From Tachypleus tridentatus (Eukaryota; Arthropoda; Merostomata; Xiphosura; Limulidae), in assembly GCF_004210375.1 (NCBI RefSeq), contig NC_134825.1, forward strand, positions 7,068,001 to 7,132,000: a stretch of 64,000 bases of DNA. The letters run 5' to 3'. The position numbers were made by a program, and so were the translations under genes. Below, piece after piece: positions 1-64,000 of this stretch (position 1 is the first letter of the stretch; each line of letters starts with the position of its first letter). Below the pieces are notes generated by a model. That model ran no database searches, was not told the origin of the DNA, and worked only from the letters and a program-made list of their open reading frames with translations.

Positions 1-305
1 TAAAGAAGAATGGATTAAATTACCAGTCGAGTACTGTCAAATGATCATGGAGGACTATGAGGAGAGATTGCGCCAATTAATTCACCTGTAAGGCTACATA
101 ACTGATCATTAAAGTAGACGCACGAACACTTTCTGCCCCTCCTATGTTTGGTTATTTGTTTATAAACAGTTTATTTGTCGTTCAATTTACATAAAAAATT
201 ATGTGCATGTGTGTTATTATGATATGTATAATATATTATACTTTCATTATCCTAGGTATGAGGAAAAACTACTCACGACGCAGGGGTACGAACACTTTTT
301 GTCTT
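1..305 (+). mobile_element. Tc1-like transposon, 3' end fragment
   Basis: Bases 3-92 read in one frame as the last 29 residues of a protein ending in a WIKLPVEY...MIMEDYEERLRQLI pattern and a stop. This resembles the C-terminus of Tc1-family transposases, where a W..LP..Y segment is followed by a short R/L-rich helix. After the stop come two similar motifs, GCACGAACACTTTCTG near 121-136 and CAGGGGTACGAACACTTTTTG near 281-301. These look like the inner and outer repeats of an IR/DR-type Tc1 end. The catalytic part lies outside the window. The family call rests on a short stretch; that this is a transposon end is more certain than which subfamily. Confidence 0.5.
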
Positions 306-1076
306 AACTGAAGAATTGATCCTAAAACATGACTTTAGTGAAGCTCCAAGTTCACTGTGGAACTTGAATGATGATTCTTATAAAAGTTAAATGCAGTAAG
401 GAATATGAAACACTCTTCTTGTAGAGGTTAAAAAGCAGTGCGGGACCTTAAACATAGTTCTTATAAAGTTCCAAGTGCAATCCAAGATTGAAACATGATT
501 CTTATAAAGGTTAAAATGTAGTTTCGGACCTGTAGCGCGATTAACCTCAGTGTACCTCTTGTTAATACTTTGATACGTATAATTAAAAACATTATTTCTT
601 CTTCTTATAGATTATTATCAGCAAAGGTGTTTTTTACAAAAATCACATAAGAAAGGTCTAAACCTTACACTGTTTGGGCAAACACAATAAAGTAAAGGGC
701 TTTTTGTCAATTAAAAAATTAAATCCAGTTCAAAATTTTAATTATACCAACCATAAAAATGGCATCAAATACACCAACCAATGAAAACTCGATAGGTACT
801 TGACTATACAAAGTGCCCTTACGTGACTCAACAAATGTATTTGGCCATCATTCCTAGAGTACACCTGTGTTGTCAAAGTAAGTTTTTTTTTCAACGGAAT
901 GTGAAACAAAAACACTTGGATTCACAGTCCGGGCACACTGCCCTCATGCAACGCCCGGATCATATTTTAACCAATAAATAACAAAGGTTAATTTGGTGAA
1001 ATGTAACATATACTAATTTTATAAGTATCATTTATAAATCACAGATATAGTATGAATTTATTCAGTTATACTTGGG
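306..1076. other. No gene recognised; short direct repeats
   Basis: AT-rich sequence downstream of the peroxidase exon. The phrases 'ATGATTCTTATAAA' and 'GTTAAA..GTAG' recur loosely between 360 and 520, giving a decayed repeat of about 60 bp. No other coding or RNA gene is visible. Confidence 0.5.
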
Positions 1077-1081
1077 TTAAC

Positions 1082-1306
1082 ATAAGTCATCATCAGAAAG
1101 TAAATTCTGACCCAAATCCACTTCCTCTTCTGGAAAGCTGAAAGAAGGAGTGAGTGTGATGTCGTGATCCAGAAACTGACCCCACTGCATCAGAAGATGT
1201 GTGAAGTCTCGTGCTGCTACGTCTTTTTGGAAATGAATGGTAGTGGACACTAACCTTGGACTAGGAAGGTCATTTCCAGAGGAAGCTTTACGGGGATTGG
1301 ACACAC
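1082..1306 (-). CDS. Animal haem peroxidase, exon carrying the distal-His motif
   Basis: This internal exon belongs to a secreted or membrane haem peroxidase of the animal myeloperoxidase/peroxidasin superfamily, which oxidises substrates with hydrogen peroxide. The frame contains LPSPRLVSTTIHF, then LLMQWGQFLDHDITLTPSF. In the family, the Asp and His of the DHD triplet are the haem-linked and distal catalytic residues, so the active-site core is intact here. The acceptor is a CAG ending at 1307. It joins in phase to the exon at 2844-3059, and the codon split across the junction completes a YSDG-V-S reading typical of the family. The 3' boundary is uncertain: a GT at 1080-1081 just before an in-frame stop is my best guess for the donor. 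Downstream exons lie outside the window. Confidence 0.85.
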
Positions 1307-1557
1307 CTGAAAATTAGTGTTTTGTTATAAATGATAACAGTTTAACAAGTCTGACAGACGTTTTATTGTTGTTATCATTACCCAAATAAAAGACAAGAAC
1401 TGTTGACAAACAATACAGCAAAAGGTAATAAAACATGTAGTCTAAAACAATTCATTTTTTTGTAATCATGAAAAATATATTTACGTAATTCTACGATGTA
1501 AGAATTAAAAAAAAACGTCCACTATTGTTTTATAGGTGTTCTGTTAATAGATAACAG

Positions 1558-1828
1558 GGCCTGGTATGGCCAGGTGGTTAAAGCATGCGACTCGTAATTT
1601 GAGGGTCACGGGTTAGGATCCCCGTCACACCAAACATCCTTGAATTTTCAGCTGTGGACGCGTTATAATCTGACGGTGAATCCCACTATTCGTTGGCAAA
1701 AGAGTAGCCCAAGAGTTAGCCATGGGGGGTGATGACTAGCTGCATTCCCTCTGGTCTTACACTGCTAAGTTAAGGACGGCTAGCGCAGATAGCCCTCGTG
1801 TAGCTTAGCACGAAATTAAAAAACAAAC
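1558..1828 (+). repeat. tRNA-derived SINE, copy 1
   Basis: A full-length but diverged copy. The tRNA-like head has an A-box-like TGGCCAGGTGG and a B-box-like GGGTTAGGATCC. The conserved body follows (CCCACTATTCGTTGG, AAAGAGTAGCCCAAGAG, TCTTACACTGCTAA), and the 3' end is AAATTAAAAAACAAAC. It lies in the peroxidase intron. Confidence 0.9.
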
Positions 1829-2116
1829 TGCATACTCTATGCAACAGAAACCAGAAATTTTGTAATGTATTATACAAATAACATTCAATATAAACACTAC
1901 AAACACTATATTGGATGAACTAAAAAGAATTTTAGAAAAAAAATACAAACCTTAAAGATTAAATCAGTTCTCAACTCTATGAACGCTACGACTCTTTATG
2001 TCAAATACATCAGAGAAAACCTAATTAGGTTATGGAAACGAGTCGCAAAGACAGCTTGCATCGACATAAATACAGTAATAACAAAAAGCAAAAGAAAACA
2101 GGTATTACAGTTAAGA

Positions 2117-2389
2117 TTTTTTTTGTTTGAATTTCCCGCAAAGCTTCTCGAGGGTTATCTGCGCTAGCCGTCCCTAATTTATCAGTTTAAGACTAGAGGA
2201 AAGGTAGCTAGTCATCACCACCCACCGCCAACACTTGAGCTACTCTTTTACCAACGAATAGTGGGATTGACCGTCACATTATAAGGTCCCCACGGCTGAA
2301 AGTCGAGCATGTTTGGTGTGACAGGGATTCGAACCCGTGACCCTTGGAATACAAGTCGAACGCTGTAACCCACCTAGCCATGCCGGGCC
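2117..2389 (-). repeat. tRNA-derived SINE, copy 2, with target-site duplication
   Basis: A reverse-oriented full-length copy starting with a T-rich tail and ending with CATGCCGGGCC. It is flanked by the 13-base duplication ATTACAGTTAAGA at 2104-2116 and 2390-2402, which shows a clean LINE-mediated insertion into the peroxidase intron. Confidence 0.95.
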
Positions 2390-2843
2390 ATTACAGTTAA
2401 GAACTGTATTACGAACAATTGCAATAAAAACATCAGAATCAGCCATAAAATCAACTTCAATTCATGCAAAAAATCTTATAGTGGAAAAAGATTGAAGTTC
2501 TGATTCAGGAACATTCAGATACTTTCAATAATGTAAGAGAAATACTCAAAACCTTGTTGGAATCATCAGAAGAGAACCAGAAATCGACAGCTGAAACACC
2601 ATTGGTAAAGTTATCAAAGGCAACCCTAAATAAATGTTCAGGAGCCTCTATCACATCTATTGACATTTTACTCGCATTATTTTAATGCCAGCTTGCGATC
2701 AGAACATAACTACTTGTCTGCTACAAAACTACATGTTATTCTATTTTGAATCTTTTAAACATTTTTGTTCTGAGAACAGACCACAGAACGAACTTTCCTT
2801 CTTGTCACGATAAGTAATGAAACCCGACTCGGAAATGACGTAC

Positions 2844-3059
2844 CATCTGAGTAGTCAGCTGGAAGAATACGGTTCATGCAACTTAACGCAGCTCCCCAGT
2901 CACGGTGTTTCAGATTATTACATGATCCGTCAATTGTTCGGAACTTGACCCTTTTGTCACAGTTGGTGTTCACTGACCTCTTTGCTTCCTCCTCCTTAAT
3001 ATGTTGGAGCTTTGTTCCTTCCAACTTGATGTTTTCCAGGTTCGGTATATCCTTATTAA
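2844..3059 (-). CDS. Animal haem peroxidase, internal exon
   Basis: The frame reads from a short linker through KEEEAKRSVNTNCDK to YRTIDG-like FRTIDGSCNNL, then DWGAALSCMNRILPADYSDG. The 'YRT.DG.CNN..H..WG' and 'L.R.LP..Y.DG' pattern is diagnostic of animal haem peroxidases, just N-terminal to the catalytic DHD region. The acceptor AG is at 3060-3061 and the donor GT at 2842-2843. Both junctions keep phase with the neighbouring exons at 7993-8234 and 1082-1306, which supports one transcript. There are no stops or frameshifts, so the gene looks intact here. Confidence 0.85.
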
Positions 3060-3441
3060 CTAAACCTAGTCTTTGTCATATTATAAATGAATAATTATTT
3101 TGTATTCATAACACAAATAGTAATCAACAGAGGGCCTGACAGCCAGAAAATAAATTGTGTTGTATATTAAGCATAATTTACATAATAGACTATCTTGTAC
3201 TATGTTTACTGCAGGTATATATAAAAACACAAACTATTTTTAGCGTTATAAGCCCTCAGATTTATGACTCAGCTACCAGAATAAGAACTACCTTAAGTAA
3301 TTGAAATAAAATGTTGTTATCTTTGTTATTTTTATATTACCAAACAAATTTTCAGTCAACCACAAAGTCCTAAATCTTTTTTTCTAAATCTTTGTTTCGT
3401 AATTCAAAACGTCTGATATTCTCGCACTTTCTTCACTGAAA

Positions 3442-3711
3442 GGCCCGGCATGGCCAAGCGCGCAAGGCGTGCGACTTGTAATTCAGGGTTCGCGCTCGCG
3501 TCGCGCCAAACATGCTTGCCCTCCCAGCCGTGGTGGCGTTATAATGTGACGGTCAATCCCACTTTTCGTTGATAAAGAGTAGCCCAAGAGTTGGCGGTGG
3601 GTGGTGATGACTAGCTGCCTTCCCTCTAGTCTTACACTGCTAAATTAGGGACGGCTAGCACAGATAGCCCTCGAGTAGCTTTGTGCGAAATTCAAAAAAC
3701 AAACAAACAAA
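3442..3711 (+). repeat. tRNA-derived SINE, copy 3, with target-site duplication
   Basis: A full-length copy with head GGCCCGGCATGGCC and tail AATTCAAAAAACAAACAAAC. The duplication TCTTCACTGAAA at 3430-3441 and 3712-3723 marks the insertion. It lies in the peroxidase intron between the exons at 2844-3059 and 7993-8234. Confidence 0.95.
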
Positions 3712-4431
3712 TCTTCACTGAAAAAAGTCTAATGTTAACACTTTTCTTAACACATCATCACAATAATTTCTCTATAAAATTAATAAGAAAAATAAAATAA
3801 ATGGGTCATCAGTCATAGTGGGTGAAAAATATCAAAAGCTTTCCTTATAGTTGGTAGTATACGTCTCCAGCTTGTCACTTCATCAGTTGGATACCACCAT
3901 CCTTATAAAGATTTTCTGTCATTAAACCTCTTGATCCAACAATTCTAAAGTGGTATACACAAACTTCGCCCATTTAGGTGGTATCGTTAAATTACCCGTT
4001 GGCTAGTGCAGTGGTCGTGAACTCCAATAACTTTGCTGTGTTATCCATTGCAGAAATTATTGGGTTAGCTGTCATTCGACGATGATGTCTACTGAAGGCA
4101 GAACAGTCAGATGACAAGGAACTTGTAGACGAAGGATCTATAAGATTGAAATATACGTAAAAAATATTGTCAATAAATACATCGGATTTATTATGTATTG
4201 TTATTTTTTATGTTCGGGCCTTCCTACACCCAATAAAGTCTCTGCATGTTTGTCTGACATACAATGAATATGAGTTTTTATTACTGTAACGTATAGGAGA
4301 ACCATCTGATAATATGAGGTGGCCTTAACGAATTTCTGTTACTACAATAGACTTTATTAATTTTCGTAAATCTAATATCAATATCGTACGTTTAATATAT
4401 AAAATCTCAAACTCTATTAACATATTGTACG

Positions 4432-4551
4432 AATCCTCCGCTGGTACAGCGGTAAGTCTACAAATTTACATTGCAAAAATCGAGGTCGATTTCCCTCGTT
4501 ATAACTGGCAGATAGTCCAATGTGGCTTTGCTACAATAAAACACACACACG
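4432..4551 (+). repeat. Second SINE family, tRNA-like head, plus strand
   Basis: The sequence holds TCCGCTGGTACAGCGGTAAG, then TCGAGGTCGATTTCCC, then CCAATGTGGCTTTGCTAC and an ACACACACAC run. It differs from the abundant SINE. The related copy at 28163-28290 and the fragments at 39652 and 53334 share the GTGGCTTTGCTA..AAA..ACACAC end. Confidence 0.7.
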
Positions 4552-4721
4552 CACATGCTATAGGATGGGAATAACATTAACTTAAATACAATAAACATGA
4601 TCTAGGCAGGTCATACATCTTTGACCAATGGTCTCTGAAGATAATTGATTAACTTAGTAATGTCTTATATGTTTGTAACGTACTTGAATATCAGGCAAAC
4701 AAAGGCTCAGCTTAAACAGAC

Positions 4722-4992
4722 CCGGCATGGTCAGGTAGTTAAGGCACTCGACTCGTAATCTAAGAGTCGCAGGTTCGAATTCTCGTCACACCAAACATGC
4801 TCGCCATTTCAGCTGTGGGGGCGATATAATGTTACGGTTAATCCCACTATTCATTAGCAAAAGAGTAGCCCAAGAGTTGGCGGTGGGTGGTGATGATTAC
4901 CTGCCTTCCCTCTAGTTTTACAATGATAAATTAAGGACGGCTAGCGCAGATAGCCCTCGAGTAACTTTGCGCGAAATTCCAAAAAACAAACA
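4722..4992 (+). repeat. tRNA-derived SINE, copy 4
   Basis: A full-length copy with head ACCCGGCATGGTCAGGTAG, B-box-like GGTTCGAATTC, the conserved body, and tail AAATTCCAAAAAACAAAC. It lies in the peroxidase intron. Confidence 0.93.
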
Positions 4993-5604
4993 AAAACGAA
5001 CTCAGCCGCCTAAACACTATATCCACTACTAACATTACGTCGCTTATTAGAGCATTCAATTTTATATGCTACATTACCAGCTAACCAAAGAGCTCTGGTA
5101 CTGGACGTAAGACATCTTCAGCAGCGGCATACATTGTAGAGGGTGAGCAGTCTAGATTCTGTTATGTATATTATCCTTGTAAACCTATAGTAAAGAGTCA
5201 GTAAAAACAGATTTGAAAACAAATATCAACATTCCTGTAACTCAAGAAAAGTTACCATACGTTTTTGCAACTCTGTAAATTAAAAGAGAACCTTACTGGT
5301 TGACTACCCCACTATAAGAGAGAAACTTTGTTATGGACTATTACAGTGGTTTTCTATTTTTTTATGGACTCTTGGCCGCATATCCAGACAGTCTTGACAT
5401 GAAACTTCAAGATTGCCATCGAAAGTAGGTCCATGACAGTTTTTCTTTTCGTCAACAAAATTCGGTGGAAAGAGGCTTCATATCGTCCACCTATTTACCT
5501 TTAAAAGATTATTGTTATAGATCACTCCCACAAGGGGTAACATTTGTTTCATCTCCACTAGACACCACTGGCTGCTAAATATATGAAAAAAGCAACTTCA
5601 TTAT

Positions 5605-5791
5605 TGAATATCAGAGTGATGTCGAGAAAACCCACTTGTAGAGAAATATATATACAAAAACGGCTCGTTTGTGTTGAGAAAATATGTTACATAGAAGAGC
5701 GAACAACGTTTCGACCTTGTTCGCTCTTCTATGTAAAATATTTTTTCAACCCAAACGAGCCGTTTTTGCACATATATGAATATCAGAGTGC
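5605..5791. mobile_element. Palindromic Penelope-type terminal remnant with 14-bp TSD
   Basis: About 160 bp that is almost one large inverted repeat. The left arm runs through AAAACGGCTCGTTTG...AACAACGTTTCGACC and the right arm returns through TTCGCTCTTCTATG...CAAACGAGCCGTTTTTG. The same terminal sequence flanks the Penelope-like elements at 10186 and 58391. TGAATATCAGAGTG occurs at 5605-5618 and again at 5777-5790, so it inserted as a unit. It encodes nothing. It would fold into a long hairpin in RNA. Confidence 0.85.
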
Positions 5792-5929
5792 TATTATGCA
5801 CTTATTTTGGACCTTTGGCTGCTTGGATGGACGATTTCAGCATGAGTTTTCAATAACATACTTCTTAAATACACACACTTAAATATTCATTAAAATGAAG
5901 GTGGAATAGAAACAATCTCTGCTAGACAG

Positions 5930-6255
5930 TCAGACAGTCAGAGAAAGAAACTTTGTTCTACTAGACAGCTACTTACTGTGAACACTTAGAGAAGGGAAGT
6001 TTGTTCTACTAGATAGCTGCTTACTGTAATCAGTCAGAGAAAGAAACTTTGTTCTACTAGACAGCTACTTACTGTGAACACTAAGAGAAGGGAAGTTTGT
6101 TCCACTTGAAATCTGCTTACTGTGATCAGTTATAGATAGAAACTCTGTTCTACTAGACAGCTGCTTACTTTAATAAGTGAGAAAAGAGAAACTTTGTTCT
6201 ACTAGATAGCTGCTGACCGTAATATCTCAGAAAAGCGAAACTTTGTTCTACTATT
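5930..6255. repeat. Tandem repeat, about 48-bp unit, around 7 copies
   Basis: The unit contains AGAAACTTTGTTCTACTAGA and GCT.CTTACTGT. Copies diverge by point changes, which indicates an old minisatellite in the peroxidase intron. Confidence 0.9.
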
Positions 6256-6344
6256 TTATTTCATTCACTTTAGAATGTTTTTTTATTTCTTTTAAACTTA
6301 CTTTAAATTTTTCTCCTACTGTTAATTCTTGTAATATTGACTAT

Positions 6345-6660
6345 ATGGGATACCCGTACCCTGGACGGAAGTTATGTAAATTTATGATTGATGAAAGGCT
6401 ATCTTAGAAGATGAGAAGTTGTTTTCTTAATATATAGTTTTAAAAAACGCCCATTAAAACAGGAAAACACAAAATGTGAAACAGTAACTTTGCAAGTATC
6501 TCTTCGTGGACCCAAGAATTCTTCATGCCAAACTTGGTGAAGATCCATCAACAAGGGTGAAGTAATGGTAAAAAAAACATGAAAAACAATCAACACCCTA
6601 CAAAGTATTTACATTGGCATACAACATGCAAATATATTATATTTATATAGATGGTGTGAC
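6345..6660 (+). repeat. Unclassified dispersed repeat, copy A
   Basis: This stretch runs from GGGATACCCGTACCCTGGACG to a TATATAGAT end. It shares ordered blocks with 8467-8862: CCGT.CCTGG.CGGAAGTT, ACAAAATGTGAAAC, AAGTATCTC and CATGCCAA..TGG.GAA. No protein is visible. It could be a non-autonomous element or a decayed coding repeat. Confidence 0.6.
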
Positions 6661-7029
6661 GTATTGATGACGTTATATTTGCACCCTGAAAATGGAGAAA
6701 ATGAAAGTTCTCCGCGACGGAAAACGGAGGAGAAAAGGGAAAATCGTAACCACTGTTGTAAATCTATATAAACACAGGATAAAAACTTGGGGATTGTAAA
6801 TAGCGTAATAAAAAGTTGTTGTTTTTTCAGTGCTATAAAAGCAAGAGTTCCATTATAGTGTGATGATTCTATCACCTGTTCTGGTTATAAGACTTACTAC
6901 CCCATTTCTATGTTTCGACATTATGATTTTAAAATCAATAGCTACAAAGTACACATGTCCTCCCAGATTTGTTATTTTACAATGGTATATCGAGTACAGA
7001 AGTTATCTATTGTTACTGTATATCACACT

Positions 7030-7875
7030 TACCACTTCACCACTTTCATTGTAAGGTGTCCACTTTCTAAAATAATTATTTATAGCCTAGTATATATCAC
7101 ACCAACCCTTTGCCACTTTCTTTGTGAGGTGTTCACTTTCTAACACAATACTGTATACACTAGCTTATGTAAATCTCGTCTACCACTTTCACTCTCAAGG
7201 TCTCCACTTTGTAATACAATACTTTATAGACTAGTAAATGCAAATCTTATCTAACACTTTACTACACATATTGTAAGGGGTTCTCTTTCAGAAAATAATT
7301 TTTATAGCTTAATTAGTGTAAATCTCACCTACTATTTTCATTTTAAGGTGTCATCTTTGTAACAACACTTTATAGCCTAGCTAGTGTAGATCTCACCAAT
7401 CACTTTCATTTTAAAGTCTCCACTTTGTAACACAATACTTTATAGACTCGATAATGTAGATCTCACCATTTATTTTCATTTTAGTCTCCACTTTGTAACA
7501 CTATACTTTATAAACTAGCTGATCTAGATCTCACAATTCTTTTTCATTTTAAAGTTTCTACTTTGTAACAACACTTTAGACCAGCTAATGTAGATCTCAC
7601 CTTCCACTTTCATTTTAAAGTCTCCACTTTGTAACAACACTTTAGACTAGCTAATATAGATCTAACCTACCACTTTCATTTCAAAGTTTCCCCTTTGTAA
7701 CACAATACTTTATAGTCTTGGTAATGTAGATCTCACCTACTACCTACATTTTAAAGTCTTCACTTTGTAACACTATACATTATAAACTAGCTAATGTACA
7801 TCTCACCTACTACTAACATTTTGAAGTCTCCACTTTGTAACACAATACTTTAGACTAGCTAATGTAGATCCCACC
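7030..7875. repeat. Tandem repeat, about 70-bp unit, around 12 copies
   Basis: The unit includes CACTTTGTAACACAATACTT, TATAGACTAGCTAATGTAGA, TCTCACCTACCACTTTCATT and TTAAAGTCTC. Copies vary in length and sequence. It sits just downstream, in transcript sense, of the peroxidase exon at 7993-8234, inside the following intron. Confidence 0.9.
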
Positions 7876-7992
7876 AATCACTTTCTTACAATTCTTTACA
7901 ACTTGGCTACTATGTGCTACAACCACCTTTTCTTCCTATATTTCTAAACTATCAGTTTTCCAATTCTGTATATAACTACACACCACACTTAC

Positions 7993-8234
7993 ATATTTCC
8001 ACTGACTCCATAAACACTTCCTTCTCTGCCTCAACTTTTCTACGTGCTTCTTCAACAGCAGTGTCTACTACATCTGGACTCACATCGTATGATTTCCTGC
8101 TCTTGTTGTACTCTGGGAGAAACGGAATATTTCGGCAAAGATGGAGGTTTGGTGTCATGTTGTCGACTATCTTACCTTCTTCACTTTGTATTAACGGGTT
8201 GTACAACAACAGGGTCAGCATAAACCATGATATG
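7993..8234 (-). CDS. Animal haem peroxidase, upstream exon
   Basis: The frame has NMTPNLHLCRNIPFLPEY, then YDVSPDVVDTAVEEARRKVE. The 'AVEEAR..V' helix precedes the catalytic domain in insect chorion-type peroxidases and peroxinectins. The acceptor TTTCAG ends at 8235 and the donor is ATAT-GTAAGT at 7992. The phase-1 junction fits the next exon at 3059. I cannot tell whether the start methionine lies here: MLTLLLYNPL at the front is hydrophobic but short, so a further 5' exon upstream is likely. The intron to the next exon is about 4.9 kb and filled with repeats. Confidence 0.7.
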
Positions 8235-8466
8235 CTGAAAGTTGATTGTATTCCTCATAAGTTTATAGCTTTATCAACTGAAATTTATGAACTTAACTCC
8301 AGTTTTTAATACGTGTTTTATTTTTTGTTTGTTAATCTTTTATTCATAACTGTTTAAAAACTAACACTTGATTCCTAGTTACATCTCGACAATGTTATGT
8401 AATAGTTTATTATTTATACATAAAGCATTATTGTTTTGGTGCTAACTTTCTAGTTACATATTAATA

Positions 8467-8862
8467 GTACTATCTGGGGTTCCCGTCACCTGGGCGGAAG
8501 TTTTGTAAATTGATGTTTAACAAAATATTATGTTAGGTCATGAATAGTTGCTTTCCTTATATGTAATTGTAAAATGCGACAACAGAAACTGCAAAACATA
8601 AAACATTAATCCGCAAATTCACAAGTATCTCCACATGAAGCCATCATGCCAAGTCTGGCGAAAATCTTTCAAAAGGGTGCAAACTAGTGTTTAAAAGAAC
8701 ACCAATAAAAAAACCACAAAACGCAAAATGTGAAACTCAAAATTTGTATGTCTCCCCATCGACCTAATGAAGCCCTAACCCAAATTTGGCAAGGATACAT
8801 CCACATCCTGCGAATTAGTTACATGAATATAACAGACAACACTATTATATCTATATAGATTA
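8467..8862 (+). repeat. Unclassified dispersed repeat, copy B
   Basis: This is the longer relative of 6345-6660, in the same orientation, starting GGGTTCCCGTCACCTGGGCG and ending at TATATAGAT. It lies just upstream of the peroxidase exon. Inside, the block ACAAAACGCAAAATGTGAAA follows an earlier similar block, so the repeat carries an internal duplication. Confidence 0.6.
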
Positions 8863-10177
8863 GGTAATAATGCATCATTCACACATAAAATAAAATACTA
8901 TTATTTCCGTCTTTCTAGTTTTGTATTGATAGTATTAAGAAATAATACATTATCCGTGTGTATATTGAAACACCAGTACTACCAGCTTTCTCCTTGAGTA
9001 AAGAAACACGTTATGCTAGTTTAATAAGTTGGCAATCAACAACATAATACAGTGATATATATGCTAAAGTATAAATACTACTTGAGTCTGGCTTCTTCAG
9101 TTATCAACTACATGATGTTTATAAGTCGATGTTTGTCAACTTGTTATCGAAATACTACTATTTCTGACTTAATTTTAATCCTGTACAGACGAGTGTAAGA
9201 ATACTTCTTGTACCATTAGTAATCCTATTATCACACCTGGAAAAAAATGTTTTCAACTTCTCTCTTTCATCAAATTATTTTCAAAAATTACCCTTTCATA
9301 TTTTTCTTTACATTAAATATATACTTCCCCACTTCTTCTATAGTGCAGAGAAATAAAACATCGTATATTTTTTTAAGAAAGAATAATAACATTGTGCTTT
9401 CCTAAACTTTGTAATTAACAAATAATTAACTGAACTGAAATTTTAAAGACATCAGATTCAAATGTCATTTCGGATAAGTTGCTAAAATGTAACACACATA
9501 AAAGTTACTTTAGAATTAAGAAATATAGTATTTGTCACTATTTACCATTGAGTATTTGTGGCTGCCATTTGTTTTGTAAATATACGTCAAGTTTTTGTGG
9601 TACAAACTGTATCAGCTCTGTCCACTTTATATAGCCTTTACTACCTTCGTTTGTCTCTCCCACCAGCTGGCTTTTTTTGTTACAACAAAAATAAAAACTT
9701 TTGTTTATTTAAACAATGGACTTTAATTAAACTACACGTGTTAAACAATGGAATTCACGTTTGGAAAAAAAAAAGACAAAAGATAAAAAGAAACCTTCAT
9801 GAAGAAAGTGTATTTCTAGTCATTGAACTCGGTCAGTTGAAGAGCTAGTGTGTGTACATGGGAAATACAAACACAAAAGGTTTCCCATTCAAAATAACAT
9901 TCACTTTAACAAACCTCGTAATTATTGTACTTTGAAAATTACTCATTATTTTGATTTTAATGTTGATGTGTAGAATATTTATCTATTTACTCGAATATTT
10001 TTACTTCTGCTAGAGTTACATTTTATCTTGCAAATTTTGAAGTAACAAGTTCTCGCAACGTCAACACTGATAATTTTTATGTTTATTTAAAGCGTAATTG
10101 ATACAGTGTTTGAATGAATGAATTACGTAGGTCTAAGTCATATATTTAAGTCTTTACTATTTTATAATTAAAAGTAA
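8863..10177. other. No gene recognised
   Basis: AT-rich sequence with short open frames lacking any family resemblance or codon bias. It may be intron or 5' flank of the peroxidase gene, but I see no further exon. Confidence 0.4.
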
Positions 10178-10244
10178 AACGACAGTAAAATATATATGCA
10201 AAAACAGCTGGTTTGGGTTGAGAAAATTTTTATGTAGAGAAGCG

Positions 10245-10277
10245 AACAACCTTTCGACCTTCTTCAGTCATCGTCAG
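10245..10277 (-). ncRNA. Hammerhead-like ribozyme core in Penelope terminus
   Basis: On the minus strand: CTGACGA, then TGACTGAAGAAGGTC (a possible stem-loop), then GAAA. This matches the CUGANGA...GAAA core of hammerhead ribozymes, known in Penelope-like elements. One base at the foot of stem II is unpaired, and I cannot model stems I and III with certainty. Confidence 0.4.
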
Positions 10278-10439
10278 GTTCACAAAGAAAGAAAGAGGTA
10301 ACTGACCGACAGCTGACCACATGTTTGAAGGGTGTTGTGTAACTGAGTGTAGGAATGTAGAGGGCGTGCTTAGATGTTTGATTATATTTATTAACATAGG
10401 TATAAAGGTGTTCCTTTGTGTTGGTTTATTTTGGGCTTG

Positions 10440-11586
10440 AGTGGTTGTATAAGTAAGGTTTCTTTAATTTTGCGTTTGTTTCTTTATTTAGTATTTGAGT
10501 GTTTTCTATGGTTATGTTGTGTTTATTTGATTTGCAGTGTTCAAAAACGTGTGAAGGTGACTTTTTATGTTAACTGAATCTGGTTTCCATTTTTCTACTT
10601 GTTTCTCCAATATAGAAGTCGTGGCAGTTATCACATTATATTTTATAAATAATGTTGGTGTGGTGTTTGTCAGTGTAGTTTTTACATAGCATAGACCTTA
10701 GTTTTCTGCCTGGTTTTTGAATAAATTTGGTATTAACTGGAATGTCATATTTTGTTACTAGTTTTTGACAAATGTTGGTTATTTTTCTGCTGATGTCAGG
10801 AATATATGGTATGCAGCAGTATATGGTTTCGTGATTTTTTGATTCGTGAGATATATTTACTTTTGTTGGTTGATTTTGCTTTTTGTCTAGGTGTGTACGT
10901 ATAATGTTTTATACAGTTTGTGGAGGAAACTTATTGATGTTAATGGAATATTGTTTTATTTTGTCTAATTCATCGTTAAGTTTATCTGGTGAGCATAGTT
11001 TTATGGCTGTGTTTATTTGGTTTCTTAGTATGTTAAGTTTTTGTTTTGTTTCATGTGCTGAGTCCCAAGGAATGTATAGTCCAGTATGGGTGATTTTTCG
11101 GTGGATTTCTGTTTTGAATTGTGTGTCGGTTCTTGTAATTTTGAGGTTAAGAAATGATATTTGATTGCTTTCTTCCTGTTCACATGTGAAGTTAACGTTG
11201 GGATGTATAGAGTTAATGTGAATGAAAAAATTAAGTATGTGTTCTGTAGATTTGAATTCCGCAACCGTGTCATCTACATATCTGTACCAGTATAGTGGTG
11301 GATGTAAAGCTGTGTTAATTGCTTGTGTTTCAACTTGTGTCATAAAAATATTGGATAGAACTAGTGATACTGGGTTGCCCATGCTTAGGCCATTTGTTTG
11401 TATATAGTTGTGGTTGTTGAACATGAAGTTTGTCTTCATCGTGGTGAATTCTATGAGTGTTGCTAATTGGTTGCTGGGAATGTCTGTTGATGGGTTAGGG
11501 TCTCGGATATAGAGTTCTAAGGCTATCTTACAGGTTTCAGATGTTGGGACTTCTGTAAAGAGGGATATAACGTCGAAACTGGCCAT
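10440..11586 (-). pseudogene. Penelope reverse transcriptase plus GIY-YIG endonuclease
   Basis: From 11586 an open frame of 225 codons starts ASFDVISLFTEVP, the family's first catalytic Asp region. It continues through QTNGLSMGNPVS and YWYRYVDDTVAEF, the YVDD active site with its two aspartates, then FLNLKI. It stops at 10909. The same frame resumes past that stop and reaches CHDFYIG.TSRKMETRF around 10580-10650, the GIY-YIG motif that nicks target DNA in Penelope elements. The RT core is intact, but at least one stop and the missing N-terminus make it inactive. It is nearly identical in parts to the plus-strand copy at 58571-59630. Confidence 0.88.
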
Positions 11587-11867
11587 TAAGGCTTTATGAT
11601 TAAGTTGATTAAAATTATACTTGAAATTAAAAGAGTCTTTGATGAATGAGCTGGCTGATGTTACATATTTGGAGACTGACTATGTTATGTATTTACCAAG
11701 ATGTTAGGGTTGCTAACTGGTTTCTGGGAATGTTCATTGATGAGTTACACAACCCCTTCAAACATGTGGTTAGCTATCGGTCTTTCTTTAGCTGTTTTTA
11801 CATATATATTTTCTCTACAAGTGGGTTTTCTCGTCATCACTGATAACGACAGCAAGTTAAATGGAGA

Positions 11868-12126
11868 ACATTTGTTTGAATTTCACGCAAAGCTACACGA
11901 GGGCTATCTGCGTTAGTCGTCTCAGATTTAGCGATGTAAGACTAGAACGAAGGCATCTAGTCACCATCACCCATCACCAACCCTCGTGCTACTCTTTTAC
12001 CAACGAATAGTCACATTATAATGCCCCCACAGCTGAAAGGGCGAGCATGTTTGGTGTGATGGGGATTCAAACCCGTGACCCTCGGATTACGAGTCGAGTG
12101 CCTTAACCACCTAGTCATGCTGGGCC
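11868..12126 (-). repeat. tRNA-derived SINE, copy 5
   Basis: A reverse-oriented near-complete copy from TTTGTTTGAATTTCACGC to CATGCTGGGCC, inserted just beside the Penelope element. A short internal stretch (AGTGGGATTGACCG of other copies) is deleted. Confidence 0.93.
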
Positions 12127-13065
12127 TTAGTGCTTTTGACTAGAAGTTCTGAAAATTAGCTTAACTAACTAACAGACTCACTAACTCACTTTTGCACAAG
12201 CCGCTTTTTATGTATGACTGGATTTTTTTCCTAAATTATGGATAATTTTCCAGAAAGGCATTAAAGTCGTGCTCATGACGTGACATGAAACATCTTTCCA
12301 ACTGAAAAACAGCAACATTACGAAAAACATCGCGGTTTAAACGTACAGTTGCATAAGATACAACAATATCAATATGAACTAGTTATGTGACTTTAAAATG
12401 TGGTATTTCATAGACAATCATAAACGCAATAACGTGTGTATATACTTCCTAATCCATTTTTTTTTATTTTGAATTTAATCGTTTCAAGTCTCTAACCTTA
12501 CCTCTAACATTTTTATTAGTATAGATATAGATATCCAAAAGTTAATTAAGAATATTTCAAAAACATATTTATTGTTGTCATTATGGCACGGTTAATTAGT
12601 TTTCATCAAGTTATTATTGTTTGAAAGTAAAATGGTGTTCTTAGATAACAGTGCGGTTTCTTTTTTGTTCTGGTGGATAATGATAGTTTTGATTAACAAT
12701 GTGCGACACCTATCAGATAAAAAAAAATACAAAGGTGTTGCTAAGACTCATTTCTTTTGGTGTTATTCAAACGTCCCTTCGTACAAATGGTTGTATCATG
12801 TCTAGTGATTCACTGTAGGTGGCGCACAATGTTAAAACACTAAAAATGAATTGATTTCGTGCAACAACCAAAGAAAGTTGGCTATTGAACGTTCAGGTGA
12901 TTTGTTGGATTATTATCTTTGAACAGAACACGAGCAGGAAGTTTATGGACACAACAATGAACTCAAGAACAAACCTTTTCTCTGGTATTAAACAGAAAGG
13001 ATGTACACACGTATTGTACTAAACATGTGCATGTGTGTAATTGTTAAGTACAAATGGGCAACTGA
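12127..13065. other. No gene recognised
   Basis: AT-rich and single-copy as far as can be seen in this window. No domain-bearing frame, RNA gene or repeat is recognised. Confidence 0.4.
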
Positions 13066-13067
13066 AA

Positions 13068-13292
13068 TAGTTTATATATTACTAAGCTAAATCCTAGACA
13101 AACTCTATGGAGTTTATATGTTACTATAAATCCCAGACATACTCTTTAGGATTGATATATTACTAAACTAAATCCCAGACATACCCTTTAGGGTTGATAT
13201 ATTACTGAGCTAAATTCTAAATACACTCTTTAGGGTTGATATATTACTAAGCTAAATTCTAAATACACTCTTTAGGGTTGATATATTACTTC
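13068..13292. repeat. Tandem repeat, about 47-bp unit, around 5 copies
   Basis: The unit holds TTGATATATTACTAAGCTAA, ATTCTAAATACACTCTTTAG and GG. The last copies are nearly identical and the first two diverged, the usual pattern of growth at one end. Confidence 0.85.
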
Positions 13293-13810
13293 ATATTACT
13301 TTCAAAACTCTTCGTTTATTTGCACTTCTTAGGAACAGTACAAACTACGCCTAAATCCGAATGTCGTTCCACTTACCTTTGTGGAATCTATGTACGTTTT
13401 ACTTTATCGATGAATCATTACCATCCTAATAAAGTTTTCTTTCTGTTATACGTTTTCGGGCTTATGACACCAAAAACCGGATTTCGATTTCCCGCAGTGG
13501 GCACAACATACAACCTAATATAATCTTTACTCTAAAACAAAGTCTACATAGTTATTAAAGTCATGGTAAAATGTAGGAAAACTAACAGCCCTCTGAATCA
13601 TTGACCATTCTTTAAAATCACTCTGGAAAGGATATACGTTGAGAAGTCATAAAAGCAGTTAAATTTAGACATTTAGGTTTAAATTAGTAAAGAAAAACAC
13701 ACTGTTGTGAATGTCAAAGTGAAGAAATTCAACCAAGTGTGGGTTAACGTTGGGAGTAACTATGACTCTCTTGTTTCAAATTACCCAATTTTACATCAGG
13801 GTCGAGGAAA

Positions 13811-14004
13811 ATACGGCTGGATAGAGGACAGCCTGTAACTAAATACGGCTGGATAGAGGACACCCTGTAACTAAACACGGCTGGCTAGAGGACACCCTGT
13901 AACTAAACACGGCTGGATATAGGACAGCCTGTAACTAAACATGGCTGGATAGAAGACACCTTGTAACTAAACACGGCTGGATAGAGGACAGCCTGTAACT
14001 AAAC
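13811..14004. repeat. 32-bp tandem repeat, 6 copies, 5' of R2 element
   Basis: The unit is CGGCTGGATAGAGGACAGCC then TGTAACTAAATA, with starts at 13814, 13846, 13878, 13910, 13942 and 13974. It ends exactly where the more GC-rich R2-like leader begins, so it may be part of the element's 5' end or an old target-site array. Confidence 0.9.
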
Positions 14005-14209
14005 TTTCGCACCTACTCGCCGCCCACTCCATGTCCACGGTCAGGGGTAGTAAACCTCAGATTAGGGACGGCAACCATTTAAACCGTGATGAGGACTTAC
14101 CGCACTCATCAGCTATTCGAGTACCCGGTAAGGGGTTGTAACCCTACCCTGTATCAGCATTTTATGGGGACCTGGCCGACCCTATATCAGAGCAGGCCAT
14201 TTTATAAAT

Positions 14210-14900
14210 ATGGATAAAAGTACATTGGATAATAGCTATGGTTTGGCGTCTGTGGGGTGTCAGGGTGGTGGTCAAACCCAAGCTACTTGGCACCAACCGG
14301 GGATAGCAGCTTCCAAGCGATCCCCTGGCAACGAAGGAAAGGATAGCCTTCCATCGGACTATTCCAACACCACTTCACATGCCTTCCATCAGGCTATTCC
14401 AACACTACTTCACATACCAAAAGTGAATCTGGTGCAACTGACATTACTATCACAGAGGTGAACAACACAAGTTATATTTCCCAGTATAGCGAGGCAAGTG
14501 ACGACCATACCTCTTCCGTGGATGGTATCAACCCTATTAATGACAGTCCCTGAACTACACAGGTGGAGGGTTCAAGTTATAAAATCTCACCCAACGAGAG
14601 AAATGGCAGTTACAAACTGAGAGAAGGAGCAGATATCTCCACAGAACGAGTAGGCACAACAATGTTTGTGAATCTACCCATAAGGAAAATGGTATGTGGC
14701 TTGTGTCGACATAAGTTTTCAGCTTTTCCCAAGTTTGCATCCCACCTGGCAAACAAACATAACTCGTTGGTACAAGCACGTAAATTCTGTGAGAAGACGA
14801 TAGGAACCATCACGTTATTACTTGTCATGTTCCCAAGTGTTCCTATCGGCGAACTTTGATGTTCGCGGCAGATTCTTACAGCTTCGGCTGCGGGATCTAA
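14210..14900 (+). pseudogene. R2 ORF, N-terminal region with C2H2 finger
   Basis: The start ATG at 14210 opens an 83-codon frame without recognisable domains; within it a segment (CTTCCATC.GGCTATTCCAAC) is duplicated. After a frame change, 14563 onward reads to a C2H2 finger at about 14693-14758: CGLCRHKFSAFPKFASHLANKH, Cys-x2-Cys-x12-His-x4-His (given here only as spacing plus key residues C, C, H, H). This is the type of DNA-binding finger found before the RT of R2 proteins. The frame then shifts again toward the next finger. Confidence 0.7.
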
Positions 14901-15694
14901 TAAAAAAGAAATTAAAGACAAGGTCAGGCTTATCTCAACATAAGAGACGTCGGCATCCTACTATCAGAAATGTCGAGCGTATACTATCCCAAGGAGTCAA
15001 CGCGCCGCCGGAGCACCCCCGCTGGGTAGTATGGTCCGAAAGAGCTACGGACCCTGTGCGATGTGGAAGTAGTATATTTGGGCCGAAAGAACATCTACCC
15101 GGAAAACTCCTAAACAACTCTCAAACAAGCGCCTTGACCTCAATAAAATTCAACCGCCCGTCTGTACTGATTCAAATACTACCTGGAGTCGTGGAGATCC
15201 TGTTGATGTCGTACAGTTTGAGGAACTCAATTGGGAAGGGATACTTCTCCCTGAACAAAGTTCAAATACTACCTGGAGTCGTGGAGATCCTGTTGATGTC
15301 GTACAGTTTGAGGAACTCAATTGGGAAGGGATACTTCTCCCTGAACAAAGTTCAAATACTACCTGGAGTCGTGGAGATCCTGTTGATGTCGTACAGTTTG
15401 AGGAACTCAATTGGGAAGGGATACTTCTCCCTGAACAAAGTTCAAATACTACCTGGAGTCGTGGAGATCCTGTTGATGTCGTACAGTTTGAGGAACTCAA
15501 TTGGGAAGGGATACTTCTCCCTGAACAAAGTTCAAATACTACCTGGAGTCGTGGAGATCCTGTTGATGTCGTACAGTTTGAGGAACTCAATTGGGAAGGG
15601 ATACTTCTCCCTGAACAAAGTTCAAATTCTATCCGTACTTCAATCAGCTGAGAGATCAGAAGGCACTCGACGAAGCAACATGACGGAAGGTTGA
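14822..15694 (+). pseudogene. R2 ORF, finger tail and expanded 30-residue repeat region
   Basis: The beginning has KTRSGLSQHKRRRHP, the second half of an R2-type zinc finger with its His pair, followed by a linker. From 15171 to 15620 the frame runs through five exact 90-bp units. Because 90 is divisible by three, several frames remain open through the array on both strands, and the long opposite-strand frame is an artefact of that. One of the alternative plus frames (WSRGDPVDVVQFEELNWEGI) looks more protein-like than the one joined to the finger, suggesting a frameshift before the array. The function of this linker is unknown. Confidence 0.65.
15171..15620. repeat. 90-bp tandem repeat, 5 perfect copies
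   Basis: Five identical copies begin at 15171, 15261, 15351, 15441 and 15531 with TTCAAATACTACCTGGAGTC. A sixth begins at 15621 but diverges after a few bases. The perfect identity contrasts with the many mutations around it, so the expansion (or an assembly error) is much younger than the decay of the element. Confidence 0.98.
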
Positions 15695-15808
15695 AATAGT
15701 AACTAAAGAATGAGTTGACGAGCTTTTCCATTCACAGGCGTCTTGAAACAACAAAATATTCTCAAAGCGGGCAATTAAAAACCCTAAACCTTCTCGAAAC
15801 TATACAAA

Positions 15809-17260
15809 ATGCGTCTCCATCGAGTGGAACATTTTGAAAGGTTCCAGGAAATGTTCGATTCTGAACGCAAACGCCTAGCTGAGGAAATATTAGATGGCCG
15901 GAATGCAGTCCAATGTAGCCTTAGTAAAGATCAGGTGAAAGACCACTACGATCAGGTATATGATGTTGTAACATCAATTTTGACGAATGTCCGTTACCAC
16001 CCAGGTCAAACAACACTGATATTCTGGAACTTCTAACACCAGGTGAAGTGAGGGCAGCACTTCAAGTTGTGAAGAAAGGGGCAGCTGGTCTCAATAACAT
16101 CACTCTTCTGTTCCTACTCAAACGTCTCAAGTATGGCATAGATGTTTCCTTGACAACTGTGTTTAATCTCTGGCAATCCTCTGGTCGCATTCCCGGATGT
16201 ATGAAAGTGAATAAGTCGGTGCTCATTCCGAAAGAAAAGAGTAATCTGCACGATGTAAAAAACTGGAGGCTGATCACAATTTCATCCATTGTGCTTCGAC
16301 TATATTCTAGGATAATGGTTCGCAGCCTCGAGCAGACAGTGCAGATAAATCCAAGACAGCGCGAAGTTATTCCTCAGGCTGGTTGTAGAGATAACTTATT
16401 CCTGCTCCAGTCTATCATGAGGATGGCCAAGCAACATGAGACTCTGTGTCTGGCTTTCCTTGACTTGTTACAAAGTCTTTGATACAGTTGGCCACAAATA
16501 CTTTTTTGCCAGCCTTGATAGATTCATAGTTCATCCACATTTCATCTAGATTGTGGAGAACATGTGCAATGGTGGTACCACAACCTATCGAGTAGGTATG
16601 CAAAATGCCTTCCCAATAAACCTACTCAAAGATGTCAAACAAGGAGACCCAATGTCGCCCATTCTGTTTAATATTGTTCTGGACCCTCTTCTACGAAAAC
16701 TTGAAGAGAAGTAGGCTGAGGCATATTGCTAAGCAGGAAACTGGAACCAGTCTCATATGCTGATGATATGGCAGTCCTGGCAAAAGACCATGCCAGTCTT
16801 CAAGCAATGTTAAGCATAGTGAATGAATACTGTTTGGGTAACGGCCTCGGTCTCAACATCTCTAAGAATGCCGGAATGCTGATTAGAGGGTCCAATAAGA
16901 TCTTCACTGTTAACGACGGCCCTCATTGGTCAGTCAATAGTGACACACTCTCAATGATCGGACCCAAACAGTCGTATCGATATCTTGGAGCAAGCATTTG
17001 TCCATGGACAGGAGTCTACAGCGAGCCTGTGAAACCAACCCTTGAGAAATGCATAAACAATATCTCTAACACACCCCTCAAACAACACCATAGGGTGGAA
17101 ATGCTCTGTATATTTGCTGTGCCCTGGCTTTTATACCAACTTGAACTGGGCAAAATTGATTTCAGATTGTTAAAAAAACTAGACAATCTTATAAAAAAGA
17201 CTGTGAAAAACTGGTGTCATCTACCAGCCTGCACGGCCGACGGTTTGCTCCACTAACGTC
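15809..17260 (+). pseudogene. R2 reverse transcriptase domain
   Basis: This region is read in several frames. 15809-16036 holds ERFQEMFDSERKRLAEEILDG, the pre-RT helix region. 16048-16482 holds GRIPGCMKVNKSVLIPK, then KNWRLITISSIVLRLYSRI (the 'W.PI...S' RT motif) and FLD, the first catalytic Asp. After a frameshift, KQGDPMSPILFNIVLDPLL lies at about 16635-16690. 16726-17256 holds VSYADDMAVLAKD, the YADD active site, and the thumb region with YRYLGASI. All core RT motifs are recognisable and the active-site aspartates are kept, but at least three breaks make it non-functional. Confidence 0.85.
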
Positions 17261-17283
17261 ATCGTGATAGGGGTCTAGCAATT

Positions 17284-18115
17284 ATGAAGCTGGAGTCTCT
17301 TGTTCCAATGTTAAAGATGAAAATATATTTGAGACTCATTTATTCATCGGACAAAGTAACATCTAACTTAGCAGAAGAAGATGGTTTGCTGGGAGCCATC
17401 AAGATTATTGCCACGGAAGCCGGACTTTCGATCCTTAAGTCTGACCAGAGATCCAGAGCATATCATTATAATTGGAGAGATATGGAAAGGAAAACTGGGA
17501 AAGACTAGCCCTGTAGAGCTTTTCAAAGGCTTAACATCTGCCAATCACTGGTTACCTAAACCTGTTGGTATGAAAGCCCACCAATGGGTAATCTAGCGAT
17601 AAGGGCAAATGTATACCCTACAAAAGAGGTCCTCAGTAAAGGTAAACTCAGTAAGAACAAGGAACCTGCCACATGTTGGGGCTGTACAGCCACGAGAGAG
17701 ACCCTATGTCGCCTTAGCAGTCAATGTTCGAAGTTGAAGTCAGTGACAATACGCCGTTACAATAAGATCTATGACCACTTGTAAAAGAGGCCTCCTATAA
17801 AGGTTCTACTAGAATCCACCTTCGAGGTAGAAAATGGAAAACGCCGATGACCGAATCTGATCTTCCATGGTGATAATACAGCGGTGGTTGTTGACGTGAT
17901 GGTTCTTTATGAACTCATGTATAACTTGTTTAAAGAAGCATAAGAATCAAAGGTCTCTAGATATGAAAATTTAGCACCTTAAGTAAAAGTTCTCACAGGT
18001 GCTATTTCCGTTGTATTTTACGGTCTCCCAGTAGGTACCCGCGGTGCTTGGTTGCCTGAAAACACAGAAGTCCTAGCAGACCTAGACACTAGTCTAAGTG
18101 TTTCGAAGAGTTCTG
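17284..18115 (+). pseudogene. R2 C-terminal knuckle and restriction-like endonuclease
   Basis: Frames at 17284-17508 and 17584-17784 continue the thumb and reach RANVYPTKEVLSKGK, then CWGCTATRETLCRLSSQC. The family's CCHC knuckle is Cys-x2-Cys...His-x4-Cys; here the His position reads Arg, so the knuckle is broken. Around 17850-17910 another frame gives PNLIFHGDNTAVVVDVMVLYE in essence (PxL...D..VVVDV...YE). This is the restriction-like endonuclease motif PD..D, with the first Asp mutated to Asn. Near 18040 the conserved GLPVGTRGAWLPEN tail follows. The order fixes the element's orientation. Confidence 0.75.
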
Positions 18116-18325
18116 TTTAAGCGTACAATCCTCTATACGGTTGACATCCTATGGAAAGCGAATAATGAAGAACATCTCGCTTGGTACGAATTGTCGACTT
18201 CATTCGATGTATTCTCGCATCAAGTCCTTCATGTTTCAACATCCGGCATCTGTCGGTATCGTCAACCCTGACGTAAAGTTGGGTAATTTGAAATATCGAT
18301 AGCCAAGTGGAGTTAGTTAGTTAGA

Positions 18326-18575
18326 TAGCCACACGAGGGCTATCTTCGCTAGCCGTCCCTAATTTAGCAGTATTAGACTAGAGAGAATGCAGCTAGTAAT
18401 AACCACCCACCACCAACTCCTGAACTACTTATTCACTGACGAATAGTGGGACTGACTGTCATATTATAACGTCAGCACTGCTGAGAGGACGAGCGTGTTT
18501 GGTATGACGAGGATTAACACCTCCGACTCTCAGATAACGAATCCAGCACCTTGACCCTCTGGCCATACTGCAGAG
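18326..18575 (-). repeat. tRNA-derived SINE, copy 6
   Basis: A reverse copy starting GATAGCCACACGAGGGC and ending in the degraded head CTCTGGCCATACTG. It lies immediately 3' of the R2 element and lacks the usual tail. Confidence 0.88.
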
Positions 18576-19415
18576 TTAGAAGTCTGTGCTTACATACGGG
18601 TCTTATTTGACGTAGTGTTTCGATAGGGAGAAGTCGCTAAAGCGTTGGGCTTAAGACAGTCGTTATTGAAATCGCTCTGCAATGAATAAAGTCTAGACTT
18701 TACAAATATGTTAATATCCGAAAGTAAGCGAGTAAGCAATTAAGATATTGTTCCAAGAATGTGTTAAGATCACGATAAACAATTTATAGAATATTGTTGG
18801 AAGAATGAACTACGATCAGGAGAAGCAAGCTACAAGATAATCTTGGTAGAATATGCTAAGATCATGATAAATAATTTACAACATGTTGTTGGAAGTATGT
18901 GTTAAAATCATATAAGCAAAATACAAAATGTTATTAGAAGAATGTGATAAGTTTACGTTTAGAAACTTATTGGACTTTATTGGAAAAATATCTGCAGAAA
19001 TTTTAATATTTTATACAAGTGTTTAAAGAACAAAATCGAATTTTAGATTAACATTGGGTTGTCAAGCATCAAATGAAAAAAAAAAACAACAACACACGAA
19101 TATACAAATGGCTGTGGAAGATATTACGAATGCGAAGGCCATTTACAACCGTGAAATAATATTTTATAAGCTATAAAAAAGTTCTGTCTTTGCTGTGTCC
19201 ATCACAAGTATCGAAACCCGGTTTTTGTGATCCTTCAGACTTACAAATGAGACACTGTAGAGGGGATAAGAGCTATTATTTTTTGATTAACATCATTCTA
19301 AAGACGACAGCTAATATTATTTCAACAGTGAAGAGAGAGGAAATTGGTCAGAATATTTCCAAATACTACAGATTATATGATTTGAACACTGCAAAAAGAT
19401 AAATATGGCAATACC
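18576..19415. other. No gene; diffuse AT-rich repeats
   Basis: Between 18750 and 18960 the phrases GTTAAGATCATGATAAA and AATATTGTTGGAAGAATG recur at about 60-bp intervals, giving a decayed tandem array. Nothing coding is recognised. Confidence 0.5.
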
Positions 19416-19454
19416 TCATTTCATGTGACACAGAGTAGAGAGGTGATAATAATA

Positions 19455-20166
19455 ACACACCAATATAAAGACTATAGTCTACGTGATACAGGATAAAGAG
19501 GTGAAGATAACAATCTACCTCCACACACTACAGCTCATGTGATTTGAACAGTGCAGTATACCAATATAGAGACTATAGTCTACGTAATACAGGGTAAAGA
19601 GGTGAAGATAACAATCTACCTTTACACACTACAGCTCATGTGATTTAAACAGTGCAGTACACCAATATAGAGACTATAGTCTACGTGATACAGGATAAAG
19701 AGGTTAATATAACAATCTACCTCCACACACTACAGCTCATGTGATTTAAACAGTGCAGTACACCAATATAGAGACTATAGTCTACGTGATACAGGATAAA
19801 GAGGTGAAGATAACAATCTACCTCCACACACTACAGCTCATGTGATTTAAACAGTGCAGTACACCAATATAGAGACTATAGTCTACGTGATACAGGATAA
19901 AGAGGTGAAGATAACAATCTACCTCCACACACTACAGCTCATGTGATTTAAACAGTGCAGTACACCAATATAGAGACTATAGTCTACGTGATACAGGATA
20001 AAGAGGTGAATATAACAATCTACCTCCACACACTACAGCTCATGTGATTTAAACAGTGCAGTATACCAATATAGAGACTATAGTCTACGTGATACAGGGT
20101 AAAGGGGTGAAGATAACAATATACCTCCACACACTACAGCTCATGTGATTTAAACAGTGCAGAGAG
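19455..20166. repeat. 101-bp tandem repeat, 7 copies
   Basis: Unit landmarks are CCAATATAGAGACTATAGTC, TACGTGATACAGGATAAAGA, GGTGAAGATAACAATCTACC and TCCACACACTACAGCTCATG, starting at 19460, 19561, 19662, 19763, 19864, 19965 and 20066. Differences are few, with single substitutions per copy. Confidence 0.97.
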
Positions 20167-20530
20167 ATAGAAAGATGGCAATAAACAATAATTTCATTAT
20201 TTATATATAATGTTTAAAAACTGGAAACATAAAAGCTACTAATATTTAATGAAAGATTGGTAATAATTCATGTTGTAACGGATTTAATATTATTCTAACA
20301 GCTTTGCTTGTTTTGGTTTAATATATATTTATGTTATAAATATGTATTGCGCAAGTTCTACTTGTTTTCTTAATTTGTCGAAGATTTTCGTGAGTAAAAA
20401 CTAACAATACATGTTTTACAAAACTACGAGGGTATCTTTCAGTATTATTGCCAACTTAACTTTCTAGAATCTCGCCTTAAGGTTTGTTTATACATCAACA
20501 AGAGGAGATAAAGATATAATAATACTGTTA

Positions 20531-20718
20531 GTCAGGTACAGCTAGTATATATACCATCGCCAACTATTGAGATACTCTTTTACAAACGAATAGTGGGTTT
20601 GACTGTCACATTATAACGTACCCACGGCTTGAAGAACGAGCAACTTTGATGTGACGAGGATTCGATCCCGCGAACCTCGGTTTACGAGTCGAGGGGCCTT
20701 AACCACTTAGCAATGCAT
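20531..20718 (-). repeat. tRNA-derived SINE, copy 7, diverged
   Basis: A reverse, 3'-truncated and strongly diverged copy. It keeps TACTCTTTTACAAACGAATA and GTGGGTTTGACTGTCACATT, and the tRNA-like head GATTCGATCCCGCGAACC. Confidence 0.85.
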
Positions 20719-20978
20719 ATTCATAGCATATTCATTTCTAGACTAGATAGAATACTGAATATAATTTGTAAGTTTGTAAAACTTTTGTATATAAAGATAG
20801 CATATAAAGATTATTATTTGTAATAACCGTTATTATAAATTGTATTGTTGTTTGTATATTAAAAAATGTTTGTGTTGAGAAAGAAAATTGTGTGTATCAA
20901 TCTTGTTGGCTAATATCATAAATTCGATACGTATTAACATTTAATTAACTTACAAATTAAAATTTCTGGCTATTTGAA

Positions 20979-21143
20979 ATTGTAATACGTAACGAACATT
21001 GCATAATAAATCGGAGAGACTCGTTCAAGATAGATTGTAATACGTAACGAACATTGCATAATAAATCGGAGAGACTCGTTCAAGATAGATTGTAATACGT
21101 AACGAACATTGCATAATAAATCGGAGAGACTCGTTCAAGATAG
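20979..21143. repeat. 55-bp tandem repeat, 3 perfect copies
   Basis: Starts are at 20979, 21034 and 21089 with ATTGTAATACGTAACGAACA. A fourth start at 21144 diverges at once. Confidence 0.97.
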
Positions 21144-21619
21144 ATTGATATACGTAAAAATGTATTTGAATAACTCTTTTTCCGAAATAATGACAAAAAT
21201 TTTACTTTTAAAAATATGTACAATAATTCCAAATTAAACATTTTAATTTCGGTGAAAATATTTATTTACCTTTATGTTTGTTTTCACTCTATGTACTCGA
21301 TTATCTTTTAAATAGTGTTAGCTTATGTGTGCAATAGTTCTTTTTTCTGTGATTATTTATTTATGTGTATCATGGGACACAAGGGTGTTTTTCTTTGCAA
21401 ATAAATATTTGTAGATAATTCGGCATATTTAGCAAGGCTTTTTGGGCCCGAAGAATATACACATTTCCAGGATATCCCCAGCGGATCCAAAATGATTAGC
21501 ATGCCTCGTGTTGTATATAAATTATTGAAATGTATAAGTAATAAATAAATGTATAAATAACTTAAAAGATATTCGATTTTTAAGTTGGCAGATGCTCTTA
21601 AATTTGGTAAAAAGAATGA

Positions 21620-21775
21620 AAATAAACTACATTAAATAAACTATAAAATAAAACTATACTAAATAAATTATACAATAAACTACACTAAATAAACTATAAA
21701 ATAAAACTATACTAAATAAATTATACAATAAACTACACTAAATAAACTATAAAATAAACTATACTAAATATCTCT
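21620..21775. repeat. AT-rich tandem repeat (ACTAAATAAACTATA-type)
   Basis: The short unit ACTATACTAAATAAATTATA / CAATAAACTACACTAAATAA repeats about three times. It is a low-complexity minisatellite. Confidence 0.85.
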
Positions 21776-22099
21776 CAGTACAAGAAGATTCAATAAATGA
21801 GAGATTATTTATCAGAAGTAAAATAGTTTTGGTACTGTGATATAAACTGCGTTTAGTCTAAATATAAACCACATACTTTGTTGTGGAGATACATACACTG
21901 ATCTTTGAGTAATCAATGTAAAGTAAACAATAATAAATTAATATATGTCTTATATATGTTTCATACAATATGAAGTATAACATAACATAATGTTGGTTCA
22001 TCTCGGCTGGCCAAACTAAAACTATTGAATAAATAAATAAATTTTAAAAACATTAAAGCCAGCCTTTATCATTCATATATATATATATACCAAGCTTTC

Positions 22100-23105
22100 T
22101 TTTAAACTCACTTAAAATTACTTCCTCCGCCACATTCAAAGGCAACCCCTTTATTAGGCCAATCCCTCTATTTGAGAAATAAAATTATCTTAGCTAAAAA
22201 CGGCTTCTACCTTGACTAAATCTATATTTGTGTCCCCTAGTTCTATAATTCTCACTGTTAGATACGAAAAACGTTGATACATCATCAGTTCATTTTACAA
22301 TCTTAAACATTTCAATCGGATCTCCTCCAACTCTTCTTTCTTCAAGAGAAAACGATTTTCATCCCTCTTCATATGACATCTTCTCCATTCCAGATACTAT
22401 TGTAGTAACCCTATCTAAATCCTCTCCAATAACTCAACATTTGTCTTATGGTAAGGAGCCCAAGACTGATCCTAATACTAAAAATGTGGCCTAATCAGTG
22501 ACCTGTAGAATGAAATTACAACCTCTTTAGACTTGTGTTCAGTATTTGTGTAGAAACAACCTAAAATCCTATTTGGCCTACCACAGCAACAGTACACTGC
22601 TTGGATGGTTTAAGAAACTGGTCAACTATTACATCAAGATCCTTTTCTTTCATAACACTGTTAAGGTTATTCTTCCAAATTATAATTCAGATTATGATGA
22701 CCCGCATGCAACATCTTGCATTTATCATAATTAAAACCCATCAGCTATTTATTTGCCAACTCGCTAAATGATATAAATCCTTTTGTAAATCAGCAGCATC
22801 CTCTTTACAGCAAATTTAAGCTTCATCTATGACATTAATATAGATTAAAAAAAGCAAAAGTCCTAAGACTAAGTCCTGATGTGCACAACTTTCAACATTA
22901 ATCCAATTTCACTGAATTCTATTTATAACAATCCTCTGCTTTCTTCCATCAAGCCACTCCTCTATTGAGTTAGTTAAATTAACCTCCCACACCTACAAAG
23001 ATAAGTTTCTTTACAAACCTTTAATATGGCACTTTGTCAAATGCTTTCTGAAAATTCAAATGCACCAAATCTACACCCTCCAAAATGTATGTAAACATTT
23101 TCATT
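22100..23105 (-). mobile_element. CR1-like LINE, 3' half, degenerate
   Basis: Minus-strand reading starts near 23080 with VHLNFQKAFDKVPY, the 'LDFQKAFD.VPH' RT segment. It passes LQKDLYHLASW near 22780, then ERRVGGDPIEMFKIVK near 22320, and ends with RGHKYRFSQGRSRFK-like sequence near 22220. That order (RT palm, then the C-terminal 'LFSLEERRLRGDLIE..K' and 'NRTRGH' blocks) matches CR1-clade LINEs. Every frame is broken by many stops, so it is an old 5'-truncated copy. Related pieces lie at 38330-38960 and 53940-54430. Confidence 0.75.
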
Positions 23106-24256
23106 TTAGAGTTTGGGGCCTTTGACGTGATTTTTTCGCGCCGAGTGATAAATCCTACTCAGTCTACAATCTACTTATTAAGATGCGTCAAGGAGGTAAC
23201 GTTCACAAACATTAGTTCTTGACAGCTTACTGATTATTCTTATACCGGAAGGTCTTATCTACAGTCTATTGAGCTCCACTGACTATAGTACCTCAGTAAG
23301 GCCTAGTTCTTCACTGTCTACTGACTATGGAAATTTTGGTAGATCATGTTAATCGACATTAGTTCTTTACAATATGCTGATTGCATTTGTTTTTGTTAGT
23401 TTTCATTTATCTTCCTACAATATCTGTTTAACTACGCACATGTATACACTTACAAGGTTTAATAGCGTTTACAAAATTTCAAATGTTTGTGGGTGTTTTT
23501 GGCTAAAACAGAGAATTATGTGTTACACATATTCTGATTGGAGGTTGCTGAACAAAACATACAACAAATCTGTCATGGTGTTTGCAGGTTTTCTGTATTG
23601 TTCAAAGGTTCACTGAAAACAGAGCTGCCACAGTTTGTGTTTCTAAGATACTTTACATTGTTTATGATATCACTTCCTGCAGAAAATCAAATCAGACCTT
23701 AATATACGGTTTGAAAAATTAGTCGAATAAAATGCAGAAGTATTTTTCATAGTAGAGATGAAACGTGTACATTTCTAGCTTGTGAATAAATATATTGATG
23801 TATTTATTGAGGTTAATCGTCTTTAACGAATGACGACTTCGGGTGTTAATACTAAAACACGTTGCTCTTATTCGACTTCGTAAAGATATTGAAGAGATTC
23901 AATTACAAATTTAATTTCTTAATTATAATAACTATTGTACTATCATATCCAGATCTGAAATTTCTTTGGTGTATTTATCTGATATATATTTGAATTACAT
24001 GTTGTTCGTCTTCACCGTGTTTATTCATCTGGGACTCCATGAGTATATACCTATTTTACCAGATTTTTTTATATTATTATAATGTCTTCTTCACAGATAG
24101 TCTATATTTACATCACCTATTATTTGTCTCGAGTATACTCCTGCATATACAACTTTCCTAATATATACAATATGCTCTCTAAACTGGATATATTATTTTA
24201 AATGTTTTCCAGTCCCTCTTATGATGTCCTTTCCATCATTACTTTCTTCATGTTAT
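23106..24256. other. No gene recognised
   Basis: AT-rich. Between 23200 and 23360, GACTATGG/TAGTTCTT-type phrases (TTAGTTCTTGACAGCTTACT and CTAGTTCTTCACTGTCTACT) recur about three times, a weak tandem structure. Confidence 0.4.
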
Positions 24257-24426
24257 TGTAGTACAGGGGTGTGCAACATTTTTCGTCGGTGGGCCATATA
24301 ACCAACTTCATCAATCAAGCGGGGCCACTTAAAAAACAAGCTTATTCGTGTACATGCACAATAAATTAAAAAAAAATTCTCAAAATGCAAGCAATAATAT
24401 TTTATATTTTTGCATGAGTGATCATT

Positions 24427-26202
24427 TTAGTGCGACACTTGAAATTTAGAGTCCTTGCAGAGCTTGTCAATATCAGCTTTGACAGAAGTGGTTGCCACTC
24501 TTAACTGACTGGTCAAATGTTCATCAGTCAGCTGACTTCTACATTTGGTTTTGATGAGCTTCATTTTGGAGAAAAATTGCTCACAGCAGTAGGTGCTACC
24601 AAAAAGGGAGGCAATTCTTTGTGCATGACGGGACAAATTGGGAAACTTTTCACGTACACAGAGTTTGTAAAAGTCTAGCAAACTGTTTTCAGAGAATTTC
24701 CTTTTAGTGTCCATGTCAGCCTGCAGTTCAATGAGTTCCATTTGGCAATCATCAGGACTGTCTTCCACTGCCAAATCAAAAGGTTGAGCGAACAATTTCA
24801 ATCTAATTTCAGTTTGTCTGAAATCTGGAAATCTGTTTGCAAACTCATCACGCAGCTTTTGTACACTGGTTCCATATTTGGTGCAATCCAGATTAGGAAA
24901 TTCCAGTTTCCTGGTTGCAAGACATGTAAAATGGGTCAATATGGCTCTTCTCAACTGAACCTGAAAAGTTCCAATTTCTTCTCAAAAGCACAAATATGCT
25001 CAAACAACTTATTCACAAGTTGACTTTTCCCTTGTAGTTTTAAGTTTAAATCAGACAGATGCTGTGTAATGTCTGTGAGGAATGCTAAGTCATTCAGCCA
25101 GTTCTCATTGCTCAAGAAGTCCACATTCTCTCCATGAAGAACTTAATCTCCTCTCGCAGATTCCAGAATCTCTTCAAAGTAGCAGCTCTACTAAGCCAAC
25201 GTACAGCAGAGAAGTACAAAACATCTGAATACTCACTGTCCAGCTCATCTAAAAAGTTTTAAATTGTCGATGATTTAATCCTCGTGTTCGAATATAATTT
25301 ACGCATTGGACGACATTTTTCATGACTTCTGCAAAATCCAGAACTTTGGTGCACAAGCTCTCTTGGTGAATAATGCAATGGCTTACAACTACGTCTTGTG
25401 CTCCAATTGCAGTTAGAAATTTCTTGGTGAATCCATTTGTCCTACCTGTCATGGAAGGAGCACCATCTGTTGTAACACCACATAATTTATAAGGATTCAG
25501 TTCAAACTTTTCTACAACCTTAAGCACTTGTTCACAAATATCCTGTCCTGTGGTTGTGGAGGAAAGGCTTGCCATATCTAAAACTCTTCGAAAACATCAA
25601 AGCCTGCAGTAACAGCTCTGATGAAAATGACAAGTTGGGATGTGTCATTGATATCAGTGCTTTCATCCAAAGCCAGACTGAAAGCTTCATACGAATTCAA
25701 TCTCTCTTTCAAAGTTTCTTTGATGTCCTCTGAAAGATCTTTTGTCCTGCGTGAGACAGTAAAGCGGAAAGGCTAGTTTGCTCCACCAAATATTTTTTCT
25801 CTGGACATGCATATTCTGTGAATATTGTTAAACAATTTTAATAAATTCTCCCTCACTGAAAGGCTTTCCTTTTCTGCCATACATTCACAAAGCTTAAAAC
25901 TCAGTTTTGTCACCAGTTCTGAATTTTTCTTGAAAGTGGTAAAACACCTTGTTGCTTTTCAATGGATGTTTTAAATGTTCAATTTTGTCCTTTCGTGCCT
26001 GACCAACAATTTCATCAAACTGGGAGGAGTGCTTAGTTGCGTAATGTCGCTTAATATTGTACTCTTTCATGACTGCAATTGTAGTTTGACAGACGAGGCA
26101 GACAACACCTTGATTATGTGGGACAACAAGATATTTTGTGCACCATTCACTGTTGAATAACCTTCCCTCATCATCAATTTTTCGTTTCTTAACTGCTGAC
26201 AT
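24427..26202 (-). pseudogene. hAT transposase, broken
   Basis: The start at 26202 (MSAVKKRKIDDEGRLF) leads into a BED-like finger, CLVCQTTIAVMKEYNIKRH, with Cys-x2-Cys then His...His. Catalytic-domain pieces follow in changing frames: NSYEAFSLALDESTDIND near 25670 (catalytic Asp region), LCGVTTDGAPSMTG near 25480 (second Asp), FSAVRWLSRAATLKRFW near 25200 (the hAT 'RW.SR' block). The C-terminal dimerisation block FGSTYCCEQFFSKMK then SQLTDEHL lies at 24427-24954. The whole resembles the ZBED5/GTF2IRD2-like branch of hAT proteins. An internal TAG near 25775 and at least two frame changes mean it is inactive, though all domains are present. Confidence 0.88.
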
Positions 26203-26373
26203 TTTACTAGCCCTGAAATCAAAACAAAAATTATTCTCACGAAAATAGCAAAGTAGAAAAAAACATAGAATTTATTTACACATGGAACCTCTTATGGACA
26301 GAAACACATGTTTCTAAATTGGCATCCCGATCATAGCCTTCCGGTACTTAAATTAATTGAGAATAGCAAAATA

Positions 26374-26823
26374 CAGTGTGACCTCGCCTATTCGCGGTTC
26401 GCCATTCGCGGCCCCGCATATTCGCGGGTTATGCGCGAACTGCGTTTTGTAGGTCACAGAGACTGAAAGGGCTTTTCGAGGAGATTTCTGTTGTATTTAC
26501 TCAATCAAGCCGTTTATATCAATTGTCGTCTTCACCAAACAAGATTGGACTGCTATTGGCTGACTGCTTCAGCTTCCCCAACAACGCAAACGGCAAAGCA
26601 CAGCCCGGTAACGCACGGTACAATTTAGTGAAATACATAACAGTATGCAATATTGCTACATTATTACTGCATCAATGAGTATAAGTATCATTAGTGTTTG
26701 GGAAGCATTTCATATAGTATATAATCGCATACATATACGTTTTAAAACTGCGTCCAATATTCGCGGTTTTCGCTATTCGCGGAGGGTAAAGAACGTAACC
26801 CCGCGAATAACGAGGTCACACTG
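26374..26823. mobile_element. pogo/Tigger-type MITE, 450 bp, TA duplication
   Basis: The ends CAGTGTGACCTCGCCTATTC (26374 onward) and GAATAACGAGGTCACACTG (to 26823) are inverted repeats flanked by TA at 26372-26373 and 26824-26825. Subterminal repeats of TATTCGCGG occur at both ends. There is no coding capacity. It is inserted in the 5' untranslated part of the hAT element and is therefore younger than it. Confidence 0.85.
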
Positions 26824-27418
26824 TACATAGAATCAGATGCATCTGAAAGCAAAATTTTAATAAATTCAGTAAAGTCACAACAATATGCTAAATAATAATC
26901 AATTTACCTTCAATCTCTTGTAGTAACTGTAAAAGGTAATAAAATTTTCACCAATAATGAATGACGGACAGCAGAGGTTAGGGAAAATTGTCGCCAGCGG
27001 GCGAAGGCGAGGTTCAGGACATGACGTTGAGTCGTAGACAATAGTGCTAGTGCACGTCACCTATTCATGCCCTAAGGATGCCGACCAATCGAATTCGGCC
27101 TGCTCCTCTCTAGCAAAGATAATTTTAGAAGTTTGTCGAGTCGAAGCCTGGGAATCCCGTAGGATCGATGCTTTTAAAAATATTCCATTTGCGTTGGATT
27201 ACAGATCAGTCCACATGGTTAGATTACAACAACTAGGGCCACACTAAATGGCTTGGCGGGCCGGGTTGTGGCTCGCGGGCCGCCTGTTGCACACCCCTGT
27301 AGTATGTCTTCATTCTAGTCTTGTATTTACGTTTCATATACTTTACTTGTTTGTTTTGCACTTAATAGTAATACTGGAAAAATATACTCTCCCGCTTTGA
27401 CCTTTGGGGCAACATTTC

Positions 27419-27561
27419 ATCTTCATTTTCGTGATGACGAGAAAAACCCACTTGTAGAAAACATTATATATTTAAAAACGAAGAAGGTCGATACAGTACC
27501 CTCTATTAGTGTATTCTCTACCCATACCAGCCGTTTTTAAATATATAATAATCTTCATTTC
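27419..27561. mobile_element. Palindromic Penelope-type terminal remnant
   Basis: About 120 bp beginning GTGATGACGAGAAAAACCCA and ending CCAGCCGTTTTTAAATATAT, matching the two ends of the Penelope elements brought together. ATCTTCATTT flanks it at 27419-27428 and 27551-27560. It is the shortest of the three palindromic derivatives. Confidence 0.75.
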
Positions 27562-27565
27562 ATTG

Positions 27566-28160
27566 ACCTCACGATGTTACCTGACATTTTTCACGTCATC
27601 ATTTACATCCTGTTGCCCTGAAAATCGCATTTTCCGCTGGGCACAGCCATCTTGAATGACCTTTGACTTTTAGTTGGTGCAACCATCCATTGAAGCAGAT
27701 CAACGATATAAGGTTAACGGTTGATTCAGCAACATGAAGGACTTAATGGGAGTTTTACAAAAGGCATTTATAAGCACATTCACTAACTAACGTAAATTAA
27801 AAATCACCCTGATATATGCGATTGTAGCAGCGCAGAAGGTGACAAATAAAATTAAATCTATCAATTATGTTTTAAATATACTTTCCTGTTTTCATGGAAA
27901 TATATCACATGATATTTTTTTCTTTTTTTTATATAAAAGTTCAAACACTGGAATGTAACAAATATAATTAATTAGATTACAGAACAAATATGAAGTGGAA
28001 CTTTGCCTAAAACTTAAATATAATTAGCAATAAATATCACATAACGGATAAAGTCGTTCTTGGGCGTTTACATTGCAAATATCACAATATGATTTCTGTA
28101 AACAAATTGATACCTTATATCGCTCACATTTCTAGTATCTGTCGTTAGTTTGTGCACACA
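27566..28160. other. No gene recognised
   Basis: AT-rich sequence between repeat copies. No coding, RNA or repeat feature could be supported. Confidence 0.4.
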
Positions 28161-28162
28161 TT

Positions 28163-28290
28163 AACAGCAACGTGTGTGTTATAGATTTAGCAAAGCCAAC
28201 TTGGTCTATCTGCTGAGTACACCGAGGGTACTCGAATCCCTGATTTTAGCGTTGTAAATCCGTACACTTATGACTGTACTAGGAGCAACG
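28163..28290 (-). repeat. Second SINE family, reverse copy
   Basis: It contains TAGCAAAGCCAACTTGGTCT, then TCTGCTGAGTACACCGAGGG, TACTCGAATCCCTGATTTTA, GCGTTGTAAATCCGTACACT and TATGACTGTACTAGGAGC. This is the complement of the family seen at 4432, with a tRNA-like promoter region. Confidence 0.75.
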
Positions 28291-29180
28291 AATCGACTTC
28301 TAAATCTATAACTTATATTCGGATCTAAATTCAAACAAAATGACTGTCAACGTTTTACCGAAATAACGTGAAAGTGAATAAGTAAAAAAAAGATTGAAAT
28401 TTGGACAACTAAGATAACAGATATTGACCTTTAAATTTCAAGATTGATGTTACTTTTATTGAATGTACTTATGTAATACCAAAACAATAACTTAAACATG
28501 TGTAAAATAATATTTTATTAGAAGGTGGTCTAAAAATCCATGTTAAAAATAAATCGTGTCTAAAACTAAAATAATGAGGGAATAAAAGTAAAACTATCGA
28601 GAAAGTGAACATGTCGAGAAACTTCTAGAACAGTTGTTTATAACCAACCAATAAAAAAAAATGAGAACTGTCGAAGTACCTTCACTCTATGTTTATCTAT
28701 ATCCTTTATTCAATTTCCTGATTGTGCAGTTCCATACATTCGTGTCAGTTTTCAATTCAACTTGCTAAAATTCATATAGTAATCAGTTATTATTTGCATA
28801 GGCTGATTTTCATTTATATAAATATAGTGTCTTTATATAGTCCCCTGTATCATCCTGTCTCCTAGCAGAGACAAAATCTTCAGTTTACCAGCAACAAGTC
28901 AGTTACTTTCCTGTCATCAATAAAAGTCTCAAATTTACTTTTACTTCAACGGTCGAATGGCTACTTTTCACGATTTATTTAAAACGAAGTAAGCGTGTTT
29001 GATCAACAAAAATCAACTGTGAAAGATTAATACTTCGTACACTACAAAACAAGCCTTTTCAGGGAAAGCATCTTTAGCATTAATCTCGTGTGGTGAAAAA
29101 AATGAAAATGTGACTGACTCAAATCTTTAAAAAAAAAAACCAAAACCTTTTTAAGAGTTTAAACCTAGCTTAAAGAAATC
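28291..29180. other. No gene recognised
   Basis: AT-rich single-copy sequence without a supported feature. Confidence 0.4.
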
Positions 29181-29399
29181 TTCAGAATACTGAAAATGTG
29201 AAATTTAAACAGTAGTGTAACTAGAAGGAAAGAGCGGTGGAAGCCATGGATATGCCAGATAGGGTCATATAAAGCTGGTAAACCACATCGTGCACGCAAA
29301 ACTAATAAAAGAAATAGAAGACAGGCATAGGAAATTTGCTTTATTACTAAATCATTATCTTGTAAAGTTTAAATACGATATGATGAAAAAGGAGTTAGA

Positions 29400-29800
29400 T
29401 TAATAATTTTCACAACTGAAATAGAAGAACGTCAATTATTCTCTACTGCAGAGACTAAATGGAAAAGCAGGAACTGCTGTGATTGGTATGGAGTTCATCA
29501 TTTGAGTGGACCATGTATTAGAAAAATAAATTGTGAGCTTTATAACTTGAAAGGAATTACTCTTGTAGAATCACAATGTTTTACAAGTATGACTGATGCA
29601 CGTTGTTTGCTAAACAACAGCAATGGAGTGTGGATGCATTATCTCAACACATGGCAAGAGCATCTCCATTTCTTGATTGTCCGCATCTTGGACACCAGGA
29701 AATCCATTGCAGTAGTAGTTGATTATTTCACTAATTACTGTATTTTAATATTCAGACGCTCTGGGAAAAGCAACTAAAGGATCTGGCTCTAGCTTGTGTG
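29400..29800 (+). pseudogene. Possible Gypsy-type LTR pol scrap
   Basis: One frame near 29630-29700 reads VDALSQHMARASPFLDCPHL. It resembles the 'N.DALSR' linker between RNase H and integrase in Gypsy elements. In another frame about 30 bp later VVVDYFTNY resembles the integrase segment 'VVVDYFTKW', implying an internal deletion between them. No LTRs were found. The call rests on two short motifs. Confidence 0.35.
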
Positions 29801-30863
29801 TTACTTGTTATACAATAAAATTACATGTGGCTCTTTCAGATTCAGAAATGTAGTATGAATTCACATAACCTGTGAAATCTGTAATTAGGATGGTATGCTA
29901 TATCACTGGTGTAAAACATAGAACTATAGTTTTCAACTTTTCGTGTTGCAAGTGGTACACAGATATCTAAGGCAGGAGATAATCTAGACTTTATCTAGTG
30001 TAAAGATTGGAGGCCACCAGCCAACAAGTTTCTTGTACTCTGCCAATGCAGAAGTGTTTGGGTTGTGTTTAAACAATAATATATGGTGCAAAAACTATAC
30101 TGTTTGTAAATCCTGTCTAAATTGGATGAGATACATGCTATGTCAAGATAATACATAAAGCAATTTCCAAATGTTTATGTACAAAATATAGCTTCAAGTG
30201 GATGTAACATTTGGCCTTCCTCTTAATGCAGGCATGCCACTGTATTCAAAGGGTTATTTCTTGTATTTGTAGTCTTTATTCATTGATGCTTCTGAATTTA
30301 CATCAGCTAGTAAAGACCATAATACAATAATGTTACAGAATGGTAATAGAGCTAATATTCAAACCCAAGCATTTCAGCAATGAGAAATCAACTTGGTCTG
30401 GACTAGTTTTTATCTGATTTTTTTTTTCATTTACCTTTTATTTATTTTCTTCTTTACTCTGAAGAGCAGTCACCTTCCCACAACTGTCTGCATGCAGTGA
30501 AGGGTGCTATAGACGTGGGACATTATGGGCTTCAGCACCCTCCTCTCACTCTTCGAATTTCTATTATTTTATTTCCTTACGTAAGACTGGCAAATAGATG
30601 TTAAGACTGATAGATAGCTTTTCCCCACCACAATATGGGTCCTACTAGCACAGTAACCTCCGAAACCTAAGGTACATTTTATATCCCACATTATAACATG
30701 TGCCCTGAGAATATTTTCAATCAGTGCAGCGTTTTTTACTTTGTTTTGGCTTGTTTTTGTTTATAACAAACAAACACTAGTCAGAGGTTTGGACTTGTTG
30801 TTTTCTAATGCAGACCTTTCTTTTGATTTTGCTTTATTTTACTTGACTCTTCAATATTAATAT

Positions 30864-30903
<40 letters not shown>

Positions 30904-31090
30904 ACATAAAATGATGATTCATATGTTTAATAATATGTATATTTATGAAAATATAAAACCTGGAAGCTTCAATATTAAGACGATTCCTTTCATCCCATTT
31001 TATTTTCCTTAAACTTTAAAATGCTGACTGATGTTCCTTGTTCTAAGTTTAAACTTTTCTTCCTTAGCTGTTAATGTATGAAATATAAAA
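29801..31090. other. No gene; microsatellite inside
   Basis: No recognisable gene. At about 30863-30902 a CT run (nine repeats) passes directly into a TA run (ten repeats). Confidence 0.6.
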
Positions 31091-31094
31091 GAGT

Positions 31095-31367
31095 TTTGTT
31101 TGTTTTTTAATTTCGCACAAAGCTACTCGAGGGCTATCTGTGCTAGCCGTCTCTAATTTAGCAGTGTAAGACTAGAGGGAAGGCAGCTAGTCATCACCAC
31201 CCACCGCCAACTCTTGGGCTACTCTTTTACCAACGAATAGTGGGATTGACCGTCACATTATAATGCCCCCACGGCTGAAAGGGCTAGCATGTTTGGCGCG
31301 ACGGGGATGCGAACCTGCGACCCTCAGATTATGAGTCGCACGCCTTAACACGCTTGGCCATGCCAGT
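31095..31367 (-). repeat. tRNA-derived SINE, copy 8
   Basis: A full-length reverse copy close to consensus: TTTCGCACAAAGCTACTCGA at the tail side and GACGGGGATGCGAACCTGCG in the tRNA-like head. Short ATATAAAA flanks on both sides are a likely target duplication. Confidence 0.95.
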
Positions 31368-32880
31368 TATATAAAAAAGTAAAATATTTGTTGTTATAAC
31401 TGGTGTGAGTCTCAAATGTTTTCTTTATTTAAAAAAACAAAGGTGAAGTTATTTTAATGAAATATTCATACAGCACTTAACATTTTACATTATAAACAGT
31501 GTGAGTAAATATACAATCAAATATATCTGAAAGTTTTCCAAAGCTACACAAATGGCAATATGTACATAGCTGTCCCTAAACATTGAAATGATAAAGTATA
31601 AATAAAAGACAGTCCACAACATCCACCATCAACTCTGGTCTGACAGAATAGTTAAACTTGGTCATTTCACTAAAAGTCCTCTTACCACCTCAAAATGCAG
31701 AATGATTTTTGCAGCAATAGTACACAAACCATGAACCCTCAAGTTCTCAATCTGAGCATACTAACCACTAGCATTAGAAACTAAAATATATTTTATAATG
31801 TTATTAAACGTCTTTATTCATTCAACTACAACAACACAAAAATTGTGTACAAAATTCTTGGAAACACAGAAAAGGAGCATCAGTAATTTAAAATTCTACA
31901 CATAATTTTAAAATACAGAAATATATACATCAAAGGTAATTAAAAATTTGACACTACTGTAGCCTTATGACACAGACTGCTTCCTACAAGCATAAACTTG
32001 CTCTTAAATATAAACATTAAATAAACAATAGTAACATCTTCTAATTATAAACATCATCTTCATGACAGATTTATGTAAGACATATATAAGGGAACATTGT
32101 TCTGGCATGTTAAAATTTAAGGAAACAAAATATAATTTTATGATTACATAACAACAATCAAAATACAAAGTGTTTCCACTACTGCTTATAAAGTTCTTAA
32201 TGTACTTAGTATTTCAACCACTACTACACCTGTCCTATCCCAGCTCTACTAAAAAACCCCATCATAGGTCTAAAGGCCTTACCCAGTGAATATAGCAGTG
32301 ATTGGCATCTTTTTATACTCTTGTTTTCATTCACTCAGAAATTCTTATTAGTAGCTAGAGAACAAAAGATGACAAATTATAAAATGTTCTATTTAATTAA
32401 CAAACTTGTGCTGGAGAAAATAATTTATTGAAAGCAATACAATATTTCAATGGGATAAAAATTCTAAAGGATACTTCTTTCAATTTAAATTAAAACATTG
32501 TATTAGCTATTAGCCAAAATATGATACAAATGCAAAACGTTCATAAAAAAGCATTTTTAGTAGTTACTTTTAAAACAAGTCACAGTTTTTAGTAATTTTG
32601 AAAAATGTTGTTTATGATAAATAAATTTTGTACATTTAGTTTACAGTTACAGTACAACATAAAACATTTCAAACTTAACTTTGTCCTTCATTCATGATAT
32701 AACTAGCAACAACATTAAACTAGACATCACCAAGACATTTGACTGTGTAAGGCTAAAGGTTTTAATTTGTAAATGTGCTTATTACTGTCTATGTTATAAT
32801 ATTCATAATTGAAACATAACTAATAAATAAGCAATTTAACACCTTAATTAATGGAATAAAGTTTTATTTCTCTAGTTTTC
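31368..32880. other. No gene recognised
   Basis: AT-rich; possibly 3' flank of the downstream minus-strand gene, but no exon or repeat family is supported. Confidence 0.4.
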
Positions 32881-32884
32881 ATTG

Positions 32885-33240
32885 TGTGGTTACTCAAGAT
32901 TCAGCTCTTGGCCCCTATCATTTATCATTTATGTAAATTATTTTTGTGCGTTCAAGTGATGTTTGCACTCTGTATACAGATGATTTGATTCTTACCACAG
33001 CAGCCAGTACTCTTGCTGAATGTTTTAAAATGGCCAATAATGAGTTGCTTTCTATTGCTACCTGATTTCTTGACAACTGCCTGGTTTTGAATAATTTCAA
33101 GCCACAATATATCATTTACATCTGTGGAAGAGGTAACTGATGATTTGAGTTTTAATGGTATAAAGGTTGATTAAATAAAGGTTCTTGGAGTTACTGATTA
33201 GAATAATTTCAGATGAGATGAACAAACTGATATGATTTCT
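32885..33240 (+). pseudogene. Non-LTR reverse transcriptase fragment
   Basis: A frame with one early stop reads QDSALGP (compare 'QGSVLGP'), then CTLYTDDLILTTAASTLAEC, a 'YADD'-type active site with Ala to Thr change, then FKMANNELLSIAT and LVLNNFKPQYI. This is the RT fingers-palm segment of a LINE different from the CR1-like copies here. It is short, with interior stops. Confidence 0.65.
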
Positions 33241-33595
33241 TAAAAAAGATTGTGTTGTAAGAGGGTTTTCTCATTTCAAGTCCTGTATGAAGTCTATCAT
33301 ACCATTTTAAACAGTCAAATGAATTATTATTTAAATGTTTTTGGGCTCACACCTTAATATGGGAACACATTGACTATTTACTGTTTATCAGACCTATGTT
33401 TACCACTTCACTTGTGTTACTAAGGTTATTACCATATTTAATCTTTACATGGATTTGTTAATCCCCTCTAGATAAAGCTTACATTGTTTTCCTCATTTGA
33501 ATATCTATTACTGTACAAGAAGCAAAACAGTTTAGAGTTCAAAGTTTTTTATTATTTGGCTCTAGTTATCTTAAAGTGTCTGATATTTGAATATT

Positions 33596-34236
33596 GGTCA
33601 TCCTCCAATATTACATTATTTAAAACAAAGTTTTGTAATTATATATTCCACAGATTCTCAAGGTTTGGTCATCCTCCAATATTACATTATTTAAAACAAA
33701 GTTTTGTAATTATATATTCCACAGATTCTCAAGGTTTGGTCATCCTCCAATATTACATTATTTAAAACAAAGTTTTGTAATTATATATTCCACAGATTCT
33801 CAAGGTTTGGTCATCCTCCAATATTACATTATTTAAAACAAAGTTTTGTAATTATATATTCCACAGATTCTCAAGGTTTGGTCATCCTCCAATATTACAT
33901 TATTTAAAACAAAGTTTTGTAATTATATATTCCACAGATTCTCAAGGTTTGGTCATCCTCCAATATTACATTATTTAAAACAAAGTTTTGTAATTATATA
34001 TTCCACAGATTCTCAAGGTTTGGTCATCCTCCAATATTACATTATTTAAAACAAAGTTTTGTAATTATATATTCCACAGATTCTCAAGGTTTGGTCATCC
34101 TCCAATATTACATTATTTAAAACAAAGTTTTGTAATTATATATTCCACAGATTCTCAAGGTTTGGTCATCCTCCAATATTACATTATTTAAAACAAAGTT
34201 TTGTAATTATATATTCCACAGATTCTCAAGGTTTGG
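33596..34236. repeat. 71-bp satellite, 9 near-perfect copies
   Basis: The unit starts GGTCATCCTCCAATATTACA and ends CAGATTCTCAAGGTTT. Starts occur every 71 bp from 33596, and I see no differences between copies after the first. Since 71 is not a multiple of three, open frames crossing it have no meaning. Confidence 0.98.
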
Positions 34237-34277
34237 TTTAGTAAATGTTTGTTCTTTTTACCATTACTCATCCTTCA

Positions 34278-35761
34278 TAGTCGTTTCTCAGTGCTCTATA
34301 CAAACAGAATAACTCTAGGAATATTATAGTCGTTTCTCAGTGCTCTATACAAACAGAATAACTCTAGGAATATTATAGTCGTTTCTCAGTGCTCTATACA
34401 AACAGAATAACTCTAGGAATATTATAGTCGTTTCTCAGTGCTCTATACAAACAGAATAACTCTAGGAATATTATAGTCGTTTCTCAGTGCTCTATACAAA
34501 CAGAATAACTCTAGGAATATTATAGTCGTTTCTCAGTGCTCTATACAAACAGAATAACTCTAGGAATATTATAGTCGTTTCTCAGTGCTCTATACAAACA
34601 GAATAACTCTAGGAATATTATAGTCGTTTCTCAGTGCTCTATACAAACAGAATAACTCTAGGAATATTATAGTCGTTTCTCAGTGCTCTATACAAACAGA
34701 ATAACTCTAGGAATATTATAGTCGTTTCTCAGTGCTCTATACAAACAGAATAACTCTAGGAATATTATAGTCGTTTCTCAGTGCTCTATACAAACAGAAT
34801 AACTCTAGGAATATTATAGTCGTTTCTCAGTGCTCTATACAAACAGAATAACTCTAGGAATATTATAGTCGTTTCTCAGTGCTCTATACAAACAGAATAA
34901 CTCTAGGAATATTATAGTCGTTTCTCAGTGCTCTATACAAACAGAATAACTCTAGGAATATTATAGTCGTTTCTCAGTGCTCTATACAAACAGAATAACT
35001 CTAGGAATATTATAGTCGTTTCTCAGTGCTCTATACAAACAGAATAACTCTAGGAATATTATAAAATAACAGCTGGTTTCTTCATCTCATCCTTCATAGT
35101 CGTTTCTCAGTGCTCTATACAAACAGAATAACTCTAGGAATATTATAGTCGTTTCTCAGTGCTCTATACAAACAGAATAACTCTAGGAATATTATAGTCG
35201 TTTCTCAGTGCTCTATACAAACAGAATAACTCTAGGAATATTATAAAATAACAGCTGGTTTCTTCATCTCATCCTTCATAGTCGTTTCTCAGTTCTCTAT
35301 ACAAACAGAATAACTCTAGAAATATTATAGTCGTTTCTCAGTGCTCTATACAAACAGAATAACTCTAGGAATATTATAAAATAACAGCTGGTTTCTTCAT
35401 CTCATCCTTCATAGTCGTTTCTCAGTGCTCCATACAAACAGAATAACTCTAGGAATATTATAGTCGTTTCTCAGTGCTCTATACAAACAGAATAACTCTA
35501 GGAATATTATAAAATAACAGCTGGTTTCTTCATCTCATCCTTCATAGTCGTTTCTCAGTGCTCCATACAAACAGAATAACTCTAGGAATATTATAGTCGT
35601 TTCTCAGTGCTCTATACAAACAGAATAACTCTAGGAATATTATAAAATAACAGCTGGTTTCTTCATCTCATCCTTCATAGTCGTTTCTCAGTGCTCTATA
35701 CAAACAGAATAACTCTAGGAATATTATAAAATAACAGCTTGTTTCTTCATTATTTTTATAA
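34278..35761. repeat. 49-bp satellite with 133-bp higher-order units
   Basis: The monomer is TAGTCGTTTCTCAGTGCTCT then ATACAAACAGAATAACTCTA and GGAATATTA. Sixteen monomers run head to tail from 34278 to 35061. Then a 35-bp spacer (contains AACAGCTGGTTTCTTCATCT) appears, followed by 3 monomers, spacer, 2, spacer, 2, spacer, 2, spacer and 1. Starts after spacers are at 35097, 35279, 35412, 35545 and 35678, so the last blocks form a 133-bp higher-order unit (2 x 49 + 35). The end of the spacer also precedes the very first monomer. Confidence 0.98.
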
Positions 35762-36911
35762 GCATATAAAACATTACTATAACAAAGAGTTATTAAACCA
35801 AGTTTTATCCTGGATATTTATCAACATTCCAAGTGTCCACTCATGTTTCAAGATAATATAAATTCTGGTAAAACAGTAACAACATGTTCCTCGGTTTTTA
35901 AAAACATAGAAAATCTCAAACTGTCCATTATTTTTATTTTGTCAGTGAAAAACTTCATGTATCAAAGGGTTTATGTAACATAAACATTCATTTGGCACCT
36001 AATTATGATTACCTAACAAGTACTAACTTTAATGTACTCAGCAAATACAACTATTTAAGCAGGCTATTAATATGTACCTATAATCTTTTAACCAAATATT
36101 CTATGTTATGTGGTTATTAAACTATAATTATAAAAGGTAACATATTTGGAAATATAATTTTTACATTATGGACAAAGCACATATGAAAAACATTATATAT
36201 ATACACTTAATACTGGAACATCCTGTGACATTTACAGTCTATAGAAAGTTTCTAAACAAAAAACTGAGTAAAAAATACAACAGATAATGAATAAATCAGA
36301 ACAGTTACAAGATTTCAACGACAGCTTCAGCTTACAGGAGATCCATCTCAGTAAATGGTTTAAATATCAAGCAGTTGATAAAATAATAAACTGTTACAAT
36401 CCAGGTTTTAATGCAATTTTTCTGTTCTTAGAAAGTGTGGTAAAATTTGTTATTAAACAATTTAATAAACAATCAGGTAACACACTGTAAATCAGAAAGA
36501 TTCAATTTAAGAAAATGAGAACACTTAAGAACGAAATATATATATACAGTAGTGCTCACGGTTCACTTGATGTGTAGTACAAAACAGAATTAAATGTCAG
36601 ATGTAATAAATCAATTCTACTCAAAACATGAATATAAATAAGCATTCACAGTTACATAATACAGAGTTCATGCAGAGTTATACATGATCCAACAGTAATG
36701 GTGCACCTACTACCAGTCTTTGAAAAGATTACTCAACCTATTTGAAACTAATTATATAGAATGTTGACTGGCTTAGTTTCCCATACATATTACAACAATT
36801 TGATATGATGAAAAGTTTTTGAAAATGTTTTACTCTGAATCAACTGAACTACTGTTAGAAAACACAACAGATCTAAATTCAATATTAACTAATATCTGAT
36901 GAATTAAAAAA
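35762..36911. other. Probable 3' flank/UTR of the TMEM121-like gene
   Basis: AT-rich sequence lying downstream of the minus-strand stop at 36912. No coding feature. It could hold the 3' untranslated region, but I cannot place a polyadenylation site with confidence. Confidence 0.35.
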
Positions 36912-37676
36912 TTAATCCTCAGGTTTTCTGTAAATAACTTCCAATTCTAAACTTATGCCTCTTCCCGAGTCTTGCTTTTGAAAGTTTTCTTGCAATAACT
37001 GCCACCATAGAACAATGTCTGGTATCGACAAACGTAACAAAATAACAACTGCGATAATGTTTTTCATTAAAAACAGGGATATATCATGATCAAAAGAGGT
37101 CCACAAGTAGACTCTAATCCCCAGGTAAGGAAGGTTTATCAAGAACAAATATGCAAATTTGTAGAACAAACCTAAACCTAGAGAAGCTGGCTTCAAACCA
37201 AATGCTGAAAGACTTAGTTTGTAAAGTGCCAAAGTTGGAAGAATGAAGTTAATGGAAGAAAGCACAAGGATTCCATTTGACATAGCTAAAGGAAGCACAA
37301 GTTGAGATTGGTTTGTAAACAGAATTCCAAGAAAGGTAACACTGTCAAATATTTCAAATGTAGTGTTTGTTGAAAGTAAGCTGATGTAATACTGACGAGC
37401 AGAGTGGGAGACTGAACCATGATGGCTCTCCACAAGTAGAAGAAAGACAACAGCTGAAGCAGCTAGAAGAAGTTTTAAAAGCTGAGGACTGAACTGAGAT
37501 GACATTTCTAACCTTTGAGCAATCTCTAGTTTTAACAGAAGTATCACTTTGGTGATAAGCAAAGAAGAATACAAAATCCACACCATGTAACAAGAAGGAA
37601 GCATTCCTATCCAACCAAATGGCTGAAGAGTTTGCAAACTTTCATCTTGACCATTCGTAGAATGTCTCAATTTATC
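36912..37676 (-). CDS. TMEM121-like multipass membrane protein, last exon
   Basis: It encodes 254 residues with no breaks. Hydrophobic stretches include GMLPSCYMVWILYSSLLITK, LLLAASAVVFLLLVE, ILVLSSINFILPTLALY, FYKFAYLFLINLPYLGIRVY and MKNIIAVVILLRLSI. The order 'FD...FLGILF', then 'LP..AL..LS', then 'L...NLPYL.IR..LW...D.SLF..KN' resembles the TMEM121 family of vertebrates and invertebrates, whose biochemical role is poorly known. The acceptor CAG is at 37677-37679. It joins in phase 0 to the exon ending at 37963. The combined length of 331 residues fits TMEM121 proteins (about 320). The stop is at 36912-36914. Confidence 0.7.
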   Translation of the reverse strand, partial: DKLRHSTNGQDESLQTLQPFGWIGMLPSCYMVWILYSSLLITKVILLLKLEIAQRLEMSSQFSPQLLKLLLAASAVVFLLLVESHHGSVSHSARQYYISLLSTNTTFEIFDSVTFLGILFTNQSQLVLPLAMSNGILVLSSINFILPTLALYKLSLSAFGLKPASLGLGLFYKFAYLFLINLPYLGIRVYLWTSFDHDISLFLMKNIIAVVILLRLSIPDIVLWWQLLQENFQKQDSGRGISLELEVIYRKPED

Positions 37677-37962
37677 CTGAAATTATAAAAAAGATCATAC
37701 TTAATAGAAATGTCAGGTTTTAATACATCTTTAAACACATTTTATGATGTTATTATCAAACTATCTTCACTAATGTTTCTATATCTAGAACAAATAAGTT
37801 GTAAAACACACACATGACGAAGTTACCTTCATTGGTTGAATTTTAATCACAGTGTAGGAAGAGCATAATTAGAATGTTAAGTACTTGTCTACAAAATAAA
37901 TGTTTACATTAAAAATAATTCAAATTTTAAGAAAACTTTGAATCAATATTTAAAACTCTAAC

Positions 37963-38193
37963 CATTTTTGCATTGAATCGATATGCTGCAACAACTGCTG
38001 CCATAAACATGATTAAGATAAGAAAATCAGCCAAAAACCAGAAGTACCATCCAGCAGATCCCTGGTTGTTCAGTATTAATAGGTAGTTGAGCATACTGCC
38101 TTGGACAACCAATACTAAAAGAAGGAGAGTTCCATCAAGGATTTGAGTAAAAAGTCGAACTTTACATCTTCCACATGATGCGGTTTGAGTCAT
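37963..38193 (-). CDS. TMEM121-like protein, first coding exon
   Basis: It encodes 77 residues: MTQTASCGRCKVRLFTQ, then the hydrophobic DGTLLLLVLVVQGSMLNYLL and WYFWFLADFLILIMFMAAVV. The chosen start ATG at 38193 lies 2 bases after a CAG acceptor, so the 5' untranslated region is probably split by an intron and the promoter lies further upstream (above 38.2 kb). The donor after ATG (GTTAGA at 37957-37962) joins to DKLRHST of the next exon without loss of frame. Two transmembrane helices here plus those in the second exon give a multipass protein, probably of the plasma membrane or endomembranes. The homology call is from family pattern memory. Confidence 0.7.
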
Positions 38194-38329
38194 ATCTGCA
38201 AGATCTACAATACAGAAACAAATATTAAAAAAGTAACCTTAACAGACTTCTGAACTAATTTATTCCTTCATCTATGTGACAGATGTAAATCAGAGTTAAG
38301 GTATTAACAATGAGTTCTGAGGTTTCCTA

Positions 38330-38960
38330 CATGTGGCATTAATCCAGTTTGACTGAATACCATTTATAACAACTGTTTTTTTCCATCCAGCCAGTTTTCT
38401 ATCCAATGAACTAGCCTATCTCCTACATTTACAGAGACAGATTTTAACAAGCCTTTTATTTGGCACCTGGTCAAATGATTTCTGAAAATTTAGCTACATA
38501 AATTCACACCCATACCTTCACCTACATAAGCACTAACCTCCCTAGAATTAAATTCGATACTTCTTTAGATACAACTTGAAATCCTATCTGCTCTACAACT
38601 AGCAAAAACATTTTTCCTTTGATAGCTTAAAAGACTGGCCAACCGGAACACTGTGTTCATTTTCTTCCATAACACTATTTGGGTTATTTTTATCACAAGT
38701 CTATTCACAATTCAAATTGTGATATCCCACCTGCATTATCTTGCATTTATTATAATTAAAAGCCATTTGCCATTTATTCACCCAACTCACAAAATAATCC
38801 AAATCCTTTTGCATGGCAGCAGCATCCTTCTCGCAACCAGCAGCACTCAAGACCTTAATGTCATTAGCAAATTTAAGTAATTTATTTGCTATTCCTTCAC
38901 CTATTTCATTGACGTAAATCAAAAGAACAAAGATGCTAAAACTGAGCCATGAGGTACTGA
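38330..38960 (-). mobile_element. CR1-like LINE fragments, rearranged
   Basis: At 38922-38701 the minus strand has an open frame with KLLKFANDIKVLSAAG (YADD-type block, decayed), MQKDLDYFVSWVNKWQMAFN and KCKIMQVGY. This is the RT region of the CR1-like family also seen at 22.1-23.1 kb. Downstream in the same orientation, at about 38520-38330, lie WIENWLDGKKQ and 'FQK.FDQVP'-like pieces that normally come before the YADD block. The order is therefore inverted relative to a canonical LINE, meaning two separate fragments or a local rearrangement. It lies upstream of the TMEM121-like exon, probably in its first intron. Confidence 0.75.
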
Positions 38961-41900
38961 ACCAGTCTGACTCAGCTTCTACAGAATGTATCTCATGACA
39001 ACAAAAACCTACTTGAAGTTACAAACACTGCCACTCTTCACATTATTTTCATTGTTCTATCCATATTAAACACACTACTAGCTTGCATTTCAACAAACTT
39101 CCTGTCATTAACAGGATTTTTCATGATAAAAGCCAAACACATTTTTCACAGATAAGACATTCAGGTGCATTTAAAATCATGACATGTAAATGAATGTGGC
39201 CTTTCACACATCCAACAAATAGCACACATAATTATATTTTGTACATTCACACCAAAGAAAAATGACTGTATAAAAACTACCTACATTTAACCAGGTTTTC
39301 AGTTATTCCTGTCACTTCAAAAATCCTTGATTGCATCAAGTGATTTCAAGTCATTCATTTTATTTCTTGTAGTTCTAGAGTTATTGTAGTAACAGTTTAT
39401 TCTACTCTAAGAACACGTGTAGTTTGTAAGTTAATAACCCTTTACAAATAAACAAGTTCCTACATTATTTACATATAAACATCCATTTTCCCATTGCAGT
39501 TATCTACAAATACAATAAGCTAACCTGCTCATCACTACATAATAATCTAAGAACACACTAGTGATATATTTTAATCCCCATAGTTCAGTTTTGACAGTTT
39601 CCCTTTTCTTTAAATACATTTATCATTTTGACCCACTTTTCACTACTAAAATCAGAGGTTAGATTCCCCTTGGTGGATTCAACAAATAGCTGCCCGATGT
39701 GGCTTTGCTACAAGAAAACACACACTACACCAGCCTCTATACATCACTTTTAGCCCCTTTACTACATCATTCTGTGTCCATTATATCCTCCAACCCTGCC
39801 CATGGAAAATATAACAAAATTCTTTTCTACCTTTTTACACCACAGACTATCTTGTCCAAGCACCATACTAAAGATTCACTCACAGGTATAACCTCTATAT
39901 ATTTTTCATTCTTTCTTATATTACTTTGTTTTCATTCCTTTTCCTAGTTTCTTATCTGTACAAACTAAAGGCTGAAATACGTTAGCTGTTCATTACAGTT
40001 AAATTCACTATTACTACATTTACTATTTTTAACTTCATAAAACTCATTATTAGTTATTGTATCTTTCATATGGAAAAGCCTAAGGTCCTCTTGAAATTGT
40101 GCTGCTATTTTCTACAGTTTACCTTTCACTTTGTTTATCACCTTGACTCTACTTAAGATAGCCTCAGCGGTACAACAAATATTGTAATTAGCAATAAATA
40201 AACGAAAAATATAATAGAAAAGTCCACTTTTTTTTTGGAAATAAGACCCCACATACACTTTGTTGTGCAAGTTATACCCTTGTAGTAAGAAGATATTTGC
40301 ACAAGAAAATATGTTATGTACATTACAAAAAAACAAAAATTATAGAATCAAATAAACATAAAGTAACAATTCTAATAATAAGACCATGATGTACCCACTA
40401 GATTCTAAAGAATTGTATGAAATTTACAGTTTCACAATTCTTTTGTCACAGTACAAGAATGTCTGGCACACCCCATCACCCTCTTCTTGAGCAAAAAGGA
40501 AAGGTGGTACTTGACACTTATAAAGCTTTAGGAAAATGAAAAACAATTTTTTTTTTACAATACTTTCAGTCTCTATATGTGAGAACAACTCAGTTTAATT
40601 CAAATAGATAGCAAACTCTTATACATTCCTTAATCAACATGGTTGTTCTTACCTAGCACTTAATATTATATTAGAATCACTATTAAAGTCTGTAAGTTAA
40701 GTCAATTTATGAACTAGTAGCAACAATCTTGCTTCAAAGAGGCAATGCTTCTCATTCTTCCTTAAAAATTACAAAATAATCATTAGCTACTAAGATAGTA
40801 CTAATATACTGATATGTGTTCAACTGATAATAACATTCATAACAATAGTTTTCACTGCTAGAACACATAAATGGAATCACTGTGGTAATTATCAAAACTG
40901 GAATACAGTTTATCCAGGTTATCACCCTCAGATGAAAAACACAGTAATTTATACTGTTTGGTTAGCATAAAAAATTATGTTGTATGTGTGTGCAGCACAT
41001 TAAATGGTCATTTATATTCATCAATAATTTCTGATTGAAACTAACTACATAGATCAAAGGTGAATAATAAGACAGTAAACAATTTAGCCAATTTGATATA
41101 CCAGTCTAACTAGAATTATCTAAACTTGTATAACAAAACTTATGAGTTAAAATGATTTGATTCATCAATTGTGATCTCTCAGTGTTATGAATATTCTTAA
41201 GCACAAAAAAGCAAAGGTAACAAGCAATCTTTCCACATAATTACATGAGAGTTTCTGTGCAAGCAAAGAATTTTAAATGTTTAAGGGAGCCCACAAAAAC
41301 TACATAGATTCCAAACACTATATTGTATGAGCAAGGTTCAGGACTATTTTGTTATTTGTCACTTGGGAGACTACTTATGTTAAGTATGCTTGAATAGATG
41401 GTAGCTTTTCAGTGGTGGAAATGGCATAAAATAACTGATGCAAATATTAACTTCATTTTTATAGTTACAGCTCTATTACTAATATAAGTGTTTAGACTAA
41501 AAATCCTGCTTCGATGAACGTTTTACTACATAATTTAATCTGTAGTACCTGAACCGCTACGACTAGTTTTTCATAGCATTTTGCCAATTAAAATCTAAAT
41601 TTATAACATCTAGTCCAACTGTTACAAGACAGGTTACGACTTCAATTATATATTCCTAATATGTCATAAACTTCGATTACAAATATAATCAATTGAGCTA
41701 AAATAGGGGTGTGAGGGTGCACTATCATCCCTGATATATAGATGACGCTGTACACGTGTAGTTCTTATCGTATATAACTTAGTATAGAAGTACGAAAATC
41801 GTTCATACGACAACGAAGGTAAATGTAATATATTGTCAGATCGTCGTAAAACTAGAACAAAATTGGTCTGTTGTGGATCACACTCACAGTACTTTGGGAG

Positions 41901-42585
41901 CTGTAAGATGAAGTAGAAGAAATAAATGTTTATTTTTACTTTTAAATTGTTACTGTTACTAGTATTATTGGAATTACTAGTAATATTAGGTAATGTGCAA
42001 AAAAAGAAAACCGATCAGTCTCCAACTGAGAGTTAATACTTACAAACAGAAATAAGGAAAAGTGGAAAGAAAGCTTAAAACACAACTTTTTTAATTATGA
42101 AAATAATTATACAATTTTTGTAAAAAAGAAGTGCGTGCAGTGCCGGTAGTAAACAAACATGTAAGCGGTCTCTAGTATTTCATTTCAATAAGGGAGCGCT
42201 ACAAAATATAGGTGTTAAAAGACATATCAAAGCGAAAACTCAAACCACAGGCAAGTACATTTCGGTAATATTTGCAAGCTCTCGTTATCTATAATACTTA
42301 TAAAAGTTAAGATGTGCAGTAGTTATATAAATGAAATGCGAAAACTAAAACATTACATTTCACTTAAGTATTATGCTACAAGCTCTCTGTTTCCTTTGAA
42401 TCGAAGTAATCAAATTAAGAGTTGATGATAACACACAAAAAAATTCACCTTAAAATGTTTACTTCAATGTAAGCTCATTTTGCACATAGAGGGGTTGTCA
42501 TACGAACATTACCTTTAAAGCAAGAGCAAAATAACATTGTAAACTTAATAAAAAATAATTCAAATTTTCAAGCAGCATGGCAACA
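38961..42585. other. No gene; one SINE fragment
   Basis: AT-rich sequence, probably upstream/intron of the TMEM121-like gene. The only recognised item is a fragment of the second SINE family at 39652-39722 (TGCCCGATGTGGCTTTGCTA then ACACACAC). No promoter or exon is supported. Confidence 0.45.
39652..39722 (+). repeat. Second SINE family, 3' fragment
   Basis: GGTTAGATTCCCCTTGG, then GATGTGGCTTTGCTACAAGA and an ACACAC end match the family at 4432. Confidence 0.65.
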
Positions 42586-42586
42586 C

Positions 42587-42992
42587 TATGGTAGCTCTTA
42601 ATCAGTGATGTCGAGAAAACCTACTTGTAGAGAAATATATATGCAAAAACGACTCGTTTGGGTTGAGAAAATATTTTACATAGAAAAACGAACAACATTT
42701 CGACCTTCTTCGGTCATCGTTAGGTCCACAAACCAATATAAAGAAACGCCTTTATACCTATATTAATATAATAAAATAAATAAAATTATATATTCAAACA
42801 TCTAACACCGCCTTCTACGTTCCGACACTCAGTTGCACAACCCCTTTCAAACATGTGGTCAGCTTCCGGTCAATTACCTCTTTCTTTGTGAACCTGACGA
42901 TGACCGAAGAAGGTCGAAACGTTGTTCGCTTTTCTATGTAAAATATTTTCTCAACCCAAACGAGCCGTTTTTGCATATATATGGTAGCTCTT
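42587..42992. mobile_element. Penelope-type remnant with inverted ends and 13-bp TSD
   Basis: 380 bp with the two Penelope termini in inverted orientation (GTGATGTCGAGAAAACCTAC at left, CAAACGAGCCGTTTTTGCAT at right) and only a short central stretch from the 3' untranslated region. The coding region is gone. TATGGTAGCTCTT flanks it at 42587-42599 and 42980-42992. A hammerhead-like core lies at 42894-42920. Confidence 0.88.
42894..42920 (+). ncRNA. Hammerhead-like ribozyme core
   Basis: CTGACGA (42894-42900), TGACCGAAGAAGGTC (42901-42915; GACC pairs with GGTC), then GAAAC (42916-42920). This is the CUGANGA-stem-GAAA arrangement of a hammerhead catalytic core, in a Penelope terminus where such motifs are known. 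One extra U sits between the core and stem II. Confidence 0.45.
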
Positions 42993-43310
42993 GTTTGTAG
43001 CTAAATACAAAGCTGAACAAATGGTTATACTCAGCCCACCAGGGGTATCGAAACCCGGTTTCTATTAGTATAAATACGTAGACACACCAGTGACCACTGA
43101 GGAGCACTATAGTAACATCCAGTGGCGTACTTAAGTAAGGGCTGGAGAGAGTTCAGCCTCAGGACTAATGGTCTTAATATGGGCCCATTTATAATTTTAT
43201 TCTATGTCACTGATAACATCTATAAATTTGGTATATCTAATTGAATGCAACTAAATCCTTAAGGTTTAGTTTCAACAAACCAATTACCAGAGTTGAAAAT
43301 AAAATGGTTT

Positions 43311-43532
43311 GGTTTGGTTTTGTGTGAATTTCGCGCAAAGCTACACGAGGGCTGTTTGCGCTAGCTGTCCCTAATTCTGCAGTGTAACACTAGAGAGAAG
43401 GCAGCGAGTCATCACCACCCACCGCCAACCCTTTACTTCTCTTTTACCAACGAATAATGGGTATTAACCGTCACATTATAACGACCCCACGGCTGAAAAG
43501 GCGAGGATGTTTGGTGTGACGGGGATTCGAAC
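43311..43532 (-). repeat. tRNA-derived SINE, copy 9, truncated by Tc1 sequence
   Basis: The reverse copy runs from TTTCGCGCAAAGCTACACGA to GACGGGGATTCGAAC and stops within the tRNA-like head, where Tc1 transposase sequence begins. The break is abrupt and without duplication, so it reflects a deletion or recombination junction. Confidence 0.92.
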
Positions 43533-43535
43533 AGC

Positions 43536-43833
43536 TTGGTTAAACTTTGCTGAGAAGCACCAAACATGAAACGTAGAAAAGTGGAAGGTTTTGTTCTCTG
43601 ATGAGAAAAAAAAATTTAACCTGGATGGTTCAGATGGCTTTCAACGTTACTGGCATGATAAGGATATCCCACCGGAGACATCTTCTATCCGACACAGTGA
43701 AGGAGGTTCCATCATGATCTTGGGTGCTTTCTTCTTCCATAGAACAATGGAGCTAAGTGGTTGAGTCTAACAAAGCAAAAAATGCATATATTTTCTTTAT
43801 GTTCATCGGCCTTAAGATTTTGGCCAGCAGTGT
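43536..43833 (+). mobile_element. Tc1-like transposase fragment
   Basis: The frame LNFAEKHQT, then (after a stop) [32 protein letters not shown] and [12 protein letters not shown] is the Tc1 catalytic block. In the family the Asp of SDEK is the first DDE residue. Only about 200 bp of the gene remains, followed by a terminal-repeat-like TTAAGATTTTGGCCAGCAGT that abuts the mariner insertion. Confidence 0.8.
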
Positions 43834-43834
43834 A

Positions 43835-44741
43835 CGAGGTCTGTTCAAAGAATACGCGGACTGTTTGAATTGCGCGGCTCCAGTTGGTTCCAGGGGAATC
43901 CGCTTGGTGTCGCTAGGTTTGCACAGATCAGCTGATTACGACGCCATTTCCCGATTGCAGATATCTTCATTTGTGTATTAGCTACGCGGTTTTAAGTGAA
44001 ATGCGATTTTTTCGTTTGGCGGATTTCAGAATGAATGACCTGAAGGAGCAACGACTTGCTGTGAAATTTTGTGTTAAACTTGGAAAATCTGCGACTGAAA
44101 CTTTTGCTATGCTTAACACGGCTTACGGTGATGTTGCTATGAAGCGTACGGCGTGTTTCAAGTGGCATGAACGTTTTAAGGATGGTCAACAGTCCATTGA
44201 AGATGATGAGCGTCCTGGACGTCCTTCTACGTCAACTGACGACCTACACGTCGACAAAATCAACATCCTGGTGCGGGCAAATCGACGTCTGACTGTCAGG
44301 GAGCTTGCTGAAGAGTGTGGGATATCAGTTGGATCTTGTTACGAGATTTTGACCGAAAAATTGAAGATGCACCGCGTTGCTGCGAAATTTGTGCCTCAGA
44401 ACTCGTGAGTTTCTGGCCAAACACTCGATCACTGTTCTTCCCCACCCCTCCTACTCACCTGACCTTGCTCTTTGCGATTTTTTCTTGTTCCCCAAACTCA
44501 AAAGACCCTTGAAAGGAAGAAGATTTGAGACGATTCCCGAGATTAAGGCAAATGCGACGAAGGAGCTGGAGGACATTACAAAAGAAGCGTACCAGGACTG
44601 TTTCAACAAGTAAAAACACCGTTGGGATAAGTGTGTGCGTTGGGGAGGAGAGTACTTTCAAGGGGTCCCAGATTTGTAACTTCTAAATAAAGTACATTTT
44701 GTTTTATGACGTCGGTCCGCGTATTTTTTTAACAGCCCTCG
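43835..44741 (+). mobile_element. mariner element, internally deleted, TA duplication
   Basis: The ends CGAGGTCTGTTCAAAGAATA (43835 onward) and TATTTTTTTAACAGCCCTCG (to 44741) are inverted repeats flanked by TA at 43833-43834 and 44742-44743. At 907 bp it is about 400 bp shorter than a typical 1.3-kb mariner. It inserted into the end of the Tc1 fragment. Confidence 0.92.
43971..44613 (+). pseudogene. mariner transposase, central deletion
   Basis: The N-terminal half, open to 44405, has the helix-turn-helix DNA-binding part: AVKFCVKLGKSATETFAML, then TACFKWHERFKDG, DDERPGRPSTS, and LTVRELAEECGISVGSCYEI. It breaks off at KFVPQNS, just before the catalytic domain. The C-terminal part resumes in another frame at about 44408 with REFLAKHSITVLPHPSYSPD, containing the third catalytic Asp. 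It continues with LKGRRFETIPEIKA to a stop at 44611, with the usual WDKCVRWGGEYF downstream. The first two catalytic aspartates are deleted, so the protein is dead, while the DNA-binding half is intact. Confidence 0.9.
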
Positions 44742-46305
44742 TATATACAGAGAGAGAGAGAGATAAATACTAGCCAACGTGCATTGTATGGCCATGTATG
44801 TATGAAAGTCACACGGTTACAAAGTTTACTATATAATATACATGGTTCAATGGTCCCTCCAGTCCCGTGTTTACAGGGTATAAGTAGAGTAGTTATATAT
44901 ATTTAACAACTTACTAGATAACACGTGATATGTTGATTACCATGTATTATAGGGATCATACATGTAGTACCACTACCAGTGATATCAGGAATAATTGTTA
45001 TCCAATCTGTATGAAGCTAGTCCAAAGGTTGTCACTGTTTCACGAAAGAACATCATAAATCAAATATATATTTCATTAAACTAAACTGTTTAAAATATGG
45101 CAGCACGATATCACTATTTTATAAATTCATGCCCATGGGCATAAAAAACAAAGAAACGTTATTATTAAAAAATACAGAAACAAGACGTGGTAGCTTAAAG
45201 TGAAAATGCAATCGCCAAAAAACAGTAAACAAAACATGTTTAAGGTTACACACATAATGTAAATATTATTTCCTTGAGCTACGTATCTCTATTGTGATTC
45301 CTGTCTAAAAGATGAGTTAAAATAGGAATTTTTAGCTTTAGGAAATAGTGTCAACACAAAGTCTCAAACTTTAAACTGGTTTGTTTACTCTTTTTTCTTA
45401 GCGACTACGTTTCTACTTTAGGCTACCTGTCTTGTTTCTTTAGTTTTTGAAGTTTCCTATTTCCCCATTTTAAATTAACAGTTTTTAATAATCTTACATA
45501 GAGGAGAAATTAAATAATAAAAAAGATGTAATGGATAGTTTAAAAATAAAGAAGTTAAATGCATGTATTTGTTGTGAAACATGAGGCAGCACAATAAGTT
45601 ATCTGTATTGTGCCCACCGTGAATATCGTAATCTGATTGTTAGCATTACAGACTATCAGGTTTACGGCTTTGTAGTAACTAAGGAGCATAATTATATGTA
45701 TCAATTATAATAAATGTTACTTCATCTATAAAATATATTGTTCTGTAAAGTAATATTCCAATATCATTACTTTGTAAGTTACTTTTGTGCTACTTCACTA
45801 AATATTTATATAATGTAAAATTTATTAGTCTAGTTTTCAAAAAATAACCGAAATACCAATATTTCTTACAGAAGACTTCTAATGAACGTCCCAAGTATAG
45901 GTTCGTTATCATCAGTAGTTGGTATAATCACCTACGCCTCTTAAGAATCACATATTTCTTCCTTTACTGTGTATTAATTACAAGTTACTATATATCGTCC
46001 ATAGCAGTTGTTAGTCTGGTACAGTCTTCAGGGAAGTCCTAACAAAGATTGTGATAATCACGGCTAGGGCTCGATCATGGGTCAGCTTGATAGAAATACT
46101 GATATGTTATCTACTCGACCCACTGTTATACCTACTTAATGGAAGAAATGCCCTCGGAAATTTAAAGAAGCTCTAACAGCATACAAAGGTAATGTTACTA
46201 TAATTATTGAAGCAGAGGAATATACCATCAAAATCCAAGTTATTTTTCACTCTCAAGTCTAGCCCGAGAGAGAGGAAAATACAGTACCCAAGAAACATAA
46301 GAAAT
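44742..46305. other. No gene recognised
   Basis: AT-rich, with a short GA microsatellite at 44751-44763. No exon or repeat family supported. Confidence 0.45.
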
Positions 46306-46309
46306 AATT

Positions 46310-46640
46310 TAGGAACACTGAAACAACTAACAGTATCACTAGAGTACCACTCAACACATTTATCAAATAGTCACACAGCTAACAGTTATACCAGAACACA
46401 ACCAAGCATATCACATATATTAAACAGTCACATAGCTGACAGTACTACTATATTACCGCCAAACATATCTATCAAATAGTCACACAGCTGACAACAGTAC
46501 TAGAGTACTACCAAACACATCTATTAAATAGTCACACAACATACAATACTAATTTATTACCACCAAACACATCTATCAGACAGTCACACACCTAACAGTA
46601 CTACTAAAATACTAACATATCTACGAAATGGTCAAACAAC
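46310..46640. repeat. Diverged tandem repeat, about 60-bp unit
   Basis: The phrases AACACATCTATCAAATAGTC, ACACAGCTAACAGTACTA and TACCACCAAACACATCTAT recur about five times with many changes. A SINE ends the array at 46646. Confidence 0.8.
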
Positions 46641-46645
46641 TAATA

Positions 46646-46927
46646 GTTTGTTTGTTTTGTTTGTTTTTGGAATTCCGCGCAAAGCTACACGAGGGCTATC
46701 TGTGCTAGCCGTCCCTAATTTAGCAGTGTAAGACTAGAGTGAAGTCAGCTAGTCATCACCACCCACTGCCAACTCTTGGGCTACTCTTTTATCAACGAAT
46801 AGTGAGATTGACCGTCACATTATAACGACACCACGGCTGAAAGGGCGAGCATGTTTGGTGCAACCGGGATTCGAACTCGCAACCCTCGAATTACGAGTCG
46901 AACGCCTTAACCAACCTTGCCATGCAG
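46646..46927 (-). repeat. tRNA-derived SINE, copy 10
   Basis: A full-length reverse copy near consensus, from GTTTGTTTTGTTTG...GGAATTCCGCGCAAAGC to the head ACCAACCTTGCCATGCAGGG. Confidence 0.95.
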
Positions 46928-47141
46928 GGGCGTGGCCAGTATTCCCTTCAAACTTTGCTTCTGTGACCTGGATAATGAAATTTAGACATTAACCTATTTG
47001 CACATTTTCATTTACAAAGGGTTCGAATAAAACAATATATTAATCAAGATTTACATTTATTTATACTAAAATTGAACAAAAATGTTTAGAAGTGAGAAGT
47101 TTGTCGACATTTGCGACTGTAATATAAATCACTTTCACGTA

Positions 47142-47970
47142 TCAGCCCCCAAATATAGTCTCGGCATTCGACTTTGCTAGACCAAGATCTCTCATAAAGT
47201 CAGTAAGGTCTCTTTGGTTGGGGTAGTATGGGTTTCTCTCACCAGCTGCACCTCTGAAATTGTAAGCTGGATCTTTAATGTCTACCTCCTCTTCTGATTT
47301 GCTGCTCTCTTCTGAGGATGGCTGCTTTCTCTCTGGCGGAGTGAGTACAGGGAGCTCAGGGCAGTGTGGCATAAGGGCGATGGATGATGGAAGGTCCGGA
47401 TACATGATAGCAAATGCATTCCTGCCAGCCCAACGTTTGGAAGGGTCCACCATGCAGAAGTAACAATTGCTTAAGTGGTCAGTGAGTTCACGCCACATTC
47501 TTGAAATAGTGAGCTTCATGTCTCTCTTTTCCCCTCTGTACCATCCTGCAAAAGAGCAAAATCAAATTGTTATTATGAAGAATAAATTTATTTCATCCAC
47601 AACTAATGTGTAAAAGGTTCGTGTAAAATATTTTATATGTGATATTTTTTTCTATACTATTAGAAGTTTTAAAAAGTTAAAAGATATTTAAAATTTAAAA
47701 GGTCTAAAATTTGTATAATACAAAATCTTAGTATTCAAGCATGCAAAAATTGTCCGTCTTACCTTCTAGAGTTGTTTTGCAGTGCCAACAAGTAAAATGA
47801 GGTGGCCAGGGTTAATCTTGATCCCCGACAGGCATACCGAAATATGCCTTGTAGGCTTCACACATCTTAGCACATGCTGTCACAGAGTACTTTTTCGCTA
47901 CTGTCTTGATAAATTGGCCACATACTTAGCAGAATGCGTCTGGAGAATGCTTACAGCTTCTTGATGCCAT
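47142..47970 (-). pseudogene. Uncharacterised zinc-binding family (N-terminal part), intron-containing
   Basis: A paralogue of the N-terminal part of the protein at 50177-51883. Exon 1 (47970-47763) starts ATG and reads SPDAFC-stop-VCGQFIKTVAKKYS, then CEAYKAYFGMPVGDQD-stop-PW and HFTCWHCKTTLEG. It has the same CxxC...CxxC pattern, but two one-base nonsense changes (TAA). Donor G-GTAAGA (47762) and acceptor TTTTGCAG (47546) bound a 217-bp intron that restores the frame exactly. Exon 2 (47545-47142) runs WREL.DHLSNCYFCMVDPSK, an acidic Ser/Glu-rich stretch, and RDLTDFMRDLGLAKSNAE, and then stops. The C-terminal 340 residues of the relative are absent. The role is unknown; it may be a decayed transposon or a former host gene. 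A compact promoter-like array lies just upstream. Confidence 0.75.
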
Positions 47971-48024
47971 CTCTGATAAAATCAGATAGGTCTATCTAAA
48001 CTAAACTGAAGTGGTGAGCCTCTG

Positions 48025-48033
48025 TATATATAT
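48025..48033 (-). promoter_or_regulatory. TATA-like box upstream of the 47970 ORF
   Basis: On the minus strand TAATATATATACA lies about 55 bases before the ATG at 47970. This is a normal distance for a TATA box followed by a 25-30 base 5' untranslated leader. Confidence 0.4.
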
Positions 48034-48040
48034 TACGATG

Positions 48041-48140
48041 GAAAGTTCTGGACAATTCTAAAAGGTTCTTGAGAATTTTCCTAAGTTCTACAACATTTTA
48101 GAAAGTTCTTGAAAATTTTTGTAAGCTCGAGAAAAATTCT
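48041..48140 (-). promoter_or_regulatory. Decamer array of GAAnnTTCnn units (heat-shock-element-like)
   Basis: For 100 bases the sequence keeps a 10-bp period in which GAA (or one-off) and TTC (or TTT) triplets alternate every 5 bases: GAAAGTTCTG, GACAATTCTA, AAAGGTTCTT, GAGAATTTTC, CTAAGTTCTA, CAACATTTTA, GAAAGTTCTT, GAAAATTTTT, GTAAGCTCGA, GAAAAATTCT. Bases 48101-48113 hold a perfect GAAnnTTCnnGAA trimer, the consensus bound by heat-shock factor. The array sits directly upstream of the TATA-like box of the 47970 ORF. A plain decamer minisatellite is the alternative. Confidence 0.5.
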
Positions 48141-49753
48141 CTGTCAACTACCCAGCACTGAATCTACCTGGAATATTCTGAAAAAATGGGTAAATTTGAA
48201 AATTTCATTACCCAGGTCACAAAAGCAAAGTTTGAATGGAAAAAGAGGTCTTTTTTATTTACTTTAAGCATAAGCAATTGGGAAATAACACTTTCTGTCC
48301 AGGAACAAGAAAAAGTAAAAATTTTATGATACAGCGTTATTATAGTTAAGTTAGTATTATTCATATCACATAACATAATAATAGAGCTTTGGATTTTACA
48401 TCTTAAATGTCATTAAAGTCGTTATAAGATTCACAAAAATTAGCTAATTTTGTTATAGCAACAGAAATATGATAAGTTAACCACACGATTATTCTTTAAT
48501 ATACAGAGTCAAAAAAAGAACTGTTCAATCTATGCAAAATGTATGGCGACTTTCTTGAGTTACAGGAGCATCCAAATGCAGAAAAATAAGACGGATAATA
48601 TATCTTTACAAGTCTTTCTTTAATGATTCATTTGCTATGGATTTCCAATGAAAAGAAATGTAACATCATCTGGAGTGCTCACACTTTACGATGCACCCAA
48701 AATCAGAGCTTCTTATGTTAGCTGGAAATACAACACTCAAAGTTATATTTAACAGATTATGTAAAGAGCATTTTGACTGAGACTTTGTTATAATATTTAA
48801 TTCTGGAAGTTTTGTTAATTATATATTAATAATAGCTTACTGGGATATGATGAAACTTGAACTTCACATAAGAAATGTATGTAGAGACTTGTATACGATG
48901 TTAAAACATGCTTATTAAATACTCATGGGGTATAATTTATCATAAAAGATTAAGCCAGACATATAATAATCTGAATTTTGATAATTAATTTCAATACAGA
49001 TTTTTAACTGTTGATTAACATATTTTATGATTTTACTACACACTATAAGTGAAAGATAATGCATCACATGTTATCATAACATTGTTGCAAAATCTAAGTG
49101 AGGAAAAATATATTTGAAAGCTAATCCAATATTCTATAAGCTAAGATGTTTATAGTATAGTAGTGTATCTTGAAGTTTAATTAATATCAATATGCTTGTT
49201 AAGTCTATGATTTTTTGTTGTTGTTGTAACGATAAACAGTAAATATGCCGATTTATAAAATGTGAAAGAATAATCACTTGATTTATAATTTAATATCCCT
49301 TTAAGATTATGATTCCCAACTCTCGTTTCAGCAATAAACTATGTTCATTTGTGAAAAATGTTTTTGATGCTTTGATGAACTAATAATTTTAAATGTTATA
49401 ATGTCCATAAAGTAAAGTTTTAAAAGATATGGAAATAGAATTTCTGATTTCTCTCTCGGTTTTCAAGTGAAAGCATTACTTGTTTTAGCCTTTGGCAAAC
49501 ACATCACTTGGTCTTATACAATGGTATAGATTTCCAAACTTGCTATCAACTGGAATGCGTCAGCAATAGGTTGAGAGAGCAATCTATCTATATTGAAAGT
49601 TCATTTTTCAAAAGGGTTAGACAAATATTATCGAGCCTATGTAAAGTTTCATTCAGCAAAAAAGCAAGCTCTAGATAAAGACTTGTGAAAATATCTACAG
49701 AAATGTAAGACATTTTTACATTAAGAACGATTAAACATAACTGTTTACGTAGA
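48141..49753. other. No gene recognised between the two divergent copies
   Basis: AT-rich spacer between the minus-strand relative and the CACTG-type element. No coding or terminal repeat is recognised. Confidence 0.45.
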
Positions 49754-49921
49754 TAACACAGGTCAACAAATTTTTTCGAAATCTCAGTTGCATAAGATTT
49801 TTTTACTCATTCTTACCCTTTGTGACCTGCTAAATTCAAATATGAAAACGGTTCAGCTCTACATGCTCTAGTTTTAATGCAATTTTAAGTTTTTCATTCT
49901 AGCCTTTTGTGGTCAAATTAA

Positions 49922-50106
49922 CACGTTTCCTGCGATGCCTATATTGGCAAACCGGCAACTGCTGCGATGCTCTTGTACATCTGACAGCTTCAGTGCTGCA
50001 TGAGCTATGATAACGTGAGGTTGTCGTTACACTTGTCTCTAGCCTGCAACTTAGTTGAAGGTAAGACAATAGTGGGACACCGGTGGGTCCCATCGCAGGA
50101 AACGTG
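49922..50106. mobile_element. piggyBac-type MITE, 185 bp, TTAA duplication
   Basis: Perfect 16-bp inverted ends CACGTTTCCTGCGATG (49922-49937) and CATCGCAGGAAACGTG (50091-50106) sit between TTAA at 49918-49921 and 50107-50110, the target of piggyBac transposases. There is no coding capacity. It lies between the left end and the gene of the CACTG-type element, so it could disturb that element's leader. Confidence 0.92.
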
Positions 50107-50176
50107 TTAATTACTTACACGTTTATGTTATCAACAGAGATATTAAAATTGTTTAGATTTTGTTTCAGATCTGATC

Positions 50177-51883
50177 ATGGCTACAAGGAGACATCAATGT
50201 GAGAACAAGCCGGACGCTTTTTGTTATATTTGTGGATGCTTCACGCTTATTCGTCAAAGGCGTAATATAACATCGTTTCTGAGGCGTGCTTATAAAGCGT
50301 ACTTTGGACTTGCTCTTGGTGACCAAGACAAGAAATGGGCCCCACATATTGTGTGTCATAACTGCGAGAAAATGCTGCGTGACTGGACAAAAGGGAAACG
50401 TAAGGGTTTACCTTTCGGGATTTCCATGACCTGGCGAGAACCGATGGACCACACAACTGACTGCTATTTTTGTCTGGTCAATACAAAGGGCATTGGCAAG
50501 AAAAACAGACACAAAATCTCATATCCTAGTATCCCCTCAGCAATCCGACCTACTCTGCACTCTGATGAGCTCCCAATCCCAGTTTTTAAAGGATTTCTTC
50601 CATCTGAAGATGTGGGTAGTGACCAAGAGCAAGAGACTGCTGATGAAACTCAAGAAATACTTTCAGAATCTGGCGATCCTTCTTATGAGACCCCACAGTC
50701 ATTAACTCCTCAACAGTTTAGCCAGCCAGAGTTGAATGACCTTGTGCGTGATTTGGGTCTCTCCAAAATGCAGCTGAAGTGTTAGCTTCCAGGATGCAAG
50801 AAAAGAATCAGATGAGCCATACAACTAAAGTGTCATACTTCCGAAATCGGGAGCAGACTTTTGTGCCATTTTTTTACAGAGGAGAATATGTTTGTTTATT
50901 GTCATAATATCTCAGGTCTTCTCCAGGAATTAGGGATGCCAGTATACCATCCAATTTCTAGATTGTTTCTAGATTGTTCTAAGCAAAGTTTGAAGTGCAT
51001 TCTACTTCATAATGACAATGTCTATGCAGCTGTTCCAATTGGACACTCTGTGTATTTACGAGAGGAATATAATGACATTAAGACTGTGATTGACCTACTA
51101 AAATACCACGAGCACAACTGGACAATTTGTGTGGACCTCAAAATGGTTACTTTCCTCTTAGGTCAACAAAGAGGATTTACAAAGTATCCCTGCTATCTTT
51201 GCATGTGGGACAGCCGAGCTCGAGAAAAGCACTGGAACCAGAAGGAGTGGCCCATACGTGAGACTCTGAAGGCAGGTATGCCAAATATTGTCAACGATCC
51301 AATTGTCAGTCGAGAAAAGATCATATTTCCTCCTCTCCATATCAAGCTGGGCTTGATGAAACAGTTTATAAAGGCGTTGAATACTGACGGTGAATGCTTC
51401 CAACACATATTTTCTGTGCTCCCTGGTTTGTCCTTCGAGAAGATCAAGGCAGGTGTTTTTGATGGACCACAGATTCGTGCACTTGTGCATGATCAAGAAT
51501 TTGCCAGAAAGATGAACGACAAGGAAAGGACTGCATGGCTTTCATTTGTGGCGGTGATGGCAAACTTTCTCGGTAATAAAAAAGCTGACAACTATGAAAC
51601 TTTTGTAGCGAATATGTTGTCAGCTTTTCGCGATCTTGGATGTAACGTGAGTGTCAAACTCCATTACCTGTACAGTCATCTTGATAGATTCCCTGAGAAC
51701 CCAGGAGCTGTAAGTGACGAGCAAGGCGAGCGGTTCCATCAGGACCTCAAGACCATGGAAGAGCGTTACCAAAGGAGATGGGACAAACATATGATGGCAG
51801 ATTACTGCTGGAGCATTAAACGAGAATGCCCTGAGACAGTCCACAAACGCAAGAGCTACAAGCGGAAATTCATGCCTGAGTAG
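50177..51883 (+). pseudogene. Uncharacterised transposon protein, zinc-binding plus possible DDE fold
   Basis: The first frame (50177-50785, 202 aa) has CYIC (16-19), AYKAYFGLALGDQDKKWAPH, CHNC (60-63), H92/CYFC (92-99), an acidic Gln/Glu-rich linker and LNDLVRDLGLSK: a CxxC...CxxC N-terminal domain like insect ZAD fingers. A missing A in an A-run at 50767-50770 shifts into a bridge (NAAEVLASRMQEKNQ...YFRNREQTFVPFF). An extra T near 50868-50873 then shifts to the second frame (50861-51883, 340 aa). That frame contains LFLDCSKQSLKCILLHN (D38), WTICVDLKMV (D92), CYLC (111-114), H124, and DEQGERFHQD (Glu about 287-290). D-D-E with a CxxC/H insertion suits a cut-and-paste transposase. I recall similar repetitive unnamed proteins in other arthropods. 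The two slips compensate, so the copy is young. Confidence 0.7.
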
Positions 51884-52261
51884 ACTGCAATTGAGCTTTG
51901 CCTGCTCATAGTAGCAAATGTCTTATCTACTAATCAGTTTTATATAAATAAATTGAATTATAACTTTATATAAAATTGAATTTATATAAATAACTTGAAT
52001 ACATTTATACTATCTTGCATTTTCTTTTTTATTACCCAGCTATATTAAAGAGTTTTATAACATATTTTATCACATATTTTTCATGATAGACTACGACGTC
52101 AATGTGATGATGACGAAATTTTGAGATTTTCAAATACCTTGATTGCAAAAAAAGTAGAGCACTGAGTAAAAAACTAACTTCAGATCTGAAATCAGGGCAA
52201 GAAATTATGTAATACCAAGTGTTTGATATAAATGCAACAAAAACTTTGTTGACCAGTGTAA

Positions 52262-53330
52262 TTCAAACTTTAGTGAAAATGATCAATTTATGAAGTTAAA
52301 CATAAAAATGATTGTACATTAAATAATGGTCTTTTTAAGGGCACTATTTGTTATACATTATTTATAGAAATTAATTACCAACAAGCATTTTGCATGCCAG
52401 ATTAAAGAACTGCAAAACGTATTTCACGTAAATCAAATATAGAAATAAAACTATAATCAATAGGTTAAATATACATTAAATCAACATTTAAAATCACAAA
52501 CAGCTATGTCAACTGTTTCATTAAATATTTATAAAAAACGAAACATCAGATGTGGCAGAACGTTTCATTATTTATATAACTTAGATAAGGAAAATCTATG
52601 GAACTAATGAACTAGCGAAATCTTTTATACACAAAGTAATGGATAATTTGAAAGGAGAATTTACTATAATGTTTGTCTCATTCAAATAATAGATGGGTTA
52701 TGATACTATGTGTGATATATCTCCAACACAGTTATAATAGTTGTCTCTTTAAAATACGGTCTTACTTGTGACATTTTGGAAAAGATAATTAAATTTAGAC
52801 TACAATGTTGATAACGTAATTACATTGAGAAACTCTACAAGCTTGTCGTCCCATTGAACTATCCTTTTATAGAAACTCCATCTGCCCTTAGACCACAAAT
52901 CTTAGTAAGACCATCCAATTTTGTAAAACACCTATAAAATAATCAGTTAAATAAATGAATACTATAAAGGTATTTGCAACAAGTTGAACTGTATCCAATC
53001 CTAGTGAATTATAGTAGCGCTGTTCAACTATGGAAATACTATCCTTAGTACAACTATGCACATAGAGAACATGCCTAGTAAAACCATCCACCTATATGAA
53101 TAAAACTATTTATAACACCATCCGCCTGTAGAACCTTGGGAACATCGTCCATCTGTAGAAACATCATCCACATTGTAATACGAACATAATGCAGTTAAAT
53201 ATGTAAACAAAAATTATAAAATACTGATAATTATAAAACAACATTATGCAAATTAGATAAACTTGATTTTAAAACATTTATAATCGAGATGAAGTTGATC
53301 ACACCTTTATCTACATAACTGTAGTGGTTC
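52262..53330. other. No gene; weak 30-60 bp repeats
   Basis: AT-rich. Between 52880 and 53170 the phrase 'ACCATCCA.CT.TAGAA' recurs several times (GACCATCCAATTTTG, AACCATCCACCTATATG, CACCATCCGCCTGTAG, CATCGTCCATCTGTAG), a decayed tandem array. Confidence 0.5.
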
Positions 53331-53333
53331 ACT

Positions 53334-53400
53334 TATGTGTGTGTTTTCTTATAGCAAAGCCACATCGGGATATCTGCTGAGTCCACAGAGGGAAATCGAG
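53334..53400 (-). repeat. Second SINE family, reverse fragment
   Basis: TGTGTGTGTTTTCTTATAGC, AAAGCCACATCGGGATATCT and GCTGAGTCCACAGAGGGAAA match the tail half of the family; the tRNA-like head is missing. Confidence 0.75.
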
Positions 53401-53939
53401 GATAATTTACGACCTATCTGCTTATTAATTATACCAAGATTGGCAGGTTTGTTATAGAGAAAAACTGGCAGTTTCCAGTAAATAAAAACAATTTGGTTCA
53501 CAAAGAGTTTAAAGAATAAAATTAAAGAAAAGCGTTATTAATATAAGAACTTCAAAATTATTACAATAACGCAAACTTGAAAGAATATAAAGAAAGTTGA
53601 TGAAACTGAATATTAGGAAATGAAATTAGTGTATGGAAAAAACTTTGGTTGAGAATTTAAAAATTAACAGTATGGTTTTCTTTAAATAGATCAAGGATAA
53701 GCATTATGTCAGGATTGAAATAGGTCCTTAAAGGAATGATAGAGGAAGGCTTTTATTTCAGTATTACTAGAAGTGTGGATCATTAAATTCTAGTTTTAAT
53801 TTAGTTTTTACAAATGACAATTTCAGCAATATTCTTCATACTGAACAGCTATTAGATTGAAGTAAGACCAAACAAGATCATCACATTATTCTGAGCTTAT
53901 TAAGAGAAAATTGGGAAGTTTAAAGGATGATAGTGATTG

Positions 53940-54430
53940 GACCATAAATCTTCCCAAGGGTTTTTAAGAACATTAAGGATTGGATATGTGAGATACTTGC
54001 TATTATTTTTGTAAGTTTTTAAACAGTGAGAAGGTACCAGAGGATTGGAAGTTAGTCAGTGTAACTCCTCTTTTCAAGAGAAGTGATAAAAATTGCTTCA
54101 ATAATTTAATAACAGTTAGTCTTACCTCAGTTATTTAATAAAGTTTAAATGCTTCTGGATAGTCAGCATAGGTTTATTTGGTCAGAATCTTTCCTTACTA
54201 TTTTTCACATTCTTTGAAAAGGTTGTTTCTTATGTTAATGGATGTATCTTGGTTTTCAGAAAGCATTTAATAAGGTGTTATATAAAAGATTTGTTAAGAA
54301 TATTGTTGACGTGGTGTTAAGTGATAAATTGGCTCATTGGATAGAAAACTGGCTAGTTGAAAGAACGCAGAAGATTGTTATGAACGAACTTCAATCAAAC
54401 TGGAGTAATATCGGTGGTGGTTACTAGTTG
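53940..54430 (+). mobile_element. CR1-like LINE fragment
   Basis: Plus-strand frames contain KVPEDWKLVSVTPLFKRSDK (the RT 'P..WK...V.PLFKKGD' block) near 54030. Then, in a second frame at 54242-54420, come YLGFQKAFNKVLYKRFVKNI and HWIENWLVERTQKIV. The order is that of the CR1-type RT and the same family as at 22.1 and 38.3 kb. It ends at a SINE fragment. Confidence 0.75.
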
Positions 54431-54522
54431 CCTTCTCTCTAGTCTTACATTGCTAAATTAGGAACAGCTAGCGCACACGGCCATCGTGTAGCTTTACGCG
54501 AAATTCAAAAACCAAACCATAA
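54411..54522 (+). repeat. tRNA-derived SINE, copy 11, 3' half
   Basis: Only the body and tail remain: GGTGGTTACTAGTTGCCTTC, TCTAGTCTTACATTGCTAAA, then ACGCGAAATTCAAAAACCAA. Confidence 0.88.
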
Positions 54523-56590
54523 GCTCCAATATTGTCCTCTAATTTTATATGTTATATTATGTTGAATTAATGTCTCCCTCTGACACCGATGTTGTTGCGT
54601 TGTTCTTACATTGGTATATTTTTTTCAAATATTTGAAAATAATTCGAACGACTAGTCCACATGATGACAATAAAGTACTTATTTTGTTAAATATGGTTTC
54701 TACTGACATTTATACACTATCATTAATTGCTTTAGTTCTACGTTACAAATGGCGCTAACCAGGGCCTTCAAAAGGAAAGAGTGAGATGGATGAAGTCATA
54801 CTTTTGTCTTTCAATAAAAACCTCCTCAGTGTTAATTTTTTTATGAATAAAAGCAAGACAAAAAAAACGCATCTATCTGAAGATAACCATTCCGTGAACA
54901 GAAATGTTTGATTTAGTAGAAACTGCATTAACATTGGACGTAAAGATTAACTATATAAATAATAGTCAAGATCATCACCTCTTATGATAGGCAAGGGCCC
55001 ATTTAATGACAGAAGGGAAAGGCCACTATGTATAATCAAAGTTGACCCTGACTATCGTCAGAATGGTCCCTATATACTAAGGGGCAAAATCCTAGCAATC
55101 TCATTTGAAACAGAAAAATAGATGTTAACGTTTTATGAGAATATAAATGTATAACATCAGCGCATTTATCACAGTTAGGCATGTGTCTCGTAGTTTATTG
55201 TCAAGGGCCCTTCCTTTCCCAGATATTAAATCTATTAGAAGAGCCCTTAATAGTCAAAGGACAATATATGTCATCTATACTAAGTTACAATAAAAATTCG
55301 TGACAACTTTCATAGAAAATATATTAGTGTGTTTATATAATTGTTAAATCTTTGCCGTTCTCACGAAATCGATATGATTTAGTGATTTCTGTTTAAATGC
55401 AGTATACGCATTGTATAAGAATTACAACTAGCGACAAAATTATATCGATTTTTCTGTCCACTACTATCCATTAGTTATATTACATCAATTTGTTTTTTGC
55501 GAGCTTCCGTTGGTAGTTTTGTTTTACATTTTTTTCCTCTGGCTAACACTTAAGTTACAAAGTTAAACACATAACATGATAATATACACCAATGATTTAC
55601 TAAACCATGATATTTCAAAAATTTAAGAGAAACTTACCAGGATTTATTTCCGTTATTAAAATTTGCTCCATATTAACTCACACTGTAAAATAATAAATAA
55701 CGAACAAACACAAAGGTCCCTAAATTTGCATTTTTTACATGTTCGGCACTGTCTCGTTTCAAATATTCAAATTTTAATTAATCAGTTGTGATTCTTAGGC
55801 GAAATATGCACTCAAACACTAACTGTTCACTTTAGTACAAGTACAAGTATCCGAGATAATTCCTTCATCCGATTAGACAAAAATATTTAGAAGTTGCTAC
55901 TAGCAACTGTACAGTAAGGCTGGTTGTAAGTTTTACAGTGACTTGTTTTCCAATAGTTCAAAAGCGAGTCTTGTGCAAAATGCATGGAAATAATAACAAT
56001 GGATTGGTTATACAATGTCAGTCAAATCCTTACCTATTAGGAAATTTTAAGTAAATCATGTATATTATTGCTGACTTATTGTAAAATTCAGTCGCAATCC
56101 CCAGAACATTCAAATGGGGAGTCTTCTAAATATAAGGTTTCCCGGAAGTGAAAATATTGTATGGATTCTCAAAATTGTATTAGTCATCATAAGACTTACC
56201 ATCTGCTAAAGTAAGGCATTAGACGAGAGTTCTGCTTTAATCCAGTTATATATATCGTACAATTATTATCATTATAATAAAAAAATTTTACAGCTTCTTG
56301 AAAACTCATGAGACATTGCGCAGTAAATTTTAATTAATTTATTATTTAAGCCTCTTTCAACTAGCTGCAACGAGAATATTTCAATTTCTTGTCAAATCGA
56401 CCATGTTTAACGTGTACATGAATAAATCACGTGATGTTTGTGAATAATTACCAGCAGTAGCGTAGCCAGATTCTCCATTCGACGTGGGATCAGGAATTTT
56501 TAAGGGACGCCAATAAATTAAAAAGCCGACACTGGTCTAATTTTTTTTATAAAATTTTCATTAAAACATGTAATAGTGGTTATAGAAGTT
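54523..56590. other. No gene recognised
   Basis: AT-rich. Near 56457 CAGCAGTAGCGTAGCCAGAT and near 56950 GGGAGGCCGGGCCCCTCC may be the ends of a decayed DNA transposon interrupted by the SINE at 56610. Nothing else. Confidence 0.4.
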
Positions 56591-56609
56591 TTAATTTTCA
56601 TTATATGAT

Positions 56610-56884
56610 GGCCCGGCATGGCCAAGCGTGTTAAGGCGTTCAACTCGAAATCCGAGGGTCGCGGGTTCGAATCCCGGTCGCACCAAACATGCTCGCCCTT
56701 TCAGCCGTGGGGGCGTTATTATGTGACGGTCAATCCCACTATTCGTTGGTAAAAGAGTAGCCCAAGAGTTGGCGGTGGGTGGCGATGACTAGCTGCCCTC
56801 CCTCTAGTCTTACACTGCTAAATGAGGGACGGCTAGCACAGATAGCCCTCGAGTAGCTTTGTGCGAAATTCCAAAACAAACAAA
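56610..56884 (+). repeat. tRNA-derived SINE, copy 12, best tRNA-like head
   Basis: A full-length copy with TSD CATTATATGAT (56599-56609) and CATTAAATGAT (56885-56895). The head reads GGCCCGGCATGGCCAAGCG...GGGTTCGAATCCCGGTCGCA, with A-box TGGCCAAGCGTG and B-box GGTTCGAATCC. It is close to consensus and so probably among the youngest copies here. Confidence 0.97.
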
Positions 56885-57267
56885 CATTAAATGATACAAA
56901 ACAAGGTTATTATATACAAAAGCCGAAAAATATAACAACATGTTCAGATTTTCAGGGAGGCCGGGCCCCTCCGAATAAACCTCTGATTAACAGTTAATAT
57001 CATTACGTTAGAACATAATATTGTTTAAAAAAATAACTAAAAATCTCACGATGAGAGACTTTGCCTCTTAAAAAACAAACAAGCGTTTCAAAACGATATC
57101 TTATGTAAGTCTAAAATTAGTAAGTGTGTAATTTGCCCAAATGAAGCCTCAATAGCGAAACGTTGACTTTATAACCAAATTCAATATGGACCAAAATAGA
57201 CTGCTTCAATGTTTTCAGGCCTAATTATTTTCATACACTTAAAATGTGAACTAGTAAAGTTAAATTA

Positions 57268-57497
57268 TGCGAGTGATTAGCCGTCCCTAATTTAGCAGTG
57301 TAAGACTATAGAAAAGGCAGCTAGTCATCACCACCCACCATTAACTCTGAGCTACTCTTTTACCAACGAATGGTGTGATTGACTATACATTATAACGCCC
57401 CCACGAATGAAAGGGCGAGTATGTATGATGTGAAGAGGATTCGAACCCACGACTCTCAGATTATGGGTAGAGCGCCCAATCATTTGACCATGCCAGA
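57268..57497 (-). repeat. tRNA-derived SINE, copy 13, tail missing
   Basis: A reverse copy from GATTAGCCGTCCCTAATTTA to the head GATTCGAACCCACGACTCTC and TTTGACCATGCCAGA. The 3' tail region is lost. Confidence 0.9.
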
Positions 57498-58570
57498 TTT
57501 TAGGAGAAACAGGAAATTACACTACAAGATATGACATCCACCAGTGATGATAAACATTCAACAGGAAGATGCTCAAATAAAAGAAATGTATTTAAAACAA
57601 ATTATTAAGCGGCATAATAATAGCACAAAACGACCCTCATGACAAGCAGTTGTTTCATAAAGCTCCAAAATAAGGAAGTAGTTGGCCTAGTTGGATTCTT
57701 TACACATACAATAGAGCTAATTGTGTTAAAAGTGGGAAGATACCAATGGGTAGAAACAGTTACAGTTTAGTAATTCTCAATCTGAAATATACCATTATTT
57801 ACATAAGTTTACAAAGCTGGATAAATGGGTGTTATGAAGACACTGCAGCAAGCAAGAAAATGCTTCTATTAGATTGGATGCTGAGAATCTGCATCAAATT
57901 ATTGTAAAACATGTGAATCCTGCTGTATGCTTTAAGGTCTACAACAGAAACAGCAGATACAACAGTACAGTGTTGGAATACCACTGAAGAGTTGCTATTT
58001 GATATGGTTGGTCCTTTCTGGAGAGTAACTATAAAAATAGATATCATTGTTGTAATGGACTGTTTTAACAAGGAAAAATGCTGTTCCTAATCAGGAAGCA
58101 GAAACCTTTGTGAAAAATCTCATCAGTGAATTTGTTTCAGGATTTGATGTGTCCAAATAACTTCACAAGGATGGATCTTTGAATCATTGTTTGCAGAAGT
58201 GTATCAGATCCTTGGGAGTAAATAGACCAGAACAACAGCTCTTCATTACTCTTCTGATGGCATGGAAGAGAGATGCCCTGCTTTATTACCTCATACAGTC
58301 ATCTATATGGATTAACATAAGAAAATGAGGGACAAAGATCTTCCACTGTTACTGATGAGTCATTATACATCAAACAGTATATGAAACCATAATCCGTGAT
58401 GACGACAAAACCCACTTCTAGAGAAATATATATATGTAAAAATGACTGGTATGGATAGAGAAAGCACTAATAGAGGAGCTAACAACATTTCAACCTTCTT
58501 TGGTCATCATCAGGTTCACAAAGAAAGAAAGAGGTAACTGAACAATAGCTGACCACATGTCTGAAGATGG

Positions 58571-59632
58571 TTGTGTAACTCATCAATAGATATTCCCAGC
58601 AAACAATTAGCAACCCTCATAGAATTCACCACAATGAAGATAAACTTCATGTTCAACAACCACAACTATATACAAACAAATGGCCTAAGCATGGGCAACC
58701 CAGTATCACCAGTTCTAGCCAATATTTTTATGACACAAGTTGAAACACAAGCAATTAACACAGCATTATATCCACCATCATACTGGTACAGATATGTAGA
58801 TGACACGGTTGCGGGATTCAAATCTACAGAACACACACTTAATTTTTCAATCACATTAACTCTATACATCCCAACATCAACTTCACATGTGAACAGGAAG
58901 AAATCAATAAAATATCATTTCTTAACCTCAAAATTATAAGAACCGATACACAATTTAAAACAGGAATCCACTGAAAAATCACCCATACTATACATTCCTT
59001 GGGACTCAGCACATGAAACAAAATAAAAATTCAACATACTAAGAAACCAAATAAACACAGCCATAAAACTATACTCACCAGATAAAATTAACGATGAATT
59101 AGACAAAATAAAACAATACTTCATCAACATCAATAAGTTTCCTCCACAAACCGTAGAAAACATTATACGCACACACCTAGACAGAAAGCAAAATCAACCA
59201 ACTAAAGTAAATATATCTCACAAATCAAAAAATCACAAAACCATATACTGCTGCATACCATATATTCCTGACATCAGCAGACAAATAACCAACATTTGGC
59301 AAAAACTAATAATAAAATATGACATTCCAGTTAATACCAAATTTATTCAAAAACCAGGCACAAAACTTAGGTCTATACCATGTAAAAACTACACTGACAA
59401 ACACAACACCAACATTATTTATAAAATACAATGTGATAACTGCCACGACTTCTATATTGGAGACACAAGTAGAAAAATGGAAACCAGATTCAAAGAACAC
59501 AAAAAGTCACCTTCACATGTTTTTGAACACTCCAAATCAAATAAACACAACGTAACCATAGAAAACACCCAACTACTAAATAAAGAAACAAAAATAAACC
59601 AATACAAAGGAACACCTTTTTACCTATATTAA
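58571..59632 (+). pseudogene. Penelope RT and GIY-YIG endonuclease, broken
   Basis: Frame 58571-58936 has PSKQLATLIEFTTMKINFMF, QTNGLSMGNPVSPVLANIFM and YWYRYVDDTVAGF, the YVDD active site. A frame change near 58850 then breaks the RT thumb. Around 59425-59500, CDNCHDFYIGDTSRKMETRF is the GIY-YIG endonuclease motif with the YIG intact, followed by KHNVTIENTQLLNKETK, the usual C-terminus. The family protein normally has another 250 or more residues before the RT, absent here. Compared with the minus-strand copy at 10440-11586 the residues are very similar, so the two derive from one recent source. Confidence 0.88.
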
Positions 59633-59744
59633 TAAATATATCCTACATCTAAGCACGCCCTCTACATTCCTACACTCATTTACACAACCGCCTTCAAACA
59701 TGTGGTCAGCTATCGGTCAATTACCTCTTTCTTCCTTTGTGAAC

Positions 59745-59771
59745 CTGATGACGCCCGAAGAAGGTCAAAAC
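59745..59771 (+). ncRNA. Hammerhead-like core, mutated
   Basis: CTGATGA, CGCCCGAAGAAGGTC, then AAAAC in place of GAAAC. The same position as in the 42894 copy, but the conserved G of GAAA is lost, so self-cleavage is unlikely. Confidence 0.35.
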
Positions 59772-60449
59772 GTTATTCACTACTCTATTAGTGCTTTCTC
59801 TACCCATAGCAGCTATTTTCACATACATAAGTACATGAAACCATCATCACTGATGTTCAGTAGAGAACAAAAAGTGCCACTGGATGTTCTGCAGTCTCAT
59901 CTGAAGAACAGCCAAGGAACACCACTAATGACATAAATTACTTTACTCATGCAAGATTTGAAATAGCTAGAGATAATAGAAATGTCACTGTAATGTTAGT
60001 ACTGATGTGACTGGATTCCATTATGGGAATATGACATGGTTGTGCATTCCCCACTGCAACAAAGGATGAACTCTAAAATTATAAAGGTGCTTGAAGCAGC
60101 CATAGGCTATATCAAAAATAATCAATGATATGGTTTACAAAATTCAAAAGGATAAGCAATCCTAGCTAAAAATCGTCCATTGTGCCTATCTTTGGACATA
60201 TGTTGGTGAAGGTATATCCAAATGGGTAACTACAGAGAAAAAACTGCCAGTGGAAACTTAACCTGCTGAGGAAACCATAGTTTCTTTCAAAACTAGTTCC
60301 AGAGTATTGCCAAGATTGGAACTGCTAATGGATTGACCAAACCACATTCCAATAAAAAACTCCCCAAGCAAGAGAATGTTCAGTGATAATAAAGGACAAC
60401 ATGTCACACCATCCATAATCAAAGAGCCTTGAAAGATAAATCCACCCAA

Positions 60450-63400
60450 ATAACTTGGTAAATTGAAAATTTAGTGTGGTATTTTATTTTTGGTATTAAG
60501 ATTGTTCAACAGATTTCACAATCAAGGAAAGGGAGCAGTGTTGCAAGTTATAAATTTAACGTTTTAATTTATTTGTTTGCTAGAGGAGCCTGTGGATTTT
60601 AATAACGATGTTCAGATAGGCATAGAAAATCTTTATTTAACATCAGTTTTTTTTTCGTACATTTGAAGCTAGAATACAAACACAAAATAGTTATTAAGAT
60701 TGTAGTGAACTTTTTAAGAACAAACTTGAATCAGTCAATGTGTTATTTGGATCTGTGTCAGCTACTACAGTCAATGAGTTAATATGTACAAGCAACTGGA
60801 CTTTACTATAGTCGTAGGATCACTGGAGACTTAAAAGTCATTTGTAATGCTAAACTGCTATCACAATATATGACAGTGTACAATGTGCTATCTTATAGAA
60901 ACATTAAAGGAGGAAATAAGTTAACTTCTCCTCTTCATGACAGATGAGTTTTATATTATATATATTTTCACCAGATAATTTGAAAGAGCCCACTAATGAA
61001 AGGCCAACAATATTCTTCCTTTACAAAATTGTATCTGCCTTTGTGATTTTGCAGTGTCTGGGTTATTTACAGTGGAGAAATAGAATTTACTTAAAAAAAC
61101 AACTGAATAACTTATTTTTTAAATTATCATAAGATATAAAAGTATTGGAAGTTTTATGTAGCATAAAAACTTAAAAAATGCAACATTTGTTTGAAAGTAT
61201 TTTTTATTACCTAAATTTCAATTTAACTAAAACACTGAACAGTATAATTTAATAATAATAACTGGTTTAAAAACCAACATACTGTTCTAGAACAGTGGAA
61301 GTATTTTTAGGTATCACCATTCTCTATACAAAAGTAGAAATAACTGATTTGTAGAGCATTAATATTGCAGTAGAAAACTTAAATATTCCTAATTATCATC
61401 CAAAACACATGTAAAAAAGTATTTAAGATAAATATTTGTATACATAATTCAAGTGAAAGTTATTTATAAAGAAAAAGTTCTCATAAACAAAAAGTACCAA
61501 ATACACATATAAGTGTGATTAAACATATATTAAATATTTGCTTATATAAATGAAGTAAATGGTTTGTTAAAGAATAAATTATTATACCAAACAGAATATG
61601 AATAATCCTGCCTACAACCCCAAAACATGTACAAAAGTTATGCAACTAAATATGTGAAGCTACCTTAAATAAAAAAGTGACTTGTGTAGCAACAGCATTG
61701 ACAAAAATATAAATATTATTTAGTACCATCCCACACACATAGAAAGTGCAATAAGTATACATTCTTGGATCTAATTAACATGAATATTATAAGCAACTTA
61801 GAATAATTTATTGAACAATTATATATTGTTTAGAAATTAAATATACTTAAGTGCTACCCGTATCATGAGAACAACAGAGATAACTAACTCCATATTAAAT
61901 ACATCACAGTAAAAGTCTTGCAACATAATCTCTTCTGAAGATTGCCAATAATTTGTCACAACACTATTTACAAAAATGTACTGCTCTGACCAAGTTTAAA
62001 ACAATCCAAGTGTTTTGGTGGTAACTAAAAAGAATTATGTATTGAATTTTCTTTCATACACAAAAATCAAGTAAATAATATTTTCAACTGGTTTGTAAAC
62101 TAACTGGCAATTAAAAGAAAATAAAAAAACCTGATATGTCACAGTGAAATGTCCCAAATAAATGGACGAATCTCAATATTCACAAACCTGTTTCATGTTC
62201 CTTTCAGATTAGCCATATTCCAACCAGAGAACAAACACTGTGATCTGCTTGTAATTTGTTGGAAAGAAGCAACCTGATCAGCTACTCTAATAAATAATTA
62301 TATTTGACATTAAAAATTCTAAGATCTACTAGGGTTAAAAATATGTACAAAATATACTGACCAGTTTTCCCTGTGTTAAAGATTAATCATTGAAATAAAA
62401 AATCATGGTACAAGGCTCAAATAAGGTTTAAATTTATACTTTTCTTTATGATTAAACATAGAAAAGTAAAGCACTTTATTGAATCCTACAGGCAATGGCA
62501 AAAAAAATTACATAACTTGCAGTTCAAATGTCAGGATCAGAGTTGAGACCACAGTTCTTCTACAAGGTAAAGCTGAAAGCTCTTCATCCACCTACATGAT
62601 GGAATACCAAGGCACAAACAGGATGAGAGTACATATAAAAAAAAGCAGATATGGACAAGAGCATCTTTTAAACACTCCTTAAAGCTGGAAGAAAAGCAAA
62701 GTAACATTTTTGTTAGAATAATTCAGAATATATAAAAAAACTAAGTACCTCTCCTAACTAGGATCAACAATGTTAAGTTTCAACAAATGATATTTTAAAT
62801 TTTAGTTTTATACCTTATATAACATCCCTGGAGTTCAATTACAGATACTGATAATTCATCCAATTTTTTATAAGTTACATATTAGGACACAAGAAATCTT
62901 TATGAAGAGAGAAATTGCATTTAGATAAACTAGTTTTAAAAGGTTTTATAAAGCTAGTGTTTTATGAATGTTCTTTATCCTTCAGATAAGATATTTTCAA
63001 AAAGATACAAAATAATTGTTTAAATGTGAATGCTTCAATTTTTCTAAACATTCTATTTACTCCAGTGAATTAATAGATATTTATTTTAAAACAATTTAAT
63101 AAAAATTCTCACATTTCAATGTGGTGGTGTTTTTTAATGAGATTTTAATTAATTATATTAAACTACCAAACAATGCTCAAAATTTGATGGGCACCAAAAT
63201 GAACAATAATTAAAGAATTTAATACAGTTTGGTGCTGTGTACTTTCACTATTAAACCTCATTCCATAAACTTTACTAATATCCCTACCTTCACAAGAAGT
63301 CTTCAATCTCTGGTTGTAGAACTTTGCTTGCCTCTCTGTTTGGAAAGGTTTATATGGATGTCAATAATTTAAACAGCTATTATGGTTTTAGATTATACTT

Positions 63401-63550
63401 GCTTCTTATTGTGAGTAATAAAATTGATATTTGAATATAAATAAATTGTACCTGTAATAGCAATAAATATTGTCAAAGTTTTGAAATGTGAACTTTGTAC
63501 ATTTCTAAAATAATGACAACTTTGATTTCTTCACAAAAAACAAAAAAAAA
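60450..63550. other. No gene recognised
   Basis: AT-rich, apparently single-copy sequence with short meaningless frames. It might be intron or 3' untranslated sequence of a gene beyond the window, but nothing in it shows this. Confidence 0.4.
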
Positions 63551-63556
63551 GTTTCA

Positions 63557-63650
63557 GTCTTCACATAGAAAGCTAAGTATAGCATATTCCATAAATCACA
63601 TTCAGTCTTCACATAAAAAGCTAAGTACAGCATATTCCATAAATCACGGA
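63557..63650. repeat. 47-bp direct repeat, 2 copies
   Basis: CAGTCTTCACATAGAAAGCT then AAGTATAGCATATTCCATAA ATCACA is repeated immediately with three changes. Confidence 0.9.
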
Positions 63651-63729
63651 AGAGTGAAGGAAATTAACACAGATGTAAATCATGTGCCCAAAATAAACTT
63701 ATTGTGCAACAAATTATTATTACATACAA

Positions 63730-63950
63730 GGAATTGTGATGTAATACACACAGATAATCAATACTAAATACTGACATTTTAATGTAATACACAAAGCTAA
63801 GCCTCACATGGACATTTGTAATGATTACATAGTTAAGCCATCCATACAGACATTTGTAATGTAATACAAATAGATGATTCTTACATACAGACATTTGTAA
63901 TGTAATACAAATAGATGATTCTTATATACAGACATTTGTAACGTAACACA
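63730..63950. repeat. Tandem repeat, about 42-bp unit, around 5 copies
   Basis: The unit is ACATTTGTAATGTAATACAA ATAGATGATTCTTACATACAG. The last two copies are almost identical and earlier ones degenerate. Confidence 0.85.
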
Positions 63951-64000
63951 ATAGCAGTAACAATCACTACTGTTACCTTTTAATCGTTAAATTGTTCAAT

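Follow-up and report, generated by a model that had tools for sequence, protein, structure and literature searches.

The window considered here, a stretch of 64,000 nucleotides from Tachypleus tridentatus, contains a DNA transposon with both of its ends complete, and the family to which this element belongs is very probably of the Chapaev3 group in the CMC clade, likened to it by published description and not by sequence. It looks like a new family inside an already named group. What it adds is a Chapaev3-type family whose limits are well defined and which has been mobile recently, together with its exact ends, its target site and its shared subterminal stretches. An earlier note on this DNA had set the limits of the element, the agreement of its inverted ends and the TAA on both sides exactly as they are given in Table 1, and the relation to CMC that it proposed holds, with CAC ends, a short duplication and zinc-type residues after the second Asp. 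Its suggestion that the family had gone unnamed is not supported, since Chapaev3 is already in print and its published hallmarks fit the measurements. That Pfam and NCBIfam are blind to the protein would explain the impression.

Table 1. Features of the element and their positions in the window
Feature	Position	Strand	Remarks
Whole element, very probably of Chapaev3 type	49757..52258	+	2,502 bp; delimited by its ends and by copies in its own genome
Target-site duplication TAA, left	49754..49756	.	preceded by A
Target-site duplication TAA, right	52259..52261	.	followed by T
Left terminal inverted repeat	49757..49776	+	18/20 bases agree with the right end
Right terminal inverted repeat	52239..52258	-	counterpart of the left end
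Left subterminal stretch	49828..49892 (approximate)	+	resembles both sister ends; local alignment scores 62 against the left end of the sister (the longer alignment) and 41 against its right end
Nested TTAA-flanked miniature element, passenger	49922..50106	+	185 bp, perfect 16-bp inverted ends (CACGTTTCCTGCGATG)
First part of transposase gene	50177..50785	+	N-terminal region, three CxxC; zinc-/DNA-binding role proposed
Second part of transposase gene	50861..51883	+	D38, D92, C111/C114, L159-H160, H268(4)H273, E287/E290; putative DDE core that carries a zinc insertion
Right subterminal stretch	52142..52198 (approximate)	-	TGATTTCAGATCTGAA...; resembles both sister ends; scores 52 and 48

The genome searched comprises 2.17 Gb in 205 contigs. 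The element found at least 54 matching pieces there (40 of 739 first-look candidates scored), and the exact pattern of TWA followed by the left end occurs 136 times, its reversed control not once; this is repetition far beyond chance. Forty copies, that of the window included, were fetched, and the 38 with both ends in place, a part of the at least 136 left ends, were aligned. With gaps left aside, any two of them differ by 0.08% to 5.2% (median 2.4%) and each lies between 0.08% and 3.0% from its nearest neighbour, the closest pair differing at less than 0.1% of aligned bases. Two copies lying some 47 kb apart on one contig (L033 and L038, on C11) have flanks that are identical over the 15 bases shown on each side, and differ from each other by 4 substitutions but 15 indels; the pair is either a recent duplication or an assembly artefact.

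At its tips the window element reads CACAG on the left and, on the other strand, CACTG on the right, CAC being the part in common. In the aligned copies CAC starts 37 of the 38 left ends and GTG finishes 37 of the 38 right ends. An exact 3-bp duplication flanks 27 copies (16 TTA, 10 TAA and a single TAT, the last at a copy with a damaged right end), which makes 26 of the 38 with a TWA duplication, and in all 27 an A stands before the duplication and a T after it. Flanks without an exact 3-bp match are found in 11 copies. In five of these (L008, L010, L024, L030 and L037) a surplus T separates a duplicated TAAT from the left CAC end, which may have come from a stagger of 4-5 bp and an added filler base; the nearest neighbours of L024, L030 and L037 lie in one cluster around L030/L033, and those of L008 and L010 do not. 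Two further copies of the 11 have flanks identical to each other's, this being a single locus present twice, in the genome or in the assembly.

The first frame of the window gene has CxxC at positions 16, 60 and 96. In the second frame D38, D92, the CxxC at 111-114 and H124 are where the earlier reading had put them, and the first C lies 19 residues after the second D, as in RAG1. All of the residues named in Table 1 for the second part are invariant in an alignment of four sequences, which takes in the sister 75% identical to the window protein, and E287 or E290 is proposed as the candidate catalytic Glu. An AlphaFold model of the 340-aa second frame alone, from one sequence, is unreliable (pLDDT 36.8, pTM 0.22), although in its secondary structure, of the order beta-beta-beta-alpha-beta-alpha-beta, D38 and D92 come at strand ends, the positions expected of them in a DDE fold.

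The two frames of the window copy had been read as one gene with two homopolymer slips that cancel each other, and sister copies were expected to be intact. At either place one and the same departure from the window copy, of a single base, recurs in 31 of the other 37 copies in the alignment; some of the remaining copies have another change there, and a few, e.g. the nearest copy L002, seem to share one slip with the window, so that the slips are not strictly private. That the frames might be two genes was rejected, as most copies are without the window slips and a copy of the sister family considered below, L072, is whole in one frame. The window's two frames are one gene. As assembled, the window copy has no single full frame and would move only when helped by another copy. 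The expectation of intact sisters was disappointed within the window family, where an unbroken full frame is present in 0 of the 38 aligned copies (the longest stop-to-stop frame is 520 aa), and realized in one of the two sister-family copies fetched.

Libraries and databases have little to say about the protein. Pfam hmmscan up to E 1 and up to E 10, with HMMER filters that drop most matches above E about 0.1, returned only weak matches below the cut-off and none to a transposase; NCBIfam returned no match; a search of PDB by sequence brought up nothing better than E 0.24, all of it weak and unrelated, and one with the alignment profile gave no match. For relatives beyond its own genome, viral contigs were scanned with the protein, the alignment and two degenerate motifs, genome_contigs once with the alignment, and phage records with tblastn, all without a find. 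A literature search with peptide strings of the protein found no paper. Since Pfam and NCBIfam do not see them, such frames in genomes like this would be listed as uncharacterised; in its own genome the protein gave 125 matches when 119 of 16,581 first-look candidates, themselves unconfirmed, were scored.

Among these matches is a sister group with a protein about 75% identical and open frames of up to 589 aa. Two of its copies were fetched, L071 (2,168 bp) and L072 (2,154 bp), with ends CACTGGGGAACACT and duplications TAA and TTA, respectively. L072 has an unbroken frame of 569 aa from ATG to stop in which five residues near the C-terminus are missing relative to L071, and the open frame of L071 diverges from it in the N-terminal part. 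L072 is located in a tandem array, another unit of which resembles an empty site with a single TTA and 1 mismatch of 31; further units of the array have 2 to 5 differing bases. The sister end preceded by TWA has 688 exact occurrences. On contig C1 60 such ends make 27 facing pairs, and in 27 of 27 the duplication is the same on both sides, a test of the agreement of the two sides only, as the pattern itself demanded TWA. The lengths of these pairs, 579-628 bp (10 pairs), 980-981 bp (4), 2,137-2,197 bp (11) and 2,319-2,326 bp (2), are those of autonomous-size elements plus shortened forms.

Between L005 and L072 pN is 0.175 and pS 0.815, the latter saturated: since the split from the sister family amino acids have been held by selection and silent sites randomised. 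Despite this, both families have in their ends a shared stretch, roughly 55-65 bp long and lying about 60-135 bp in from the tips, and this points to a function. It reads TGATTTCA(A/G)ATCTGAA...TGCAAT and is looser at the left end of the window element. None of 300 mononucleotide shuffles reached the scores of the left and right subterminal stretches against the sister ends, and five of six end-to-end comparisons came out above all 300 shuffles. The comparison of the left with the right end within the window element was reached by 2 of the 300, only the 20-bp tips there being alike. Most simply, the subterminal stretches are putative transposase-binding regions, as judged from sequence conservation.

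A third lineage is degenerate. L073 and L074, the copies fetched, consist of pieces that are 32-46% identical; L074 keeps both Asp and EQGEHFH (D38, D92, E287 and E290 being present) and has lost the CxxC, and in L073 the first Asp and EQGERFH remain, the stretch between being missing. In the window itself, on the minus strand at 47970-47172, there is a third Chapaev3-like gene, degenerate and in pieces that are 33-42% identical, of which the first, of about 70 aa, contains stops and ends at what is, by eye, a splice-donor-like sequence. For a 125-aa part of this gene the genome yields 4,537 first-look candidates, of which 150 were scored.

The passenger in the left part of the element has its own history. 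Its end together with TTAA occurs 263 times in the genome, and of 52 such places on contigs C1-C6, 43 have an exact end of the carrier, or a match to it, no more than 400 bp away, from which it follows that the miniature element spread mainly as a passenger. Two copies, L039 and L040, are without it; 76 bp around the start codon, in inverted orientation, take its place. Elsewhere in the window there are what we take, by appearance, to be mobile-element fragments, at 10909-11586 (-), 58571-58939 (+), 16048-17256 (+), 24427-24954 (-) and 43971-44408 (+), presumably two pieces of Penelope-like reverse transcriptase, pieces of LINE-like reverse transcriptase, a hAT C-terminus and a mariner N-terminus.

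How might such an element move? The ends, the target rule, the dispersed copies and the constraint on amino acids are observed, and we infer the chemistry, the binding sites and the choice of Glu along the following lines. Movement would be by cut-and-paste. With its N-terminal CxxC modules, and by way of the subterminal stretch that is shared, the transposase would bind both ends and pair them; the cut at CAC/GTG would be made by a DDE RNase H-like core (D38, D92 and the late Glu) with a C2...H2 zinc insertion; and the ends would be joined to TWA with a 3-bp stagger, giving insertion at A-TWA-T.

Is the window family recently dead, spent and without a working transposase? This concerns its status only and is compatible with the Chapaev3 placement. 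It is what one might conclude from 38 aligned copies with no unbroken frame among them, and we consider it unlikely, if not negligibly so, given that the closest copies are nearly identical, that frames are known for just 38 of the at least 136 left ends and that an intact copy exists in the sister family. Moreover, part of the frame breakage may be residual assembly error: in the 22 pairs with less than 0.8% divergence there are 97 one-base indels versus 252 substitutions, and 72 of the 97 are in runs of at least 4, a tally that is a hint and no more because some copies are common to several pairs.

Placement elsewhere has less to recommend it. PIF/Harbinger transposons also duplicate TWA, and on that score an element of this type could be envisaged, but the CAC...GTG ends, the three N-terminal CxxC, the CxxC after the second Asp and the H(4)H all speak against it, as does the absence of a Pfam transposase match in hmmscan to E 10, and it is hardly to be entertained. 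A lineage distinct from Chapaev3 itself, inside or beside CMC and with the same ends, duplication rule and motifs, is a more respectable thought, as neither Pfam nor NCBIfam names the protein and as C(2)C and H(3-4)H are, in the account of PMC12730594, CMCT-wide, so that motifs alone cannot place it. We nevertheless think it improbable, for TWA with its flanking A and T, the element length, the protein length and the H(4)H spacing together make up the Chapaev3 combination as that group has been described. There is similarly only a slight chance that the proteins branch off deeply next to Chapaev3, still within CMC, and merit a name of their own, with three or more lineages present in a single genome, of which two have numerous near-identical copies and one is old and intron-bearing. 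The family is accordingly filed as very probably Chapaev3, in keeping with the published hallmarks.

Among known systems, Transib duplicates 5 bp. Transib and RAG1 have, as here, C(2)C and H(3-4)H between the second D and the last E, a feature that the account in PMC12730594 gives as common to the whole CMCT clade. Chapaev proper (Chapaev1/2), of which Chapaev3 is a sublineage in the same account, has CAC ends, as here, and a DDE transposase with the conserved CMC residues, to which the putative DDE core here would correspond, with duplications, in so far as they are described, of 3-4 bp, those here being of 3 bp, TWA. DUF1280 (PF06918) has been assigned to Chapaev transposases in what PMC3985635 presents; none is listed among the Pfam matches of our protein in hmmscan to E 1 and to E 10, and searches of the Tachypleus tridentatus genome with the DUF1280 and RAG1 profiles were empty, with the controls silent as well.

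Chapaev3 itself was brought into print by Kapitonov and Jurka in Repbase Reports of 2007-2008, as cited in PMC4079192 and PMC4411706, and the latter describes an N-terminal 'Chapa' zinc-finger domain; the protein here has three CxxC in its N-terminal part. Its hallmarks as set out in PMC4079192 are a TWA duplication between A and T, 5'-CAC..GTG-3' ends, C(2)C, LH and H(4)H, with proteins of 556-562 aa and elements of 2.3-2.5 kb (2,289-2,451 bp). The ends, the TWA between A and T and the C(2)C/LH/H(4)H of the Merrow, Garfield and Conan families, and of Repbase Chapaev3-1_PM and others, are shared here, the three motifs being present in every sequence of the four-sequence alignment, with the C(2)C lost in L074. 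In length our elements are near the published values and slightly outside them, at 2,502 bp including the 185-bp passenger for the window element and 2,154/2,168 bp for its sisters, with a protein of 569 aa in L072. In two respects the families here go their own way: the frame of L072 is in one piece with no intron needed, and the window family bears a nested TTAA miniature element. In the third lineage the first exon appears, by eye, to stand apart, as it does in Merrow and Garfield.
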